A DNA stretch of 64,000 nucleotides from Flavobacteriales bacterium (GTDB taxonomy: Bacteria; Bacteroidota; Bacteroidia; Flavobacteriales_D; Crocinitomicaceae), in the NCBI GenBank assembly GCA_947380375.1, contig CANCQX010000002.1, positions 1 to 64,000 on the forward strand, given 5' to 3'. Below, piece after piece: positions 1-64,000 of the stretch. The notes beneath the pieces are model-generated. The model was given only the letters and a program-made list of their open reading frames with translations. It was not told the DNA's origin and did no database searches. A program made the translations under genes and the position numbers. Every line of letters begins with the position of its first letter. Position 1 is the first letter of the stretch.

Positions 1-2099
1 AGGGTTTGGATAGATTTTAATTTTAGAAACAAGTATTTCTTTAATACCAGTTGTATTCACTGAAGTTATTGTCAAATTTAATGTTACTGTACTATCACAT
101 CCATATTTATTTTTTAGAATCTGAGTATATACTCCAGATTGAGTATATGTTTGATTGTTCCAAACATAATTGTTATTTGATGTTTTTGTATTTTGAGAGG
201 AACTCGTGGGATTTACAGTTACATGAACTGTATCTGAATCTTGGCAACCATTTGCATCTGTTCCGGTGACAGTATATTTTTTTGTTAATGTTGGAGAAAA
301 AGCAACATTATTATTTATACTATTATTCCAAGAATAGCTAGTTGCACCCGTTGCATTTAAGGTTACTGATTGTCCATTGCAGATGGTTTGGTCTGCGCCT
401 GCATTTATAGTTGGTAAAGTATTTACAGTGACAATTACATTATCAGTATTTTGACAACCATTTATATCTGTACCTGTTACAGTATATGTTTTTGAACTGT
501 TAGGTGAAAAAGCAACATTGTTAGTTATACTATTATTCCAAGAATAGCTAGTTGCACCTGTTGCTTTTAAGGTAACTGATTGACCATTACAAATGGTTTT
601 GTCTATGCCTGCATTTACAAATTGTGTTGTTGGACACAAATTTAATTTTAAAACAAAGCCTTGTGGATTTAGCAGGTCTTTTGAATGTACTAAATTGAAA
701 ATAGTTATTGGATCTATGTCAAAATCAACTGTTGATCCAGTATCATAAGTACTTTGCTCTGCGAAACCAAATCCACCAACTATAAAACATTTGTTTGAAA
801 TAATTTTAATGTCTTTAGCAATTTCGTTTTTTGAATCTCCAATTTGTTTAACAAAATCAAAACCACCATCTGTTTTATATTTAGCAATGAAGATGTCATA
901 AGATTTAGAAATTAAACTTTTATTATTATTTATATCTGGGTCATAATCTAAAGTACCACCGAAAGTTCCAGTAAGATATAAATTCTCATTTTTATCAATC
1001 TCTACAGAATAATTTTTAATCAAAATTGCATTTTGTTCAATAATTGTTTTTGCATTTATGAAATTACCTTGTAAATCGTAGGTTACTTTTGCTATAACAC
1101 CATTAGCAGAATTCGTTCGAATTATTACCTCATTTATACTTGGATCAAAATCTAAATTATATAGTAGGTTCGGGATTGAAACAACAATTCCAATTTTTAA
1201 ATCGGTGTAATTAATTATTTTACCATTCGTTATTGTTTGCAGATTATTCCCTATTTTTTGTACATTATTAAAAATACAATTTTTAGTTACACTTAGTAAA
1301 AAAACCGATAACGGTTTGATCGGATCTTTTGCGTTAATTGTATTAGTAAACTTTACATCATCATTAGGTATACCCAATAAATAAATGTTATTACCAATCA
1401 ATTTCATGTCAAATATTGTAGCGCCAAATTGCTTATAAGTCCATTGACCTAAATTATAAAAACGTTCATCCAACGTTCTATATATTGAAACAAAACTTCC
1501 ATTTTTATCAAGTTTTTGAATGAAAATTTGATTACCATAGATATTTAAAGAACTTTCATTTTTTACGTTTAAACCTGGATCAAAATCAAGAGTTCCTTTT
1601 GTTAAAGTTCCAGCAATGTATATATCGCCTATTGCATCTATTTTAAAATCAAATGTTAGAGCATTTCCTGTTCCTGAATAAATATTAATATCCCATAATA
1701 AAAGACCATTTTTATCATATTTCTGTAATTTATTAGAATATTGAATTACAATATTATTATCTGCATCTAGTTCTAGAATTATTTTACCGTTATTAAATTG
1801 ATTTGATGTGTAAGGAGAGTCTATTTTTTTTTCCCATAAAATTACATTACCGGTAGGATCAATTTTACTTAAAAAAAAGGAGGTGTATTAGTGACAAATG
1901 GCGATGAGCTATTACAACCTACTACATATATATAGCCTTCTGTGTCTATTTTAACGGATGTTCCTATACTACCATAATTAGTTGGTTGAACTCCGCCTAT
2001 CCCTATTGCCTTTGCCCATTCAAAAGATTGAGAATAAGATTTTGATATATTAGTAATAGTTATCATAGCTATTATTAGGCAAAAGAATTTATTTTTCAT
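1..2099 (-). pseudogene. Secreted T9SS cargo/adhesin-like protein, 3' end outside window, frameshifted at a T8 run
   Basis: Residues 1-76 form a signal peptide (MKNKFFCLII... to SYSQ) and the start of a repeat domain, then a stop at 1869-1871. The next frame stays open from about 1870 down to base 1 and continues the same protein (SKIDPTGNVILWEKK...), so one base is missing in a run of eight T (minus strand, 1871-1878). The continuation holds SBBP/beta-propeller-like repeats (DIYIAGTLTKG, DFDPG, LYLTGTFGG, DYDPD), two 70-residue Ig-like repeats (AGxDxTICNGQSVTLxATGA) and, at the window edge, the start of a type A T9SS sorting domain (KIYPNP). It is predicted to be exported by Sec and then T9SS and anchored at the surface. 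It may be a true pseudogene, a phase-variable gene, a programmed -1 frameshift or a sequencing error. Confidence 0.8.
223..642 (-). repeat. Two tandem 210-bp repeats encoding Ig-like domains
   Basis: Two imperfect copies with a 210-bp period (about 223-432 and 433-642) sit inside the secreted cargo gene. Each encodes about 70 residues with the shared signature TICNGQSVTL and SYSWNNSI. They can recombine, so copy number may vary between strains. Confidence 0.75.
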
Positions 2100-2250
2100 C
2101 TTAAATTATATTAGTTAGAAAATTAGATTTGTAGACGGATGATGTTTATATTTTCTCATTTTAAATGCAATTATGTTAGAAGGGATTTCAGCAGTTGATT
2201 CAAAAATTACACCTATTGTAAAAACAAAGAGTTTGAAATTTTTCATATAA

Positions 2251-2685
2251 TTATATATAATCGTTTAACATTTGATGAGCTTGAAAAAACTCAGAAAGAT
2301 TTTCAAAGTATCTTTTTCTTTGAATATTGCTAACAAAAGGACCTGAATTTCTGTATTGTAAGTTTAAATGAAGACATCCACCTATTATTGGTTCTAATAT
2401 TACAAGTTGAAAATCACCCTTTTTTAGTTTACATCTAAATTCATTCAAATCAACTTTAATTGAATTTTTGAATTGGTTGATACCTGTAAAACTTTCATCT
2501 TCAGCAAAATTACATAGGTAAGGCCCTTCTATAATTTTACCCAAATACTTTAGTTCATTTGTATAATTAACAGCTAGATATTCAACTTCATCGAAATCCC
2601 AACTTTTAGGACACACATAATAATTATACAATTTCGTTGTATGTGTAGCAAATGCTCCAGAAACAACCATTACTTTTTCATTCAT
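2251..2685 (-). CDS. Hypothetical protein, 144 aa
   Basis: I do not recognise a family. The protein has no signal peptide or membrane segment, is mixed alpha/beta in composition and has Cys25, Cys58 and a GGCLHLNL segment near residues 102-109. It starts with ATG at 2685 and is divergent from the XRE regulator at 2814, sharing a 128-bp upstream gap with it. The pair might be linked in regulation, but nothing shows this directly. It is followed by 150 bp of AT-rich sequence before the cargo gene. Confidence 0.6.
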   Translation of the reverse strand: MNEKVMVVSGAFATHTTKLYNYYVCPKSWDFDEVEYLAVNYTNELKYLGKIIEGPYLCNFAEDESFTGINQFKNSIKVDLNEFRCKLKKGDFQLVILEPIIGGCLHLNLQYRNSGPFVSNIQRKRYFENLSEFFQAHQMLNDYI

Positions 2686-2813
2686 CTTTTATTAGATTAA
2701 GTTTAAATTAAAAATATACCTATCTAACAAAAAATCCAATTTAAAACAGTACTTTTATATCCTAATTAAAATTAATTTATTACTTTTAAGGATATTTATA
2801 TAAAATTAAGGAC

Positions 2814-3167
2814 ATGAATCAAATCGTAGAAAATATCAAGAAATTTCGTGAGTTAAAAAATTTAACCCGAGATGAAATAGCTTCTAAACTAGAAATGAGC
2901 TTATCTGGATATAGTAAATTAGAAAGAGGTGATGTAGAATTAACTATCAGTAAATTGTACCGATTAGCTGAGATTTTAGAAGTAGATATTTCTCAAATAT
3001 TAAATTTTGATGCATCACAGGTATTTAATGTTTCCAATAATCAAATAGCAAATGTCATCGCAAAAGATCAACATAATCACTACCAAGATGAATACAAGGA
3101 CAAATACATAAAAATGTTAGAAACGGAGGTTGAACGTTATAAAAGTATGATGGGAGAGAATCTTTAA
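2814..3167 (+). CDS. XRE-family transcriptional regulator
   Basis: Residues 5-62 are a helix-turn-helix of the Cro/C1 (XRE) type: IKKFRELKNLTRDEIASKL, then SLSGYSKLERGD and the third helix TISKLYRLAEILEVDISQIL. The tail (about 75-117) is charged and predicted helical or coiled coil (YKDKYIKMLETEVERYKSMM), probably for dimerisation. It is a probable local DNA-binding repressor or housekeeping regulator. Upstream is a near-match -7 box (TACTTTTA, 2781-2788) overlapping an inverted repeat ATATCCT/AGGATAT (2757-2763 and 2789-2795) that could be its own operator. It ends before a bidirectional terminator. Confidence 0.9.
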   Translation: MNQIVENIKKFRELKNLTRDEIASKLEMSLSGYSKLERGDVELTISKLYRLAEILEVDISQILNFDASQVFNVSNNQIANVIAKDQHNHYQDEYKDKYIKMLETEVERYKSMMGENL

Positions 3168-3197
3168 ACCCTTCTATTTGCAACACAATATATTTTT

Positions 3198-3247
3198 ATT
3201 ACTCGCGGAATCTACCTATTTTAACATACTTTCCGCGAGTAATAATT
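3198..3247. terminator. Bidirectional intrinsic terminator
   Basis: A perfect 13-bp inverted repeat (ATTACTCGCGGAA at 3198-3210, its complement at 3231-3243) with a 20-base loop lies between two converging genes. T-rich sequence follows on the plus side (from 3246) and an A-rich stretch precedes it, so it can serve both the XRE gene and the GT87 gene. Confidence 0.85.
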
Positions 3248-3250
3248 TTT

Positions 3251-4432
3251 TTAACTCTCCTCTTTCACTGAATAATTTCTAAAAAACAACCACAAAAAGA
3301 TAAAAACAAAAAGCATATTTCCAATTCCTAAAACTCCGTGTGCATCAAAAATATCTGATAATTCTTTTCCCCAAAGATCATTTGAATTGAATGAAAAAAG
3401 AACCATTCCAATGGAACTCATTATCCAACCAATCACTGATTTTGTTTTTGATAAAAGATGCAATAGAAAAACAATAAGTGGAATAATTAATAAAAAGTGT
3501 TCTGTATCAGTCACAAAGAAATTAGGGGTAAATGCAGTTAAAATAGCTGACCAAATGATGAGTTGAGCATCTTCTTTGGCTCCTTTAAAAATTCGTATGA
3601 TCATTAATCCTAATAGAATGGCTAAACAGATAAGTGAAGGAATCCACTCTGATTTGATTCCAAAATAATAGTTTGATAAATAGGTTAATGAATTTTGGCT
3701 TACAATATATTCACCGTGACTTGAAACCGATTTCACCCAATTGCCCCATAGAAGTAAATTTCCTGACCAACCATTACTAACAATGGGAAACAAAAAGAAA
3801 AAGAGTCCAAATCCTGCCATAAATACAATTGTTTTCCATTTTTTATAGAATACCAACGGGATGACAGCCAACAACATGATAGGTTTTAAAATCAACATCA
3901 AACTCCAAAAAAGGGCTGTAAATAAAGGCTTGTCTTTGTAAATGTATTTCAAACCTAGTACTAAAAGTACGAGTAAATATAGGTTGATATTACCCATATG
4001 AAATTCACGCACTAAGTGAATCGCTACAATCAAAAAAGTGACAAATAAAATCCAAGCTTGATTGGTTTTGAATTCAAACCCGAAAATTTTATGTGATAAT
4101 TCTTTCAGCGTAATTACGGATATTATAAGGGAAGTCATTAATAAAAAAATATGAATCAATTGGCTTGTTCCGTAACTGAAAAAAGTAAAGAATTTGAAAA
4201 TATAAAGTGTAAATGGAGGATATTTAAAATAGCCGGTATCCAACCCATAATTTTTTACATACGGGTTATTTCCATTAAAATAATCTATAGTTGCATCAAA
4301 ATAGACTCTAAAATCATTGGTCCATAGTTTATCGTGATTTAACTCAACAATAGTGAATAGACTAAAAAAAGCGATGATTAAACCCGCAAAGAAAAAGTAT
4401 GATTTTGGGATATTTTTAAGCAGCGGAATCAT
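3251..4432 (-). CDS. GT87-family (DUF2029) membrane glycosyltransferase-like protein
   Basis: Integral membrane protein of 393 residues with about ten hydrophobic segments. The N-terminal region after the first membrane segment, WTNDFRVYFDATIDYFNGNNPY (read in pieces at about residues 37-58), is the D...Y...G.NPY signature of the GT-C fold DUF2029/GT87 family, whose known members transfer mannose from polyprenyl-phosphate donors. The real donor and acceptor here are unknown. It overlaps the glutaminyl cyclase gene upstream by 4 bases, which indicates translational coupling in the pheS-ytxJ-cyclase-GT87 run. Confidence 0.75.
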   Translation of the reverse strand: MIPLLKNIPKSYFFFAGLIIAFFSLFTIVELNHDKLWTNDFRVYFDATIDYFNGNNPYVKNYGLDTGYFKYPPFTLYIFKFFTFFSYGTSQLIHIFLLMTSLIISVITLKELSHKIFGFEFKTNQAWILFVTFLIVAIHLVREFHMGNINLYLLVLLVLGLKYIYKDKPLFTALFWSLMLILKPIMLLAVIPLVFYKKWKTIVFMAGFGLFFFLFPIVSNGWSGNLLLWGNWVKSVSSHGEYIVSQNSLTYLSNYYFGIKSEWIPSLICLAILLGLMIIRIFKGAKEDAQLIIWSAILTAFTPNFFVTDTEHFLLIIPLIVFLLHLLSKTKSVIGWIMSSIGMVLFSFNSNDLWGKELSDIFDAHGVLGIGNMLFVFIFLWLFFRNYSVKEES

Positions 4433-5490
4433 TTTGATATAGAAACTTCAAATAATTTCCCCCAATGTTTACCTGTCATATAGATTTTTCCATTATTAGA
4501 GGCAATTCCATTCATAACTTCACCTAAACCACGACCTGCTTTTTCAATCGCTTCCCCTTCAATAACAGCGATGTTTTTACCATTTATAGGATCAATAACG
4601 ATTAAACGATTCGTAGTATAAATATTAGCATAAATTTTACCATCAATGTACTCTAATTCATTGATTTGTTGAATCGGGCCTTGATCATCATATACTTCAA
4701 TCGTACGTTGAATTGAAAAAGTTTCAGGATCTCTGAATGTAATTCTTTCTGATCCATCCGACATAATTAATGATTTTCCATCGTTGCAAAGTCCCCAACC
4801 TTCTCCCGTATAAGGAATATCTTTGAGCAATTGCATTGTATTTTTATTGTAAACAAAGCATTTTTGCTCTTTCCAAGTCAATTGATACACTTTGTCTCCA
4901 AAAACTGTAATGCCTTCACCAAAGTAATTTTCATCCAAGCTAATGTTCTTATCAGGATTAACCGTTCCTGTAGCCAAATTAGTTTGCGCAATCCTACTTT
5001 GCCCATATTGTCCAGTTCCTTCGTATAAAATCCCATCGTTAAATTCCAATCCTTGCGTATAACTTGTTGTTAGGTGAGGATATTCTTTCACCACTTTAGC
5101 AAACCAAATGGAAGGTTTAACATCTGATAAAACGCGAACTAAACGGTTATCTGTAAAAGTTTCCCCGCTTTCCATAGTAGAAATCAAACTAATCGGTCGT
5201 GTTCCTAATCCAAAATATCCTGCATTTAAGCTAAAAGATAATTTTCCTTTTGGATTGTCCCATACTTTTAAAGTACTGTCATTATAGACTAATTCTAATT
5301 TTTTAATTCCATCTGTACTTACAGTTATTCCAATTGGAACTTCACGATTCCATTTTGTAGCAAGGTTATCCTTAAAATCAAATTGTGCGGCTACGATTTC
5401 AGTTTCAGTATCATCGCTTTGTAACATTGGAACAATAACCATTGAACCAATCACCAACACTAAAAGTCCTAAAATGACGTATTTTTTCAT
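4429..5490 (-). CDS. Glutaminyl-peptide cyclotransferase (glutamine cyclotransferase family)
   Basis: This 353-residue protein has one N-terminal membrane anchor or uncleaved signal (residues 4-23) and a short Ig-like region, then a five-bladed propeller typical of plant/bacterial-type glutaminyl cyclase (PF05096). Diagnostic segments are YTQGLEFNDGILYEGTGQYG (about 143-162), GEGITVFGDKVYQLTWKE and GWGLCNDGKSLIMSDGS. The reaction converts N-terminal glutamine to pyroglutamate, which in T9SS-bearing Bacteroidota matches the Gln often exposed after signal cleavage. That link is inference. It overlaps the next gene by 4 bases. Confidence 0.88.
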   Translation of the reverse strand: MKKYVILGLLVLVIGSMVIVPMLQSDDTETEIVAAQFDFKDNLATKWNREVPIGITVSTDGIKKLELVYNDSTLKVWDNPKGKLSFSLNAGYFGLGTRPISLISTMESGETFTDNRLVRVLSDVKPSIWFAKVVKEYPHLTTSYTQGLEFNDGILYEGTGQYGQSRIAQTNLATGTVNPDKNISLDENYFGEGITVFGDKVYQLTWKEQKCFVYNKNTMQLLKDIPYTGEGWGLCNDGKSLIMSDGSERITFRDPETFSIQRTIEVYDDQGPIQQINELEYIDGKIYANIYTTNRLIVIDPINGKNIAVIEGEAIEKAGRGLGEVMNGIASNNGKIYMTGKHWGKLFEVSISK

Positions 5491-5500
5491 ACTATTATTT

Positions 5501-5881
5501 TTAAGCAGAAATTAAATTTTCGATTGCTTTTGCACTTATTTCTGAGTGAGATGCATCGTAAATAACTTCTTTATTTTTTAAAACAATTGCTTGAGGAGAT
5601 TGGTGTTCAATACCAGTTAATTCAGCAATTTCGTTTGAAATATTTCTATGTGCAATTAAATCAAGGTAATAAACTGAAACATCAGATAGATCAGTATTCC
5701 AATTCGATTCAAAGCGCGATTTTGCCATGGATGAAATACTACAACGTGTACTGTGTTTAAATAAAATTATTGGTTTCAAAGAAGAGTTTTCAATAGCAGA
5801 TTTTAGTTGCTCTGAAGTCGTTAATTCAATCCAAGGAAATTCGACTTTATCTTTAGATTTGAATGCTGAAAATATTCCCAT
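5501..5881 (-). CDS. ytxJ: Monothiol bacilliredoxin, YtxJ family
   Basis: A 126-residue thioredoxin-fold protein of the YtxJ/DUF2847 family. The active-site segment KHSTRCSISS (about residues 43-52) carries a single Cys as in monothiol bacilliredoxins, and SPQAIVLKNKEVIYDASHSEIS near the C-terminus includes the cis-Pro region. YtxJ proteins are linked by genome context to bacillithiol and are thought to remove bacillithiol from proteins after oxidative stress. It is cytoplasmic. It lies 32 bases after pheS and 10 bases before the cyclase gene, so it is probably co-transcribed with both. Confidence 0.88.
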   Translation of the reverse strand: MGIFSAFKSKDKVEFPWIELTTSEQLKSAIENSSLKPIILFKHSTRCSISSMAKSRFESNWNTDLSDVSVYYLDLIAHRNISNEIAELTGIEHQSPQAIVLKNKEVIYDASHSEISAKAIENLISA

Positions 5882-5913
5882 TTTACTATATCATTAATTG
5901 ATTTTAATCCTCG

Positions 5914-6936
5914 TTATAAACTACCCGTAAATTGTTTTAAGAAACGAACATCGTTCTCAGAATACAAGCGTAAATCGTTTACTTTATATTTCAATTGTGT
6001 GATACGTTCAATTCCCATACCGAAAGCAAATCCAGAATATTCTTTTGAATCGATACCACATGCTTCTAAAACTGCTGGGTCAACCATTCCACAACCTAAA
6101 ATTTCTAACCAACCTGTGTTTTTACATACATTGCATCCTTTTGCATTACAGATTGAACAAGAAACATCAACTTCTGCACTTGGTTCTGTGAAAGGAAAGT
6201 ACGAAGGACGTAATCTAATCTGTGCTTTTTCGCCAAACATTTCTTGGGCAAAATAGAGTAAAGTTTGTTTTAAATCAGCAAATGAAACTTTTTTGTCGAT
6301 GTACAAACCTTCAACTTGGTGAAAGAAACAATGTGCACGAGCAGAAATAGCTTCATTTCTAAAAACTCTACCTGGAGAAATTGTTCGAATAGGAGGCTTT
6401 TGATTTTCCATTACACGAACCTGAACAGAAGAAGTGTGCGTTCTTAAAGCCATTTCTTCTCCCTCGTTTTGTATAAAAAATGTATCTTGCATATCACGTG
6501 CAGGATGTTCGGGCGGAAAATTTAAAGCTGAAAAGTTATGCCAATCGTCTTCAATTTCTGGTCCTTCAGATACAGTATATCCTATGCGATTAAATATTTC
6601 AATAATTTCACTTCTCACTAACATTAATGGATGTCTTGAACCAACAGAAGAATCTTCCCCTGGACGAGAAGTGTCAATTGAAGAAGCAGTAGCTTTTGGA
6701 GCATCTAACGTTTCTTTGAAAGTGTTATATTTTTCTTCGGCTATAGTACGCAAGCCATTTAAAAGTAGTCCAACTTCTTTTTTTTCCTCATTTGGAACTG
6801 ATTTCAATTCTCCAAATAAATCCTTTAATAAACCTTTAGTACCTAAATACTGGATTCTAAATTTTTCTAAAGCTTGAGTATCTTCAATAGAAAATTGATT
6901 TATTTCTTCAATTATTGAGTCAATTTTATCTTTCAT
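5914..6936 (-). CDS. pheS: Phenylalanine-tRNA ligase alpha subunit
   Basis: The 340-residue length is normal for bacterial PheS, the catalytic subunit of the alpha2-beta2 enzyme that charges tRNA-Phe. The N-terminal coiled coil (1-85) is followed by class II motifs: GSRHPLM (about 100), the motif 2 segment RTHTSSVQVR (about 165) and motif 3 GFAFGMGIERI (302-312). A CxxC-x4-CxxC cluster (CSICNAKGCNVC) precedes LGCGMVDP, as in many relatives. The start ATG at 6936 fits the helical N-terminus. pheT is not in the window, so the two subunits are encoded apart. It leads the operon to the left. Confidence 0.97.
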   Translation of the reverse strand: MKDKIDSIIEEINQFSIEDTQALEKFRIQYLGTKGLLKDLFGELKSVPNEEKKEVGLLLNGLRTIAEEKYNTFKETLDAPKATASSIDTSRPGEDSSVGSRHPLMLVRSEIIEIFNRIGYTVSEGPEIEDDWHNFSALNFPPEHPARDMQDTFFIQNEGEEMALRTHTSSVQVRVMENQKPPIRTISPGRVFRNEAISARAHCFFHQVEGLYIDKKVSFADLKQTLLYFAQEMFGEKAQIRLRPSYFPFTEPSAEVDVSCSICNAKGCNVCKNTGWLEILGCGMVDPAVLEACGIDSKEYSGFAFGMGIERITQLKYKVNDLRLYSENDVRFLKQFTGSL

Positions 6937-7018
6937 ATTTATAAAAATCTAATTCACTTTTTAAGTGTAATACGCGAAGTTAAGAAATTATGGTGTTTGT
7001 CTATTTAAAAAATAAGAT

Positions 7019-7026
7019 TATCTTTG
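7019..7026 (+). promoter_or_regulatory. Candidate -7 promoter box, TATCTTTG
   Basis: Exact match to the Bacteroidota TAnnTTTG consensus, 32 bases before the lipoprotein gene start. Confidence 0.6.
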
Positions 7027-7058
7027 AAGTTGATTACGATTAATTTAAATTTGCTAGT

Positions 7059-7433
7059 ATGAACAAATCAATTAAATCTTTTATTTTATTTTCATTTTTC
7101 CTTTTAATAGGAACCACATTGTTTTCTAGCTGTCATAAAACAAAAGATACTACTGCAAGAATTACCGTACGAGATAAAAGTAGTAATTTGGTTGTAGGAG
7201 CATGGGTACGTGTTTTCGGAAATTCAACTACTACAAATACATCTATAATAAATGATTCAATTCAAAGTGATTATAAAGGCGAAGTGTTTTTTAATTATAA
7301 TAATATATATAAAGCTGGTCAAGCTGGAGTTGCTGTTTTAGATATTATAGGAAGAAAAGGTGCTCTTTATGGAAAAGGAATTATTAAAATTGAACCAGAA
7401 AAAGAAAACAAGGAAACTATTTATATTCAGTAA
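7059..7433 (+). CDS. Small lipoprotein with Ig/carboxypeptidase-regulatory-like fold
   Basis: A 124-residue protein with a hydrophobic signal segment (residues 9-24) ending in the lipobox-like SSC, so Cys25 is probably lipidated. The rest reads as one beta-sandwich of the carboxypeptidase regulatory/Ig-like kind: TARITVRDKSSNLVVGAWVRVFG, then SDYKGEVFFNY and ETIYIQ. The function is unknown. It is a single-gene unit with its own -7 box and terminator. Confidence 0.75.
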   Translation: MNKSIKSFILFSFFLLIGTTLFSSCHKTKDTTARITVRDKSSNLVVGAWVRVFGNSTTTNTSIINDSIQSDYKGEVFFNYNNIYKAGQAGVAVLDIIGRKGALYGKGIIKIEPEKENKETIYIQ

Positions 7434-7451
7434 TAGCTTTATAAATTTTTT

Positions 7452-7487
7452 AAAAGCTTCCCTTCTTCAATGATCGGAAGCTTTTTT
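7452..7487 (+). terminator. Intrinsic terminator
   Basis: AAAAGCTTCC (7452-7461) pairs with GGAAGCTTTT (7476-7485) across a 14-base loop and runs into a T stretch. It ends the lipoprotein gene. Confidence 0.85.
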
Positions 7488-7494
7488 ATTTTAA

Positions 7495-7542
7495 TCACCC
7501 TCACCCTCACCCTCAATCTGAATCTCAATCTAATACTCAATT
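7495..7542 (+). repeat. Degenerate hexamer array, consensus TCAAYC
   Basis: Eight in-phase hexamers: TCACCC three times, then TCAATC, TGAATC, TCAATC, TAATAC, TCAATT. The array fills the gap between the terminator and the ygiQ promoter box. Related arrays are at 16728, 18082 and 63179. Confidence 0.85.
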
Positions 7543-7558
7543 TTAAAATCCTTTTCCG

Positions 7559-7566
7559 TAATTTTG
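7559..7566 (+). promoter_or_regulatory. -7 promoter box TAATTTTG, 4 bases before ATG
   Basis: Exact TAnnTTTG match. Only four bases separate it from the start codon at 7571, so transcription would begin at or very near the ATG (leaderless mRNA). Confidence 0.6.
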
Positions 7567-7570
7567 TACC

Positions 7571-9475
7571 ATGACAAATGAGAGACCGATTACAGACTGG
7601 TTACCGCTTACGAAAAAAGAGGTAGAAAAAAGAGGGTGGGATGAATTAGATGTAGTAATGATATCTGGTGATGCTTATGTCGATCATCCTGCTTTTGGAA
7701 CAGCTGTAGTGAGTCGAATCATGGAAGATGAAGGTTTTAAAGTTGGAATTGTTGCTCAACCAAACTGGAAAGATGATTTAAGAGACTTTAAAAAATTAGG
7801 TCGACCAAAATACTTTTTTGCTGTTACCGCTGGTTGTATGGATTCAATGGTGAATCATTACACTGCTAATAAAAGATTACGTTCAACAGATGCTTATACA
7901 CCTGGAGGACAAGCTGGATTTCGACCCGATTATGCAACAATTGTTTATTGTAATATTTTAAAAGAACTTTATCCTGATGTTCCCATTTTAATTGGTGGAA
8001 TTGAAGCCTCTTTACGTCGTGTTACACATTATGACTATTGGAAGGATAAATTAATGCCTTCTATTTTAGTTGATTCTAAAGCGGATATTTTAGTATATGG
8101 AATGGGAGATCAACCGTTACGTGAGTTATTACGTTTGGTCAAAAAAGGAGTTCCATTCTCTAATTTATCTACATTAAAACAAGTCGCTTTTTTACAATCA
8201 AGATCCGAAGAATTACCTAAAAATAAAAATTGGGAAACAGTTGAAATGGCTAGCCACGAAGAATGTTTAGCTGATAAAATTAAATATGCTGCTAACTTTA
8301 AAATAGTTGAAGTTGAGTCGAATAAATGGCAAGCAAATCGAATTATTCAACACGTTGGAGATCAAACGTTGATTATCAACCCCCCTTATAAAACAATGAC
8401 AGAGAATGAGATAGATCAAACTTTTGATTTACCTTATACGCGTATGCCTCACCCAAAATACAACAAGCGTGGAGCAATTCCTGCTTACGATATGATAAAG
8501 TTTTCTATCAATATGCATCGTGGTTGTTTTGGAGGATGTAGTTTTTGTACAATTTCTGCCCACCAAGGAAAATTCATAGCTTCGAGAAGTGAAAAATCTA
8601 TTTTAGCCGAAGTTGATAAAGTGACCGCTGATCCAGAATTTAGAGGGTATATTTCTGATTTAGGTGGACCATCAGCGAATATGTACAAAATGAAAGGAAA
8701 GGATGAAGATATATGTGCAAGATGTTCAAGTCCAAGTTGTATTCATCCTGTAATTTGTAATAATTTAGATACGTCGCACAAGCCGATGACTGAATTGTAC
8801 AAGAAAGTAGATGCTAATCCGAAAGTTAAAAAAGCATTCGTTGGTTCAGGTGTTCGATACGATTTATTGGTAGACGATTTCAATAAAAATAACGAAGATG
8901 GAAATCATGACGAGTACATCGAACAATTAGTAACTCATCATGTTAGTGGGCGTTTAAAAGTTGCTCCAGAACATACATCAGATGCTACTTTAAAAGTGAT
9001 GCGTAAACCTTCTTTTAAATATTTCCACAAGTTCAAAGAGAAATACGATAAAATCTGCGAAAAACACGGATTGAAACAGCAATTAATTCCTTATTTTATT
9101 TCTTCCCACCCAGGTTGTGAAGAAGAAGATATGGCCAATTTAGCAGCTGAAACAAAAGACATGGGGTTTCAGTTGGAACAAGTACAAGATTTTACGCCAA
9201 CACCAATGACAGTAGCGGAAGTTATTTATTATAGTGGCGTTCACCCTTATACTTTAAAACCAATTAAAACGGTTAAAACCAAGGAGGAAAAGTTAAATCA
9301 AAACAAATTTTTCTTTTGGTACAAGCGAGAAAATAGAGATTGGATCAGACAACGTTTACAGAAAGCCAATCGTCCAGAATTAATTGAAAAATTATTGGGT
9401 GATCAAGACAATGGAAATGGCAAACCAATGCCAAAATGGTTAGAAGATCGAAGAAAAAATCACGGTAAAAAATAA
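7571..9475 (+). CDS. ygiQ: YgiQ family radical SAM protein (UPF0313)
   Basis: This 634-residue protein matches the YgiQ family end to end. The N-terminus (ITDWLPLTKKEVEKRGWDELDVVMISGDAYVDHP, read in pieces) is a B12-binding-like segment. The radical SAM [4Fe-4S] motif CFGGCSFC lies at about 318-325 after NMHRG. The C-terminal DUF3362 region holds QDFTPTPMTVAEVIYYSGVHPYT. A second Cys cluster, CARCSSPSCIHPVIC, lies at about 377-391. The reaction is unknown, and homologues are cytosolic. The -7 box at 7559 supports the chosen start. Confidence 0.93.
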   Translation: MTNERPITDWLPLTKKEVEKRGWDELDVVMISGDAYVDHPAFGTAVVSRIMEDEGFKVGIVAQPNWKDDLRDFKKLGRPKYFFAVTAGCMDSMVNHYTANKRLRSTDAYTPGGQAGFRPDYATIVYCNILKELYPDVPILIGGIEASLRRVTHYDYWKDKLMPSILVDSKADILVYGMGDQPLRELLRLVKKGVPFSNLSTLKQVAFLQSRSEELPKNKNWETVEMASHEECLADKIKYAANFKIVEVESNKWQANRIIQHVGDQTLIINPPYKTMTENEIDQTFDLPYTRMPHPKYNKRGAIPAYDMIKFSINMHRGCFGGCSFCTISAHQGKFIASRSEKSILAEVDKVTADPEFRGYISDLGGPSANMYKMKGKDEDICARCSSPSCIHPVICNNLDTSHKPMTELYKKVDANPKVKKAFVGSGVRYDLLVDDFNKNNEDGNHDEYIEQLVTHHVSGRLKVAPEHTSDATLKVMRKPSFKYFHKFKEKYDKICEKHGLKQQLIPYFISSHPGCEEEDMANLAAETKDMGFQLEQVQDFTPTPMTVAEVIYYSGVHPYTLKPIKTVKTKEEKLNQNKFFFWYKRENRDWIRQRLQKANRPELIEKLLGDQDNGNGKPMPKWLEDRRKNHGKK

Positions 9476-9533
9476 TATAAAATATCAACAAATAATTAGG
9501 TCGAAAATTTCCCGTCTTTACATATATAAGTGT

Positions 9534-9541
9534 TAAATTTG
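9534..9541 (+). promoter_or_regulatory. Candidate -7 promoter box TAAATTTG
   Basis: Exact TAnnTTTG match 25 bases before the start of the purF-like gene. Confidence 0.6.
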
Positions 9542-9566
9542 CACCAAATTTCATCAATAGTAAGAA

Positions 9567-11468
9567 ATGAGCGACGCGATACAACACGAATGTGGAATAG
9601 CATTAATTAGATTAAAAAAACCACTTCAGTTTTACCTAGATAAATATGGATCAGCTTTTTATGCTTTAAAAAAGTTGCATCTTTTGATGGAAAAACAACA
9701 CAATCGTGGTCAGGATGGAGCAGGAGTTGCGAATATTAAGTTTGATATGGAACCAGGAGAAAGATATATTTCTCGTCAACGTTCGATTGATAGCAAACCG
9801 ATTCAAGATATTTTTGATCAAATTAATGGTCGTTTTAAACAAATTGAAGAAGAAAATCCAGCTTTATTAAAAGACATAGATTACCTAAAGAAAAATGCAG
9901 GTTTTACTGGCGAATTATTTTTAGGTCATTTGCGTTATGGAACTTTCGGAAGAAATTCAATTGAAAGTTGTCACCCATTTTTGCGTCAAAATAACTGGAT
10001 GTCAAGAAATTTAGTGGTTGCAGGAAATTTCAATTTAACAAATGTAGATGAACTTTTTGATGCATTGGTTGAAATCGGACAGCATCCAAAAGAAAAATCG
10101 GATACTGTAACTGTACTTGAAAAAATAGGTCACTTTTTAGATGTAGAAAATGATCAATTATTACACGATTTAAAAGAAGAAGGTTTATCCAACCTTGAAA
10201 AATATAAATTAGTTTCAGAAAGAATTAACATTGAAAAAATTCTTAAAAAAGCATCTGAAAATTGGGATGGAGGATATGCTATGGCCGGTCTTTTTGGTCA
10301 TGGTGATGCTTTTGTTCTAAGAGATCCTTCTGGTATTCGTCCAGCATATTGGTATGAAGATGATGAGGTGTGTGTAGTTGCTTCAGAACGACCAGTTATT
10401 CAAACAGCATTCAATTTAAAAGCGGAAAGTATTAAGGAATTAACTCCTGGTCACGCTTTGATTATCAAAAAAAATGGAACCGTTACAGAAACTTTAATCA
10501 ATCAACCATTGGAAAGAAAAGCATGTTCATTCGAGCGAGTTTATTTTTCAAGAGGTAATGATTTAGGAATTTATGAAGAACGGAAACAATTAGGACATAA
10601 TGTTGTTCCTCAAGTATTAAAAGCAATTGATTACGACTTAGACAATTCAGTGTTTTCTTTTATTCCAAATACAGCTGAAGTATCTTTTTACGGATTAATC
10701 AAAGGATTAGAAAATCATTTGAACGATAAGAAATACGAATCTATTTTAGCATTAGGGGCAAATCCATCTCCAGAAAAATTAAAAGAGATAGTTTACCAAC
10801 GTGCTCGAATTGAGAAGATTATAATAAAAGATGCTAAATTAAGAACGTTTATTACGCAAGACGATTCTAGAGATGATTTAGTAGCTCATGTTTACGATAT
10901 TACCTATGGAAGTGTTGTAGAAGGAAAAGATAATTTAGTGGTGATTGACGATAGTATTGTTCGTGGAACAACTTTGAAACAAAGTATACTTCGCATTTTA
11001 GATCGTTTAGGTCCTAAAAGAATTGTTGTTGTTTCTTCAGCTCCACAAATTCGTTATCCAGATTGTTACGGGATTGATATGGCGAAAATGGGAGATTTCA
11101 TTGCATTTGAAGCAGCAATTCAGTTATTGATAGAAAATGGAAAGGAGCAATTAATCCAAGACGTTTATCAAAAATGTAAAGATCAAATTAAACTTCCAAA
11201 AGATCAGATTGTAAATTATGTTAAAGAGATTTATAGTCCCTTTACAGCGGAACAAATTTCAGCTAAAATCTCACAATTATTAACTCCTCTAGCAATTAAA
11301 GCCAAAGTGGAAATAATCTATCAAACGATTGAGAACTTACACGATGCTTGTCCTGAAAATTTAGGAGATTGGTATTTTACAGGAGATTATCCAACACCAG
11401 GAGGAAATAAAGTGGTAAACAAAGCCTTTATGAATTGGGTGGAAGGTAAAAACGAAAGAGCATATTAA
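9567..11468 (+). CDS. purF: Amidophosphoribosyltransferase (PurF family, long Bacteroidota form)
   Basis: Glutamine PRPP amidotransferase-like protein of 633 residues, longer than the usual ~470-510. An eight-residue propeptide precedes the putative nucleophile Cys9 (HECGIALIR), as in class II Ntn-type glutaminases. Further glutaminase segments are QHNRGQDGAGV, GHLRYGTFG and RDPSGIRPAYW. The phosphoribosyltransferase site is VVIDDSIVRGTT (about 458-469). Its role is the first committed purine step, forming 5-phosphoribosylamine in the cytosol. No other pur gene is next to it. Some Bacteroidota carry a standard-length PurF in addition, so this could be the second paralogue. Confidence 0.88.
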   Translation: MSDAIQHECGIALIRLKKPLQFYLDKYGSAFYALKKLHLLMEKQHNRGQDGAGVANIKFDMEPGERYISRQRSIDSKPIQDIFDQINGRFKQIEEENPALLKDIDYLKKNAGFTGELFLGHLRYGTFGRNSIESCHPFLRQNNWMSRNLVVAGNFNLTNVDELFDALVEIGQHPKEKSDTVTVLEKIGHFLDVENDQLLHDLKEEGLSNLEKYKLVSERINIEKILKKASENWDGGYAMAGLFGHGDAFVLRDPSGIRPAYWYEDDEVCVVASERPVIQTAFNLKAESIKELTPGHALIIKKNGTVTETLINQPLERKACSFERVYFSRGNDLGIYEERKQLGHNVVPQVLKAIDYDLDNSVFSFIPNTAEVSFYGLIKGLENHLNDKKYESILALGANPSPEKLKEIVYQRARIEKIIIKDAKLRTFITQDDSRDDLVAHVYDITYGSVVEGKDNLVVIDDSIVRGTTLKQSILRILDRLGPKRIVVVSSAPQIRYPDCYGIDMAKMGDFIAFEAAIQLLIENGKEQLIQDVYQKCKDQIKLPKDQIVNYVKEIYSPFTAEQISAKISQLLTPLAIKAKVEIIYQTIENLHDACPENLGDWYFTGDYPTPGGNKVVNKAFMNWVEGKNERAY

Positions 11469-11576
11469 TAAATTCCAAATTGGAAGATTTCAAATTTCAA
11501 ATTAAAGTTGTTCGTTTTTAATTTTCTTATTTTGCCAATTTTCAATCTGTCAATGTGTAATTTGTAATTTTTTTCA

Positions 11577-12470
11577 ATGAAGAAGCAGACCGCAATTTTT
11601 TTCTATTTATTAGGTGCGTACGTTGTTATTCAGTTTATGTGGTGGGGATATCATTTAATTGAACTCACAAAAGAAGTTGATGCTCAAAAGGAACTCGTTT
11701 CAAAACGGGTGTTTATGATTTTAAGTGAAGGTTCAGTTTTCTTTTTAATTCTGATACTTGGTTTATGGAAAATTCGCAGTTCGATTAAAAAAGAATTGAA
11801 ATTTTCAGAAAGACAAAACAATTTTTTATTGTCGGTTACCCACGAATTAAAAACTCCTTTAGCTGCCAATAAATTATACCTTCAAACAATTGTTAAAAGA
11901 GATTTAGATGCAACGAAAAGAACTGAATTAATCGAAAAAGCTATTGCTGAAAACCAGCGACTAGAGGTGATGATTGATAATATTTTGAATGCAACTCGTC
12001 TCGATAATCAAGTGGTTCAATTGCATAAAGAACATTTAAATCTTTCTGATTTATTTCAACAAATAGCAGATCGATTTAATAAAAGTTTACAAGTAGATTT
12101 AATTCAACTTGAAATTGAAACAGATGTTTTTATAGATGCTGACAGTTTTATGATTGAAACAGTTATCAATAATCTTATTGAAAATGCATTAAAATATGCA
12201 GGACATCAAAAAACAATTATTCTTTATTTAAAACAAAATGAAAATAAACGAGTAATATTCGGTGTGAAGGATGAAGGTCCAGGTGTTACTTTAGACTCAC
12301 AAATAGAAATATTTGAAAAATTTATGAGGTCAGGTAACGAAGAAACAAGATCACAAAAAGGAACAGGTTTAGGCCTATTTATTGCAGCAGAATTTATAAA
12401 AATACACGGAGGTCGGATTGTCTATAAAAACAATAAACCTTTAGGAGCAAATTTTGAAATAACTTTATAA
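11577..12470 (+). CDS. Sensor histidine kinase without adjacent response regulator
   Basis: A 297-residue membrane kinase with two transmembrane segments (about 8-28 and 47-65) and only a short extracytoplasmic loop, so the sensed signal may be membrane-borne. The H-box SVTHELKTPLAA has the phospho-acceptor His near residue 89. The N-box NNLIENALKYA is at about 197, G1 DEGPGV at 232 and G2 GTGLGLFIA at 261. No receiver-domain gene lies nearby, so it is an orphan here. It is two bases upstream of gpmI and may be co-transcribed with it. Confidence 0.93.
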   Translation: MKKQTAIFFYLLGAYVVIQFMWWGYHLIELTKEVDAQKELVSKRVFMILSEGSVFFLILILGLWKIRSSIKKELKFSERQNNFLLSVTHELKTPLAANKLYLQTIVKRDLDATKRTELIEKAIAENQRLEVMIDNILNATRLDNQVVQLHKEHLNLSDLFQQIADRFNKSLQVDLIQLEIETDVFIDADSFMIETVINNLIENALKYAGHQKTIILYLKQNENKRVIFGVKDEGPGVTLDSQIEIFEKFMRSGNEETRSQKGTGLGLFIAAEFIKIHGGRIVYKNNKPLGANFEITL

Positions 12471-12472
12471 TT

Positions 12473-13990
12473 ATGACAACACATTTTGGACTTATTATTT
12501 TAGATGGATGGGGAATAGGTGATAAATCAAAATCCGATGCTGTATTTAATGCAAATACCCCTTTTATGGATTCATTGTTGGCAAATTATCCTCACGCCAA
12601 ACTTAGTACAAGTGGAGAAGATGTAGGTTTACCAGATGGACAAATGGGAAATTCGGAAGTTGGCCATATGAATATTGGAGCAGGAAGAATTGTATTCCAA
12701 GAATTAACGAGAATCAATAAATCAATAAGAGAAGGAGATTTTTTCAAAAATGAAGTGCTTTTAGATGCAATTCATAACGCAAAGAAAAATAATGTTGCGT
12801 TACATTTAATAGGGTTGGTTTCAAAAGGTGGTGTTCATAGTAATCAAGAACACATTTATGCAATTTGTAAATTAGCGAAACAAGAAGGATTGGAAAATGT
12901 ATTTATTCACGCTTTTACAGATGGAAGAGATTGTGATCCTAAAAGTGGGTTGGTATTTATTGAAGAATTACAAAATGAATTAGATAAATCGGTTGGGAAG
13001 ATAGCTTCCATTGTAGGTCGTTATTATGCGATGGATAGAGATAACCGTTGGGAACGAGTTAAATTCGCATACGATGCAATGGTAAATGGGATTGGTAATT
13101 CATTTAATTCAGCAAAAGAAGCAATTCAAACTTCGTATTCTAATAATAAAACAGACGAATTCATTGAGCCTTGTATAATTACTGAAAATGGTTTACCAAT
13201 AGCTACAATTAAAGAAAATGATGTTGTACTTTGTTTTAATTTCAGAACGGATAGACCTCGTGAAATAACGATTGCACTAACTCAAAAAGACTTTCCAGAA
13301 GTGAATATGAAGAAATTAAATCTTCACTATTACACCATGACAAATTACGATGCTACATTTCAAAATATTAACGTTTTATTTGAAAAAGACAACCTAAAAT
13401 ATACTTTAGGGGAGGTTTTATCAAAAGTAGATCGTACACAAGTAAGAATTGCTGAAACAGAAAAATATCCTCATGTTACCTTCTTTTTTAATGGAGGTAG
13501 GGAAGAACCTTTTCCATTAGAAAGCCGAATAATGGTTAATTCACCTAAAGTAGCCACGTATGATTTACAGCCAGAAATGAGTGCTGTGGAAGTGAAAGAT
13601 AAAATTGTAGAAAGTATAGGGAAGGATCAGCCTAATTTCATCTGTTTAAACTTTGCAAATCCAGATATGGTTGGGCATACAGGGGTGTACGATGCTATTA
13701 TAAAAGCAGTTGAAACAGTTGATAGTTGTTTAAAAGAGGTTATTGAAACAGGTTTGAAATACGAATATGAATTCTTGGTGATTGCCGATCATGGTAATGC
13801 TGATTTTGTTATCAATCCAGATGGAACGCCAAATACAGCACATTCTTTAAATCCAGTTCCAGCAATTTTAGTGAGTAATCAAAAAGGATTGACAATAAAA
13901 GATGGAATTTTAGCGGATGTTGCACCAACCATTTTGAGAAGATTATGTATTTCTACTCCTATCGAAATGACGGGAAAATCTTTAGTATAA
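12473..13990 (+). CDS. gpmI: 2,3-bisphosphoglycerate-independent phosphoglycerate mutase
   Basis: Glycolytic/gluconeogenic enzyme that interconverts 3- and 2-phosphoglycerate with two Mn ions. The 505-residue length is normal. Visible signatures are LIILDGWGIG with the metal Asp (residue 10), MGNSEVGHMNIGAGR with the phospho-Ser near 60, FTDGRDCDP (about 148), NFRTDRPREI and IADHGNADF (about 434-442). The protein is cytosolic. It begins two bases after the kinase stop and is followed within two bases by a membrane protein gene. Confidence 0.97.
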   Translation: MTTHFGLIILDGWGIGDKSKSDAVFNANTPFMDSLLANYPHAKLSTSGEDVGLPDGQMGNSEVGHMNIGAGRIVFQELTRINKSIREGDFFKNEVLLDAIHNAKKNNVALHLIGLVSKGGVHSNQEHIYAICKLAKQEGLENVFIHAFTDGRDCDPKSGLVFIEELQNELDKSVGKIASIVGRYYAMDRDNRWERVKFAYDAMVNGIGNSFNSAKEAIQTSYSNNKTDEFIEPCIITENGLPIATIKENDVVLCFNFRTDRPREITIALTQKDFPEVNMKKLNLHYYTMTNYDATFQNINVLFEKDNLKYTLGEVLSKVDRTQVRIAETEKYPHVTFFFNGGREEPFPLESRIMVNSPKVATYDLQPEMSAVEVKDKIVESIGKDQPNFICLNFANPDMVGHTGVYDAIIKAVETVDSCLKEVIETGLKYEYEFLVIADHGNADFVINPDGTPNTAHSLNPVPAILVSNQKGLTIKDGILADVAPTILRRLCISTPIEMTGKSLV

Positions 13991-13992
13991 GT

Positions 13993-15801
13993 ATGGAATT
14001 ACTCAAAAAATCTTCTTTAGTCACTTTAATATCAATTTGTTTATTTTTATCTGTTTATAGAATTAACAACGTTATAGATAAAGAAATTTCATGGGATGTT
14101 TTGGGTTATTACCTTTATTTACCTGCTACATTTATCCACGATGATCCGCTTTTTAAGGATACAACTTGGCTTAAAAAAGTTAATGAAGAAAGAAAATTAG
14201 CAGATACGTTGTACATGGTTTCATCTAATAACGAAGGAGAGCCCATGTATTTCTTTTTGATGGGAACAGCTTTGGTTTATTTGCCATTTTTCTTTTTAGG
14301 TCATTTTTCCGCCTATATTTTTGGATTTCCGATGGATGGATTTACTATGCCTTATCAATATTGTATGGTAATTGGAGGTATTATTTACACCATTATAGGG
14401 CTAATTTTTCTAAGAAAAATATTGAACTATTTTTTCAACGAGAAGTTGGTTTCAATTCTCCTCTTGATTATAGTTTTTGGGACTAATTATATCCATCATC
14501 TCACAATTAAAAACTTAGAGACCGTAAATATATTATTTATGTTTTCAAGTATAGTGATTTGGTTTACAATTAAATGGCATCAAGATCAAAAATTAAAATA
14601 CTTGATTTATATTGGATCTAGTATTACCTTAATGGGATTAATAAAACCTTCAGAAATTGTAATATTACTTTTTCCCGTTCTATGGAATGTTACAAATTTC
14701 GAAGAATTAAAGACGAAATTCAATCTTTTAATTACCAATAGAAAAGCATTAATAACCACTTTTCTCATTTGTTTTTTAATTGCATTACCTCAATTGTCCT
14801 ATTGGTTTATTAGAACTGGTAAAATAGTTTATGATAGCTATAAAAATCCAGGAGTAGGTTTAGATTTTTTATCTCCACATCTAATAGATACATTATTCAG
14901 TTATAGAAAAGGATGGTTAATTTATACTCCGATAATGCTTTTTTCTTTGATTGGATTTTATTTTATTTACAAGAAAAACAGAAAAATATTTTTAGCAGTT
15001 CTTGTTTATTTTAGTACCTCATTGTTCATTGTGTCAAGTTGGACGGAATGGTGGTATGGTGCAGCATTTTCAATTCGACCTTTAATTACATTATATCCCT
15101 TATTGGCAATAAGTTTTGGTTATTTTTTAGTATTCCTTTTTGAAAAATCAAAAACAATACAACTAGCATTTATCGGTATATTTTTGATTTTAATTTTTAT
15201 GAATCAATTTCAATGGTGGCAATTAAAGAATTATATTTTAGAACCTTACAGAACAACAAAAGCATATTATTGGTCTACTTTTTTACAAACATCTGTCACA
15301 GAAAAACAGAGAGATCTATTGCTAATTAATAGAAGTTTTTCAGGTGTAAATTCTTTCGAAAATAAAAATAAGTACCGAAAAATTAAATCACTTAAGATCC
15401 CATTTAAAAGCGATGAAAATCTATATAAAAAGTATAACGAGTTCATTTATAACTTAAAAAACAACCAAGAATTTCTTCCTCTTTTTGAAAAAAAATACTG
15501 CGAATTTTCAGATAAAGATCATGTTTGGATTAAGGTGTCATTTAAAGTAAGAAAAATTAATCAATATGAGCTATTACCGTGCCTTGTATTAACTATGGAA
15601 AGAAAAGAAGGTGCTTATGGTTATTCAGCACCGGAAATCAAAGGAGATTTATCTAAAAATGGATGGAATTATTTTGAAACCGAATACCTTACTCCTGAAA
15701 TCAGAAATACAAATGATTTATTCAAATGTTATATTTGGAAAAGAACCAAAAACGAAATTGAGATAAAAGAGGTTAAGATAGAAATATTTGAAAAAAAGTA
15801 G
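13993..15801 (+). CDS. Polytopic membrane protein, GT-C glycosyltransferase-like
   Basis: About 602 residues with ten or more hydrophobic segments. The first loop contains ISWDVLGYYLYLPATFIHDDP, which resembles the acidic first loop of GT-C enzymes, and the soluble C-terminal 170 residues are lysine-rich. I chose ATG at 13993, two bases after the gpmI stop, because MELLKKSSLVTLISICLF starts directly with a membrane segment; the longer frame would overlap gpmI by 46 bases. The function is unknown; a lipid-linked sugar transferase is the best guess. It runs to within four bases of a converging gene. Confidence 0.75.
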   Translation: MELLKKSSLVTLISICLFLSVYRINNVIDKEISWDVLGYYLYLPATFIHDDPLFKDTTWLKKVNEERKLADTLYMVSSNNEGEPMYFFLMGTALVYLPFFFLGHFSAYIFGFPMDGFTMPYQYCMVIGGIIYTIIGLIFLRKILNYFFNEKLVSILLLIIVFGTNYIHHLTIKNLETVNILFMFSSIVIWFTIKWHQDQKLKYLIYIGSSITLMGLIKPSEIVILLFPVLWNVTNFEELKTKFNLLITNRKALITTFLICFLIALPQLSYWFIRTGKIVYDSYKNPGVGLDFLSPHLIDTLFSYRKGWLIYTPIMLFSLIGFYFIYKKNRKIFLAVLVYFSTSLFIVSSWTEWWYGAAFSIRPLITLYPLLAISFGYFLVFLFEKSKTIQLAFIGIFLILIFMNQFQWWQLKNYILEPYRTTKAYYWSTFLQTSVTEKQRDLLLINRSFSGVNSFENKNKYRKIKSLKIPFKSDENLYKKYNEFIYNLKNNQEFLPLFEKKYCEFSDKDHVWIKVSFKVRKINQYELLPCLVLTMERKEGAYGYSAPEIKGDLSKNGWNYFETEYLTPEIRNTNDLFKCYIWKRTKNEIEIKEVKIEIFEKK

Positions 15802-15805
15802 TTAA

Positions 15806-16690
15806 TTATTCGAAAAACTCATAATTCATAAATCTCAATATCATTATAAAATTTGTTTTAACATCGCGAGTCAAAACGGAAGATAATAATTTTGTATCCA
15901 CATTATAAATGATTTGAATATCAGTAGTAAATATTCCATTTTTATAAATATGTTTTTCAGTCAAATTACCTAATTCATCGTATTTAAAAAACCATTCTTC
16001 AGCAAATTTACCATCTATAGTAGCATTCGACCGTATAGCAGAAATTAACCCCTTTTCATTGTATTCATAAACCTGTTTCACTTTGCCAGAAGTCATTTTT
16101 AGTCGCTCTTCTTTTTCAAGTAAATATCCATCAGTATTGAAATAACTAAATTCTTCCATATAAGGTAAATCGTAGCTATTAGAAACTGTTTTCTTTAGTT
16201 GTAATGGAAAAGTATCATACTTCATCGATTCTTTATTGATAATGAATGTACGTTCTAAAACGCCCTTTTCTTTAAAAACATCTCTATGAGTTTCTTCAGA
16301 AATTATACGACCTTGTATATCCCTTTCATAATGAATAGATCCAAAGCCTCCAGCATCTTTTTTACGGTGAATCTTCAATAGATTACTTGGAAAATACTCA
16401 TACAAATTTTGAATAGTATCTTTTATACCATCGTCATTTCGAGTTTCAAAACTTTCAATTAGTTGACCTAATTCATTGAATTCATAAGTGCTTTTGAATT
16501 CAGTTTTTCGCATTATATCCCCCGCTTTTTTAAACGTATAAAGTCCCTTAATTTTTTTTACTTTATTAAGTTTAATAAATTTTTCATCAAAAAAAGGTTG
16601 CTCAGTAAACGCTTGACCAATTTTATTATCAATAATTTGAGAATTCAACAAATTCGATATAAAACAAAAAAGAAGTGCTATTTTTTTCAC
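15806..16690 (-). CDS. Secreted YD/RHS-repeat-like protein
   Basis: A 294-residue protein with a signal peptide (MKKIALLFCFISNLLNS). The mature part has repeated Y-E-[FY]-N-E-x-G-x-L motifs: YEFNELGQLIESF, YNEKGLISAI and KYDELGNLTEKH. These resemble RHS/YD wall-protein repeats but are too few to form a closed cocoon. The role is unknown and the protein is probably periplasmic or surface-exposed. It is divergent from the Hsp70-like gene across a hexamer array. Confidence 0.7.
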   Translation of the reverse strand: MKKIALLFCFISNLLNSQIIDNKIGQAFTEQPFFDEKFIKLNKVKKIKGLYTFKKAGDIMRKTEFKSTYEFNELGQLIESFETRNDDGIKDTIQNLYEYFPSNLLKIHRKKDAGGFGSIHYERDIQGRIISEETHRDVFKEKGVLERTFIINKESMKYDTFPLQLKKTVSNSYDLPYMEEFSYFNTDGYLLEKEERLKMTSGKVKQVYEYNEKGLISAIRSNATIDGKFAEEWFFKYDELGNLTEKHIYKNGIFTTDIQIIYNVDTKLLSSVLTRDVKTNFIMILRFMNYEFFE

Positions 16691-16727
16691 ACCACAAAAA
16701 TAGGAATTATTTTGGTATTAAGTTTTC

Positions 16728-16787
16728 TAAACCTCAATCTATACCTCAATCTCAACCTCAAACTTAACCTCAGTCTCATTCTCAACC
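16728..16787 (+). repeat. Degenerate hexamer array, consensus TCAAYC
   Basis: Ten in-phase hexamers, including TCAATC, TCAACC, TCAAAC, TTAACC, TCAGTC and TCATTC. The array fills most of the divergent gap and stops ten bases before the promoter box at 16797. Read as protein it gives only a Leu-Asn alternation, so it is not coding. Confidence 0.9.
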
Positions 16788-16796
16788 TATTTTATT

Positions 16797-16804
16797 TATC
16801 TTTA
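16797..16804 (+). promoter_or_regulatory. Near-consensus -7 box TATCTTTA, 4 bases before ATG
   Basis: Seven of eight positions resemble TAnnTTTG, at the same very short spacing as seen upstream of ygiQ. Confidence 0.45.
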
Positions 16805-16808
16805 CACA

Positions 16809-18083
16809 ATGCAACAACATCTTTACGGAATTGATTTTGGTACAACTAACTCAGTACTTTCTATTTATGACAGAAAAAACAAAGAAATAATCGAGACTAT
16901 TTCAGTTCCTTCAATTTTATATTTCCCTATAGATCAAAGTTCAGAGAATTCAATTGAATACCTTGTTGGTAATTCTGCTGTTCAATCCTATATAAATGAA
17001 GGGATGAAAGGTCGGTTTATGAAATCGATTAAGCAAGTTTTACCAGTGAGTAATTTCACAGAAACAAGAATTGGAAATCAACAATATACGGCCTCAGATT
17101 TAGTTGCTTTAATTATTTCTGATTTAAAAAATAAGGCGGATTTATTAATTGGATATTCTTGTGATACAGCAATATTAGGTCGACCTGTGTTTTTTGATGA
17201 TGAGAATCAATTAAAAGATGATTTAGCCCAATCTCGATTATTAAAAGCTGCAGAAAAAGCAGGATTTACCGAAATAAGATTTCAATTTGAACCAATTAGT
17301 GCAGCTTTTGCTTATGAAAAAACTATTTCAAAAAAGGAAAGAGTTTTAGTTGCTGATTTGGGAGGAGGGACGACTGATTTTACTTTGATAGAATTAGATC
17401 CATTAAAATCAGGAAAAATAAATAGGAGGCAAGATATTTTAGCTACAGGAGGAATCTATATTGGAGGCGATAGTTTTGATTCGGCTTTGATGTGGACGAA
17501 AGGAACTCCCCATTTTGGAAGAGGTTTAAAATACGAATCTATGCCAGGTAAAATGGTTGATTTACCAACCTCTTTTTTTCAGAATATTTGCTCTTGGAAA
17601 GAAATGAATTTTTTTAACGGACAGAAAGTAAGAAATAGTTTAAACCAGTATTATTTATATACCAAGAGAAATCCATTATTGAAAAACCTTATAACATTGA
17701 TTGATAATAATTTAGGTTTTTCTGTTTTTCAACAAATAGAAAAAACAAAGATTGAATTAACAGAAAAAGAAACTTCAACTTTGAATTATTCTAAGTTCGA
17801 CATCGAAATTAATGAACCAATTTCTATCGATGAATACAACGAAATAATAGAAGATGATATCCGTTCAATTGAAAAATATCTGAATAAATTTTTAGAGATT
17901 AATAAAATCCAAGTATCCGAAATAGACAGTTTATTTTTAACCGGAGGAACATCATTAGTAGCTTCGGTCAAACAAATTTTTAAAAATAGATTCCCCGAGA
18001 CTCCAATCCATTCAGGAGATAATTTTATTAGTGTAGCAAATGGATTAGCATTGAGTGGATACCTTTTTGAATTTGATTCCTAA
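16809..18083 (+). CDS. Hsp70-family ATPase, YegD-like
   Basis: A 424-residue actin-fold protein matching the nucleotide-binding half of Hsp70 but lacking the canonical substrate-binding domain. The phosphate 1 loop is YGIDFGTTNSVLS (6-18), phosphate 2 is VADLGGGTTDFTLIE (about 181-195) and the adenosine motif is LFLTGGTSLVASV (about 375). This layout is that of E. coli YegD, whose function is poorly known. It is cytosolic. It is a single-gene unit flanked on both sides by hexamer arrays. Confidence 0.88.
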   Translation: MQQHLYGIDFGTTNSVLSIYDRKNKEIIETISVPSILYFPIDQSSENSIEYLVGNSAVQSYINEGMKGRFMKSIKQVLPVSNFTETRIGNQQYTASDLVALIISDLKNKADLLIGYSCDTAILGRPVFFDDENQLKDDLAQSRLLKAAEKAGFTEIRFQFEPISAAFAYEKTISKKERVLVADLGGGTTDFTLIELDPLKSGKINRRQDILATGGIYIGGDSFDSALMWTKGTPHFGRGLKYESMPGKMVDLPTSFFQNICSWKEMNFFNGQKVRNSLNQYYLYTKRNPLLKNLITLIDNNLGFSVFQQIEKTKIELTEKETSTLNYSKFDIEINEPISIDEYNEIIEDDIRSIEKYLNKFLEINKIQVSEIDSLFLTGGTSLVASVKQIFKNRFPETPIHSGDNFISVANGLALSGYLFEFDS

Positions 18084-18105
18084 AACCTCAACCTCAGTCT
18101 TAATC
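18082..18105 (+). repeat. Short hexamer array, consensus TCAAYC
   Basis: Four in-phase units (AAAACC, TCAACC, TCAGTC, TTAATC) between two converging genes; the last base touches the stop codon of the VWA gene. Confidence 0.65.
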
Positions 18106-19544
18106 TATCGTCTAAAACTAATAAATCGCATCTCTTGCTTCAAATTAATTAGAGCATCAGATAATTTATAAATCGGAACATAACTACCACCTCCTAATTG
18201 AGCAACATTTTGCATCGATTTTTTGTCTTGCTCACTGTTTAAAATACCTACAACAGTCATATTGATTCCTTTTTTCTTGTACTTTTCGATGTGATTTTTA
18301 TAATCATCAGAGTTTCTATTAAATGCACCATCGGTTATAACAACAATTTGGTTGGTCCCATCAGGAATCAAAGAACTTAACGTTTGTTTATAGCCTAATT
18401 TTATACCCGATCCACCAGCAGTAAGACCTCCAGCTTTTAGTTTTTCGACTAGTTCTTTTATTTTTTCTTTTTCAATTCCTGAAGTTGTAGGTAAATCTAC
18501 TTTTGTTTCAGTTGAATAAGTGACAATAGAAATTTTATCTTGTTTACGAAGCATTTCTATAATTTGATAGAGTGAAAATTTCATCAATTCCATTTTTTCT
18601 CCTGCTTGCATAGAAGCTGAAATATCTAAAACAAAGGTTACATTTAATGGTTTAAAGTTTGACTCATCAAAATTTGAGAGATCTAAATCTTCGAATTTTG
18701 AACTACTTAATTTTGGACGAATATCAATAGGTTCTTCTTTTTTTATCTCTTGAGTTAAATGTTTTTCTAGATTTTTTTCTAATTCCTTTGTTGTTTCTAC
18801 TTCTTTAATAGGTTTTTCTTCAACTGAAAATTCTTCTTTTGCTGCTATTTCAGTATCAACTATACTAGTATTTTTTTCTAATTCTAAAATAATTTTATTT
18901 CGCTGAAAATTTAAATAACCACCCAATTCTTTTGGTAAATATCCTTGATGAGTGGCATAGAAATAAGTAAAACCTAGTGGAATTTTTCGTTTAACTTCCC
19001 CTTTTTTGTTTGATGAAAAAGATCCTTTAGGAATCCCATTTTGAAGAATGGTTACAGTTGATAATTCGAGTAATTGTTTCGTTTCTTTATCAATAGTAAT
19101 TACAGTTAATTCAAAATCTGTCGCATTTCTACTTTCAGGTCTTGAATTAAAATCAGGACAAGCTTGTAATGAATTGTTGAGACTAGAAATTTCTTCTGTT
19201 AAGTTCCCAGTTAATTTTATTACTGTTGGATTGTCTTTATCACTCGTATATATATCGACCTCATATGAAAATCGACCTTTATTTTTTGGATTTACTTGTA
19301 AACGAACGGTTAATTGACCATCTTTTTCCATGAACTGACCATTCACTAAGTATACAACATTTGGCGGTTTTTTTACGCTCAAAAGGTATTCTTTTTTTGG
19401 AGTTTTATTTGTGACAATGATGTCTACAAAACGATCTGATGTAATTGTTAAATCACCAAAATCGTGCTTCGTTTTTTCAAAAGTAATTTGAGAAAATAGA
19501 TATGTATTTAATAATGAAAGGGATATAAATAATATTTTCTTCAT
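18105..19544 (-). CDS. Secreted VWA-domain protein with DUF1573-like N-terminus
   Basis: A 479-residue exported protein. In order: signal peptide (1-18); an ASPM/SPD-2/Hydin (DUF1573-like) Ig domain (TFEKTKHDFGDLTI, about 20-115); a carboxypeptidase-regulatory/PEGA-like domain (about 145-230); a Glu/Lys-rich linker (about 235-290); and a von Willebrand A domain (about 300-475) with the MIDAS motif DISAS near 306. The second MIDAS threonine may lie in GGLTAGGSG. It probably binds protein partners or the wall in the periplasm. The PD40/OmpA/LysM gene lies 72 bases upstream on the same strand, so they may act together. Confidence 0.87.
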   Translation of the reverse strand: MKKILFISLSLLNTYLFSQITFEKTKHDFGDLTITSDRFVDIIVTNKTPKKEYLLSVKKPPNVVYLVNGQFMEKDGQLTVRLQVNPKNKGRFSYEVDIYTSDKDNPTVIKLTGNLTEEISSLNNSLQACPDFNSRPESRNATDFELTVITIDKETKQLLELSTVTILQNGIPKGSFSSNKKGEVKRKIPLGFTYFYATHQGYLPKELGGYLNFQRNKIILELEKNTSIVDTEIAAKEEFSVEEKPIKEVETTKELEKNLEKHLTQEIKKEEPIDIRPKLSSSKFEDLDLSNFDESNFKPLNVTFVLDISASMQAGEKMELMKFSLYQIIEMLRKQDKISIVTYSTETKVDLPTTSGIEKEKIKELVEKLKAGGLTAGGSGIKLGYKQTLSSLIPDGTNQIVVITDGAFNRNSDDYKNHIEKYKKKGINMTVVGILNSEQDKKSMQNVAQLGGGSYVPIYKLSDALINLKQEMRFISFRR

Positions 19545-19616
19545 AGTATTCTAAATCTACACAAATTTCATTCCTAAATAGTTCAATAACTCTATTTTAA
19601 TTTAATCAGCTAAATA

Positions 19617-21485
19617 TTAATGAAGTAATAATTTTGTTCCAGGATAAACATTATTACTTTTCAATTTATTTATTCTTCTTAACTCACTTATTGGAACTTT
19701 AGAATTAATCGCGGCTCTGTACAAAGTTTCACCTTCTTGAAGAATATAGAAACCATTTGTAATATTTTCGGCTTGTTCAGGAGAAACACCAATATCTGTT
19801 CTAAATTTACTTTTTACTTTAGTAATATCCTCCGTTTTTGAGTTTTGTTGAATTAAACGAGAAGATTTATCTGTGTTTTCTGTAATAGTTTTTTCCTTAT
19901 TCGTATAATCAAATGTTTGATAGGGAAGAGTTGCAATATCAACTGTTAATTCACTTCCTTCATTTTTCATTTTAAACTCAATTCGTCTATTTAACTGATT
20001 TTCCTTTTTACTACATTTTGATTTTATATTTCCATCGTCTCCACAATCACAATTAATTTTTAATTGCGATTCTCCGTATCCTTTCCCATTTATTCTTTCG
20101 GGTTTAGTAATTCTTGCTTTAATATATTCTGCTGTAGCTTTAGCCCTATTATGGGACAATACCAAGTTTGATTCATCGCTAGATTGACAATCAGTATGGG
20201 CACCAAGTTCTATTTCTAAAGTTGGATTATCATTCATAATTATAACTAGTTTGTCTAATTCCTTGCTTGCAACTCTAGTAATATCGTATTTTGAAACATC
20301 AAAATAAATCGAATGGATGTCTTTTAAAAATAAATTAAATATTTCTGTAGAAAATTCTGAATTAACTTTTTTTGCTTCCTCAACAACAATAATTGGAGGT
20401 TCATTAATCGTAAAACTTACAGGTATAGTTTGCCCATATTTAGCAGTTATGATTGCTTTATATTCTCCTGGAGATAAATTATGCCTATCCTCGGTTATCT
20501 CTCCTGTTTCCCAAACTATTGAATATGGCGAATCGGGACCTTCTAATAATAAGTCGATCTCTCCATAAACATCAGAAAGATTAATAAATAGATCCGGTTT
20601 TATTGGTGTAGGCGGAAGAATTTTTGCTGAATAAATATCGCTTTTCTCACCTTCTTTATTACTTACAAAATATACTTGATTCGATGAATATGAGAAAAAA
20701 GCATCATATTTAGGTGAGTTTATTTTAGTTCCTAAATTTATTGGTGAAGACCATTCTTTCCAAGAATTATCTTTTCGGATTGAGTAGAAAATGTCAGCAT
20801 CTCCTTCACCACCTAATCCGTTACTTGAGAAAAATAAAGTATCCAATTTTTTTGATAAAAAAGGAGAAATTTCATATCCAGAAGTATTAATAACATTCCC
20901 CATATGAACTGGTAACGACCATTTTCCGTCAATTTTTGTAGAAACATATAAATCTTCTTCTCCTAAAGAACCATCTCCTTTCATCGAAAGAATTATTGTG
21001 TTTCCATCTTCATTTATATGAAATCCAAAAAATGCACTTTCATTTTTAATACCTGGAATATCCAATTGAATAGGTTTTCCATATTTTCCATCGCTAAATT
21101 TTGATATTGCTAATCCTCTTAGGTTATTTTTTTTCCCTTTATAGGCATCTAATAAATAAATTGAATTTCCATCCTTGTTGATTCCAAGAACAGCATTATT
21201 TAATTTGTTATTTAATTTTTTTAAATTTTCTGAATTTTTAAATTCTCCATTTATTCTCTTGCTGAACCAAATATCTTGATCATTTATTCCGCCTTTATTA
21301 TTTATATCAAACACCCTTGTAAAATAAAGAATAGAGGAATCCTTAGAAAAAATTGGGGAGGTTTCTTCAGCTTCGGAATTTACACCCATACTAAACTTTA
21401 CAGGATCTGTAAAATTCCCCATTTGTGCATTTATAGTTAAAAACATCCCCAAAAAATTAAGTAGAAGGAATATGCTTTTTTTCAT
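19617..21485 (-). CDS. PD40 beta-propeller/OmpA/LysM envelope protein
   Basis: About 622 residues. I start at 21485 (MKKSIFLLLNFLGMF, a clean signal peptide); an upstream ATG at 21509 adds eight residues without benefit. PD40/WD40-like blades (about 40-290: DSSILYFTR, DTLFFSSNGLGGEGDADIFYS) are followed by an Ig-like segment (about 300-365). An OmpA peptidoglycan-binding domain comes next (about 385-500: IELGAHTDCQSSDESNLVLSHNRA, ending NQLNRRIEFKM). A C-terminal LysM (about 580-622) has YILQEGETLYRAA. Two peptidoglycan-binding domains in one protein are unusual. The PorE-like layout suggests an envelope anchor. Confidence 0.88.
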   Translation of the reverse strand: MKKSIFLLLNFLGMFLTINAQMGNFTDPVKFSMGVNSEAEETSPIFSKDSSILYFTRVFDINNKGGINDQDIWFSKRINGEFKNSENLKKLNNKLNNAVLGINKDGNSIYLLDAYKGKKNNLRGLAISKFSDGKYGKPIQLDIPGIKNESAFFGFHINEDGNTIILSMKGDGSLGEEDLYVSTKIDGKWSLPVHMGNVINTSGYEISPFLSKKLDTLFFSSNGLGGEGDADIFYSIRKDNSWKEWSSPINLGTKINSPKYDAFFSYSSNQVYFVSNKEGEKSDIYSAKILPPTPIKPDLFINLSDVYGEIDLLLEGPDSPYSIVWETGEITEDRHNLSPGEYKAIITAKYGQTIPVSFTINEPPIIVVEEAKKVNSEFSTEIFNLFLKDIHSIYFDVSKYDITRVASKELDKLVIIMNDNPTLEIELGAHTDCQSSDESNLVLSHNRAKATAEYIKARITKPERINGKGYGESQLKINCDCGDDGNIKSKCSKKENQLNRRIEFKMKNEGSELTVDIATLPYQTFDYTNKEKTITENTDKSSRLIQQNSKTEDITKVKSKFRTDIGVSPEQAENITNGFYILQEGETLYRAAINSKVPISELRRINKLKSNNVYPGTKLLLH

Positions 21486-21585
21486 TTTTTCTATTTTTAA
21501 TCTTGACATTAAATAACTTATAATAAATGATTTAATAACTAAATTTATGTGTTTTTTTAAGAATAAAGGAGAAGCATCATCTTTT

Positions 21586-22347
21586 TTACCTTAGACAAAA
21601 TTCTAAAATTGTTTCAATGAATTCTTGAGGTGCTTCTGCATGTACCCAATGTCCTGCGTTATGTATCGTTTTTACTGCTAAATCAGGAAATTGATTTTCT
21701 AAATCTTCAATATCTTCATCTAATATATAATTAGAAAGGGCTCCACGAATAAATAGAGTAGGTAAGTAAACTTCTTTTTTAGGTAACTCACATAAAATAG
21801 AAGCCATTTCTTTTTCTAAAACTAGAATATTCATTCTCCATGCTAATACATTTTTATCTTTCCAATATAAATTTTTAAGTAAAAACTGTCTCACGCCAAC
21901 TGATTCTATTGTTTGTGATAAAATAGTTTCTGCTTCACTTCTTGTATTAACTAATTCTAAATTAATTGAATGAAGTCCTTTTAAAATTTCTTGGTGGTGC
22001 ATTGGGTATTGTTTTACTCCAATATCAACTATAATTAGTTTATCGAGTAAATTTTCATGGGTTTGAGCAAATCGAATAGCAGTTTTCCCTCCCATTGAAT
22101 GCCCGATTAGAATTGCTTTTTTTAAATCTAAATCTTGAAATAATTCTAGTAAATCCTCGGACATTAATTCGTAAGAAAAATCGTCGCTCCAGTCTGAATG
22201 TCCATGATTTCTTTGATCAACCAAGATAACACGGTAATATTCTGCTAATTTTTTAGCATGTGTTTGCCAATTGTCTGAACTCCCAAAAAGTCCATGAAGT
22301 ATAACCATCGGTTGACCTTCACCTTGTTCTCTGTAGTTTAATTTCAT
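21586..22347 (-). CDS. Alpha/beta hydrolase, YbfF-like esterase
   Basis: A 253-residue cytosolic hydrolase. The oxyanion motif LHGLFGSSDNW is at 17-27, VDQRNHGHSDW at 43-53, the nucleophile elbow GHSMGG at 82-87 with Ser84, and the catalytic His in NAGHWVHAEAPQEF near 236. The RNHGHS signature and length fit the E. coli YbfF esterase group, which acts on acyl esters or thioesters. The true substrate is unknown. It is probably a monocistronic gene. Confidence 0.9.
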   Translation of the reverse strand: MKLNYREQGEGQPMVILHGLFGSSDNWQTHAKKLAEYYRVILVDQRNHGHSDWSDDFSYELMSEDLLELFQDLDLKKAILIGHSMGGKTAIRFAQTHENLLDKLIIVDIGVKQYPMHHQEILKGLHSINLELVNTRSEAETILSQTIESVGVRQFLLKNLYWKDKNVLAWRMNILVLEKEMASILCELPKKEVYLPTLFIRGALSNYILDEDIEDLENQFPDLAVKTIHNAGHWVHAEAPQEFIETILEFCLR

Positions 22348-22416
22348 AAAATAGTTATCAAATATCTGTCGAGATTCGTAAGTTTTATACTAGTAAATTG
22401 AGGTAATAATTTTAAA

Positions 22417-22797
22417 CTACTTTTTATACTCTTCTTCTGATATTTTACCTAAAGAAAATTGTTTTTCATTCATTTTAGAAATAATCGAAACCATTTCATC
22501 AATTGATATTTTAGCTGAATCGAAAGCTATTTTTGCGGTATTTATCTTTCGATTTTCTTTAAAATCAAACTCAACAGAACTTACTGCATTTGTAGTATAT
22601 AATTCTTTCCGAATACTAGCTCCACATCCCATCACACAAGTCATTCCTTCTATTTCCATAGCTACTAGTTTATTGGAAACAACCTTGTTTGGTTTTGAAA
22701 CGGTATGACTTTCTTTCCTAATAAACACAGGTTTTTCTTCAGAAGTACATCCTGCAACAAAAAAGAGTAATGATAATAATGCAATTTGAATTCTCAT
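22417..22797 (-). CDS. HMA-domain lipoprotein
   Basis: A 126-residue lipoprotein (lipobox VAGC, Cys17) with a heavy-metal-associated ferredoxin-like domain at about 44-115. The usual GMTCxxC metal loop is here GMTCVMGC, so the cysteines (54 and 58) have three residues between them instead of two. The final strand and helix are recognisable (TAKIAFDSAKISIDEMVSII). Copper or zinc binding in the periplasm is inferred. It has no efflux ATPase or resistance genes as neighbours. Confidence 0.8.
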   Translation of the reverse strand: MRIQIALLSLLFFVAGCTSEEKPVFIRKESHTVSKPNKVVSNKLVAMEIEGMTCVMGCGASIRKELYTTNAVSSVEFDFKENRKINTAKIAFDSAKISIDEMVSIISKMNEKQFSLGKISEEEYKK

Positions 22798-23015
22798 AAT
22801 ACAATCTTTTAATTAATTCTTTTGAAAGTAAAAGTAATTCATTCTATTTTGTTTTCATTATAAAAATAATGAATATCGTGTTTAGATTATTAAATAATTG
22901 AATTTGAGTATATTTTTGAATGTAAGTTTTTTAGTTGAAAGAGTAAATTTTATTTAGAAACCGCTGAATATATAGGAATTAGAATTTGAAAATCAGATTT
23001 AACCGTATTATTGAC

Positions 23016-23023
23016 TAAATTTG
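23016..23023 (+). promoter_or_regulatory. Candidate -7 promoter box TAAATTTG
   Basis: Exact TAnnTTTG match 16 bases before the engB start. The 242-bp gap upstream holds no other recognisable element. Confidence 0.6.
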
Positions 23024-23039
23024 TATCAAAAAAAATCAA

Positions 23040-23651
23040 ATGATTATCAAAGACGCTTCATTCGTAGTATCAAATTCTGATTATAGATTATGTCCGACAG
23101 ATGGGAAACCTGAATTTGCTTTTATTGGTAGATCAAATGTTGGGAAATCTTCTTTGATTAATATGTTGACTGGGAATAAAAAACTTGCTAAAACTTCAGG
23201 AACTCCTGGTAAAACTCAACTAATTAATCATTTTGAGATCAACAAAGATTGGTATTTAGTCGATTTACCTGGGTATGGTTTTGCAAAAGCTTCCAAACAA
23301 GCAAGAGTAAAATGGGAAATTTTTATTTCTGAATATTTAGTAAATAGAGAATCATTAATGAATGTTTTTGTTTTGATAGATTCTCGACTTGAGCCTCAAC
23401 AAATCGATGTTGAATTTATGAATTGGTGTGGTCAAAAGCAAATTCCGTTTTGTATTGTATTTACAAAAATTGATAAAATTTCTAGTTCTGTTTTGGGTAA
23501 AAATTTAGCGAAGTACAAGAAAGAAATGCTAAAGTATTGGGATGAAATTCCACCTGTATATACTTCTTCAAGTGAATCTTCATTCGGAAAAGAGAAGATT
23601 TTAAATTACATCGATCTTATAAATACATCTTTAAAAGAATCGAATAAATAG
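23040..23651 (+). CDS. engB: Ribosome biogenesis GTPase EngB (YsxC/YihA)
   Basis: A 203-residue TRAFAC GTPase needed for maturation of the large ribosomal subunit. G1 is GRSNVGKSS (30-38), the switch region KTSGTPGKTQLINHF, G3 DLPGYG (about 75-80), G4 TKID (about 142) and G5 TSSSE. The length and the KxxRxxWE-type helix (ARVKWEIFISEYL) are typical. It is cytosolic and ends at a strong terminator shared with the converging BI-1 gene. Confidence 0.96.
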   Translation: MIIKDASFVVSNSDYRLCPTDGKPEFAFIGRSNVGKSSLINMLTGNKKLAKTSGTPGKTQLINHFEINKDWYLVDLPGYGFAKASKQARVKWEIFISEYLVNRESLMNVFVLIDSRLEPQQIDVEFMNWCGQKQIPFCIVFTKIDKISSSVLGKNLAKYKKEMLKYWDEIPPVYTSSSESSFGKEKILNYIDLINTSLKESNK

Positions 23652-23669
23652 AATTTTTATAGCATAAAG

Positions 23670-23705
23670 AAGGGGTGAATGATTTTGTCATTCACCCCTT
23701 TTTGG
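23670..23705. terminator. Bidirectional intrinsic terminator
   Basis: A perfect 13-bp stem (AAGGGGTGAATGA at 23670-23682, complement at 23688-23700) with a 5-base loop, followed by T on the plus strand and preceded by A-rich sequence. It serves engB and the converging BI-1 gene. Confidence 0.9.
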
Positions 23706-23720
23706 TATTCCTAAATTAAT

Positions 23721-24431
23721 TTAATCTCTACCACCAACTAAGCGTAGTAAAGAAAGAAATAAGTTCACAAATAAGATATACAATGTTAAACCACCAATTA
23801 AAGATAGTTTCTGTCTACTCATTGTATCTATTGTTGCATCTTGTGAAATTTGTTTTAATTGTTGCATGTGATATGCCGTCAATCCAGTAAATACAAATAC
23901 TCCTAAAACTGAAATAATGAATCCCATTGTATCACTTTCCATAAATACATTTACAATTCCAGCAATGAAAATACCAATAAAAACCATGTACAACATACTC
24001 CCCATTTTGGTAAGATCTGTTTTGGTTGTGTAGCCTAAAATAGCCATCCCAGCAAATGCTCCAGCTGTTACAAAAAACGTAGAAGCTAAAGTTGGTAAAG
24101 CATAAACTAGAAATATAACACTTAAACTAACTCCCATTAAAGCAGAGTATAAAACAAATAAACCTAAAAGTAAACCGTAAGAAAGTTTTTGATAGGCTGT
24201 TTGTATAATTAACCCTAATCCTACAGGTGCAAATGCAACTACCCAAAATAAAGGGGAAATTCCACCGTCTTGGCTCATGAAATATTTTACAAAAAATGCT
24301 TCATTGCCACAATAAGAGGCTAAAATACCAGAAATAGCTAATGCTCCAAACATATAGCTATATACATTTTTAAAGAATTCTCTTGAGATTTCTTTCGTGT
24401 AACTACCTTGTTGATCAATAATTTCGCTCAT
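23721..24431 (-). CDS. Bax inhibitor-1/YccA family membrane protein
   Basis: A 236-residue inner-membrane protein with seven predicted transmembrane segments. The N-terminal QGSYTKEISREFFKNVYSYMFGALAISG is the usual BI-1 entry, and the conserved segment AFAGMAILGYTTKTDLTKMGSML lies at about 122-144. Members form a pH-gated calcium leak or modulate membrane proteases such as FtsH. It is the last gene of a 6-pyruvoyl-tetrahydropterin synthase-folE-BI-1 run, 17 bases after folE. Confidence 0.93.
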   Translation of the reverse strand: MSEIIDQQGSYTKEISREFFKNVYSYMFGALAISGILASYCGNEAFFVKYFMSQDGGISPLFWVVAFAPVGLGLIIQTAYQKLSYGLLLGLFVLYSALMGVSLSVIFLVYALPTLASTFFVTAGAFAGMAILGYTTKTDLTKMGSMLYMVFIGIFIAGIVNVFMESDTMGFIISVLGVFVFTGLTAYHMQQLKQISQDATIDTMSRQKLSLIGGLTLYILFVNLFLSLLRLVGGRD

Positions 24432-24448
24432 TTTGATTTGTTTTAATG

Positions 24449-25045
24449 TTAATGTAATTTCGATTTTACTAAGCTAATAAATTCTTTTCTAGTTGCATCA
24501 TTTTTCATAAATAATCCTGTAAAAGCACTAGATGTTGTTGAAGAATTCTGTTTTTGAACTCCTCTCATTGCCATACACATATGAGTACATTCAATAACTA
24601 CAGCAACTCCTTTTGGATTAAGTGTTCTTTGAATGCAATCACGAATTTCAATTGTAAGTCGTTCTTGTACTTGCAATCTTCTTGCATAAGCATCTACTAT
24701 TCTCGGAATTTTACTTAGTCCAACAATTGTACCATTCGGAATATAGGCAATGTGTGCTTTTCCAAAGAACGGAAGCATGTGATGCTCACACATTGAATAG
24801 ACATCTATATCTTTTACAATTACCATTTCAGAATATTCTTCCTTAAATAACGCAGATTTTAAAATTTCATCTGGATTTAAATCATACCCATGCGTCAAAA
24901 ACTGTAAAGATTTAGCAACTCTTTCAGGCGTTTTTAATAATCCCTCTCTCGTTGGATCTTCCCCAATATTTTGAAGTATATCTTGATAATACGAAGCTAT
25001 TTTATTCGTAGTATCATCATTTGGTTCAAATGTTTTCACAGACAA
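24449..25045 (-). CDS. folE: GTP cyclohydrolase I
   Basis: Converts GTP to 7,8-dihydroneopterin triphosphate, the entry to folate, queuosine and tetrahydrobiopterin pathways. The 198-residue type IA sequence has [18 protein letters not shown] (29-46), zinc ligands in [10 protein letters not shown] (Cys86, His88) and a third Cys in [12 protein letters not shown] (about 153-164). It is cytosolic. The preceding gene makes a pterin from the same product, which points to a queuosine or biopterin role for the pair. Confidence 0.97.
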
Positions 25046-25076
25046 TTTTTTATTTATTAGCGTTTACGAATATAAT

Positions 25077-25508
25077 TTAAAAAGGTTCTTTTCCACCAAA
25101 ATATTCTACAAAATTATTTTCTGTTTCAACTAATTTGATTTTACATAATTCTCCTCCAGCTTTAGCAATTGGATCAACTATTTGTTCCCAAATTTTAATT
25201 ACTACATTTTCTGTAGAAGCTAAAATCCCTTTTAAAAATGGAACATCAAGATTTAAATTTTTATGATCTAATGGTTCAATAACGTCTCGTTTGATTATTT
25301 CACTCAATTCTTTTAAGTTGATAACAAAACCAGTTTCAGGATTTGGAATGCCTTTAACAGTTACATAAATTGTAAAATTATGTCCGTGCCAATTATGGTT
25401 ACTGCATTTTCCGAAAACTTCAAGATTTTTTTCATCCGACCAATTCTCCTGCCATAATTTATGTGCAGCATTAAAATTTTCTCTTCGTGTAATATATACT
25501 GTTTTCAC
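25077..25508 (-). CDS. queD: 6-pyruvoyl-tetrahydropterin/6-carboxytetrahydropterin synthase
   Basis: A 143-residue tunnelling-fold enzyme. Zinc ligands are His16 (FNAAHKL) and His41/His43 (WHGHNF), the catalytic Cys is in FGKCSNHNW (about 35), and the acidic anchor is near the C-terminus (KLVETENN). The spacing of Cys and HGH fits eukaryote-type PTPS as well as bacterial QueD, so it may make 6-pyruvoyl-tetrahydropterin or 6-carboxytetrahydropterin. It lies 31 bases upstream of folE in the same run. Confidence 0.88.
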   Translation of the reverse strand: MKTVYITRRENFNAAHKLWQENWSDEKNLEVFGKCSNHNWHGHNFTIYVTVKGIPNPETGFVINLKELSEIIKRDVIEPLDHKNLNLDVPFLKGILASTENVVIKIWEQIVDPIAKAGGELCKIKLVETENNFVEYFGGKEPF

Positions 25509-25526
25509 GCTCTCTTTTTATTGAAA

Positions 25527-25534
25527 CAAAAGTA
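25527..25534 (-). promoter_or_regulatory. -7 promoter box TACTTTTG for the queD-folE-BI-1 run
   Basis: Exact TAnnTTTG match on the minus strand, 18 bases before the start codon. Confidence 0.6.
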
Positions 25535-25588
25535 ATGATAAGAAATGATATTATTAAGTAAAAATCTTAACTCTACATCTTAATGCAT

Positions 25589-25596
25589 TATCTTTG
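25589..25596 (+). promoter_or_regulatory. -7 box TATCTTTG that decides the TlyA-like start
   Basis: Exact TAnnTTTG match lying after an upstream ATG (25583) and 7 bases before the ATG at 25604. RNA from this promoter cannot include the upstream ATG. Confidence 0.65.
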
Positions 25597-25603
25597 TAAA
25601 ATC

Positions 25604-26332
25604 ATGGAAGAAAGATTAGATAAAATATTAGTTCAACGAAATTTTGTTGAAACAAGAGTAAAAGCTGAAAAAATCATTCAAGAAGTAGGAGTGAAGGTTT
25701 TTGGTAAATTGATTACAAAACCAGGTAAAAAATTTGCGGTAGATTGTAAAATTGAGTTAATAGCTCAAGATTTGGATTGGACTTCCATTGAGTCATTAAA
25801 ATTAGTTGAATCAATTTCTAAATGGGATTTGGAAATTAAGGATAAAAAATTCTTAGATATCGGAATTTTGAACGGTGCTTTTACGGAGGTTTTATTAAAG
25901 TATAATGCAAAAAAAGTATATTCACTCAACCCAATCAAAGACTCAGGAATTTCTTCCTATGAAGGAGATGAAAGAATAGTTGATTTTTCAGGCAAATTTT
26001 TACGTGAATTGACATCTAATAACATAACGGATGAAATTGATGGATGCGTTATAGATGAACCAACTTTGTCTATGGATAAAATCTTACCATTTATCCACCC
26101 CTTTTTAAAAGTAAATTCATTTGTTATAGCAGTAATAAAACCACAATTAGAGGTTACAAAAGAGAATTTAAAGAACAATGGTTCAGTTAGAAATACGTTA
26201 GGATACACAGAAATGTTTGAAATCCTGAAAAAAGTGGGTTTAACAAATAACTTGAATTATATAGATCAAATTGATTCACCAATTATCGGCAAAGAAGGAC
26301 AAGAGTTTATAATTTTATTTAGAAAGCAATAA
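25604..26332 (+). CDS. TlyA-like S4/FtsJ methyltransferase homologue with degenerate SAM site
   Basis: About 242 residues from ATG 25604 (start set by the -7 box at 25589). Residues 1-60 are an S4 RNA-binding domain (ERLDKILVQRNFVETRVKAEKII). The remainder follows the FtsJ-like TlyA layout, which in active enzymes methylates rRNA at cytidine 2'-O. The SAM loop, normally DxGxSTGGFT, is here DIGILNGAFT; the usual VDVSFISL strand is IDEPTLSM; KPQFE is KPQLE. It may be an inactive or re-purposed RNA-binding paralogue. It stands alone and converges on the LRR gene. Confidence 0.8.
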   Translation: MEERLDKILVQRNFVETRVKAEKIIQEVGVKVFGKLITKPGKKFAVDCKIELIAQDLDWTSIESLKLVESISKWDLEIKDKKFLDIGILNGAFTEVLLKYNAKKVYSLNPIKDSGISSYEGDERIVDFSGKFLRELTSNNITDEIDGCVIDEPTLSMDKILPFIHPFLKVNSFVIAVIKPQLEVTKENLKNNGSVRNTLGYTEMFEILKKVGLTNNLNYIDQIDSPIIGKEGQEFIILFRKQ

Positions 26333-26911
26333 TTATTCTATACAATTGCAAGGGGCATCAAAATCAATTTTTACCCAAGGCAATTTTTCTTTCCATTTTT
26401 TTTGATAAGTAGGACCATACGTAACTCCTCTTACATCAATATATTTTAGATTTTTCATCGATACAAATTGTTCAGGAAAACTTATTAAAGGAGTATCCCA
26501 AATATCAAGTGTTTCTAATTCAGTTAAATTAATTATTAAATAAGGAATTGTCGTAATATCATTCCTATTTAGTACTAATTTTTTTAAATGTGTTAGTTTA
26601 CAAATTTCAGAAGGGAATTCAGAGAATTTATTCTTTCCCAAGTCTAAGATTTCAAGTTGTTTCAAATTAATAAAAGAATCAGGTAAATGTGTTAATTTAT
26701 TTTTACTTAAGTCTAATTTTTTGAGATTTATAAATTTTAATAAGTCGATTGGAATCGAATCTAATTTATTTTTTTCAAATGTAATAGATAATATAGTGTC
26801 AGGATTTACATCTTTTACTTCTTCCCAAGTATACGTTTTAAGATTATTTTGAGAATAGGTATTACTAAACAGTAATAGTATTAAAAAAAGCACGACTATT
26901 TTTCTCATCAT
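26333..26911 (-). CDS. Secreted leucine-rich-repeat protein
   Basis: A 192-residue protein with a signal peptide (MRKIVVLFLILLLFSNTYSQ) followed by about five 23-residue LRRs: FINLKKLDLSKNKLTHLPDSF, LKQLEILDLGKNKFSEFPSEI, LTHLKKLVLNRNDITTIPYLI and two less regular units. It ends in a short cap with Cys188 and Cys190. A protein-binding role outside the cytoplasm is likely. The start lies 44-47 bases inside the 3' end of ribF, so translation is probably coupled to ribF. Confidence 0.83.
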   Translation of the reverse strand: MMRKIVVLFLILLLFSNTYSQNNLKTYTWEEVKDVNPDTILSITFEKNKLDSIPIDLLKFINLKKLDLSKNKLTHLPDSFINLKQLEILDLGKNKFSEFPSEICKLTHLKKLVLNRNDITTIPYLIINLTELETLDIWDTPLISFPEQFVSMKNLKYIDVRGVTYGPTYQKKWKEKLPWVKIDFDAPCNCIE

Positions 26912-27809
26912 CTTGGAGTTGTTTTTTTAATTTATCTATTGAATTGAATTTTATTTCATCCCTTAATCGTGAAATTAGTTTCACTTTGATTGGAGAACCA
27001 TAGATATTTTCATTGAAATCTAGAATATGGACTTCAATAGCTAAACTTAAATTATCTTTAATAGTTGGGCGAATACCAATATTCATCATTCCTCTAAAGG
27101 TACCGTAATTTGGGATAATTACTTCAACGATATAAACACCATTTTTAGGGATAATTTTAATATCATTATCAAGTAAAAGGTTTGCGGTAGGAAATCCAAT
27201 TGTTCTCCCTAATTGATTTGCTTTTACAACTGTACCATTTAATTCAAATTTTTCCCCTAAATATGTATTTGCAATTTCAATATTTCCGATTTCAATAGCC
27301 TTTCTAATTCTTGTAGAACTTATATTTACTTCATCAATTTCTTGTGCTGGAATTTCTATAACTTCAAAATCATAAATTTTAGACATTGATTTCAAGAATT
27401 CTAAGGTACCTTCTCTATTCTTCCCAAATTGATGATCATGTCCGATTACTAATTTTTTGACTTTTAATTTTTGAACTAGAAAATCACGTACAAATTCTGT
27501 AGCAGTCAAATTTGAAAAATCAGATGTAAAAGGTTGAACGATTACATTTTGAAGTCCGATTCTTTTAAGTTTATCTAATTTTTCCTCCTGAGTTTGAATT
27601 AGTTTTAATCCATGATTATCAGGAAATAAAACCATTCTAGGATGTGGATAAAATGTAAATAGCACAGACTCCCCACCAATTTTTAAAGCTTCTTGATTTA
27701 ATTGTTGCAGAATTTTTTGATGACCAATATGAACACCATCAAAAGTTCCAATTGTTAAAACAGCATTCGGAATCGATGTAATTTGTTCGTAGCCTTTAAA
27801 AATTCTCAT
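26865..27809 (-). CDS. ribF: Bifunctional riboflavin kinase/FAD synthetase
   Basis: A 314-residue enzyme that makes FMN and then FAD. The FAD synthetase half has TIGTFDGVHIGHQKIL with the HxGH nucleotidyltransferase motif (about 20-35) and the ISSTRIRKAI motif (about 168-177). The riboflavin kinase half has LGRTIGFPTANL (about 205-216) and GMMNIGIRPT. It is cytosolic. A -7-like box TAACTTTA lies shortly upstream. Its last 47 bases overlap the LRR gene. Confidence 0.97.
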   Translation of the reverse strand: MRIFKGYEQITSIPNAVLTIGTFDGVHIGHQKILQQLNQEALKIGGESVLFTFYPHPRMVLFPDNHGLKLIQTQEEKLDKLKRIGLQNVIVQPFTSDFSNLTATEFVRDFLVQKLKVKKLVIGHDHQFGKNREGTLEFLKSMSKIYDFEVIEIPAQEIDEVNISSTRIRKAIEIGNIEIANTYLGEKFELNGTVVKANQLGRTIGFPTANLLLDNDIKIIPKNGVYIVEVIIPNYGTFRGMMNIGIRPTIKDNLSLAIEVHILDFNENIYGSPIKVKLISRLRDEIKFNSIDKLKKQLQDDEKNSRAFFNTITV

Positions 27810-28100
27810 TCGTTTTTACTTAAAGTTGTAAAGTTAGTAAAACATTAAATATATCATAAAATAAGTAAATTATCAACTTAGGATTTCTTGCTTATTAATT
27901 TTCACATAATTAAAAGATTATTTAAATGATAAAAATTATGTTTTAAAATGACGAGAAGTGTTAATTTACTATTAACTTTTAGCAAGTGCTTTGTTAATGA
28001 AAGTTAAAATAAATTTGAATTGATTGTATACTATGATATGGATTTTATTTATATTTACCATCTTTGAAGCAAACAATAGTTTAATATATAAACTGTACTT

Positions 28101-31100
28101 ATGATACAAAAATTTACGTTATTAATTTTAAGCGTCTTAGCGACAGCTGTTTACGGTTATAGCCAAGGAGGATTAGGAACTATAAAAGGTACTGTAAAGG
28201 ACTCTGAAACAAAAGAAGCAATTCCTTTTTGTCGTGTTGTTTTGAAGAAAGATGGTGCAATAAAAGGAAATGCAAACACTGATTTTGATGGAAAATTTCA
28301 AATAAATTCAATTGAAGTTGGAACATATGAAGTTGAGGTTAGAAATGAGGCAGAACAGTACCAACCCTATTTATTGACAGGTGTTGTTGTATCTTCAAAT
28401 CAAATTCGATTTTTGGATGATATAACATTAGGTAAAAAGACTAGTGAAATTGAAGAGGTAACTGTAATTGCTTATAAAATACCACTTATTAATAAAGATG
28501 GTGGAGCATCCGGGGGTACTGTTGCTAGAGAGGATATTGCTCACATGGCTGTACGATCAGCTACTGCAGTAGCTGCTACAGTTGGGGGTGTAAATGTTAG
28601 TGAAAATGGAGAAATGAGTATTCGTGGAGGTCGTTCAGATGCGTCTTATTTTTACATTGACGGTATTAAAGTGCGTGGTTCATCAAATTTACCAAAATCT
28701 GCAATAGAAGAAGTTTCAGTAATAACAGGTGGACTTCCAGCAAATTATGGTGATATTACAGGAGGGGTAGTTTCTATTACAACTCGTGGGCCTTCAGCCA
28801 AGTATTTTGGAAGTGCTGAGGTTGTTTCTTCAGGTATATATATTAAAGGAAAGGATAAAGATGGTTATGATGGAAAAGTTTTTGGGTTAGATAAATTTGG
28901 ATACAACTTGGCTGAGGGAATGTTTTCAGGGCCTCTTTGGATGCAAAAAGATGAAAAAGGAAATAAAACAAAACCACTTTTAGGCTTTTTAATATCTGCT
29001 AATTTAACAGATCAATTGGACGATAGACCTTTGGCGGGTGGTTCTTATAGAATTAAAAAAGATGTTCGTGATGCTTTATTAGCTAATCCTTTACGACCAA
29101 CAGCTTCAGGAAATGGGACTTATAATAATTCTAATTTTTTAACTTCCTCAGATTTTGAAAATGTTGCTTGGAGAATGAATGCAAGACAAACTACAATATC
29201 TGGACAAGGAAAGATTGATGTTAAAACTGGTCCTTCTGTGAATTTAACTTTTGGGGGATCAATGAATTATGATTCAGGTACTTCTTATTCTCGATCAAAT
29301 GCCTTATTAAACTTCGCTAATTTTGGTATGGCTAAAACATTTGATTGGAGAGTTTTTGGACGTTTAACACAACGTTTTACTAATGATAAAGAAGGAAGTA
29401 GTTCGAAAGTTAAAAGTGCTTACTATACATTAATGATAGATTATAGTAAAACGAATTATAATAGTTATGATCCAAATCACAAATTTAGTATTTTTGATTA
29501 CGGTCATGTTGGAAGTTTTGCTACTACTAGAACACCAAGTTATGCTTTTGATGGAAAAACATCCTCGTTGGTGCAAGATGGAACAAAAGAGGTGAGAGTT
29601 GATTTTTCTCCATCGCAAACAAATTCTGCTTTAGCAGCAATAACAACTCAGTATTTTAATCTTTACGAAGGTAAACCAATTGGTAATTTTGAAAATTTAA
29701 ATCAAATAGTTCAAGGGAATGCGTTACGTAATGGTGATCAACCTAAAAGTGTATACGATATTTGGTCTAATATAGGAACTCCTTACAATTCTTTTGCTAA
29801 AACTGAAAATTCTCAATTTCGTTTTTCAGGTTCAGGTTCTGTAAATATAGGCGATCATTCATTAACACTTGGTTTTGAATACGAGCAAAGAGCAGATAGA
29901 GGATGGACGTCAGGTACTTCAACTGCAGGTGGATCAAATGGTCCAATCGGAATTTGGACAACAGCCCGTCAGTTAGCAAATTCTCACATTAAAGAGTTAG
30001 ATAAATCTCAAGCTACTGTTTCAGATAGTGGTTCATTTAAATTTATAAATTACAAACAATTAAATTCTGGATATGCATTTACGCATAACGGAGTTTATGG
30101 TGGAGCGAAGAATGAAGATCAACAATCTTTCTTTGATTACAATCTTCGTAAAAAACTTGGAATGGATGTTAAAGGAACTGATTTTGTTGATATTGATAGA
30201 TATGACCCATCTACTTTTACTTTGGATATGTTCTCTGCTGATGAATTATTGAATTCAGGTAATTCATACGTATCATATTGGGGATTTGACCAAACTGGTA
30301 AAAAAGTGAGAGGAAATACTGACATTAATAAATATTTTAATGAATTTGACCAAAATGGAAATTATAAACGTTTCGTAGGTGCATTTCAACCAGTTTACAT
30401 GTCAGGTTATATCATGGATAAATTTGCATTCAATGATTTAGTCTTTAATGTCGGACTTCGTGTTGACGTTTTTAATGCAAATCAACCGGTTTTAAAAGAT
30501 CCTTATTTAACTTTTGAAGCGCATACAGTTGCAGAAGCTAAGCAAATTTTAGTGAATGATCCTTCAAAAACTTGGTTAGCTACTATTCCTAGTTCAGTTG
30601 GTGACGATTATACTGTTTATGTAAATGATGTTTCTAATCCAACAGCTATAAATGGTTTTAGAAAGGGAACGACTTGGTATAATGCTCAAGGACTTGAAGT
30701 TTCTACTCCTAAATTAGTTGAAGGTGCGAGTGGAATTGCACCATATTTAATTGATCCAAATCAAAAAACTCCAAAATCGTCAGCTTTCGAAAATTATAAA
30801 CCACAAATTAATTGGATGCCTCGTATTGCATTCTCTTTCCCTATTTCTGATGAAGCTTCTTTTTTCGCTCATTATGATATCTTAACTAAGAGACCTACAG
30901 GAAATGCTCGTTTCGACCCCTTCAATTATCAATTTATGGGTACAAGAAGTGCAACTATTGATAACCCAAATTTGAAACCAGAAACTACAATTGATTACGA
31001 AATAGGTTTTCAACAAGTATTATCTAAAACATCCTCATTAAAAATATCTGCTTTTTACCGAGAACAAAGAAATAATGTGCAGTTGATAAATGTTTTAGAT

Positions 31101-31880
31101 GCTTACCCTACAACATATAAAACATATGGTAATAGAGATTTTGGTACTGTAAAAGGAACAACAATTTCTTATGACATGAGAAGAACTGGTAATATTAGAA
31201 TGACAGCTGCATATACACTTCAGTTCGCAAATGGTACAGGTTCTGATGAAAATTCTGGTAGCCAAATATTAACAGGGCTTATTAATGCAGGTTACCCTAA
31301 TTTAAGAGCGATTTTCCCTTATAGTTATGATACAAGACATGCATTTGCAATAACAATGGATTACCGTTATGGTGAAGGTAAAGATTACAATGGGTTGGTT
31401 ATTAATGATATAAATGTATTTGAAAACACAGGTTTAAATTTAGTTTCTAATATTTATTCTGGATCTCCTTATTCAGGTCAAAATTTCATTACAAATGAAG
31501 GAGCTTTTAGTCCTGCAAATGCTGGTATGAATGGAACAACAAATGGTTCTCGTTTACCTTGGTCTTACAAATTAGACTTACAGTTGGATAGAACTTTTAA
31601 TTTAGAATTGGGTAAAGACGAAAATAAGAAAAAAATGACTTTCTTAAATGTATATATTCGAGTTACGAACTTATTAAACCAACAAAATCGTATCAATGTA
31701 TACCGTGCAACTGGTAACTGGAATGATGATGGTTATTTGGCTGCTGCTGCAAGTCAGACATCTATTCAAAATCAATTAGATGAACAATCATTTAGAGATT
31801 ATTATTTAATGAAAATTCAAAATGCATTTAATATAAGTGTACCGAGAACTATTCGTTTAGGAGTTAAGTTTGATTTTTAA
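28101..31880 (+). CDS. TonB-dependent receptor with carboxypeptidase-like N-terminal domain
   Basis: A 1259-residue outer-membrane receptor. A signal peptide (1-21, ends YGYSQ) is followed by a CarboxypepD_reg-like Ig domain (about 25-110: GTIKGTVKDSETKEAIPFCRVVL) and a plug domain (about 125-235: MSIRGGRSDASYFYIDGIKVRGSS, GGLPANYGDITGGVVSITTRG). The beta-barrel ends in RLGVKFDF with terminal Phe. No SusD partner is adjacent; instead a giant T9SS cargo gene and a PorV-like gene follow (gaps 22 and 15 bases), which suggests one operon for a surface complex. The 291-bp upstream gap is AT-rich with no clear operator. Confidence 0.93.
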   Translation: MIQKFTLLILSVLATAVYGYSQGGLGTIKGTVKDSETKEAIPFCRVVLKKDGAIKGNANTDFDGKFQINSIEVGTYEVEVRNEAEQYQPYLLTGVVVSSNQIRFLDDITLGKKTSEIEEVTVIAYKIPLINKDGGASGGTVAREDIAHMAVRSATAVAATVGGVNVSENGEMSIRGGRSDASYFYIDGIKVRGSSNLPKSAIEEVSVITGGLPANYGDITGGVVSITTRGPSAKYFGSAEVVSSGIYIKGKDKDGYDGKVFGLDKFGYNLAEGMFSGPLWMQKDEKGNKTKPLLGFLISANLTDQLDDRPLAGGSYRIKKDVRDALLANPLRPTASGNGTYNNSNFLTSSDFENVAWRMNARQTTISGQGKIDVKTGPSVNLTFGGSMNYDSGTSYSRSNALLNFANFGMAKTFDWRVFGRLTQRFTNDKEGSSSKVKSAYYTLMIDYSKTNYNSYDPNHKFSIFDYGHVGSFATTRTPSYAFDGKTSSLVQDGTKEVRVDFSPSQTNSALAAITTQYFNLYEGKPIGNFENLNQIVQGNALRNGDQPKSVYDIWSNIGTPYNSFAKTENSQFRFSGSGSVNIGDHSLTLGFEYEQRADRGWTSGTSTAGGSNGPIGIWTTARQLANSHIKELDKSQATVSDSGSFKFINYKQLNSGYAFTHNGVYGGAKNEDQQSFFDYNLRKKLGMDVKGTDFVDIDRYDPSTFTLDMFSADELLNSGNSYVSYWGFDQTGKKVRGNTDINKYFNEFDQNGNYKRFVGAFQPVYMSGYIMDKFAFNDLVFNVGLRVDVFNANQPVLKDPYLTFEAHTVAEAKQILVNDPSKTWLATIPSSVGDDYTVYVNDVSNPTAINGFRKGTTWYNAQGLEVSTPKLVEGASGIAPYLIDPNQKTPKSSAFENYKPQINWMPRIAFSFPISDEASFFAHYDILTKRPTGNARFDPFNYQFMGTRSATIDNPNLKPETTIDYEIGFQQVLSKTSSLKISAFYREQRNNVQLINVLDAYPTTYKTYGNRDFGTVKGTTISYDMRRTGNIRMTAAYTLQFANGTGSDENSGSQILTGLINAGYPNLRAIFPYSYDTRHAFAITMDYRYGEGKDYNGLVINDINVFENTGLNLVSNIYSGSPYSGQNFITNEGAFSPANAGMNGTTNGSRLPWSYKLDLQLDRTFNLELGKDENKKKMTFLNVYIRVTNLLNQQNRINVYRATGNWNDDGYLAAAASQTSIQNQLDEQSFRDYYLMKIQNAFNISVPRTIRLGVKFDF

Positions 31881-31902
31881 TTCATAATAAGAGAAAATAA
31901 TT

Positions 31903-34900
31903 ATGAAAAAGCAAGTTATAGCATTAGTATTAGGTATTTCGACAGTTTGGTCGAATAGCGCGTTATCTTATTACAAGGATAAAGATAAGGATCAAAGTCC
32001 TGTAAAAAAATATACAGTTGGTATAGAAAAGGCAGCTGGTTGTGCTCCTGCATCTAAAGGATTGTATATGGAATTCAACGATGTTAAGGCATGGGTTGAA
32101 AATGGCGGAAGTATGTTTTTAAACAGACAAGCTGGAATCGCTGCTTATGAAATACCAAAATCTGGACCAGGAGACGTAAAACATTTTGCAATATACGCCG
32201 GGGCTCTTTGGATGGGAGGTACAGATGTTAATGGCCAATTAAAACTAGCTGCGTTAAGATATAGAAAAGGAAATGATTTTTGGTCAGGACCACTTTCTGT
32301 GAATCCAGGATCTGGTAATTTTAAATATGATTTCAGCTCTCCTCAAGGTGACGGTGTATCAAAAGATTTTGGTGCAGGAACAATTACTCCAGATCAGTGT
32401 TTAGCTTATGATAAATTCTATACTATTGGTAAAGCTGAAGTTATAGCTTTTAGTTCATGGTGGGAGTCAGAAAACATTCCTGTTGCTGGAGCTACTCCAG
32501 CTGAAAAACCATCCAATGATGTAATGAATAGAATCGAAAATTGGCCCGCTCACGGAGATATTTCTTTGGGTCAAGATTATTATTTAGCTCCTTTTTATGA
32601 TAGAGATAACAATGGAAATTACAATCCACTTACAGAAGGAGATTATCCATGGTACGATGATATTCTGAATAGAGATGATGTAAAGTGTGGTGTTGATAGA
32701 CGCGTATCTTTATATGGTGATCAAACTTTTTGGTGGGTATTTAATGATAAAGGAGGTATTCATACTGAAACTACCGGAGAACCTATTGGTATGGAAATTC
32801 GCGCACAAGCTTTCGCATTTTCTACGGATGATGAAATAAATAGAATGACTTTTTATAATTATGAATTAATTAATAGAGGAACACAAACACTAAAAAACAC
32901 TTATTTCTCTCAATTTTTAGATGCCGATATTGGTAATCCACAAGATGATTATACTGGTTGTGATGTTTCACGTGGTTTGGGTTATGTTTATAACGGTGAT
33001 ACTGAAGATGAAACAAATCAACAAGTCGGTTATGGTTTAAATCCACCTGCTATTGGAGTTGATTTCTTTGAAGGTCCATATAAGGATGCTGATAAAAGAG
33101 ATAATGGATTTTACCCTACAGATTTAAAAGCAGCAATAGCTGACTCAGGTATTGTTTATCCGGGTATTGGTATCGGTTATGGCGATAAAGTTATTGATAA
33201 TGAGCGTTTTGGTATGACTCGTTTCACATATTTCACAGGTCAAGGAGCAGTTTATCCTTATACAGATCCAGAAAAAGCTACTGAATATTATAATTTTATG
33301 CAAGGTAAATGGGCTGATGGTAAAAATAATTATATGACTTATGGTGGTCAAGGACATGGCGGAAAAACTACTTCAACTTATATGTTTCCAGATGATTCAG
33401 ATCCTTTAGGATGGGCTACAGGAAGTCCACAACCTAGTTGGAATGAACTAAATGCAGGTAATGCAAAAGGTGATAGACGTTTTGTTCAATCAGCAGGTTC
33501 CTTTACATTAAGGCCGGGTGCTGTTAATAACATTACTGTAGGTATTGTTTATGGTCGAGGTTTAGACGGAGATTTATTTTCTTCTGTTCGTGCATTGAAA
33601 CGTGCAGACACTAAAGCGCAGGCTTTATTTAATGTTTGTTTTAAGATTTTTGATCCACCAATGGCTCCAAAATTAACGGTACAGGAATTAAATAACGAAA
33701 TTATTATTATGTTAGATAACCCTAGTATTAGTCATAATAATTACCAAGAAAAATACAAAGAGAAAGATGAAGTTAATATTCCAGATCCTTTAAGTGATCA
33801 ATATTATAGATTCGAAGGTTACCAAATATACCAATTAGTGAATTCTTCAGCTTCTGTTTCTGACATTAAAGATCCTACTAAAGCACAATTAGTTGCACAA
33901 TGTGATAAGAAAAATGGAATTTCAAGACTAATTAATTTTGAATTTGATGAATCTCTAGGTTTTTCGATACCTTCTGAAAAAGTTAAAGGAGAGGATAATG
34001 GTATTAGACATAGTTTTCAAATAAAAGAAGATTTCTTTGCCTACGGAACTAGAACATTAGTGAATAATAAAACATATTATTATGTAGCTATTGCTTATGC
34101 TTATAATAATTTTAAAACATATAACCCTTCTGATGCATTACTTTTAGATGGTCAAAAGAAAACATATGTTTCATCTCGTTTAGGATTTGATGGTAGTGCT
34201 ATAAAAGCGGTATCTGCTATTCCTCATAACCCTATTACTGAATCTGATGGAACTGCACAAATGACTGAATTTGGTTCTACACCTGAAATAACTCGTATAG
34301 ATGGTTATGGTAATGGTAATAGAGCTTTAGAATTAACAAAAGAATCTAAAGATTATATTATTAAGAACGGTTATATGCAAGAACCAACATACCAAAAAGG
34401 TTCTGGACCAATTAACGTAAAAGTTGTTGACCCACTAAATTTGGTTGATGGATATTTTGAATGCGTGTATGATGATAATGGTTACAATTCAAATTTATCA
34501 AATGGATCAGATAAAGCTAATTGGACAATAAATAGATATGATTTCAAAGGTGGAACTCTTTTAGAATCTAAATCATCTTTTGTTGATATATCTCAAGATA
34601 ACGAACAAGTAATACCTCAGTGGGGTATTTCAGTTCAGATTTTGCAAACTAAATATATTGGAAGTGGTTCAAGTCAATTTACAAAACCAATTTCTTCTTC
34701 AATTGATTTTGCTGATTCATCAAAAAGATGGCTATCTTTTATTTCAGATGATGATGGTTTTTCACCAAATAATTGGATTAGATCTGGAGTATTTAACACT
34801 TCACCAACACCACCACCTAATGTTTCCGCTCCTTATCTTATGCCATCTTGTTATTTTGATGAAGTTGGAGCTGATCCAGATAAATTATACACTAAAATTT

Positions 34901-36048
34901 TAAATGGTGGAGTAGCTCCTCATAGACTTGTTGGTTATCAATGTGATTATATGCCATTGGCTTACTACGGTTTATCATCAGGATCACCTGCGGTTGCTTT
35001 AAAAAATTATGCTCAAATTGGATTTACTCCAAGTGTAGATATAGTTTTAACTTCAGATGAATCAAAGTGGACAAGATGCCCAGTTTTTGAACTTGGAAGA
35101 GATTTTAATCTCTCTATAGGTGGTGCTAAAGCTGGAGGATTAAGAAAAAGTGCAAGTGTTGGTAAAGATGGCAAGCCTGATAACTCTAATACAACAGGTA
35201 TGGGTTGGTTCCCAGGTTATGCTATAGATGTTGAATCTGGAGCTAGATTATTCATGGCTTTTGGTGAAAATTCATTTTTGCAATCAGATTATGGTTCTGA
35301 TATGATTTGGAACCCAACTTCACGTTTATACGATAATAACTTTAATCCAATAATGGGAGGTCAACATCCTATTTATGTTTATAGTTACAAAAATTCTACA
35401 ATTAATGGTACAACTTTATCATATGACTTCCCTTGTTATAATGAAGAAAATAATGAAGTTTACAATTTAATGAAAATAATTGAAGATTCTCCTTCAAGCG
35501 GAAGCGTTAATAGTGCTAGGAATAATTTATATAGAAGTTTGACTTGGGTATTAAATACAATTTTAACTCCTGATAAGAAATTACTTTCAACAGATGTATC
35601 AATTAAATTAAGAGTTAACAAGGAGTTTAAAAAGTTAACTGCAACAGGTCGAAATGGAGGTAAGCCAATGTATTCATGGAATATGAATGAATTAGCAACA
35701 AGAATAGGTAGCAAAGATCAGTTAACAGAGGCATTGAAATTGATAAATATCGTACCTAATCCATATTACGCTTATTCTCAGTATGAAACTGGAAGATTAG
35801 ATACTAGAGTTAAGATTACAAATCTACCAGAAAGATGCAATGTATCGATTTATAGTGTAAATGGTAAATTAGTAAGGGCTTATAAAAAAGATAGTCAGAC
35901 ATCTTATTTAGATTGGGATTTAAACAATCATAAGGGGATTCCTGTTGCTGGTGGTGTATATTTAATTCATATTGAAATACCAGGTGTTGGAGAACGAGTT
36001 CTTAAATTCTTTGGTGGAATGAGACAAGTTGATTTACAAAGTCTTTAA
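31903..36048 (+). CDS. Giant secreted protein with T9SS-type C-terminal domain
   Basis: A 1381-residue exported protein starting with a signal peptide (1-23, MKKQVIALVLGISTVWS...). The N-terminal third has the signature AGALWMGGTDVNGQLKLA (about 101-118) and a calcium-loop-like DRDNNGNYNPLTEGDYPW (about 233-250) common to large Bacteroidota surface proteins. The last ~95 residues resemble a T9SS sorting domain: IVPNPYYAYS, VKITNLPERCNVSIYSVNGKLVR, GIPVAGGVYLIHIEI. The tail after the last strand is longer than usual. The function is unknown; the position between a TonB receptor and a PorV-like gene suggests a shared surface complex. Confidence 0.85.
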   Translation: MKKQVIALVLGISTVWSNSALSYYKDKDKDQSPVKKYTVGIEKAAGCAPASKGLYMEFNDVKAWVENGGSMFLNRQAGIAAYEIPKSGPGDVKHFAIYAGALWMGGTDVNGQLKLAALRYRKGNDFWSGPLSVNPGSGNFKYDFSSPQGDGVSKDFGAGTITPDQCLAYDKFYTIGKAEVIAFSSWWESENIPVAGATPAEKPSNDVMNRIENWPAHGDISLGQDYYLAPFYDRDNNGNYNPLTEGDYPWYDDILNRDDVKCGVDRRVSLYGDQTFWWVFNDKGGIHTETTGEPIGMEIRAQAFAFSTDDEINRMTFYNYELINRGTQTLKNTYFSQFLDADIGNPQDDYTGCDVSRGLGYVYNGDTEDETNQQVGYGLNPPAIGVDFFEGPYKDADKRDNGFYPTDLKAAIADSGIVYPGIGIGYGDKVIDNERFGMTRFTYFTGQGAVYPYTDPEKATEYYNFMQGKWADGKNNYMTYGGQGHGGKTTSTYMFPDDSDPLGWATGSPQPSWNELNAGNAKGDRRFVQSAGSFTLRPGAVNNITVGIVYGRGLDGDLFSSVRALKRADTKAQALFNVCFKIFDPPMAPKLTVQELNNEIIIMLDNPSISHNNYQEKYKEKDEVNIPDPLSDQYYRFEGYQIYQLVNSSASVSDIKDPTKAQLVAQCDKKNGISRLINFEFDESLGFSIPSEKVKGEDNGIRHSFQIKEDFFAYGTRTLVNNKTYYYVAIAYAYNNFKTYNPSDALLLDGQKKTYVSSRLGFDGSAIKAVSAIPHNPITESDGTAQMTEFGSTPEITRIDGYGNGNRALELTKESKDYIIKNGYMQEPTYQKGSGPINVKVVDPLNLVDGYFECVYDDNGYNSNLSNGSDKANWTINRYDFKGGTLLESKSSFVDISQDNEQVIPQWGISVQILQTKYIGSGSSQFTKPISSSIDFADSSKRWLSFISDDDGFSPNNWIRSGVFNTSPTPPPNVSAPYLMPSCYFDEVGADPDKLYTKILNGGVAPHRLVGYQCDYMPLAYYGLSSGSPAVALKNYAQIGFTPSVDIVLTSDESKWTRCPVFELGRDFNLSIGGAKAGGLRKSASVGKDGKPDNSNTTGMGWFPGYAIDVESGARLFMAFGENSFLQSDYGSDMIWNPTSRLYDNNFNPIMGGQHPIYVYSYKNSTINGTTLSYDFPCYNEENNEVYNLMKIIEDSPSSGSVNSARNNLYRSLTWVLNTILTPDKKLLSTDVSIKLRVNKEFKKLTATGRNGGKPMYSWNMNELATRIGSKDQLTEALKLINIVPNPYYAYSQYETGRLDTRVKITNLPERCNVSIYSVNGKLVRAYKKDSQTSYLDWDLNNHKGIPVAGGVYLIHIEIPGVGERVLKFFGGMRQVDLQSL

Positions 36049-36063
36049 CAAATAAAAATTAGA

Positions 36064-37128
36064 ATGAAAAATTCAATGTTATCTATAAAAAAAGTCATTA
36101 TATTCAGTGCTATTATTAGTAGCACTGCTGTAAATGCTGGTAATGAAGATCGTTCAGGTACTGCTGGTGCTTCACATTTATTAGTTAATCCTTGGTCTAG
36201 AGGATCTGCAATGGCAGATGCTGGAGTAGCAAGTTCAACTGGTTTAGAAGCAACTTTTACAAATATTGCAGGTTTAGCTTTTACTGATAAAACACAGTTA
36301 AAATTTAATCATAGTAATTGGATGGGTGGTGCTGGTATTGGTTTCAGTAGTGCTGGTTTAGCTCAAAGAATTTCTGAACAGGATGTTTTTTCTGTAAGTA
36401 TTCAAGCAATGAATTTTGGTGACATAGAGGTTACAACTGTTGCAAATCCTGAAGGTAAAATTGGTACATTTTCTCCACGTATTAATGTTTTTAATGTTGG
36501 TTATGCTCGTTCTTTCTCTTCTTCTATTCATGCAGGAATTAATTTTAAAGTTATATCTGAAAGTATGACAAATCTTAAATCGACAGGTATTGGAATGGAT
36601 GTTGGTATTCGTTATGTTACTGGTGAACAAGAACAAGTTAAATTTGGTATTACTTTAAAAAATGTTGGTCCAACAATGCGATTCAAGGGTGATGGTTTAA
36701 GTCAGCAAGCAACTTATAATTCAACTGGTCAAATAACTACTTTAAATGAGCGTTCTCAAGAATTTGAATTACCTGCTTTATTAAATATTGGTGGATCATA
36801 TGATTTTAATTTTGATGAAAAACAAAAATTAATAGTTGCTTTGGCTTATACTGCAAATTCATTTTCTTATGATCAATTTCGTTTAGGTCTTGACTATGGA
36901 ATGACTACTGAAAAAGTTGCATTTAATTTAAGAGCAGGTTATGTTTTTGAAAAAAATATTATGTCTTCTGCAAATAGATCAAATGCATTAATAGGACCAA
37001 CTGTTGGTTTTTCAGTAGATGCTTTGGCTGGGAAAAACAAAAATGCACTTGGTATTGAATATTGTGCTCGTTTTGCAGGAGTTTTTGGAGTAATTCATAC
37101 AATTGGAGCTACTATTAGTTTAAAATAA
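36064..37128 (+). CDS. PorV/PorQ-family outer-membrane barrel protein
   Basis: A 354-residue exported protein (signal about 1-25, ending VNAGNE). The segment GTAGASHLLVNPWSRGSAMADAGVAS followed by GLEATFTNIAGLAF is the N-terminal signature of PorV/PorQ (FadL-like 14-strand barrels), and GFSVDALAGKNKNALGIEYCARFAG gives the final strands. PorV shuttles T9SS cargo from the translocon to the attachment complex. A dedicated copy next to one very large cargo suggests a cargo-specific shuttle or barrel partner. It begins 15 bases after the cargo gene. Confidence 0.85.
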   Translation: MKNSMLSIKKVIIFSAIISSTAVNAGNEDRSGTAGASHLLVNPWSRGSAMADAGVASSTGLEATFTNIAGLAFTDKTQLKFNHSNWMGGAGIGFSSAGLAQRISEQDVFSVSIQAMNFGDIEVTTVANPEGKIGTFSPRINVFNVGYARSFSSSIHAGINFKVISESMTNLKSTGIGMDVGIRYVTGEQEQVKFGITLKNVGPTMRFKGDGLSQQATYNSTGQITTLNERSQEFELPALLNIGGSYDFNFDEKQKLIVALAYTANSFSYDQFRLGLDYGMTTEKVAFNLRAGYVFEKNIMSSANRSNALIGPTVGFSVDALAGKNKNALGIEYCARFAGVFGVIHTIGATISLK

Positions 37129-37151
37129 AAAATTATTATATATTTGTCTAT

Positions 37152-37183
37152 ACAAGAGAGTTCAGTTGGACTCTCTTGTTTTG
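37152..37183 (+). terminator. Intrinsic terminator of the TonB/cargo/PorV-like operon
   Basis: ACAAGAGAGT (37152-37161) pairs perfectly with ACTCTCTTGT (37170-37179) across 8 bases, followed by TTT. It lies between the PorV-like gene and the greA start at 37213 and argues against an upstream greA start. Confidence 0.8.
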
Positions 37184-37212
37184 GTTTAAAAAAGTACTTA
37201 ATTTCGAAATAT

Positions 37213-37689
37213 ATGTCACAAATAACATACTATACATTAGAAGGATTAACTAGATTGAAAAAGGAATTGCATGAAATGAAAACAGTTCAAAGACCTGCTA
37301 TTTCTCAACAAATAGGAGAAGCAAGAGATAAAGGTGATTTGTCTGAAAATGCAGAATATGACGCAGCTAAAGAAGCACAAGGTTTATTAGAAATGAAGAT
37401 TTCCAAATTGGATTCTATAATTGCTAATGCACGCGTTATTGATGAATCTACAATTGATAATTCTAAAGTTTTTATTTTATCTAAAGTTCATATTAAGAAC
37501 GTTGAAAATGAAATGGAATTAGAATATACATTAGTTGCTGAAAGTGAAGCTGACCTTAAAGCAAAAAGAATTTCTATGGACTCACCTATTGGAAAAGGAT
37601 TATTAGGTAAAGCTGTTGGTGAAATTGCTGAAATAACTACTCCAAATGGAACAATGCATTTTGAAATTTTAAATATTACTAGAGGATGA
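37213..37689 (+). CDS. greA: Transcription elongation factor GreA
   Basis: Rescues backtracked RNA polymerase by stimulating transcript cleavage. From ATG 37213 (MSQITYYTLEGLTRLKKEL) the protein is 158 residues, the normal GreA length; a longer frame from 37144 would cross the terminator stem. The N-terminal coiled coil carries the acidic tip GDLSENAEYDAAKE (about 41-54), and the C-terminal FKBP-like domain ends in SPIGKGLLGKAVGEIAEI. It overlaps the HIT gene by 4 bases (ATGA), so the two are translationally coupled. Confidence 0.96.
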   Translation: MSQITYYTLEGLTRLKKELHEMKTVQRPAISQQIGEARDKGDLSENAEYDAAKEAQGLLEMKISKLDSIIANARVIDESTIDNSKVFILSKVHIKNVENEMELEYTLVAESEADLKAKRISMDSPIGKGLLGKAVGEIAEITTPNGTMHFEILNITRG

Positions 37690-38075
37690 GTTCAATTTTT
37701 ACTAAAATTGTTAATGGAGAAATACCATGTTATAAGGTAGCTGAAAATGATCAATTTTTAGCTTTCTTAGACATTACTCCTTTAAGGAGAGGACACGTTT
37801 TAGTTATACCTAAAGTTGAAGTGGATTATATTTTTGATTTAGCAGACGATACCTTAGGTAGTATTTTTATTTTTTCTAAAGAAGTTTCTGCTAAAATTAA
37901 AAAAGTTTTCCCATGTAAAAAAGTTGGAGTTACTGTTATTGGACTTGAGGTACCTCATGCGCATATCCATCTAATTCCTATAAATTCATTGTCTGATATG
38001 AATTTTGCACAAGAAAAGTTAATTTTAAGTTCTGAAGAATTTATTGATATTGCTAATCAACTACAAAATGCTTAA
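37686..38075 (+). CDS. HIT-family nucleotide hydrolase
   Basis: A 129-residue histidine-triad protein. The N-terminal FTKIVNGEIPCYKVAENDQFLAFLD (3-27) and RRGHVLVIPK (about 34-43) are HINT/Hnt-like. The triad is HAHIHLIP (about 91-98), with His95 the likely nucleophile by family. Substrates are adenosine-linked phosphoramidates or dinucleotides. It is cytosolic. It is coupled to greA by a 4-base overlap, an arrangement commonly seen in Flavobacteriales. Confidence 0.95.
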   Translation: MSSIFTKIVNGEIPCYKVAENDQFLAFLDITPLRRGHVLVIPKVEVDYIFDLADDTLGSIFIFSKEVSAKIKKVFPCKKVGVTVIGLEVPHAHIHLIPINSLSDMNFAQEKLILSSEEFIDIANQLQNA

Positions 38076-38116
38076 ATTTGTAATATAATAGATTACACTT
38101 TTAATTTATATTTATC

Positions 38117-39181
38117 TTGAAATCTCTATTTTTATTTTTAGTTCTACTATCTAATTTCTTTCTTTTTGGTCAATCATTCAAGGATGACTCTTTAAGTATT
38201 TTGTTTATTGGAAATAGTTTTACGCATATGAATGATATGCCTTCTATTTTTAATAAAATTGCAACTGCAAAAGGAAAAGTTGTACATGTTGAAAAGAATA
38301 CCAAAGCTGGCGCTTCTTTTCATGTCCATACTACTAGAATTGATATGTTTGAAACTATAAATAGTCGTAAATGGGATTATATTGTTCTTCAGGCTTATAG
38401 CAGAGAGTTTAGCCATTCAAAAGAGTATATTGATACGGCATCTCTTCCATATTTTAACCAAATTTTGGATACCATAAAGTTAAATCATTCTTGTACGAAT
38501 TTACTTCTATATAATACTTGGGGCTATAAAAATGGATATACAGAGAGGGAAGATATTAATTCTTACGAAAAAATGCAGGATAGTATTATAAGCGGTTATA
38601 AGTATATTAGTAGTTTGTATAATATTCCAATTGTTCCTGTTGGTATGGTTTGGAAATATGTAAGAGATTCATATCCAGATATAAATCTTTATGTGGAAGA
38701 TGACGCACATCCTAATAAATTAGGTTCATATTTATCTGCTTGTACATTTTATGCCTCGATTTTCGACGAATCTCCTGAAGGGGTTATTACCTCTACTATT
38801 AGTAAAGAAAATGCTGTAATAATTCAGAAGGCAGCTGCCGAAGTTGTTTTAAAAAATTACAAAGAATTTCATTTAGATCAAAATAGATCATCAATTAAGT
38901 ATTACCGAACAAAAAATGTTAAATATGTTGCTGAATGCGTTTCTAATTACCCAAATAATCTTAAAACAACATGGGATTTTGGAAATGGTAAAACTTCAAA
39001 TGAACAAAATGCTACTTGTGAATACCAAAAGCCGGGCAATTATATGATCAAACTAATAGTTGAAGATCAATGTGGTGTTAGAAATATTTATAATAAAATT
39101 TCTTTCTCAGCTCCTAAAAAACCTAAAAAACCAATCAAATCTAAACCAATAACTAATTCTAAATCAAAAAAGAAAATTTAG
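38117..39181 (+). CDS. Secreted SGNH-hydrolase-like protein (DUF4886) with PKD domain
   Basis: A 354-residue exported protein starting at a TTG codon; this start gives an immediate signal peptide (KSLFLFLVLLSNFFLFGQS) and no ATG gives a better one. The catalytic domain opens with ILFIGNSFTHMNDMP (about 28-42, block I Ser) and closes with EDDAHPNKLG (about 194-203, Asp/His block V). A PKD domain (about 270-330: TTWDFGNGKTSNEQNATCEYQKPGNY) follows. A basic tail rich in Lys and Pro ends the protein, with no T9SS domain. Ester or acetyl hydrolysis of a glycan is a guess from the fold. Confidence 0.8.
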   Translation: MKSLFLFLVLLSNFFLFGQSFKDDSLSILFIGNSFTHMNDMPSIFNKIATAKGKVVHVEKNTKAGASFHVHTTRIDMFETINSRKWDYIVLQAYSREFSHSKEYIDTASLPYFNQILDTIKLNHSCTNLLLYNTWGYKNGYTEREDINSYEKMQDSIISGYKYISSLYNIPIVPVGMVWKYVRDSYPDINLYVEDDAHPNKLGSYLSACTFYASIFDESPEGVITSTISKENAVIIQKAAAEVVLKNYKEFHLDQNRSSIKYYRTKNVKYVAECVSNYPNNLKTTWDFGNGKTSNEQNATCEYQKPGNYMIKLIVEDQCGVRNIYNKISFSAPKKPKKPIKSKPITNSKSKKKI

Positions 39182-39196
39182 TTTATTTTCCAATTT

Positions 39197-40639
39197 TCAG
39201 TCATTCCCTTTTTTTCTAAATACTGAAATCCCTAGTTGTATTATTTTAATTTTTATTCTTGACATTCCATTTTCAATTTGATCAATGTACTTAATATAAG
39301 TCACAAAGGTTGATATAAATAAAATAGCTCCAAATATTGCTTCTAATGGAGTTAATTTTTCTGCGAAGAAATCTTTTAAACCAAAACCTATTAATCCCCC
39401 ATAAAGAACCATTACATGTAAAATGTATATGGAAAGTGTGTTTTGTCCAACCTTTAAAAATAATGAATCTTTTATGTGAAAGTATTTCTCGATAAACATA
39501 AGTATACCTAAAACAATTAATACCTGACCAATTCTTCCATACAACCAAGCGTTATTTACAAAGTCTAAATCATCATGAAAATGAATTAATTTTGAAAAGG
39601 AATCGATTGCACTAAAAACTGTCCATCCAAATAAATTTAATGCTAATCCTAGACTAATAAATGTTAATGGAAACCAGGTTCGCTTTATATGAATTTGGTA
39701 TTTGTTAAGTAAAGAGCCAACCATACCTCCATACAGAGTAAATGCAACCCATGGCACTATTGGAAATACGGAATAAGGTCCTTGAAATAAATTTTGTATA
39801 AATTCTGGTGCTTTAACTGGATAAAATGTATTGTTTCCAGTTTCGGATTGAACTTTTACTTTCAGCAAATTTCTATTTAAAGAGTGTAAAATTGAAATTT
39901 GATGTAAATTTGAGTGTTTAGTTTTATAAAAGAATGTTTTTACTCTATTCAATTTAAAGGTTTCGAGCTCATCATCAGAAAGTTGATAAAGAAGGTACTT
40001 TATATCGTCATATTCAGTTCTTGTCAATGTAAAACTATCTTTCTTTTCAAATATGTCAACTTTTTCTATTAAAACTTTTACATCTTCTCGATGTTGAAAA
40101 AATGGATAAAATGAAAATAATAAAGTACCTGCAATAAAGTAATAGGTTGCTAATGAGCCTTTATTAATAAATTTAAATAATCCATAAATTAATAACAACA
40201 ATGATATCCCAAGTCCAATACATTGCAATACATGAAAAGCAACTACCCAACTAGATATATCTCCTTTAAAATAGCTACCGAAATGCATTAAGTTTAATTG
40301 AAGCATATATCCCCAAAATAATAGTTCAAAGGATCTTTTGAATCCAACTTTTACTCTGTTATTTTTTGAGAAACTAACATCTTTGCTCATCGAAAGAAGG
40401 TAAACAAAAACTACTCCTGTTACAGTAAAGAACATTGGAGCAGTAAAACCTCTAACAAAGTTCCACATGGTATATGCTAAGTTTTGAGTGTTATGATATA
40501 CTTCTTGATTATCTAAAGTACAACCAATAAAATGACCCTCAAGCATTAATAATATGGCTATAGAACGAGCCATATCAATAAACTTTAACCTTGGTTTTTG
40601 AACTATTACAGTTGCTGTATCGTTGTTATTTTCACTCAT
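39197..40639 (-). CDS. DUF1624/heparan-N-acetyltransferase-like membrane acyltransferase
   Basis: A polytopic membrane protein of about 480 residues from ATG 40639 (MSENNNDTATV); an ATG at 40672 adds 11 residues and is less likely. The first membrane block RLKFIDMARSIAILLMLEGHFIG and the following FVRGFTAPMFFTVTGVVFVYLL are the DUF1624/YeiB-type acyltransferase signature, with the His of EGHF as the likely catalytic residue. A charged soluble insert of about 100 residues (around 200-300) interrupts the membrane domain. It probably transfers an acetyl or acyl group onto an envelope glycan. Confidence 0.78.
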   Translation of the reverse strand: MSENNNDTATVIVQKPRLKFIDMARSIAILLMLEGHFIGCTLDNQEVYHNTQNLAYTMWNFVRGFTAPMFFTVTGVVFVYLLSMSKDVSFSKNNRVKVGFKRSFELLFWGYMLQLNLMHFGSYFKGDISSWVVAFHVLQCIGLGISLLLLIYGLFKFINKGSLATYYFIAGTLLFSFYPFFQHREDVKVLIEKVDIFEKKDSFTLTRTEYDDIKYLLYQLSDDELETFKLNRVKTFFYKTKHSNLHQISILHSLNRNLLKVKVQSETGNNTFYPVKAPEFIQNLFQGPYSVFPIVPWVAFTLYGGMVGSLLNKYQIHIKRTWFPLTFISLGLALNLFGWTVFSAIDSFSKLIHFHDDLDFVNNAWLYGRIGQVLIVLGILMFIEKYFHIKDSLFLKVGQNTLSIYILHVMVLYGGLIGFGLKDFFAEKLTPLEAIFGAILFISTFVTYIKYIDQIENGMSRIKIKIIQLGISVFRKKGND

Positions 40640-40685
40640 AGTATACAAATGTAGTATATTCCTTTGAATCAAAAAATACTTGTTG

Positions 40686-42965
40686 TCATTCTATTATAAT
40701 TTCAGAAGTTAATACTAACCTCAATTCTCCTTTTTGATTTTTAACTTTTAAGTAGATTGACTTTACAATTTGTCCTGTATACCCTTTAGAATCAAAAGTC
40801 ATTTTAACTTTTGTATTTTCTCCTGGTTTAAGTATCGTTTTATCTATAAAAGCCATATTACAATCGCAGGGAATTATAGGTGAATCTAATTCAATAGTAT
40901 CATTACTTGTATTTGTAATCACAAATGTTTTTTCAATAATATCACCCGACTTTATTTTTCCGGCATCAATTAACTGTTGTTGCGTTGAAAGTGAAATTAT
41001 TTGTTCTTCTAAATGTATTAGATTTGTTATTGTATCCATATAATTTACGCTTAATATTTCAATTTTTCTTTCTATAGCAGCCGACCTTGAATAAATAGAG
41101 TTTTTTTGATCATTTGGATTGTCACTTGTTAATTTATTTGCAGTATATTCTCCAAATGGTACTTCTGAGAATTCAATTTTTCCACCATTTTTTGAAGTTC
41201 CATTTATATAAGGTACAAAAATTCCATTTTCATATTCATTCAGGTAATTAATTAACGAACTAATTCTCCTTTTTGTTAATTTAACATTGTAATCAGTTTT
41301 TGCTAAAGGACTTGCAAAACCTTTAATTGTTATTTTCAAACGTGCTCCTTTCTCAAGTTCTTCAAATAATAATTCTCTAAATTGCTCTAAGTCTTTTACT
41401 CCTTGATCAACAAATTCAATAAAGAAATTTTCGATATCTTCTTTTGCCTCTTCCGTTTTATGCGTATTTAAACCTTTTGAATATTCTTTTTTATAGATTT
41501 CTAACATAGCTCGATAAGCTGTATAGCTATTGATGTAATTTACTTTAGTAATAGTGTCAGTAGATTTTGGATCTGGCACATCATTATGAAAATAGAGTGT
41601 AACGGGTAGTCGTTTATTTAATTCTACTAAGGTTTCTTTCTTTTGTTCTTTTGTTGATGGTATTTCTTTTTTAATCAATGGTTTAACTGAGAATACATCA
41701 CTACAACATGTTGGGTTTTTACTATAAAAAACGCCAATTCGATTACTTGATACATAGGAGGTATCTTCATTTTTAAAAAAATAGATATCATTTGCAGAAC
41801 TATTGATTGGTAATCCTAAATTGATAGGGTTTTCAAATTGTTTTGTATAATTTGAAAAAAAGACATCATTTCCACCAAATCCATCGAACCAAGACGATGA
41901 AAAATACAATCTTTTATTTTTAGAATCCCACCATGGACTTACTTCATTTTCTAATGAGTTTATTGATTGTATGCTTTTAACTTTTGAAAATTGGTTTCCA
42001 TTTTTTATGGTACTATACCAAATATCTAAACCTCCTTTAGTTCCCTTTCTATCGGATGCAAAAAAGAGAGTTTCCATTCCATCTAATTCTCCAATATTTG
42101 GCATTGTTGTATTGGCCCCTGGTTCATTAATTATATTCCCGAGGGAATCAGGAGACGACCATATTCCATTTGAATAATTGGCGACCATTATTTTACACTT
42201 GTAATTGTAACTTTCATTCTGACAAAGACTAAAATAAAATCGTTTTCCATCTAAGGAAAAAGTACCGTTTCCTGTATTTAATTTCTCAAAGAATAATTCA
42301 TATATTTTTTTTGATTCTTCAAATTTTTCACCGATAATTTTTGAAGTATAAAGATTGGTTGAATAGTTTGTTGCATATACTTCTTCATTTGTTATAATTG
42401 AATCTGCTCGTAGAGAAGAAAAAATAAAGTTACCATCGTAAATTAAATGACCAAATTCTGAATCTTTTGAATTTATTTTATCAGAAAGATGAGTAAAAAT
42501 GACTTTTGATGAATCTTTTAAAGATGATTTTGCCCATAAACAAGATTCAACTTCTCGAGCTGATTTTAGATATAGATAGCTTTTTTTATCTTTTAAATAT
42601 TTTTTCTTCCCTCTTTTGAATGTTTCAATTGCTTCGTCATATTTTCCATTAAATTTTTGCATCAGGCCTAAATTCAACAAACTAGATGGGTAAAGCAATG
42701 CCTCTTCTCGATCAAAAACTTTTTGATAGGCATTTTCCGCATTTTTATAATCTTTATATGCTTTTAATGTTTCAGCATATTTCCAAAGAGAAATGATGGA
42801 TGTAGAATCTAAAGCTAGGGCTTTTTCGAAGTATTCTTTTGCATAGTAATAATCACCTTTTTCGTATTGTTCTTCAGCAAATTTCAAATAATTTTTTAAC
42901 TCATTTTGGGTAAATAAGTTAAAAGAAAATAACAATGAAAAAATAATTATATATAATCTGGACAT
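40686..42965 (-). CDS. TPR/PD40/OmpA-like protein with C-terminal DUF1573 domain (PorE-like)
   Basis: A 759-residue exported protein. In order: signal (1-18); TPRs (about 20-140: AEEQYEKGDYYYAKEYFEKALALD); PD40 blades (about 160-420: ETLFFASDRKGTKGGLDIWYS); an OmpA-like domain (about 470-650) with a ~100-residue insertion between its first strand YFHNDVPDP and ITIKGFASPLAKTDYN; then an ASPM/DUF1573 domain (about 665-759: VITNTSNDTIELDSPIIPCDC). The order TPR-PD40-OmpA matches the T9SS peptidoglycan anchor PorE; the DUF1573 end is extra. It overlaps the PorP/SprF gene by 19 bases. Confidence 0.85.
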   Translation of the reverse strand: MSRLYIIIFSLLFSFNLFTQNELKNYLKFAEEQYEKGDYYYAKEYFEKALALDSTSIISLWKYAETLKAYKDYKNAENAYQKVFDREEALLYPSSLLNLGLMQKFNGKYDEAIETFKRGKKKYLKDKKSYLYLKSAREVESCLWAKSSLKDSSKVIFTHLSDKINSKDSEFGHLIYDGNFIFSSLRADSIITNEEVYATNYSTNLYTSKIIGEKFEESKKIYELFFEKLNTGNGTFSLDGKRFYFSLCQNESYNYKCKIMVANYSNGIWSSPDSLGNIINEPGANTTMPNIGELDGMETLFFASDRKGTKGGLDIWYSTIKNGNQFSKVKSIQSINSLENEVSPWWDSKNKRLYFSSSWFDGFGGNDVFFSNYTKQFENPINLGLPINSSANDIYFFKNEDTSYVSSNRIGVFYSKNPTCCSDVFSVKPLIKKEIPSTKEQKKETLVELNKRLPVTLYFHNDVPDPKSTDTITKVNYINSYTAYRAMLEIYKKEYSKGLNTHKTEEAKEDIENFFIEFVDQGVKDLEQFRELLFEELEKGARLKITIKGFASPLAKTDYNVKLTKRRISSLINYLNEYENGIFVPYINGTSKNGGKIEFSEVPFGEYTANKLTSDNPNDQKNSIYSRSAAIERKIEILSVNYMDTITNLIHLEEQIISLSTQQQLIDAGKIKSGDIIEKTFVITNTSNDTIELDSPIIPCDCNMAFIDKTILKPGENTKVKMTFDSKGYTGQIVKSIYLKVKNQKGELRLVLTSEIIIE

Positions 42966-43954
42966 ACGCGATGTGCTATTTTTTTAGGTTTAAATCTTTT
43001 AATAATATACCGAACTGCAAATTCAATTCCTCCCCTTACGTTACTTACTTGAACTAATTTGGAGAAATTAAAATCATAACTCATTCCAAAGAACCAATTT
43101 TGGTAATCCATTCCTACACTTAAATATCCTGCATCTTTTGCTCTCATCCAAGCCCCAAAGTAAATAGCTTCGTATAGAATAGGTTTTTGAACTAGGGTAT
43201 ACTTAAGATTGGAACCGATAATAAATTCGGTGTACTTTCCTTGGCGTTGAAGTGATAAACTAGGTAAAATATCCCAAGTAATGTTGAGTTGATAACTACT
43301 TTTTATAAATATGGATGTTCGAATATCTCTAGGAATATTTTCTCCAAAAAATCCTTGATTGGGTTTATTTAGATTAAAAAAACTAAGTCCACCTGTTATT
43401 TTTTTTCTACTTGTTTTTTGGAATTCGTAAACTGTTCCTATTCCGATCGATAAATTCGTATTTCTCTGACTCTGGTAGGTTTCATTTGTTGGTAGATTTG
43501 GGTCATAATAGGCTCCATTGTATTGATTATCAAACGAAAATTGATTCCAATTTACTTGTCGGTGATTCATTCCGATATTTAATCCTGGTCTAATAGAATG
43601 TAACGAATCCTTGGTTAAATAGATTTTATAAGATGTATTAAGTTGAATTTCTGTGGTTTGGAATTTTCCATCTCCTGCAGCATCGTTAAAAAATAAAACA
43701 CCTAAACCAATTTTTTGATTCTTTTCAAATCTAGTGTCTCCTGAAAAAGAAAGTGTATTAAATGGAATTGTAACACTTTTCCATTGACTTCGATAGTTTG
43801 CTATGATACGATAATCTCCAAAAAAATTTCCTGTATTTCCAGGGTTTTGAAAGATTTGGTTATCATTAAATTGAGACCAATGAATATCTTGCGCACTAAC
43901 ACTAAGTTTTAGTGAAGTTAAAAACAGCAAAATATACAATTTCAATTGGCTCAT
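42947..43954 (-). CDS. PorP/SprF-family type IX secretion membrane protein
   Basis: A 335-residue outer-membrane barrel. The signal peptide ends at VSAQD, followed by the family entry IHWSQFNDNQIFQNPGNTG (about 24-42) and YRIIANYRSQWKSV. It ends with the typical CPDYI tail. PorP/SprF proteins pair with large surface adhesins carrying type B sorting domains and help their T9SS export. The neighbour on the 3' side is a PorE-like gene, but no adhesin gene is next to this pair, which is atypical. Confidence 0.92.
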   Translation of the reverse strand: MSQLKLYILLFLTSLKLSVSAQDIHWSQFNDNQIFQNPGNTGNFFGDYRIIANYRSQWKSVTIPFNTLSFSGDTRFEKNQKIGLGVLFFNDAAGDGKFQTTEIQLNTSYKIYLTKDSLHSIRPGLNIGMNHRQVNWNQFSFDNQYNGAYYDPNLPTNETYQSQRNTNLSIGIGTVYEFQKTSRKKITGGLSFFNLNKPNQGFFGENIPRDIRTSIFIKSSYQLNITWDILPSLSLQRQGKYTEFIIGSNLKYTLVQKPILYEAIYFGAWMRAKDAGYLSVGMDYQNWFFGMSYDFNFSKLVQVSNVRGGIEFAVRYIIKRFKPKKIAHRVCPDYI

Positions 43955-44110
43955 TTATTTTTTTGATTGTTGAAGGTACGAATAATCTGTTTATTTTTTT
44001 AAATTGAAATTAAAATCAGTAATTCAAAGTCATACTATTAGTTTTAATTTTTTTAAGATTTGTTATTCTACCAAAATTAGAAATTTATGTATTGTTTTAA
44101 TTTAATCTCT

Positions 44111-44118
44111 TACCTTTG
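44111..44118 (+). promoter_or_regulatory. -7 promoter box TACCTTTG, 5 bases before ATG
   Basis: Exact TAnnTTTG match; with the ATG at 44124 it implies a leaderless or nearly leaderless mRNA and rejects any start further upstream. Confidence 0.65.
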
Positions 44119-44123
44119 ATTTG

Positions 44124-45143
44124 ATGTCGACAATTAGAGATTCTTTTCAAATAGTTAAACACGTTTCAGTGAATCGTTTAGTTAATCTTTTTCAATTGAA
44201 ATTCTCCTATTATCTTTCTCGTTTGACAAAGAAATCCATATTATTTGGAAAACCTTATGCCCTATCTATTGAGCCTACAACTGCTTGTAATCTAGGATGT
44301 CCTGAATGTCCAAGTGGACTAAAAAAATTTACTAGAGAAACAGGGAAATTGGATGTTGATTTTCATCAAAAAATGCTTCAAAGTGTTGGTAAACAAGTTT
44401 TTTACATCAATTATTATTTTCAGGGAGAACCTTTTTTAAATCCTCAATTTTTAGATTTAATTAAGGAAGCAAAGAGAAATAATATTTATACTGCAACTTC
44501 TACAAATGCTCATTTTATAGATCAGGATAAATCGGAAGAAATTGTAAATTCAGGTTTGGATCGTTTGATTATTTCTATTGATGGCTTGACTCAAAAAACG
44601 TATGAAAATTACCGCATAAATGGAAAATTGAGTAAAGTAATTGAAGCTTCGAAACAAATGGTGGAGGCAAAGCAAAAATTAAAATCAAAAACGCCACATC
44701 TTATTTTTCAGTTCTTAGTGGTGAAGCAAAATGAACATGAAGTAAAAGCGGTTTTTGAATTAGCAAAAGAACTTAAAATAGATGAAGTTCGATTAAAATC
44801 AGCCCAACTTTATGATTATAAAAATGGAAATTCATTGATGCCTGAAGGGGAAGAATATTCAAGGTATAAGCGAAGGAAAGATGGGACTTATGTTTTAAAG
44901 TATGAAACAGGCGATCATTGCTGGCGAATGTGGTCGAGTAGTGTGCTGACATGGGATGGAAAAGTGGTTCCATGTTGTTTTGATAAAGATGCTCAACATA
45001 TTTTAGGCTCTGTTGCAGAAACAGATTTTGAATCTATTTGGGAAAGTAAGAAATACCAAAGTTTCAGAAAATCCATTTTAACGAATAGAAATGCAATCGA
45101 TATTTGTCAAAATTGTTCTGAAGGAGCTAAAGTTTGGGTATGA
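44124..45143 (+). CDS. Radical SAM/SPASM domain protein
   Basis: A 339-residue enzyme. The radical SAM [4Fe-4S] motif CNLGCPEC has cysteines near 55, 59 and 62. Further core segments are YYFQGEPFLNPQF and LIISIDGLTQKTYENYR. The C-terminal SPASM region has CWRM, VVPCCFDKDAQHILGSV and CQNCSEGA, enough cysteines for one or more auxiliary clusters. Such proteins modify peptides or small molecules, but no precursor peptide gene is visible beside it. I use ATG 44124 over TTG 44121 because of the promoter spacing. Confidence 0.9.
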   Translation: MSTIRDSFQIVKHVSVNRLVNLFQLKFSYYLSRLTKKSILFGKPYALSIEPTTACNLGCPECPSGLKKFTRETGKLDVDFHQKMLQSVGKQVFYINYYFQGEPFLNPQFLDLIKEAKRNNIYTATSTNAHFIDQDKSEEIVNSGLDRLIISIDGLTQKTYENYRINGKLSKVIEASKQMVEAKQKLKSKTPHLIFQFLVVKQNEHEVKAVFELAKELKIDEVRLKSAQLYDYKNGNSLMPEGEEYSRYKRRKDGTYVLKYETGDHCWRMWSSSVLTWDGKVVPCCFDKDAQHILGSVAETDFESIWESKKYQSFRKSILTNRNAIDICQNCSEGAKVWV

Positions 45144-45181
45144 TTTTTTTTAGACTAGAAGAAATAAGACATAAATTTCGT

Positions 45182-46006
45182 CTAAAGTCTAATGTGTTCT
45201 GAATCAATTTTTTCACCCAAGAATAGAGATGCTTTTGTGTCGAAATCTATTTTATTTTCGGTTGTTAAAAAATGGATTTCACCATTTTTCGAACATTTAT
45301 TTTCAATTTCAGGGTGTCGATTTAAATAATCTTCTAATTTTTCAGCAATTATTGGTCCTTGAGCAACAATTTTTACATTTTTAGGAACAATAGATTCAAT
45401 GTAAGATTTGAGAATAGGGTAGTGGGTACACCCTAAAATTATGACATCAATTTGTGGATCAGAAGAAAGCAGGAGCTGAACATCTTCTTGAATAAATAAT
45501 TTCCCTCCTTCGGATAGGTGACGTCCATTTTCAATTAACGGAACCCACATTGGACATGCTTGTTGAGTTACAATTGTATCAGAAGAAAATTTGTTAATTT
45601 CAATTGGATAAGAAAGCGATTTTACCGTTCCTTCTGTTGCTAAAATTCCAACATGATTAGTAGTTGTAATTTCACCGATAATTTCTGTACTAGGACGAAT
45701 CACACCTAAAACTCGTTTATTTGGAGATAATAAGGGTAAATCATTTTGTTGAATTGTTCTTAATGCTTTTGCTGAAGCTGTATTACAGGCTAGTATAACC
45801 AATTCACAACCTCTAGCAAATAATTCTTTAACAGCTTCTAACGTAAATTCATAAACAACATCAAACGAACGAGAACCATAAGGAGCTCTAGCATTATCAC
45901 CTAAATAAAGATAATCATATTGAGGAAGAAGCTTTTGAATATCCGAAAGAATTGTTAAACCTCCGTAACCAGAATCAAAAACACCAATAGGAGATTTACC
46001 AATCAT
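45182..46006 (-). CDS. murI: Glutamate racemase
   Basis: Makes D-glutamate for peptidoglycan. The 274-residue length is normal. The catalytic cysteines sit in LACNTASAKA (about 71-80) and ILGCTHYPIL (about 187-196); the N-terminus is IGVFDSGYGGLTIL with the conserved Asp and Ser, and YLGDNARAPYG follows. It is cytosolic, a single-gene unit with a -7 box at 46023-46030. Confidence 0.97.
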   Translation of the reverse strand: MIGKSPIGVFDSGYGGLTILSDIQKLLPQYDYLYLGDNARAPYGSRSFDVVYEFTLEAVKELFARGCELVILACNTASAKALRTIQQNDLPLLSPNKRVLGVIRPSTEIIGEITTTNHVGILATEGTVKSLSYPIEINKFSSDTIVTQQACPMWVPLIENGRHLSEGGKLFIQEDVQLLLSSDPQIDVIILGCTHYPILKSYIESIVPKNVKIVAQGPIIAEKLEDYLNRHPEIENKCSKNGEIHFLTTENKIDFDTKASLFLGEKIDSEHIRL

Positions 46007-46022
46007 TTGAATTTTGTTTGTT

Positions 46023-46030
46023 CAAAGATA
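46023..46030 (-). promoter_or_regulatory. -7 promoter box TATCTTTG for murI
   Basis: Exact TAnnTTTG match on the minus strand, 16 bases before the murI start codon. Confidence 0.6.
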
Positions 46031-46101
46031 GTAAAACAGAAAAACATTGTTAATCTTTCGAATCAAATTTTATGAATAATTAAAAATCGATAGAAACTTC
46101 T

Positions 46102-46109
46102 TACATTTG
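46102..46109 (+). promoter_or_regulatory. -7 promoter box TACATTTG
   Basis: Exact TAnnTTTG match 22 bases before the thioredoxin-family gene. Confidence 0.6.
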
Positions 46110-46131
46110 AAAAACTAAAAATCCAAAAACT

Positions 46132-46653
46132 ATGAAAAATATTATTCTTCTATTTTCTTTTATTGTTTTCACTTTAAATCTTTCAGCGCAAGGTGAGATA
46201 AAACCTGTCAATCTTCCTGTTGAGTTAACTTGGCATACCGATTTAATAAAAGCAAATGATGTTTCTAAAGCTACCAACAAACCAATTTTTGCATTTTTCA
46301 CAGGAAGTGATTGGTGTGGATGGTGCAAGAGAATGCAAAGTAATGTTTTTGCTAAACCTGATTTTATTAAATGGGCGAATGAAAATGTAGTTCTTTTAGA
46401 GCTTGATTTTCCAAGAAATAAGACTTTAAGTACTGAATTACAAACTCAAAACAATAATTTAAAACAACAGTTTCAAGTTCCAGGTTTTCCAACGATTTGG
46501 ATGTTTAATATGAATAAGAGTAGCGATGGAACAAAGTATGAAATTCAGGCACTAGGTTCATGTGGATATCCTCAAGATCCCGAACCTGGAAAAGAGGAAG
46601 TTAAATTTATAGAAACTGCTAATGCTATTTTGAAGAATAAGGTTGCGAAGTAA
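46132..46653 (+). CDS. Periplasmic thioredoxin-family protein
   Basis: A 173-residue exported protein (signal 1-19, ends NLSAQ). The thioredoxin-like domain has the active site DWCGWCK with Cys62 and Cys65 and the cis-Pro segment VPGFPTIWMF. It is of the DUF255/thioredoxin-7-like group that resembles the DsbD C-terminal partner. It probably reduces or isomerises periplasmic disulfides. It is the last chromosomal gene before the integrated element. Confidence 0.92.
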   Translation: MKNIILLFSFIVFTLNLSAQGEIKPVNLPVELTWHTDLIKANDVSKATNKPIFAFFTGSDWCGWCKRMQSNVFAKPDFIKWANENVVLLELDFPRNKTLSTELQTQNNNLKQQFQVPGFPTIWMFNMNKSSDGTKYEIQALGSCGYPQDPEPGKEEVKFIETANAILKNKVAK

Positions 46654-46734
46654 TTCGGATATCTAATATCCTTTTCAATAATTCGACTTGATCCCGAACT
46701 GACACCAACTCAAGAGAAAAAACAACAGACATAA

Positions 46735-46764
46735 AAAAAGTCCTTCATTTCTGAAAGACTTTTT
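46735..46764 (-). terminator. tRNA-Gln terminator (left copy)
   Basis: AAAAAGTCCTTCA (46735-46747) pairs with TGAAAGACTTTTT (46752-46764) with one wobble position, loop of four bases. In the minus-strand RNA the odd pair is U-G and a U run follows. Confidence 0.8.
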
Positions 46765-46765
46765 G

Positions 46766-46838
46766 TTGACCCACTAGGGCTCGAACCTAGACTCTTCTAT
46801 ACCAAAAACAGACGTGTTGCCAGTTACACCATGGGTCA
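46766..46838 (-). tRNA. tRNA-Gln (anticodon UUG), left copy
   Basis: A 73-base cloverleaf. Acceptor TGACCCA pairs with TGGGTCA, D-stem GTGT with ACAC, anticodon stem TCTGT with ATAGA around the loop TTTTGGT (anticodon TTG), and T-stem CTAGG with CCTAG around TTCGAGC. The discriminator base is A and CCA is not encoded. It is identical to the copy at 58100-58172. Its -35-side sequence comes from the element, so expression of this copy is uncertain. Confidence 0.95.
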
Positions 46839-46849
46839 ATTTGTGAGGA

Positions 46850-46857
46850 CAAAGTTA
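46850..46857 (-). promoter_or_regulatory. -7 box TAACTTTG of tRNA-Gln (left copy)
   Basis: Exact TAnnTTTG match 11 bases upstream of the mature tRNA 5' end, inside the direct repeat; sequence beyond 46867 differs from the right copy. Confidence 0.55.
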
Positions 46858-46964
46858 GAAACAAAATAGTCCTAGAACCACCAAATCAATTCCATAGGGA
46901 ACCACTAACAGACTTTCTTGCAATGAACATAGTTTGGATATATTTTGTCTGAACCGTGCATACC

Positions 46965-46988
46965 TGTGTCAAGTTTTGTGTCAAGTTT
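46965..46988 (+). repeat. Two tandem 12-bp repeats upstream of the integrase
   Basis: TGTGTCAAGTTT occurs twice in direct succession (46965-46976 and 46977-46988), ending 32 bases before the integrase start. They are candidate arm-type binding sites for the integrase or sites for a regulator. The rest of 46868-47020 shows nothing else I can support. Confidence 0.7.
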
Positions 46989-47020
46989 TTCCGAGTAAAT
47001 AACATTCAAAAATAAATACA

Positions 47021-48244
47021 ATGAAAGTTACCTTTAGACAAAAGGCAGGCATGCATTACCTATTTGCCGACATTAGTGTTTCAAGTATCCGTATCCAAAC
47101 TGCATTAGGAATATCCATTAAGCAGGGAAAATTCGTAGAGAAAATTCAGGGAGTACAGGGTGAGTCAGACATCGAAACTAATATCTTGTTGAACAACTAC
47201 AAATCAGAAATTCTCGCACTCATTCGCACATTACAAATCAATGGTAAGTTGAGTAAAGATGCAATTAGAGATGGAGTTAAACTCATTCGTGAACGTTTAA
47301 TCAATGCTGATTTTACACCTGTAGAAGAGAAGAGTTTTACAACGTATATTCAAAATTTCATAGACAGAAATAGTGGAATACGAAAACCTGCAACATTGAA
47401 ACAGTACAACAATAGTTTAGTAAAATTAAAAGCCTACGAAACCAAAATGAGAGTGAAATTGACTTTCGACAATATCGACTACGTGTTTTACAACGCATTT
47501 TTGACCTACTGCATTAAGGATTTGAAACTATCTAGTAATAGTATAGGAAACATCATCAAAGGAATAAAATTGTGGATGAATTCTGCACACGAAGAAGGTT
47601 TACATACCAATGTTGTATATTCAACAAGGTCATTTAAAAAGCCTGCTGAAGCATCAGAAAATATCTATTTGTCTGAAGCAGAATTGAAAACCTTGAAGAC
47701 AACCATAATGCCCAATAAACATTTGGAATTTGTTAGAGATTTCTTTCTCTTGGCTTGTTACACTGGTGTACGTTCACAAGATTACTCCAAATTGAACAAA
47801 AGCAATCTTATCAATGATGGGAAAATGTTCAAAGTTCGTACAGAAAAAACAGATGAAGAAGTTATCATCCCTATCCACCCTGAAGCAAAACGCATATTGG
47901 AAAAGTACAACGGAACACCAAAAACAATCTCCAATCAAAAGTTCAATGAGTACATTAAAATTGTTTGTGAAATTGCAGGATTAGACGAAATGATTACACT
48001 TTCAATGACTGTTGCAGGGAAAAGAGTGAGTACCACAAAACCCAAATTCAAATGCGTTTCTTCACATACTGCTCGTAGAAGTTTCGCTACTAATGCATAC
48101 AAAGCAGGTGTTCCATCTTTGGCAATAATGGCGATTACTGGACATCGAACAGAAAAGGTGTTTCTACATTACATTAAGGTAACTAAAGAAGAACACGCAA
48201 TGTTGTCTAGTGAGCATCCATTCTTTGCATTTAGAACTGCATAA
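47021..48244 (+). CDS. Tyrosine recombinase/phage-type integrase
   Basis: A 407-residue site-specific recombinase. The N-terminal arm-binding domain (about 1-95) is followed by a SAM-like core-binding domain (about 100-195: FTTYIQNFIDRNSGIRKPATLKQYNNS, in pieces) and the catalytic domain. Active-site residues visible are Arg in ACYTGVRSQDY (about 250), HTARRSFATNAYKAG (HxxR, about 350), GH in AITGHRTEKV and the nucleophile Tyr in VFLHYIKV (about 384). It lies just inside the left repeat, as expected for the enzyme that integrates the element into the tRNA-Gln site. Confidence 0.96.
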   Translation: MKVTFRQKAGMHYLFADISVSSIRIQTALGISIKQGKFVEKIQGVQGESDIETNILLNNYKSEILALIRTLQINGKLSKDAIRDGVKLIRERLINADFTPVEEKSFTTYIQNFIDRNSGIRKPATLKQYNNSLVKLKAYETKMRVKLTFDNIDYVFYNAFLTYCIKDLKLSSNSIGNIIKGIKLWMNSAHEEGLHTNVVYSTRSFKKPAEASENIYLSEAELKTLKTTIMPNKHLEFVRDFFLLACYTGVRSQDYSKLNKSNLINDGKMFKVRTEKTDEEVIIPIHPEAKRILEKYNGTPKTISNQKFNEYIKIVCEIAGLDEMITLSMTVAGKRVSTTKPKFKCVSSHTARRSFATNAYKAGVPSLAIMAITGHRTEKVFLHYIKVTKEEHAMLSSEHPFFAFRTA

Positions 48245-48253
48245 ATGATCAAC

Positions 48254-48454
48254 CTACCTTAACTCACCAATACTGACACCAAAGTAATCAGCCAATTTGC
48301 ATAGAGTAGTATAAGAAACGTCACGGGTACCTTGTTCGATGCGAGCAATGTGTATTCCTGTATCATTCAATACCTGTTCTTGCGTAACATTTTTAGCCTT
48401 TCGAAGCCCTTTTAATTTCGCTGCAAGATTGCGTAATATCTCTTTGTTTTCCAT
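48254..48454 (-). CDS. Small XRE-family repressor of the element
   Basis: A 66-residue protein that is essentially one helix-turn-helix domain: LAAKLKGLRKAKNVTQEQVLND, then TGIHIARIEQGTRDVSYTTLCKLADYFGVSIGEL. It converges on the integrase (9-base gap) and diverges from the RadC-like gene. The candidate operator TTACCCTATGGTAA (48490-48503) lies 35 bases before its start, and a second similar site lies at 48995. It probably represses itself and the RadC/cargo promoters. Confidence 0.92.
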   Translation of the reverse strand: MENKEILRNLAAKLKGLRKAKNVTQEQVLNDTGIHIARIEQGTRDVSYTTLCKLADYFGVSIGELR

Positions 48455-48489
48455 TACCGAAAAGTCAGCATAGTATCAAAATCACACAA

Positions 48490-48503
48490 TTACCCTATGG
48501 TAA
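48490..48503. promoter_or_regulatory. Candidate XRE operator 1, TTACC-N4-GGTAA
   Basis: TTACCCTATGGTAA is a 5-bp inverted repeat with 4-base spacer in the divergent gap between the XRE gene and the RadC-like gene. It shares TTACC-N4-GGTAA with 48996-49009. Confidence 0.6.
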
Positions 48504-48528
48504 GTATTTACAATTAAACACAATACAG

Positions 48529-48978
48529 ATGAAAATATTTAAAACACCTTTGCCAGAAATCACACTTAAATACAAAGTTCACCATCATCAAAAGATAAAG
48601 ATTAAATCGTCAAGCGATGCATATAAATTGTTTCTAGACATCTACAATCTCGACACAATAAATTACATTGAAACAGCAGTAGTATTATTTTTAAATCGTG
48701 CCAATAACACAATAGGATGGATGAAAATTAGTGAGGGTGGGATGGCTTGTACAATCATAGACTCAAAAGTTTTATTCTCTACTGCTTTACAATGTGGAGC
48801 ATCATCCATCATCATTAGCCACAACCATCCTAGTGGAGAAATAGTCCCTAGTGAACAGGATAAAATATTGACTAAAGACTTAGTTCAGATAGGAAAATTG
48901 TTAGATTTAAAATTACTCGATCATCTTATAGTTACTGAACACAAGCATTTTTCATTTGCTGATGAAGGAATGTTGTAG
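48529..48978 (+). CDS. RadC/JAB-domain protein, mobile-element type
   Basis: A 149-residue protein that is only the JAB/MPN-fold domain of RadC, without the HhH N-terminus. The metal motif is HNHPSG (about 98-103) followed by Asp in SEQDK and the segment LLDHLIVTEHKHFSFADEGML. Stand-alone RadC domains are frequent in integrative elements of Bacteroidota; their role is unknown (perhaps a peptidase or a DNA-related helper). It is flanked on both sides by the TTACC-N4-GGTAA sites. Confidence 0.92.
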   Translation: MKIFKTPLPEITLKYKVHHHQKIKIKSSSDAYKLFLDIYNLDTINYIETAVVLFLNRANNTIGWMKISEGGMACTIIDSKVLFSTALQCGASSIIISHNHPSGEIVPSEQDKILTKDLVQIGKLLDLKLLDHLIVTEHKHFSFADEGML

Positions 48979-48994
48979 AAAGTTGAAAAATAAA

Positions 48995-49010
48995 ATTACC
49001 GATTGGTAAT
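48995..49010. promoter_or_regulatory. Candidate XRE operator 2, perfect palindrome
   Basis: ATTACCGATTGGTAAT is a 6-bp inverted repeat with a 4-base spacer, 45 bases before the first cargo gene (49055), matching operator 1 in arm sequence and spacing. Confidence 0.65.
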
Positions 49011-49054
49011 AATTGTTTAGATTTGATTTTTAGAATAATTAAATCAATTTAACT

Positions 49055-49384
49055 ATGAGAATAACCAAATTAACTATTGGAGTAAATGTAAAAGCTGATA
49101 TTAAAGTTAGTTTTTTCAAAACAAAATCTATCGTAGTACCTTCTTTACATGTTGCGTATATGTTTAATGATCCTCAAGTATGGGATGAAATCGATAAATT
49201 AGGAGGGAAAGAGTTAATGGTTGATTTGAGTAATGTAACCACTGAAATGATGAATACGGATCAGCATACTTTTCCAGAGATGCTATTGAAAATTGCTGGA
49301 GAACATCCAAATTCTTTTGAAAACGAATTCATAAAAAGAATGTTAACAGATAGAAATTTCGCTATCCAACAAAGTAATATGTAA
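49055..49384 (+). CDS. Hypothetical cargo protein, 109 aa
   Basis: I do not recognise the family. It is soluble, without signal peptide, and begins with beta-rich sequence (MRITKLTIGVNVKADIKVSFF). It is the first cargo gene after operator 2 and is followed after 11 bases by a run of small membrane-protein genes, so it is probably co-transcribed with them. Confidence 0.65.
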   Translation: MRITKLTIGVNVKADIKVSFFKTKSIVVPSLHVAYMFNDPQVWDEIDKLGGKELMVDLSNVTTEMMNTDQHTFPEMLLKIAGEHPNSFENEFIKRMLTDRNFAIQQSNM

Positions 49385-49395
49385 AATTAAAAAAT

Positions 49396-49590
49396 ATGGA
49401 AAACACAGTAAAAAAAGGAAGCACAGTTTGGATAATAATAGGCTTCATATTAGCACCGATTGGTGGTATAGGTGGAATGATAATTGGTGCTAACTATGCA
49501 TTTGGAAATTTTGATAGACAAACTAAACTATTGGGATATTTTATGTTAGCATTTTCGTTAATAATGGTAAGAGTTTTAGCAGGAGCTTAA
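49396..49590 (+). CDS. Small two-segment membrane protein, 64 aa
   Basis: Two hydrophobic segments: VWIIIGFILAPIGGIGGMIIGANYAFG (about 10-36, glycine-rich) and LLGYFMLAFSLIMVRVLAG (about 45-63), joined by the short loop NFDRQTK. No known family. One base separates its stop from the next gene, so it is in an operon with the 140-aa protein and the J-domain-like protein. Confidence 0.7.
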   Translation: MENTVKKGSTVWIIIGFILAPIGGIGGMIIGANYAFGNFDRQTKLLGYFMLAFSLIMVRVLAGA

Positions 49591-49591
49591 T

Positions 49592-50014
49592 ATGTGGAAT
49601 AAAATAATCGATGTTGTCGAATGGTTCGGTGAAATGGGCGAACGACGTAGGGTTGTAAAATCTTTTAATAATGCTTCTAAACGTTCATTCATATCAGGTA
49701 AAGCACCAACAATGTTAGAGGCTAAAATCACTATGGGTGAATCAGAATACGCACACGCATTTTCTAAATTTTTGACTAGTGGATTTAGGATAAAAGCATT
49801 AGCAGGAAGACAATTAACTAACTATGAAATGACAGAAATAGGTAAAGTAATAATTGACAATAAAAACTTTGTTAGACAGCTCATTTCATTAGGTTGGGAT
49901 ACCTTATATGTATATTCTGATAATGGAACTAATGGATTAAAGTGGTCTTTAAAAGCTTATGCTAATATAGGTGGACAAATAGGGACAATTGACGATAATA
50001 ATGAATTAAAATAA
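49592..50014 (+). CDS. Unknown cargo protein (duplicated domain, short copy)
   Basis: A 140-residue soluble protein. I do not recognise the fold. Residues 2-121 match the C-terminal 120 residues of the 215-aa protein at 51966-52613 without gaps; shared segments are IIDVVEWFGEMGERRRVVKS, AKITMGESEYAHAFSKFLTS and GFRIKALAGRQL. Net charge is mixed and several amphipathic helices are likely. It is packed between two membrane-protein genes (gaps of 1 and 4 bases), so it may be a membrane-associated partner. Confidence 0.75.
   Translation: MWNKIIDVVEWFGEMGERRRVVKSFNNASKRSFISGKAPTMLEAKITMGESEYAHAFSKFLTSGFRIKALAGRQLTNYEMTEIGKVIIDNKNFVRQLISLGWDTLYVYSDNGTNGLKWSLKAYANIGGQIGTIDDNNELK
49595..49954 (+). 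repeat. Segmental duplication, copy 1
   Basis: About 360 bases colinear without indels with 52227-52586 (offset 2632). The first 59 bases (49595-49653) are identical; the rest has diverged mainly at third positions. Confidence 0.85.
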
Positions 50015-50018
50015 TAAT

Positions 50019-50387
50019 ATGCAAATTTTAACAATATTTCTAAAAATAAAAACGAATGAAAATATAGAACATTTTTATTCATCTATATGGTTTTGGATTG
50101 CAATAATAGAATTAATTCTAATTATTTCATTACTTAAAAAACAAAAGCAAAAAACAAAAGGAGATATGAACGAATCAACCGATATGGACAATCTTATGAA
50201 TAGTATATACGGGTCAAGAGATTTGTACAAAGAACTCGTAAAAAAATGTCATCCCGATAGATTTATAAATATGTCAAATCAAAAGTTAGCTGAAGAAATT
50301 TTTCAAGAAATTACCGAAAATGAAAGAAATTATGAAAAGTTAATGGCTTTAAAAAATCGAGCAATAACGGAATTAAAAATAAAATAA
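50019..50387 (+). CDS. Membrane-anchored J-domain-like protein
   Basis: A 122-residue protein. Residues 23-43 form one transmembrane helix (YSSIWFWIAIIELILIISLL) followed by basic residues. The C-terminal part, LYKELVKKCHPDRFINMS then EEIFQEITENERNYEKLMALKNRA (about 69-117), has helix II, the HPD tripeptide and helix III of a J domain; helix I is weak or absent. J domains stimulate Hsp70 ATPase, so it would recruit DnaK to the membrane. It sits in the tight cargo operon 49.39-51.02 kb. The match rests on the motif and helix pattern only. Confidence 0.72.
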   Translation: MQILTIFLKIKTNENIEHFYSSIWFWIAIIELILIISLLKKQKQKTKGDMNESTDMDNLMNSIYGSRDLYKELVKKCHPDRFINMSNQKLAEEIFQEITENERNYEKLMALKNRAITELKIK

Positions 50388-50396
50388 TTAAATAAA

Positions 50397-50597
50397 ATGG
50401 GGAAATTTGGAACAGTAGAATATATAATTGTAACATTAATATTAAGAGTAGTTGCTCCTGTAGTGTGTGCCCTAAGAGCTAAAAAATTGAACAGAAATAC
50501 ATTTGGATGGGCATTATTTGGATTTTTCGCTCCTTTGTTAGCTATGATTTGGATTCAATTTATGAAACCAAAACAGATTAAGAGTAATGAAAATTAA
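50397..50597 (+). CDS. Small membrane protein, 66 aa
   Basis: Two hydrophobic segments (VEYIIVTLILRVVAPVVCAL, about 7-26, and TFGWALFGFFAPLLAMIWIQFM, about 36-57) with a basic loop (RAKKLNRN). Unknown family. Its stop overlaps the next gene by 11 bases, which indicates translational coupling. It is probably a partner of the J-domain-like and 64-aa membrane proteins. Confidence 0.7.
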   Translation: MGKFGTVEYIIVTLILRVVAPVVCALRAKKLNRNTFGWALFGFFAPLLAMIWIQFMKPKQIKSNEN

Positions 50598-51015
50598 AAT
50601 ATTATTATTTTCATTGTTGATTTGTAATATCTGTACATCTCAATCGATATCAAAAACTAAATTGTATGAATTATTATTAAGTCAAGATGAAAAAGCAATT
50701 ATTACTTATTTGACTAATCGAAATTTTAAATCTATAGGACCAGACTTAATCGCAAATGGCTTAACTATTAAACAATTTGGTAAAGTTGAATTGGATAATA
50801 AAGAAGGTTTTGGTTTTGGTAAAAATGATGAGTTATTTATGATTAGTTATATGCCTGCTCACAAATATTTTTCAGCTTATGTAGAGTTATTGAAAACATC
50901 TGACTTTAGATATGAATATACTGTTGGAGATATAGTTCATTATGAAAATGGAGAAGTTAGATTAGGGATAAACCCTAAAGGTTTCGTTTCATTGTTTATA
51001 GACCTCAAAAAATAG
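50587..51015 (+). CDS. Exported cargo protein, 142 aa
   Basis: A signal peptide (MKIKILLFSLLICNICTSQS, residues 1-19) precedes about 120 residues of unrecognised mixed alpha/beta sequence (GFGFGKNDELFMISYMPAHKYF, VGDIVHYENGEVRLGINPKG). It is the last gene of the tight run 49396-51015, so that operon has three membrane proteins (one with the J-like domain), one soluble and one exported protein. Confidence 0.68.
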   Translation: MKIKILLFSLLICNICTSQSISKTKLYELLLSQDEKAIITYLTNRNFKSIGPDLIANGLTIKQFGKVELDNKEGFGFGKNDELFMISYMPAHKYFSAYVELLKTSDFRYEYTVGDIVHYENGEVRLGINPKGFVSLFIDLKK

Positions 51016-51138
51016 TCAATCTAAAATAAATCTGATATTTCTTAATAATTCTGTGGGTAAGAGATGGTTTCAAAAAGTAGTCTACCACCAATCGTTAAAT
51101 CAACCTAAAATATTCATAACATATAAAGCTATAAATAA

Positions 51139-51390
51139 ATGAAATATAACTCTACCACAAAAGAAATATTCACAGATGATGGTAAATTCATTAAGAAAAT
51201 GAGTTGTCCACAAAAAGCTGAATGGGAAACTATGGAAAAAGGTGAAAACGCCCTTAAAAGGAAGTGTACTATTTGTAATAAATCAGTAATTGATACTGAG
51301 TTTTTATCAGATGTTGAAGTGCTTTTTCTAGTTGAAAAGGATGCTAATACCTGTTTGAGAATAATCTCGTATACAAACGTAAATAATTAA
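51139..51390 (+). CDS. Small Cys-rich protein, possible zinc-binding
   Basis: An 83-residue protein of unknown family with Cys at about 23, 42, 45 and 73 (MSCPQK, KRKCTICNKSV, NTCLRI). The CxxC pair followed by TEFLSDVEVLFLV suggests a small zinc ribbon. It starts a second cargo group after a 123-bp gap and is 2 bases upstream of the 166-aa gene. Confidence 0.6.
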   Translation: MKYNSTTKEIFTDDGKFIKKMSCPQKAEWETMEKGENALKRKCTICNKSVIDTEFLSDVEVLFLVEKDANTCLRIISYTNVNN

Positions 51391-51392
51391 TT

Positions 51393-51893
51393 ATGGCTTT
51401 TTGGAATTTTTGGAAAACGAAAAAAATAGGAATTGAATCAACTAGCGATATTAGAATTATTGAAACAGTTCGCGGTATAGATAATATTGAAAGCGCAAAA
51501 AAGGAAAACAAACACTTGTTATATAGAAAAGTTGAGCCATTTAGTGTTTGTACAGGAAAATATTGTAAATTAAGAAATAACCTAACTCGGATCCCTTTTA
51601 AAGTCTATGATTTTAGAGATTCTAGAACGTGGTCAGACAAATATTCAATAATAACCGACTGGACATACTCCTATTATAATTATGATTTTCCTGACGAAGC
51701 AGCCTATATAATTCCAAATGATATAAAAGAAGATGAAATTGTATTTGTTAAAGATTTAATAGAAAATTATATTGGGTATTCTCATAATCAAGGTACTGAA
51801 AGCAGACTTTCAGGATATGAGGCTATATGGAAGAATAATGATTTAGTAATACTTTATAACCCTGAAATTAATTCTGTAAGGGCTGTGGGGTGA
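51393..51893 (+). CDS. Hypothetical cargo protein, 166 aa
   Basis: Not recognised. It has no signal peptide, a basic start (MAFWNFWKTKKIGIES), a Cys-containing segment FSVCTGKYCKLRNN (about 50-63) and a Tyr/Trp-rich centre (RTWSDKYSIITDWTYSYYNYDF). It follows the Cys-rich gene by 2 bases, so the two form a pair. A toxin-immunity or effector role is possible but not shown by sequence. Confidence 0.6.
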   Translation: MAFWNFWKTKKIGIESTSDIRIIETVRGIDNIESAKKENKHLLYRKVEPFSVCTGKYCKLRNNLTRIPFKVYDFRDSRTWSDKYSIITDWTYSYYNYDFPDEAAYIIPNDIKEDEIVFVKDLIENYIGYSHNQGTESRLSGYEAIWKNNDLVILYNPEINSVRAVG

Positions 51894-51965
51894 AATTAAA
51901 TTCTTTTAATCAAGAAATTGTCTAGCTCCCACCCATCAAAAATAATGAACTCAAAATAAATACAA

Positions 51966-52613
51966 ATGCCAGATAACACTCAACTTCAAAAAGAATTAGA
52001 ATCCTATTCAGATTATGAACTATTTAAATATCTTACAGAGTTTGAAAGTCAAATGACAAGTGAAAGATTGATAATTTTAGAACAAGTGATACTGAATAGG
52101 CAAGTGATTTTGGATAGTAGTGAAACGTATACTTTAGAAAGTCTAGGTTTATTCTCAAAATACAAAGAAATAGTTGAATCATATAAAAACAAAATAGAAA
52201 TTGAATCACGACCAGAATACATTAATTGGAATAAAATAATCGATGTTGTCGAATGGTTCGGTGAAATGGGCGAACGACGTAGGGTAGTGAAATCTTTTAA
52301 TGATGCTTCTAAACGATCATTTGTATCTGGAAATGCGCCTACATTATTGAAGGCGAAAATTACTATGGGTGAATCGGAATATGCACACGCATTTTCTAAA
52401 TTTTTGACCAGTGGATTTAGGATAAAAGCTTTAGCAGGTAGACAGTTAAATACTTATGATATTGCGGAAATAGGTAATGTAATTATGGCCAATAAAGAAA
52501 TTGTTAGACAACTAATCTCATTGGGATGGGACACTCTTTATTTATACTCAAATAATGAAACAAATGGATTGAAATGGTCTTTAAAGGGTGTGAGACAAAA
52601 CGATTGGAGATAA
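51966..52613 (+). CDS. Unknown cargo protein (duplicated domain, long copy)
   Basis: A 215-residue protein. The first 85 residues form an acidic helical domain (ELESYSDYELFKYLTEFESQM) absent from the short copy. Residues 87-210 are the duplicated domain shared with 49592-50014 (IIDVVEWFGEMGERRRVVKS, GFRIKALAGRQL). No signal peptide or membrane segment. The family is unknown. Duplication with an added N-terminal domain suggests a modular protein with variable partners. Confidence 0.72.
   Translation: MPDNTQLQKELESYSDYELFKYLTEFESQMTSERLIILEQVILNRQVILDSSETYTLESLGLFSKYKEIVESYKNKIEIESRPEYINWNKIIDVVEWFGEMGERRRVVKSFNDASKRSFVSGNAPTLLKAKITMGESEYAHAFSKFLTSGFRIKALAGRQLNTYDIAEIGNVIMANKEIVRQLISLGWDTLYLYSNNETNGLKWSLKGVRQNDWR
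52227..52586 (+). repeat. Segmental duplication, copy 2
   Basis: Colinear with 49595-49954 with no gaps; the first 59 bases (52227-52285) are identical to copy 1. Confidence 0.85.
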
Positions 52614-52656
52614 AAAATAACGAGAAAATATTATAAATTCTATAAAGTAAAATAAA

Positions 52657-53352
52657 ATGAACAAACTAATACTAACAGCCTTACTATTTTCAGTTTTTGC
52701 CTGTGGTGAAGAAAAGAGAGAACAAAAACCTTTAATTAAATCCAAAAAACCGGAAGTAAAAGAAGTATTCGAACCAAAAGAATATCAAAATGACACATTA
52801 CGTTCTCAAGATGTGGATGATTTGACAGAAGTGAGTATCTCCGATTTGCAAGAAGCTAATAACCATTTTACATTTCGTGGTTTACCAGTTAACCCAAAAG
52901 TTTTGTACCAATTCATACCATGGATTTCAGATTCAAGACCTTCAATAATGAGTATAGATTTATTATCAGCAAACCACGGAACTAACCAATTTGGTGATGC
53001 AGACAAATTAAAAAAAGATGCAGATGGTTATATAGATATCGATTTTGAAGGAGGGAAAATAGGCTACAATTGGTTAGGGAAACTTAATAACAATGTGCAT
53101 GTTCTTAAATTTTATGAATCGGGCGGTGGTTCAGGTGTGTTTTCAGCCTTATTATTTGTAAAATTTGAAATTAGAGATTTCGTTAATAGTGGTAAAAAAT
53201 ATAAACAATTACTTATCAATTGTTTGAGACATAATGGGCTGTCAGACAGAGCAAAAACTGATGTAATACTCGATAAAAAAAACAATAAAGTATATGTTTC
53301 CACTCAACCATATTGGGAAAAAGTTCCTGAGAAATTTGTTGTTGAATTTTAA
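52657..53352 (+). CDS. Cargo lipoprotein, 231 aa
   Basis: The N-terminus MNKLILTALLFSVFACGEEK is a lipoprotein signal with Cys16. A charged linker (about 20-60, rich in Lys and Glu) follows, then an unrecognised domain (about 65-231) with GRxx-free beta-rich sequence such as VHVLKFYESGGGSGVFSALL. The protein is predicted to be on the periplasmic side or the surface. It is 19 bases upstream of the FISUMP gene. Confidence 0.72.
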   Translation: MNKLILTALLFSVFACGEEKREQKPLIKSKKPEVKEVFEPKEYQNDTLRSQDVDDLTEVSISDLQEANNHFTFRGLPVNPKVLYQFIPWISDSRPSIMSIDLLSANHGTNQFGDADKLKKDADGYIDIDFEGGKIGYNWLGKLNNNVHVLKFYESGGGSGVFSALLFVKFEIRDFVNSGKKYKQLLINCLRHNGLSDRAKTDVILDKKNNKVYVSTQPYWEKVPEKFVVEF

Positions 53353-53371
53353 ATAAAGTTTCAAAAACAAT

Positions 53372-53932
53372 ATGAGAGAACTAAAAATAGGAGAGCAGAT
53401 TTGGACCACTGATAATCTCGATGTATCAACATATCGAAATGGCGATATAATTCCTAATGTTGAAGATGCAGAAGAGTGGAAAAACCTCAAGACGGGAGCG
53501 TGGTGTTATTTTGAGAATAATATTGACAACAATTTAACGTTTGGGAAACTGTATAACTACTATGCTATTATTGACCAAAGAGGATTAGCGCCGGAAGGAT
53601 ATAGAATTCCTCAACATTATGAATGGCTTTTACTACAAAAATTCGGCAGTCGTTTAAAGTCAAGGAACGATTGGAATGAGGAAAAAGGATTAGGTCTTCA
53701 TTTTATATTTAATGTTCCGTTTAATGCTAAGCCTGGGGGTTATCGAGATGATTACGGACGTTTCCTCTATAAGAATGAGGCAATTGGGTGGTGGGCATCG
53801 GCTGATAGTGCCGATAAAAATCAGAATAATATAGCTCATTGGCTCTACCGAAATGATTCACAACTTGGTTGGAAACCATTCTTTAAAAATGATGGTTTTT
53901 ATGTTAGATGCCTTAAAGAAACTTATAAATAG
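53372..53932 (+). CDS. FISUMP-domain protein without signal peptide
   Basis: A 186-residue protein that is one Fibrobacter succinogenes major paralogous (FISUMP) domain. Diagnostic segments are IGEQIWTTDNLDVSTYRNGD (6-25), GKLYNYYAIIDQRGLAPEGYRIP (about 58-80), GWWASADSA and GFYVRCLKE at the end. Most family members are exported, but this one begins directly with the domain and shows no signal. The domain's function is unknown (carbohydrate or surface binding is suspected). It ends the cargo region. Confidence 0.87.
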   Translation: MRELKIGEQIWTTDNLDVSTYRNGDIIPNVEDAEEWKNLKTGAWCYFENNIDNNLTFGKLYNYYAIIDQRGLAPEGYRIPQHYEWLLLQKFGSRLKSRNDWNEEKGLGLHFIFNVPFNAKPGGYRDDYGRFLYKNEAIGWWASADSADKNQNNIAHWLYRNDSQLGWKPFFKNDGFYVRCLKETYK

Positions 53933-54000
53933 ATTACTGTCATACATATAAAAAAAATACGATCCGCTAATCGAGTAGACGAAAAATTACAATTGATCTT

Positions 54001-54309
54001 TTGAAAATCTCAAATCAACTGCATAAAATTGCAGTATGCAATGAGAAAATTATCAAAAAACTCTTGATTGCTGACATAAAACACAATCAACTAATTAATG
54101 GATTATACAACATCGGTCTAATGGATAATGATAAATACACATTGAATTTAGACTTTGTTGTTGCAGAATTGTTAGGTATCAAAAATAAAAATGTCCCCGA
54201 TGAATGGTTAGATACCTACCACGGAACAATGCTAAATCTTCAATCTACAATGACAGATGATGAAATTGTTTTGTTCGTGGATGATTTATACAATCGTTTG
54301 AAAATATAA
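54001..54309 (+). CDS. Hypothetical protein, 102 aa, TTG start
   Basis: Helical soluble protein (ISNQLHKIAVCNEKIIKKLL, then VAELLGIKNKNVPDEWLDTYHG and DDEIVLFVDDLYNRLKI). It starts at TTG 54001; the only alternative ATG would remove nearly half of the protein. Unknown family. Proteins of this size and position in Bacteroidota elements are often accessory to the replication genes that follow, but that is inference. Confidence 0.55.
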   Translation: MKISNQLHKIAVCNEKIIKKLLIADIKHNQLINGLYNIGLMDNDKYTLNLDFVVAELLGIKNKNVPDEWLDTYHGTMLNLQSTMTDDEIVLFVDDLYNRLKI

Positions 54310-54455
54310 TATTCGGTCTGTCGGATATTTCTTGGGGTGTAGATATTTGCAATTTTGAATTGTGAATGAAAAGAGTGTTATTTTTTAAATAATTAATATA
54401 ATCAGTTTCGCCTTTTCATTTTTGAATGTTATTTTCACAGAAAAATATTTAAAAT

Positions 54456-55232
54456 ATGAATTATCACTTATCTATTAAGCCGTTGTATGACCATTTAGCT
54501 AAATTAACTTTTACAGTTAAACATCAAATGAAACAACATTCTATTGAAGATCCTAGTGGAATAGATGTTACAAAAAAAACAATCTGTAACGAGCTTTCAT
54601 TACCTGAGTTTAAAACCAACTTTGAATCTATAATTTTTGATATTGAAGAAAATCAAAAAGACACTATCGAAAAAGTAGGTGATTATTACAAAAAAGAACT
54701 ATTAGAAATTATAATAAGTCTTGGCTGCATGCATTCTGATTTTTTTGGAGATGGTTATAAAGGTAATATTCTTGAAATACCAGAAAAAAGTCTTTCAGAA
54801 AATGAAGCATATATATTAGGAGTTATTGATTATGTTAATATAGTTGATGCTAGAGAAACCAACGATGACTTTTATCAAATTATTGATAAAAGTCTAATTA
54901 CTTTAAAATTGAATCTTACCGATTTATTACTTGAACAAAATGAGCAAACAGCATTAACTTTACAGAAATTAAAATGGAAAGTTAAACCATCAATTGTATC
55001 ATATCTTATGCTTGAATTAGCAAAAAATAATTGGTTGGATATAAAATTGAGAAATGGTATCCCTAATCTTGATAAGTTGGCAAATACAATGAATGAAATA
55101 TTTGAATTCGACAATCCTATTTCAAATAAGACGATAAAAAACAATTTTACAGCTGCAGAAAAAGCAAAATTAATGACTAATAAGCCCGAAATAACAAAAC
55201 TTATTATTCCAGATGCAAATACATTAGGTTAA
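54456..55232 (+). CDS. Hypothetical protein, 258 aa, possibly RteC-like helical C-terminus
   Basis: Soluble, mostly helical. The C-terminal 90 residues (LTLQKLKWKVKPSIVSYLML, ELAKNNWLD, NTMNEIFEFDNPISNKTIKNNF) resemble the KW...L..L...L....I pattern found in RteC-like and related element regulators, with a probable winged-helix fold. The match is weak and the N-terminal half is unrecognised. A DNA-binding regulator or replication accessory is the best guess. A 146-bp gap precedes it. Confidence 0.6.
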   Translation: MNYHLSIKPLYDHLAKLTFTVKHQMKQHSIEDPSGIDVTKKTICNELSLPEFKTNFESIIFDIEENQKDTIEKVGDYYKKELLEIIISLGCMHSDFFGDGYKGNILEIPEKSLSENEAYILGVIDYVNIVDARETNDDFYQIIDKSLITLKLNLTDLLLEQNEQTALTLQKLKWKVKPSIVSYLMLELAKNNWLDIKLRNGIPNLDKLANTMNEIFEFDNPISNKTIKNNFTAAEKAKLMTNKPEITKLIIPDANTLG

Positions 55233-55275
55233 AAGAAATCAATCTATCCTAAAGCCAATTTCAGAAAAAACTTAA

Positions 55276-55319
55276 ATCCCAAATATATCCCAAATACATC
55301 CTTTGTATATCTCTGATAT
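55276..55319 (+). repeat. Four iteron-like 11-bp repeats
   Basis: ATCCCAAATAT, ATCCCAAATAC, ATCCTTTGTAT and ATCTCTGATAT follow each other with an 11-base period, about one DNA helical turn. They lie upstream of the replication-like genes at 55.4-57.4 kb and could be initiator binding sites. Confidence 0.6.
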
Positions 55320-55378
55320 TTAATTAATTAAGTATTTACTTTGTGTTAGGGTTCGATGTCGACTTAGAATCTTAGGCG

Positions 55379-55837
55379 ATGGTGCCGAATTATTTTAATC
55401 CGGTTAATATGGAAAGAAGTCTAAACAAACAAATTGTAGAAGCCACGAACGGTGGCTTAGAAATCTTCAAAAAGTATGTGAATACTGAATTTGAAGTAGA
55501 TGTTATATCAGTAGTTGATGAACATCGAAAATTTACAGTTAAGTGGAATGCACATTATCAAAACTATGTTTTGTATTTAGATGAGTGTATAGCAGATAAG
55601 TGGTGTAAAAACACTAAAAGGTATAATGGAATATACTTTGTCCAAGATAGATTTGGACTCAATAATAATGAAGCACTCCGCAAAATAGATTCTGAATTGA
55701 ATCTTGGGTTTTTTAGTACTCCTGAGTTAACAATTTTGAATGAAGAGTTAGATGCCAATTTAGATAATAAAATGGCAAAAAATGAATTCTTAAGAATTTC
55801 TTTAGGATTTAAGTCTAGTAATGAAAATCAAAATTAA
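55379..55837 (+). CDS. Possible primase zinc-domain-like protein
   Basis: A 152-residue protein; ATG 55409 (MERSLNKQIVEATNGG) is an equally good start. The middle segment KWCKNTKRYNGIYFVQDRFG followed by LNNNEALRKIDSELNLGF resembles the N-terminal part of phage/element DNA primases, where a small zinc domain leads to a helix with EAL..ID..LNLG. Only two Cys remain, so zinc binding is doubtful. It lies 5 bases upstream of the DUF3987 gene, supporting a replication role. Confidence 0.55.
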   Translation: MVPNYFNPVNMERSLNKQIVEATNGGLEIFKKYVNTEFEVDVISVVDEHRKFTVKWNAHYQNYVLYLDECIADKWCKNTKRYNGIYFVQDRFGLNNNEALRKIDSELNLGFFSTPELTILNEELDANLDNKMAKNEFLRISLGFKSSNENQN

Positions 55838-55842
55838 TTATT

Positions 55843-57354
55843 ATGGAAAAAGAAAATGACACAAAAAACATTTCTGTAGAGAATGAAATAAAATTGGAAG
55901 ATATTTCAATATCATCACTATTGCCAATTCTTGAAGGTGAAAAGAATGAGGAAGAACTAACTACAGTCGATTCTGTCGAAGTCGAAACTATTCAAGAAAC
56001 TAATTTGAGTATTAGTGAACAGGCTGATATCGACAAATCGACAATTTCGACAACATCTTTTGAAGAAGAAAATGAAGAAGATAATTTTGATGAAGATGTT
56101 GAATTAGCTTTTAATTCGTATGAAAAGCTACCTGATTTCTTTCAAGAGATTTGTTCTTGCTTTGATGAAAAAGACAGATTGATGATGTTATTAAGTAGTA
56201 TTACTGTTGTGAGTAGCATATTGCCAAAAGTATATGGAGAATATGATAGAATGAAAGTCTATTCTAATTTATTTTTGTATGTAACGGGAAATGCAGGTTC
56301 AGGTAAAGGAAATATGACTTGGGCAAAAAAACTTACTTCAGTTATAGAAAGTAATATTAAACTAACAAATGAAAATTCAAAACTAGTAGCATCAATTTTA
56401 TTGCAAGGTGGTAAAATAGAAAGTCTATTCCCAAGCGATCAAATCAGTATCCCTGGAAATAGCAGTACTGCAGGGATAACACAATTGCTTGAAAAACAAA
56501 ATGGTAATGGTTTGATATTTGAAACTGAAGGAGATACGATTGGTAATGTTTTTAGACAAGAATTTGGTAATTATTCAGATCTTTTGAGAAAAGCATTTCA
56601 TCACGAACAAATTTCCCAATATCGCAAAACAAATGAACAATTTACAAATATAAATGAGCCAAAAGTTTCAGTTTTAATATCAAGTACACCTAGTCAATTG
56701 AAAAGTATAATTCAAAGCCTTGAAAATGGTTTATTTAGTAGATTTATGTTTTTTAATACTTCACCTATTAATGAATTTCTTGATGTTTTCAAGAAAAATG
56801 AAAATAATAGAGCTGAAATTTTTGATAAAAAAGCCGAAGAATTGCAAGTTTTATTTCTTAAATTAAAAGAAAGTGATGGAATAAAGATTTCATTGACGGA
56901 GCAGCAGCAGAAAAAATTTGTCGAAAAGTGTAATTTAAATAAATCTATACTTACAAATTTAATTAATCAGGATTTAGATGCAACAGCGAATCGTATGGGG
57001 TTAATAATGTTTCGAATTATGATGGTTTTAACAGGTATTAGAAATAAAACAGAAATAATTTCAAATGAACTTTTGTGTAATGATGATGATTTTGCATTGA
57101 CATTAGAGTTAGCAGATGTTCTTTTAAATAATGCAGTTGAAACAATTAAAATGTTACCGAAATCAGGAGGAATTATTTCGAATGAATCCAGAAATAAATT
57201 ATTTCAAATGTTGCCAAATGAATTCACAACAAAGGAAGCTAAAACACTTGGCGTTCAATGTGGTGTAGCAGAGAGGTCAATAGACCGTTTTTTGAAATCG
57301 GCTTTATTTGAAAAGTTAGAACATGGAGTATGGAAAAAGTCAATTTCAAAATAG
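55843..57354 (+). CDS. DUF3987 replication-type ATPase
   Basis: A 503-residue protein of the DUF3987 family found in Bacteroidota elements and phages, usually with primase genes. An acidic, low-complexity N-terminus (1-85) precedes the core. The Walker A motif is GNAGSGKGN (about 148-156), the acidic Walker B-like segment is LIFETEGDTI (about 224-233), and SVLISSTPSQL and GLFSRFMFFN carry sensor/arginine-type residues. A C-terminal winged-helix-like end (TTKEAKTLGVQCGVAERSIDRFL) follows. It probably acts as a replicative or initiator ATPase. Confidence 0.88.
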   Translation: MEKENDTKNISVENEIKLEDISISSLLPILEGEKNEEELTTVDSVEVETIQETNLSISEQADIDKSTISTTSFEEENEEDNFDEDVELAFNSYEKLPDFFQEICSCFDEKDRLMMLLSSITVVSSILPKVYGEYDRMKVYSNLFLYVTGNAGSGKGNMTWAKKLTSVIESNIKLTNENSKLVASILLQGGKIESLFPSDQISIPGNSSTAGITQLLEKQNGNGLIFETEGDTIGNVFRQEFGNYSDLLRKAFHHEQISQYRKTNEQFTNINEPKVSVLISSTPSQLKSIIQSLENGLFSRFMFFNTSPINEFLDVFKKNENNRAEIFDKKAEELQVLFLKLKESDGIKISLTEQQQKKFVEKCNLNKSILTNLINQDLDATANRMGLIMFRIMMVLTGIRNKTEIISNELLCNDDDFALTLELADVLLNNAVETIKMLPKSGGIISNESRNKLFQMLPNEFTTKEAKTLGVQCGVAERSIDRFLKSALFEKLEHGVWKKSISK

Positions 57355-57358
57355 TAAT

Positions 57359-57390
57359 GTCGCTTTGTCGTTTTGTCATTTTGTCGAAAT
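57359..57390 (+). repeat. Four 8-bp repeats after the DUF3987 stop
   Basis: GTCGCTTT, GTCGTTTT, GTCATTTT and GTCGAAAT are in phase directly after the stop codon, before the terminator. Confidence 0.6.
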
Positions 57391-57432
57391 TGCAATGTAG
57401 TATAAATTAACATTCTAATTAAAATCAGAATT

Positions 57433-57461
57433 AGCCTTATCTTAAATGATAGGGCTTTTTT
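57433..57461 (+). terminator. Intrinsic terminator of the DUF3987 gene
   Basis: AGCCTTATC (57433-57441) pairs with GATAGGGCT (57448-57456) with one U-G pair, 6-base loop, then a T run. Confidence 0.8.
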
Positions 57462-57487
57462 GTGCAATCAAACTTATTTCACTAGTC

Positions 57488-57574
57488 TTCCTAACATAAT
57501 TGCTTCGTGTCCCCCCTATAGTCTTCCATTAACCATACCCAAAAAGGGGGGACCCAAATCAATTATGTTAGGAA
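57488..57574. other. Large inverted repeat, candidate origin or oriT
   Basis: Outer arms TTCCTAACATAATTG (57488-57502) and its exact complement (57560-57574) enclose a 6-by-6 internal loop. Inner arms GTCCCCCC (57509-57516) and GGGGGGAC (57546-57553) follow, with a 29-base loop. It is GC-rich inside a very AT-rich element, noncoding, and near the right end. Such structures serve as nicking sites, single-strand origins or protein-binding hairpins; an RNA role is also possible. Confidence 0.75.
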
Positions 57575-57605
57575 CATACCCAATGCTAACCCAAATTACA
57601 AATAT

Positions 57606-57700
57606 CCCCACCCTGAAAGCTTAGTCTTACTTACTCCCCATGTCAATCTTTTGGGCGAAAAATCCTTATTCTACAAATTTCTAGGCTTTGTGGGGTGGGG
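57606..57700. other. Second inverted repeat in the same noncoding tail
   Basis: CCCCACCC (57606-57613) and AAAGC (57616-57620) pair with GCTTT (57685-57689) and GGGTGGGG (57693-57700) around a 64-base loop, with a small unpaired bulge. Together with the previous structure it fills most of the 415-bp gap 57355-57769; nothing coding is seen there. Confidence 0.6.
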
Positions 57701-57769
57701 TACATTTTTGCACAGCTAATCGGATGGCTTGAAAATCCGTGTTTTTATACAATTTAATACCAATATTTT

Positions 57770-58006
57770 ATGAAGAATTTAGTTTATGCCGAGCTTATGG
57801 GTTCAGTAACAATGGAAATGATGATTGACAGACGTTTGTTGATCTTGAGTGACAATGGAATTTTTATCATTACATTCGAAGACAACGCGGTCAATTATCC
57901 TAATGAAACATTTTGTGATGTTTGTGAAGAAGCGATTAGTGATTATGAAATTGAAATTAAGAATGGTCGTATCATTTCAAATGCAAACACAAGAACTGAC
58001 TTTTGA
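57770..58006 (+). CDS. Hypothetical protein, 78 aa
   Basis: A small acidic protein, unrecognised, with beta-rich sequence (RRLLILSDNGIFIITFEDNAV) and a Cys pair CDVC (about 50-53). It lies between the inverted repeats and the right terminal repeat. Its coding-like composition and ATG support it, but no homologue is known to me, so it may be spurious. Confidence 0.45.
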   Translation: MKNLVYAELMGSVTMEMMIDRRLLILSDNGIFIITFEDNAVNYPNETFCDVCEEAISDYEIEIKNGRIISNANTRTDF

Positions 58007-58068
58007 ATACTGTGTTAAATTCCGTATTAACACAAATTTATCCTCTTTTTAAAAACCAACACGCATAA

Positions 58069-58098
58069 AAAAAGTCCTTCATTTCTGAAAGACTTTTT
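58069..58098 (-). terminator. tRNA-Gln terminator (right copy)
   Basis: Same stem as at 46735-46764, two bases beyond the tRNA 3' end. Confidence 0.8.
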
Positions 58099-58099
58099 G

Positions 58100-58172
58100 T
58101 TGACCCACTAGGGCTCGAACCTAGACTCTTCTATACCAAAAACAGACGTGTTGCCAGTTACACCATGGGTCA
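58100..58172 (-). tRNA. tRNA-Gln (anticodon UUG), right copy
   Basis: Identical in sequence to the left copy (acceptor TGACCCA/TGGGTCA, anticodon TTG, discriminator A, no encoded CCA). Its 3' end faces the element, and its upstream side faces native chromosome, so this is the copy expected to keep the original promoter. Confidence 0.95.
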
Positions 58173-58183
58173 ATTTGTGAGGA

Positions 58184-58191
58184 CAAAGTTA
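58184..58191 (-). promoter_or_regulatory. -7 box TAACTTTG of tRNA-Gln (right copy)
   Basis: Exact TAnnTTTG match 11 bases before the tRNA 5' end; upstream sequence from 58202 is chromosomal. Confidence 0.6.
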
Positions 58192-58424
58192 GAAACAAAA
58201 TTTAAATTTGAAAGAGATATTTTAATTTTTTTTAGAAAAAATAATAAAAAATGAATTTTAATATTGTATATATTTGTTTTTCAATATCTTATTTATTTAA
58301 TACTGCAATTTAACAGTTCAAAATTTACTATTGGCTCTTATTTCATATTATTTAGCGGTCAATAACTTTATAAACTACATTAAATTGTTAAATTCGCGAA
58401 CTTAAAACGTTTTATTTTTAGTAT

Positions 58425-61400
58425 ATGAACTATAAAAAGTTGAATCAAAACCTTGGATGGCTCGTGTTTTTAATAGCAACAGCTGTTTACTTTATTACCA
58501 TCGAAGATACTGTAAGTCTTTGGGATTGTGGTGAATACGTAACTACAGCCTATAAATTAGAAGTTGGTCACCCTCCAGGTGCTCCCTTGTTTATGATTGT
58601 AGGACGTTTGTTCTCTTTCTTTGCAGATCCTGAAAATGTAGCAGTTTGTATCAATAGATTGTCTGCAATTTGTAGCTCATTGTCTATTTTATTTATGTTT
58701 TGGTCAATTACTTTATTGGCTAAAAAAGTAGCATTAAGAACAAAATCAGAACTTTCTAAAGGAGAAATGATTGCAATTCTTGGAAGTGGTTTTATAGGTT
58801 CTTTGGCCTATACTTTCTCTGATTCTTTTTGGTTCTCAGCTGTTGAGGGTGAGGTATATGCAATGGCTTCTTTATTTACAGCGGCTATTTTTTGGGCAAT
58901 TTTGAAATGGGATGAAGAAATGGCTGCTATTCAGCATGGAGAATTAGATGTTGATTATGCTCCAAATAGATGGTTGTTGTTAATCATGTTCTTATTAGGA
59001 TTGGCAATTGGAGTCCATTTATTAGGTATTCTTGTGGTTCCTGCTATTGGATTTGTTATTTATTTCCGTCATTCGAAAGTAGCTGATTTAAAAGGGATTA
59101 TGATTACAGGTGTTTTATCGGTTTTTATACTTGGTTTTATTCAAGAAGGTGTTATTCCCGGTTCTATTTCTTTGGCTTCTTCCTTTGAAGTAATGTTTAA
59201 AAATTCATTAGGACTTCCATTCTTTAGTGGCACGTTATTTTTCTTCGCTCTATTAGTTATAGGTTGTATTTATACAATTCGTTATGCTCGTAAAAAAGGG
59301 AATTTCATTTTGTACAATGCAACAATGGGTCTAATCATGTTATTGATTGGTTATGGTTCTTTTGCAGTAATCGTTATTCGTTCGAATGCAAATACACCTT
59401 TGGATGAAAATGATCCTGAAAATTTAGTAACACTAAAATCATATTTAAAACGTGAACAATATGGTTCTTCTCCAATTTTTAAAGGACCTTATTGGAATTC
59501 AAAAGAGAACGAAAGAGAATTATTTGATGATCGTTCGGCTATTTTCTTAAGAAGATTTGAAGTGACAAAAGGAGAAGCAGTAGTAAAAGCATTCAGAAGT
59601 GAAAAAGATGCTTTGAAATATGCGAAAGAAAATGGACCAAGTTTAGAAGTGAACGAAAAATATTTTGAATCGAATGTTGGTCAGCAAGAAAATGTGGTTC
59701 CTACTTATTCTCAAAATACTTTCTTTCCACGAATGTATAGTGGTGATGAACCAAGTAAGGTTGAGGGTTACAAAGCTTGGTCTGGATACGATGCAAATGA
59801 TGATAGCGGAACAGAACTAGGAAAAGACGAACAAAGACTTCCTACTTTTGGGGAGAACCTGACTTATTTTGCTCGTTACCAAATAAATTGGATGTATTGG
59901 AGGTACTTTATGTGGAATTTCGCAGGAAGACAAAATGATATTCAAGGTCACAGTGGTGAACACATGAGAGGAAACTGGATTTCAGGAATTTCAGCAGTGG
60001 ATAATGCTCGTTTGGGTGAGCAAGATTTACCTTACTATACAAATGAAAATGATAGTAATAATAAATTTTTCTTCCTGCCTCTTATTTTAGGATTTATAGG
60101 AATGATTTTCCATTTCTACCGAACTCCTAAAGATGCATTTGTGGTCTTTTTAGCATTTTTATTTACAGGTATTGCAATTGTTGTTTATCTGAATCAACGA
60201 ACTTTTGAACCAAGAGAAAGGGATTATGCTTTTGCAGGTTCATTCTATTTCTTTGCGCTTTGGATAGGAATGGGTGTTTATGGCTTATACGAGGCATTTA
60301 CAAGTTTTGGTAAGAATGAATACAAAAAAATAGGAATGGTTATCGGTGGAGGTTTATTGTTGACTTTAATTTTAGATTCTAGCAGCGATGTTTCAATGCC
60401 TTCTACTTTGTCTTGGATTTTTATTTCAGCAATTGGAATTGTTGCATTAGCAATAATGTCAGCTTTGAAAAAATCATTTAAAAGTGAATCTCAAGGTGCA
60501 ATTGTAGCAATTGGATTAGGGCTATTCGTTCCAATTATAATGGGAATGCAAGGTTGGGACGATCACGATAGAAGTTTAAAAACATCTGCAAGAGATTTAG
60601 CTTACAACTATTTAGAATCGTGTACAAAAAATTCTATTATTTTCACAAATGGAGATAACGATACTTTCCCTTTGTGGTATATGCAAGAAGTTGAAGGTGT
60701 TAGAACTGATGTTCGTGTTTGTAATTTATCATTGATGCAGACAGATTGGTACACAGATCAAATGAAAATGAAGGCATATGATTCTGATCCGTTACCGATT
60801 AAATTTACTGAAGATCAAACATTAATGTATGCAGGTTATACAGATCAAGTATTATTTACAGGATTGTTTGAGTTGTTCTATATGAATGCAGGAGAGCGAA
60901 TTATTAAAGAGGTAATCGCAATGCGTGTAAAGAATAATAAATCAGAAGTATCAACTGCTTTAGGAACTTTAAATGCACAAGCAGCCACAATAGTAGGTTC
61001 AGTTTCTACAGATCAAGCAAATGTTGCTACTCGACTAGAACAATTAAAATTGATTTTAACAACGAATACAAAAACGGATTTAGCTGAAGAGGTTTATGCT
61101 AAATACCAAGCTGGATTTGAGTTACTTTCAGGGGTTCAAAGTGGATTAATTAAATTTGAAGAAAGTCAAGCACAAAATTTCCAAAACTTATTATTAGAAT
61201 TCGAAAAACCTTGGGATTTTGCAAATATTGATGAAGTGATGGCTTTCACAAGAGATGATAAAAATTTAATTTCATACAGTGCAGATCAATTGGTTCGTTT
61301 CTTCCCTTCAACAGGAATTATTTTACCAGTGGATAAGAATAATGCTGTAAAATCTGGAATAATTTCAGGTGGACAAAAATCACAATGTTTTGATGAGTTA

Positions 61401-62549
61401 CGTTTCAACTTCGAAACTAGAGGTATAACGCGTGAACAAGTTATGATGTTAGATGTTTTAGCGAATAATGATTGGAAACGAGGAATTTTCTTCTCTTCTC
61501 CAGGTGGTTCTGATGTTTCTATGGCATTGTATAAACGAGGATATTTGAAACAAGATGGAATGGCATTTGAATTAACTCCTGTAAATAATAGAAGTGAACG
61601 ATTAATGTCAGATAAAATGTATAACAATTTGATGAGTAAATACTTGTATGGTGAAATGAGTAACCCTAAAGTATTGACAGATTACTATACTCGTCGTCAC
61701 ACATCTCAATACCGTTCTCAATTTGCTTCATTAGCGGAAGACTTTTTACGTAAAATTGACGAGGCAAAAGACGCAAAAGAGAAAGGATCAAACTATATTA
61801 ATTTGTTGAAACAAGCTGGTAGATTTGACGAAGCAAATGATTTAGCACGTATTTTAAAAACGGCGGATAAAGACATTCCTGTTTATAGAAAGAAAGCAGC
61901 TAATTTATTAAAACGTTCATTGGAAGTGATGCCAGCAAACGTAGTTATTGATTATGGTGAACCAGGTCCTACAAGAGATCAATACAATGTTGGTTCTATG
62001 ACATTCGAATCTTATGGAGATGGTATTTTACATGATTATGTAGGATTATTATTCCAAGCAGGTGAGAAAAAAGCAGCCAATGATTTAGGTTTAGAACTTG
62101 CACGTGAATTAGAATCAATTTTAGCTTATTTTGAGAAGAGTGATGTTTATTTTGCTGGAAGAAATTCAAAAGATTTGTTTGCAACATTAGATGTTTATTT
62201 AAAAATGTCTGCAGCTGCTGTCAATCCAACATTTGGTGACCCAAATGGTAAACTAGCAAAACATACGCAATCTAAAATCTCTACTCTTTATAAAGTAGTT
62301 TTCCCTAAAATGTATGCTGATCTAAAAGTGAAAGCAGAAAATAATGGTGAAAGTACAAGAAGAGGTTCAACAGCAGGTAAATATGCATCTATGTTATTTG
62401 ATCTTCAAGACAATATTGAAGCGATTGGTATTCATTACGGAATAATGAGTGCACCAATAAATACAGCACCTTCAGTAGATAATACGGAAGGAATGAATTT
62501 AGAACAAATGATGCAACAAATGGATAGAGGAGATTCTGTTTTAAAATAA
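58425..62549 (+). CDS. DUF2723 membrane glycosyltransferase-like protein
   Basis: A very large (1374 residues) inner-membrane protein. The N-terminal DUF2723 domain has about ten membrane segments. The GT-C-like acidic first loop is TVSLWDCGEYVTTAYKLEVGHPPG (about 29-52, in pieces), with Asp34 and Glu37 as likely catalytic or metal residues. The C-terminal ~700 residues are soluble and include FTNGDNDTFPLWYMQEVEGVRTDVRV and TPR-like helices near the end. The family is proposed to add sugars to exported proteins; this is consistent with Bacteroidota O-glycosylation but not proven here. It is followed 16 bases later by a deacetylase gene. Confidence 0.92.
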   Translation: MNYKKLNQNLGWLVFLIATAVYFITIEDTVSLWDCGEYVTTAYKLEVGHPPGAPLFMIVGRLFSFFADPENVAVCINRLSAICSSLSILFMFWSITLLAKKVALRTKSELSKGEMIAILGSGFIGSLAYTFSDSFWFSAVEGEVYAMASLFTAAIFWAILKWDEEMAAIQHGELDVDYAPNRWLLLIMFLLGLAIGVHLLGILVVPAIGFVIYFRHSKVADLKGIMITGVLSVFILGFIQEGVIPGSISLASSFEVMFKNSLGLPFFSGTLFFFALLVIGCIYTIRYARKKGNFILYNATMGLIMLLIGYGSFAVIVIRSNANTPLDENDPENLVTLKSYLKREQYGSSPIFKGPYWNSKENERELFDDRSAIFLRRFEVTKGEAVVKAFRSEKDALKYAKENGPSLEVNEKYFESNVGQQENVVPTYSQNTFFPRMYSGDEPSKVEGYKAWSGYDANDDSGTELGKDEQRLPTFGENLTYFARYQINWMYWRYFMWNFAGRQNDIQGHSGEHMRGNWISGISAVDNARLGEQDLPYYTNENDSNNKFFFLPLILGFIGMIFHFYRTPKDAFVVFLAFLFTGIAIVVYLNQRTFEPRERDYAFAGSFYFFALWIGMGVYGLYEAFTSFGKNEYKKIGMVIGGGLLLTLILDSSSDVSMPSTLSWIFISAIGIVALAIMSALKKSFKSESQGAIVAIGLGLFVPIIMGMQGWDDHDRSLKTSARDLAYNYLESCTKNSIIFTNGDNDTFPLWYMQEVEGVRTDVRVCNLSLMQTDWYTDQMKMKAYDSDPLPIKFTEDQTLMYAGYTDQVLFTGLFELFYMNAGERIIKEVIAMRVKNNKSEVSTALGTLNAQAATIVGSVSTDQANVATRLEQLKLILTTNTKTDLAEEVYAKYQAGFELLSGVQSGLIKFEESQAQNFQNLLLEFEKPWDFANIDEVMAFTRDDKNLISYSADQLVRFFPSTGIILPVDKNNAVKSGIISGGQKSQCFDELRFNFETRGITREQVMMLDVLANNDWKRGIFFSSPGGSDVSMALYKRGYLKQDGMAFELTPVNNRSERLMSDKMYNNLMSKYLYGEMSNPKVLTDYYTRRHTSQYRSQFASLAEDFLRKIDEAKDAKEKGSNYINLLKQAGRFDEANDLARILKTADKDIPVYRKKAANLLKRSLEVMPANVVIDYGEPGPTRDQYNVGSMTFESYGDGILHDYVGLLFQAGEKKAANDLGLELARELESILAYFEKSDVYFAGRNSKDLFATLDVYLKMSAAAVNPTFGDPNGKLAKHTQSKISTLYKVVFPKMYADLKVKAENNGESTRRGSTAGKYASMLFDLQDNIEAIGIHYGIMSAPINTAPSVDNTEGMNLEQMMQQMDRGDSVLK

Positions 62550-62565
62550 GCAGAAAAATACTTTA

Positions 62566-63177
62566 ATGAAAATTTTCAAAACCCCATGTTTCTTTAAATG
62601 GATTTTTCCAAGAAGAACGTGGGGTTTTTCACGTTCAATAGATCAGGTTTATTTAACGTTTGATGATGGTCCAAATCTAGAAATTACACCTTGGATTTTA
62701 GATTATTTAAAAGAGAAAAACATCCAAGCAACTTTCTTTTGTGTTGGGAGTAATATAAAACGGTATCCTGAATTATTTCAACGAATTAAAGCAGAAGGTC
62801 ATTCGGTTGGAAATCACACAATGAATCACGATAAAGGGACAAAAGTTCCATTTAAACAGTATAAAAGTTCCATTTCAGAAACAAAAAAACTCATTGGTAA
62901 TAAATTATTTCGACCACCATACGGAAGAATAAATGCTTGGAAATCATATCAATTATCGAAAGAATATCATTTGATAATGTGGTCTTGGCTTTCTTATGAT
63001 TTTGATCCTTCAATAGCTATTTCAACTATTTTAAAAAAAGCTAAAAAACAAATCAAAGCAGGTGATATTTTAGTTCTTCACGATAACCCAAAGGTAACAG
63101 ATCGAGTAAAAGAGTTATTACCAAAATTGATTGAAATTATAGAACAAAAAGGTTTAAAATTTGAAAAGATAGTTTAA
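62566..63177 (+). CDS. Polysaccharide deacetylase (NodB domain)
   Basis: A 203-residue carbohydrate esterase family 4 protein. Motif 1 is TFDDGPN (Asp33, Asp34), motif 2 HSVGNHTMNH (metal His near 84 and 88), motif 3 RPPYGR (about 115-120) and motif 5 ILVLHDN. No cleavable signal is clear; the basic N-terminus (FKWIFPRRTWG) suggests a cytoplasmic or membrane-edge location. It removes N-acetyl groups from glycans such as peptidoglycan or a lipid-linked sugar. It is probably in one operon with the DUF2723 gene. Confidence 0.93.
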   Translation: MKIFKTPCFFKWIFPRRTWGFSRSIDQVYLTFDDGPNLEITPWILDYLKEKNIQATFFCVGSNIKRYPELFQRIKAEGHSVGNHTMNHDKGTKVPFKQYKSSISETKKLIGNKLFRPPYGRINAWKSYQLSKEYHLIMWSWLSYDFDPSIAISTILKKAKKQIKAGDILVLHDNPKVTDRVKELLPKLIEIIEQKGLKFEKIV

Positions 63178-63178
63178 C

Positions 63179-63231
63179 TAATTCTCATCCTCAACCTAAA
63201 TCTCAACCTCTATCTTAACTCAACCTCAATC
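63179..63231 (+). repeat. Degenerate hexamer array, consensus TCAAYC
   Basis: About nine units (TAATTC, TCATCC, TCAACC, TAAATC, TCAACC, TCTATC, one 5-base unit, TCAACC, TCAATC) fill the 54-bp gap between two converging genes. Confidence 0.85.
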
Positions 63232-63735
63232 TTATTTCCTCTTATAAATTGGAACCGTACTACAAGGCTCTCCATACATCAATGTTTTCACAACCGGTTG
63301 TAAATGTTTTAATAATTCAACCATTGCAAAATCAGGACAAGGAATATCAGAACACCCTTTAACAATTACTCGATTATCTATAAATGGATCAAGTGCTTCA
63401 TTTTTAATGTTTTGGATAATTATTTGTTTTTGAACATCTTCTTTTGTTCCAACAAGAAAAAGAGCGGCATTGTTTTCTAATTTAGAAGCGATTAACATAA
63501 ACGCCCAAGTAGGAATAATAGCATCAGTTGAACAGTGAATATACACAGCAGTATCTTTGTATTGCTCCCAATTATTTTCTTTAATCCATAGGCGAAAATC
63601 TTTTTCTTTTAAGACCAGTCCTTGCCATAATTGTTCAGAAATATCTATTTCAAGAATAGTTTGAGTAGGTTTATAATCAGCTAAATCTAAACTGATAAGT
63701 CCACTTTCGGTAACACGGTTTATTATATCTGTCAT
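63232..63735 (-). CDS. DUF2480 family protein
   Basis: A 167-residue cytosolic protein typical of Bacteroidota. Family segments are ESGLISLDLADYKP (10-23), GLVLKEKDFRLWIKENNW (about 39-56), YIHCSTDAIIPTWAFMLIAS (about 65-84), VIVKGCSDIPCPDFAM and the C-terminal YGEPCSTVPIYKRK. The conserved Cys residues suggest an iron-sulfur or metal-linked role, but the function is unknown. It lies downstream of nothing and is followed by a repeat-filled gap before fabF. Confidence 0.9.
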   Translation of the reverse strand: MTDIINRVTESGLISLDLADYKPTQTILEIDISEQLWQGLVLKEKDFRLWIKENNWEQYKDTAVYIHCSTDAIIPTWAFMLIASKLENNAALFLVGTKEDVQKQIIIQNIKNEALDPFIDNRVIVKGCSDIPCPDFAMVELLKHLQPVVKTLMYGEPCSTVPIYKRK

Positions 63736-63739
63736 TTTA

Positions 63740-63827
63740 GACTTGAAGATTCAAGACTTGAAGATTCAAGATTAAAAAGATTTAAGACTTAAATATGGTC
63801 TTTTGTCTTATAGTCTTTTGTCTTACA
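63740..63827 (+). repeat. Two different tandem 15-bp repeats in the DUF2480-fabF gap
   Basis: GACTTGAAGATTCAA is repeated exactly (63740-63754 and 63755-63769) with decayed copies after it. GTCTTTTGTCTTATA and GTCTTTTGTCTTACA then follow (63798-63812 and 63813-63827). The two blocks share AAGAC/GTCTT complementarity and could pair. Confidence 0.75.
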
Positions 63828-63829
63828 GT

Positions 63830-64000
63830 CTAATTAATATATTTCTTAAAAACAATCGAAGCTATGTGACCACCGAAACCAAACGTATTACTCATTGCAT
63901 ACGTCATTTCTTTTTCAATTGATTTACCAATTGGGAAAGTAAATAAATCAGCATATTCTGGTTCGAAATCAGTTGTATTAATTGTTGGTGGAACAGTGTT
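63830..64000 (-). CDS. fabF: 3-oxoacyl-ACP synthase II, C-terminal end (partial)
   Basis: Only the last 56 residues are in the window; the gene continues beyond base 64000. The sequence NTVPPTINTTDFEPEYADLF, then YAMSNTFGFGGHIASIVFKKY is the C-terminal signature of FabF, the condensing enzyme of fatty-acid elongation, with the conserved GFGGH segment. Confidence 0.93.
   Translation of the reverse strand, partial: NTVPPTINTTDFEPEYADLFTFPIGKSIEKEMTYAMSNTFGFGGHIASIVFKKYIN

Follow-up and report, generated by a model that had tools for sequence, protein, structure and literature searches.

Why does a small integrated element carry a large, non-coding hairpin close to its right end, and which step of its life cycle would such a structure serve? 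The element lies in the 64-kb window, by which we mean the whole stretch of DNA that was analysed (64,000 nucleotides). It is 11.5 kb in length and, besides the features given below, encodes RadC and cargo.

46730..46867: left attachment repeat, 138 bp, containing tRNA-Gln
47021..48244, plus strand: tyrosine integrase
48254..48454, minus strand: Xre-type repressor (HTH_3), opposed to the integrase
54001..54309, plus strand: conserved helical protein of ~93 aa (102 aa here), a core gene of the element family
55379..55837, plus strand: 152-aa ORF preceding rep, with similar short ORFs in this position in other DUF3987 elements
55843..57354, plus strand: DUF3987 rep/helicase-like gene
57358..57386, plus strand: candidate Rep-dependent origin, an array of 3.6 copies of the 8-bp repeat TGTCGTTT immediately 3' of rep
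57434..57461, plus strand: terminator-like hairpin and T run between rep and the hairpin studied here, as read from the sequence
57575..57769, plus strand: conserved non-coding stretch from the hairpin to the small ORF
57770..58006, plus strand: small ORF of 78 aa, the conserved partner of the hairpin, with a confident alpha/beta model
58064..58201: right attachment repeat, 138 bp, containing tRNA-Gln

The order at the right end is thus rep, repeat array, terminator-like site, hairpin, conserved non-coding stretch and 78-aa ORF. The model of the small-ORF protein is confident, yet it found no match in PDB or BFVD, and the confident model of the ~93-aa protein found none in PDB. Among the element proteins scanned, a subset of the ORFs, no relaxase or capsid gene was recognised, nor any terS-like, interference or capsid-remodelling gene, many small proteins being left with no assignment.

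A first-pass annotation of the sequence had described the structure as a 15+8 bp inverted repeat with a symmetrical internal loop. The outer 15-bp arms, their coordinates and the 6 by 6 internal loop are as it gave them, and the inner stem is one pair longer, at 9 bp.

57488..57574, plus strand: two-stem hairpin, from inverted-repeat search, folding and covariation
57488-57502 and 57560-57574, plus strand: arms of the outer stem, 15 bp
57503-57508 and 57554-57559, plus strand: internal loop, 6x6
57509-57517 and 57545-57553, plus strand: arms of the inner stem, 9 bp (GTCCCCCCT/AGGGGGGAC)
57518-57544, plus strand: apical loop, 27 nt

The hairpin is the top-scoring inverted repeat of the 64-kb window when loops of up to 90 nt are allowed. 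An unbiased inverted-repeat search of positions 57355-57769 recovered the 15-bp arms, while the best shuffled sequence scored 10 and none of 60 reached 15. Folded as single-stranded DNA, positions 57480-57582 gave z-scores of -6.6 for the plus strand and -8.0 for the minus strand, and 0 of 200 shuffles were equally stable. The hairpin is non-coding and sits 3' of rep and the terminator-like site and 5' of the right 138-bp repeat with its tRNA-Gln, which confirms its earlier placement between the replication module and the attachment repeat. The segment had also been called GC-rich; this holds relative to its surroundings only (~42% GC against mostly ~30% in adjacent stretches). With a 27-nt loop and no T run after it, the window hairpin does not have the form of an intrinsic terminator. 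T runs follow the 3' arm in the relatives L030 and L031.

At the same position, three DUF3987 homologues (44-46% identity) carry a double hairpin of comparable form with different arm sequences, and the exact arm pattern had no match in the genome and viral collections. A hairpin model identified 11 copies at E<=7e-6, distributed over 9 genomes and 6 genera, each adjoined downstream by a small ORF of ~75 aa. Two more loci carry a weaker variant (L056, E 0.02; L062, E 0.004), and a class-wide scan of 395 genomes with the same model gave zero additional matches. Among 240 family genomes, a search with the small ORF found 20 loci, spread over 15 of them; the loci that have no hairpin are mostly relic-like, as in G006, whose copy of the same tRNA site retains the small ORF alone. 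Another genome of the same genus, with its tRNA-Gln at L046 1302-1375, has only the small ORF left of the element (L096 11176-11415), and the hairpin was not found in the stretch examined. An f9-family element in G077 (L075/L101) has a related integrase, rep and small ORF; it was left out of the count because its hairpin-like repeat did not rise above chance when searched without bias, 53 of 60 shuffles scoring equally well.

Elements bearing the hairpin mostly end at tRNA genes and measure 5.5-11.5 kb where both ends are visible; tRNA pairs at element ends are also present in L087, L088, L090 and L092. Copies of TAATCGTCC occur at L088 9126 and L090 3437, ~150-175 bp from the left tRNA and upstream of int. 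Matches to defence models among the cargo lie at L087 13627-14484 and L030 14614-15795 (PDC-S32; type II methyltransferase). By small ORF, the window groups with L051 (L091) at moderate support, the ~93-aa protein of the window has its highest identity to that of L091 despite different rep types, and a TAG variant of the motif TARTCTTC, described below, is common to both.

Covariation was scored on an alignment of 11 sequences that had been fitted by hand to the structure. In this alignment 89% of cells pair and both sides have changed in 19 of 24 pairs; none of 500 shuffles matches the covariation score, and slid partners fail. Because the alignment was hand-fitted, an unbiased search was added, in which the outer stem was the best inverted repeat in 10 of 11 regions, with an arm gap of 54-63 nt. 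L045 is the region in which another repeat ranks higher, and, taken singly, some regions do not exceed chance (the outer stem is equalled by 0 to 9 of 60 shuffles). The comparison of homologous elements proposed in the first-pass annotation therefore came out in favour of the structure, the arms changing in compensating fashion across the 11 elements. The hairpin is a genuine, conserved, covarying cis-acting site. Of the 207 cells, 191 are Watson-Crick and a single one is G.U (a test that is not exact, given the relatedness of the sequences), which suggests that the structure is selected at the level of DNA.

A second conserved property of the module is a strand-specific motif, TARTCTTC. With up to one mismatch allowed, the eleven regions have 29 plus-strand copies and 0 minus-strand copies, where ~0.45 would be expected per region and strand. 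The window has three direct repeats of it:

57483..57491, plus strand: repeat 1, TAGTCTTCC, overlapping the base of the outer stem
57519..57527, plus strand: repeat 2, TAGTCTTCC, at the start of the apical loop
57622..57630, plus strand: repeat 3, TAGTCTTAC, in the downstream conserved non-coding stretch

These data bear on whether the hairpin might act as RNA or as a regulatory element and control the small ORF in the manner of a structured leader or operator. It does lie upstream of the small ORF in every copy, and the stretch downstream of it is likewise conserved. However, G.U pairs are nearly absent, Rfam at the gathering cut-off matched two tRNAs only in the whole window and no family at the hairpin, and exact TARTCTTC is confined to the hairpin module within the 11.5-kb element. 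We consider such a role quite improbable.

The genes beside the hairpin appear to separate it from Rep-dependent replication initiation. TGTCG repeats with a period of ~8 bp follow rep in 5 of 5 DUF3987 elements (57358-57386 in the window), VapE elements have CCCACACT-type repeats, and HTH-type elements have GAACCAAAA/TTTTGGTTC; these motifs were picked by eye in few elements (DUF3987, n=5; VapE, n=2; HTH-type, n=3). Three CGACA repeats at 56031-56052, in the 5' part of the rep ORF, are inverted with respect to the TGTCG array; L029, L030 and L090 likewise contain CGACA in tandem, as pairs or triplets, not all of which have been placed relative to rep. Since each rep type comes with its own repeats, rep and repeats appear to be swapped as a cassette while the hairpin and small ORF are kept, constant beside all three rep types (DUF3987, VapE and HTH). 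A hairpin that stays constant while the cassette changes is probably not a Rep-dependent origin, and that origin seems to lie in the rep-type-specific repeats upstream of it. In PICIs the origin is the region immediately 3' of rep (PMC6092414), which would suit the hairpin as a Rep-dependent origin; but three rep types share one hairpin and separate repeats vary with the rep type, which makes this reading highly improbable.

A rolling-circle origin, one of the roles suggested in the first-pass annotation, is unsupported: no HUH Rep was found in the elements, whose rep proteins match DUF3987, VapE or HTH only. The same result weighs on a related proposal, namely that the hairpin is a single-strand initiation or priming site, whose folded strand would recruit a host or helper primase for second-strand synthesis whatever the type of Rep. 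The strand polarity of the motif, the folding as single-stranded DNA and the position directly after rep and its repeats agree with priming, but it would leave both the constant link to the small ORF and the phage homologue of that ORF (see below) unexplained; we regard it as rather improbable.

If the hairpin is independent of rep, it may instead be addressed by a helper. It had been suggested that the hairpin may mimic a helper oriT. In this reading, the relaxase of a helper conjugative element would nick it, as happens with integrative mobilisable elements that have no relaxase. An oriT usually contains imperfect inverted repeats and a strand-specific loop, and the hairpin has this form; moreover, the pairing is at the DNA level, no relaxase is recognisable in the element, in line with the suggestion, and a PF03432 relaxase is present in one of the nine host genomes (G047). 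On the other hand, PF03432 is absent from 8/9 and TrwC from 9/9 host genomes, these being a subset of the relaxase families, and no helper oriT with the structure was found: at the sensitivity used, 240 family genomes, 395 class genomes and the plasmid records yielded no copy other than those in the elements themselves. DNA-similarity searches against plasmids and phages gave no match. A TraM search gave zero matches; it was run with no positive control, so the zero says little. An oriT mimic thus seems unlikely and is less favoured than a pick-up site for a phage helper.

On the phage side, a small-ORF homologue (37.5% over 56 aa) is encoded on a crAss-like phage contig of 44.8 kb that also has genes for terminase, portal and major head protein. 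The sequence upstream of this homologue shows a short, weak similarity to the conserved non-coding stretch, with E-values of 0.006 by blastn and 0.84 by profile search, and contains an inverted repeat whose geometry resembles that of the hairpin and which 2 of 60 shuffles equalled. The hairpin model matched neither this contig nor any of 14 further viral contigs that had been chosen by pattern (L102-L115). The similarity may be taken as a hint of exchange with phages, short of proof of a helper. At L083 2206-2415 and L076 9280-9580 the phage small-ORF homologue lies at a divergent gene boundary and the cumulative GC skew minimum. Loop and arm pattern matches in viral contigs were rejected as they fell outside the structure, and L081, L082 and L094 are phage coding regions. 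The integron attC site, with which the hairpin shares a covarying stem, an internal loop and little sequence constraint, was dropped because its R-box motif is inconsistent between copies; moreover, no integron-type array was seen, and the elements lie at tRNA genes.

We tentatively favour, at slightly less than even probability, the reading that the hairpin is a rep-independent pick-up, or mobilisation, site for a helper, which would more likely be a phage than a conjugative element. Together with the strand-specific TARTCTTC repeats, it would form the mobilisation signal of small tRNA-integrating satellites of Bacteroidota. Int would excise the element, and Rep would then replicate it from the repeats that directly follow rep; once extruded, or exposed as a single strand, the hairpin would mark the molecule for the transfer machinery of the helper, with the adjacent ~75-aa protein as a probable partner. 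With a phage helper, the hairpin may be a packaging site or a helper-recognised start site. We infer here that the active form is DNA and that the hairpin serves pick-up, as well as the identity of the helper and the role of the 75-aa protein. Cargo matching defence-type models in relatives counts in favour of a pick-up site. Counted against it are the copy in L053/L086, which adjoins another integrase type, the copy in L050/L089, which has no tRNA nearby, and the retention of the small ORF without the hairpin in some genomes. A more specific version, which we rate as doubtful, is that the hairpin and the 75-aa protein are a dedicated packaging-recognition module, the satellites parasitising crAss-like phages and partly sharing the module with them.

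In layout, the element family is PICI-like. The window element has an attachment site (the 138-bp repeat with tRNA-Gln, at both ends) together with its own tyrosine integrase, and a minus-strand HTH repressor followed by a replication module with repeats 3' of rep, their origin role being putative. PICIs such as SaPIs (PMC6092414) are likewise small integrated elements with an integrase, an opposed repressor, a rep with repeats directly 3' and accessory genes at the end, and a capsid gene was not recognised in the family either. Unlike PICIs, the family has no recognised xis, terS or interference gene, its rep types differ, and it keeps a constant hairpin module. The PLE satellites of Vibrio cholerae also have their own initiator, and semi-palindromic repeats in their non-coding origin region bind RepA, whereas the hairpin is independent of rep type (PMC7145576). 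Relaxase-less integrative mobilisable elements of the iOriT type (PMC11389934) resemble the family in being integrative, in having no recognisable relaxase and in that both might carry a cis site alone; a helper oriT of the same structure was, in contrast, not found for the window family.

Many islands have neither relaxase nor capsid genes, and how they are transferred is often unclear; for this family, the hairpin is one candidate site. If the pick-up reading is true, the hairpin would provide a searchable cis signature for a family of small integrative elements that, in a limited literature search, appears to be undescribed. It would also mean that the origin of replication is separated from the site of pick-up in these elements, and would give a handle for identifying the helper.
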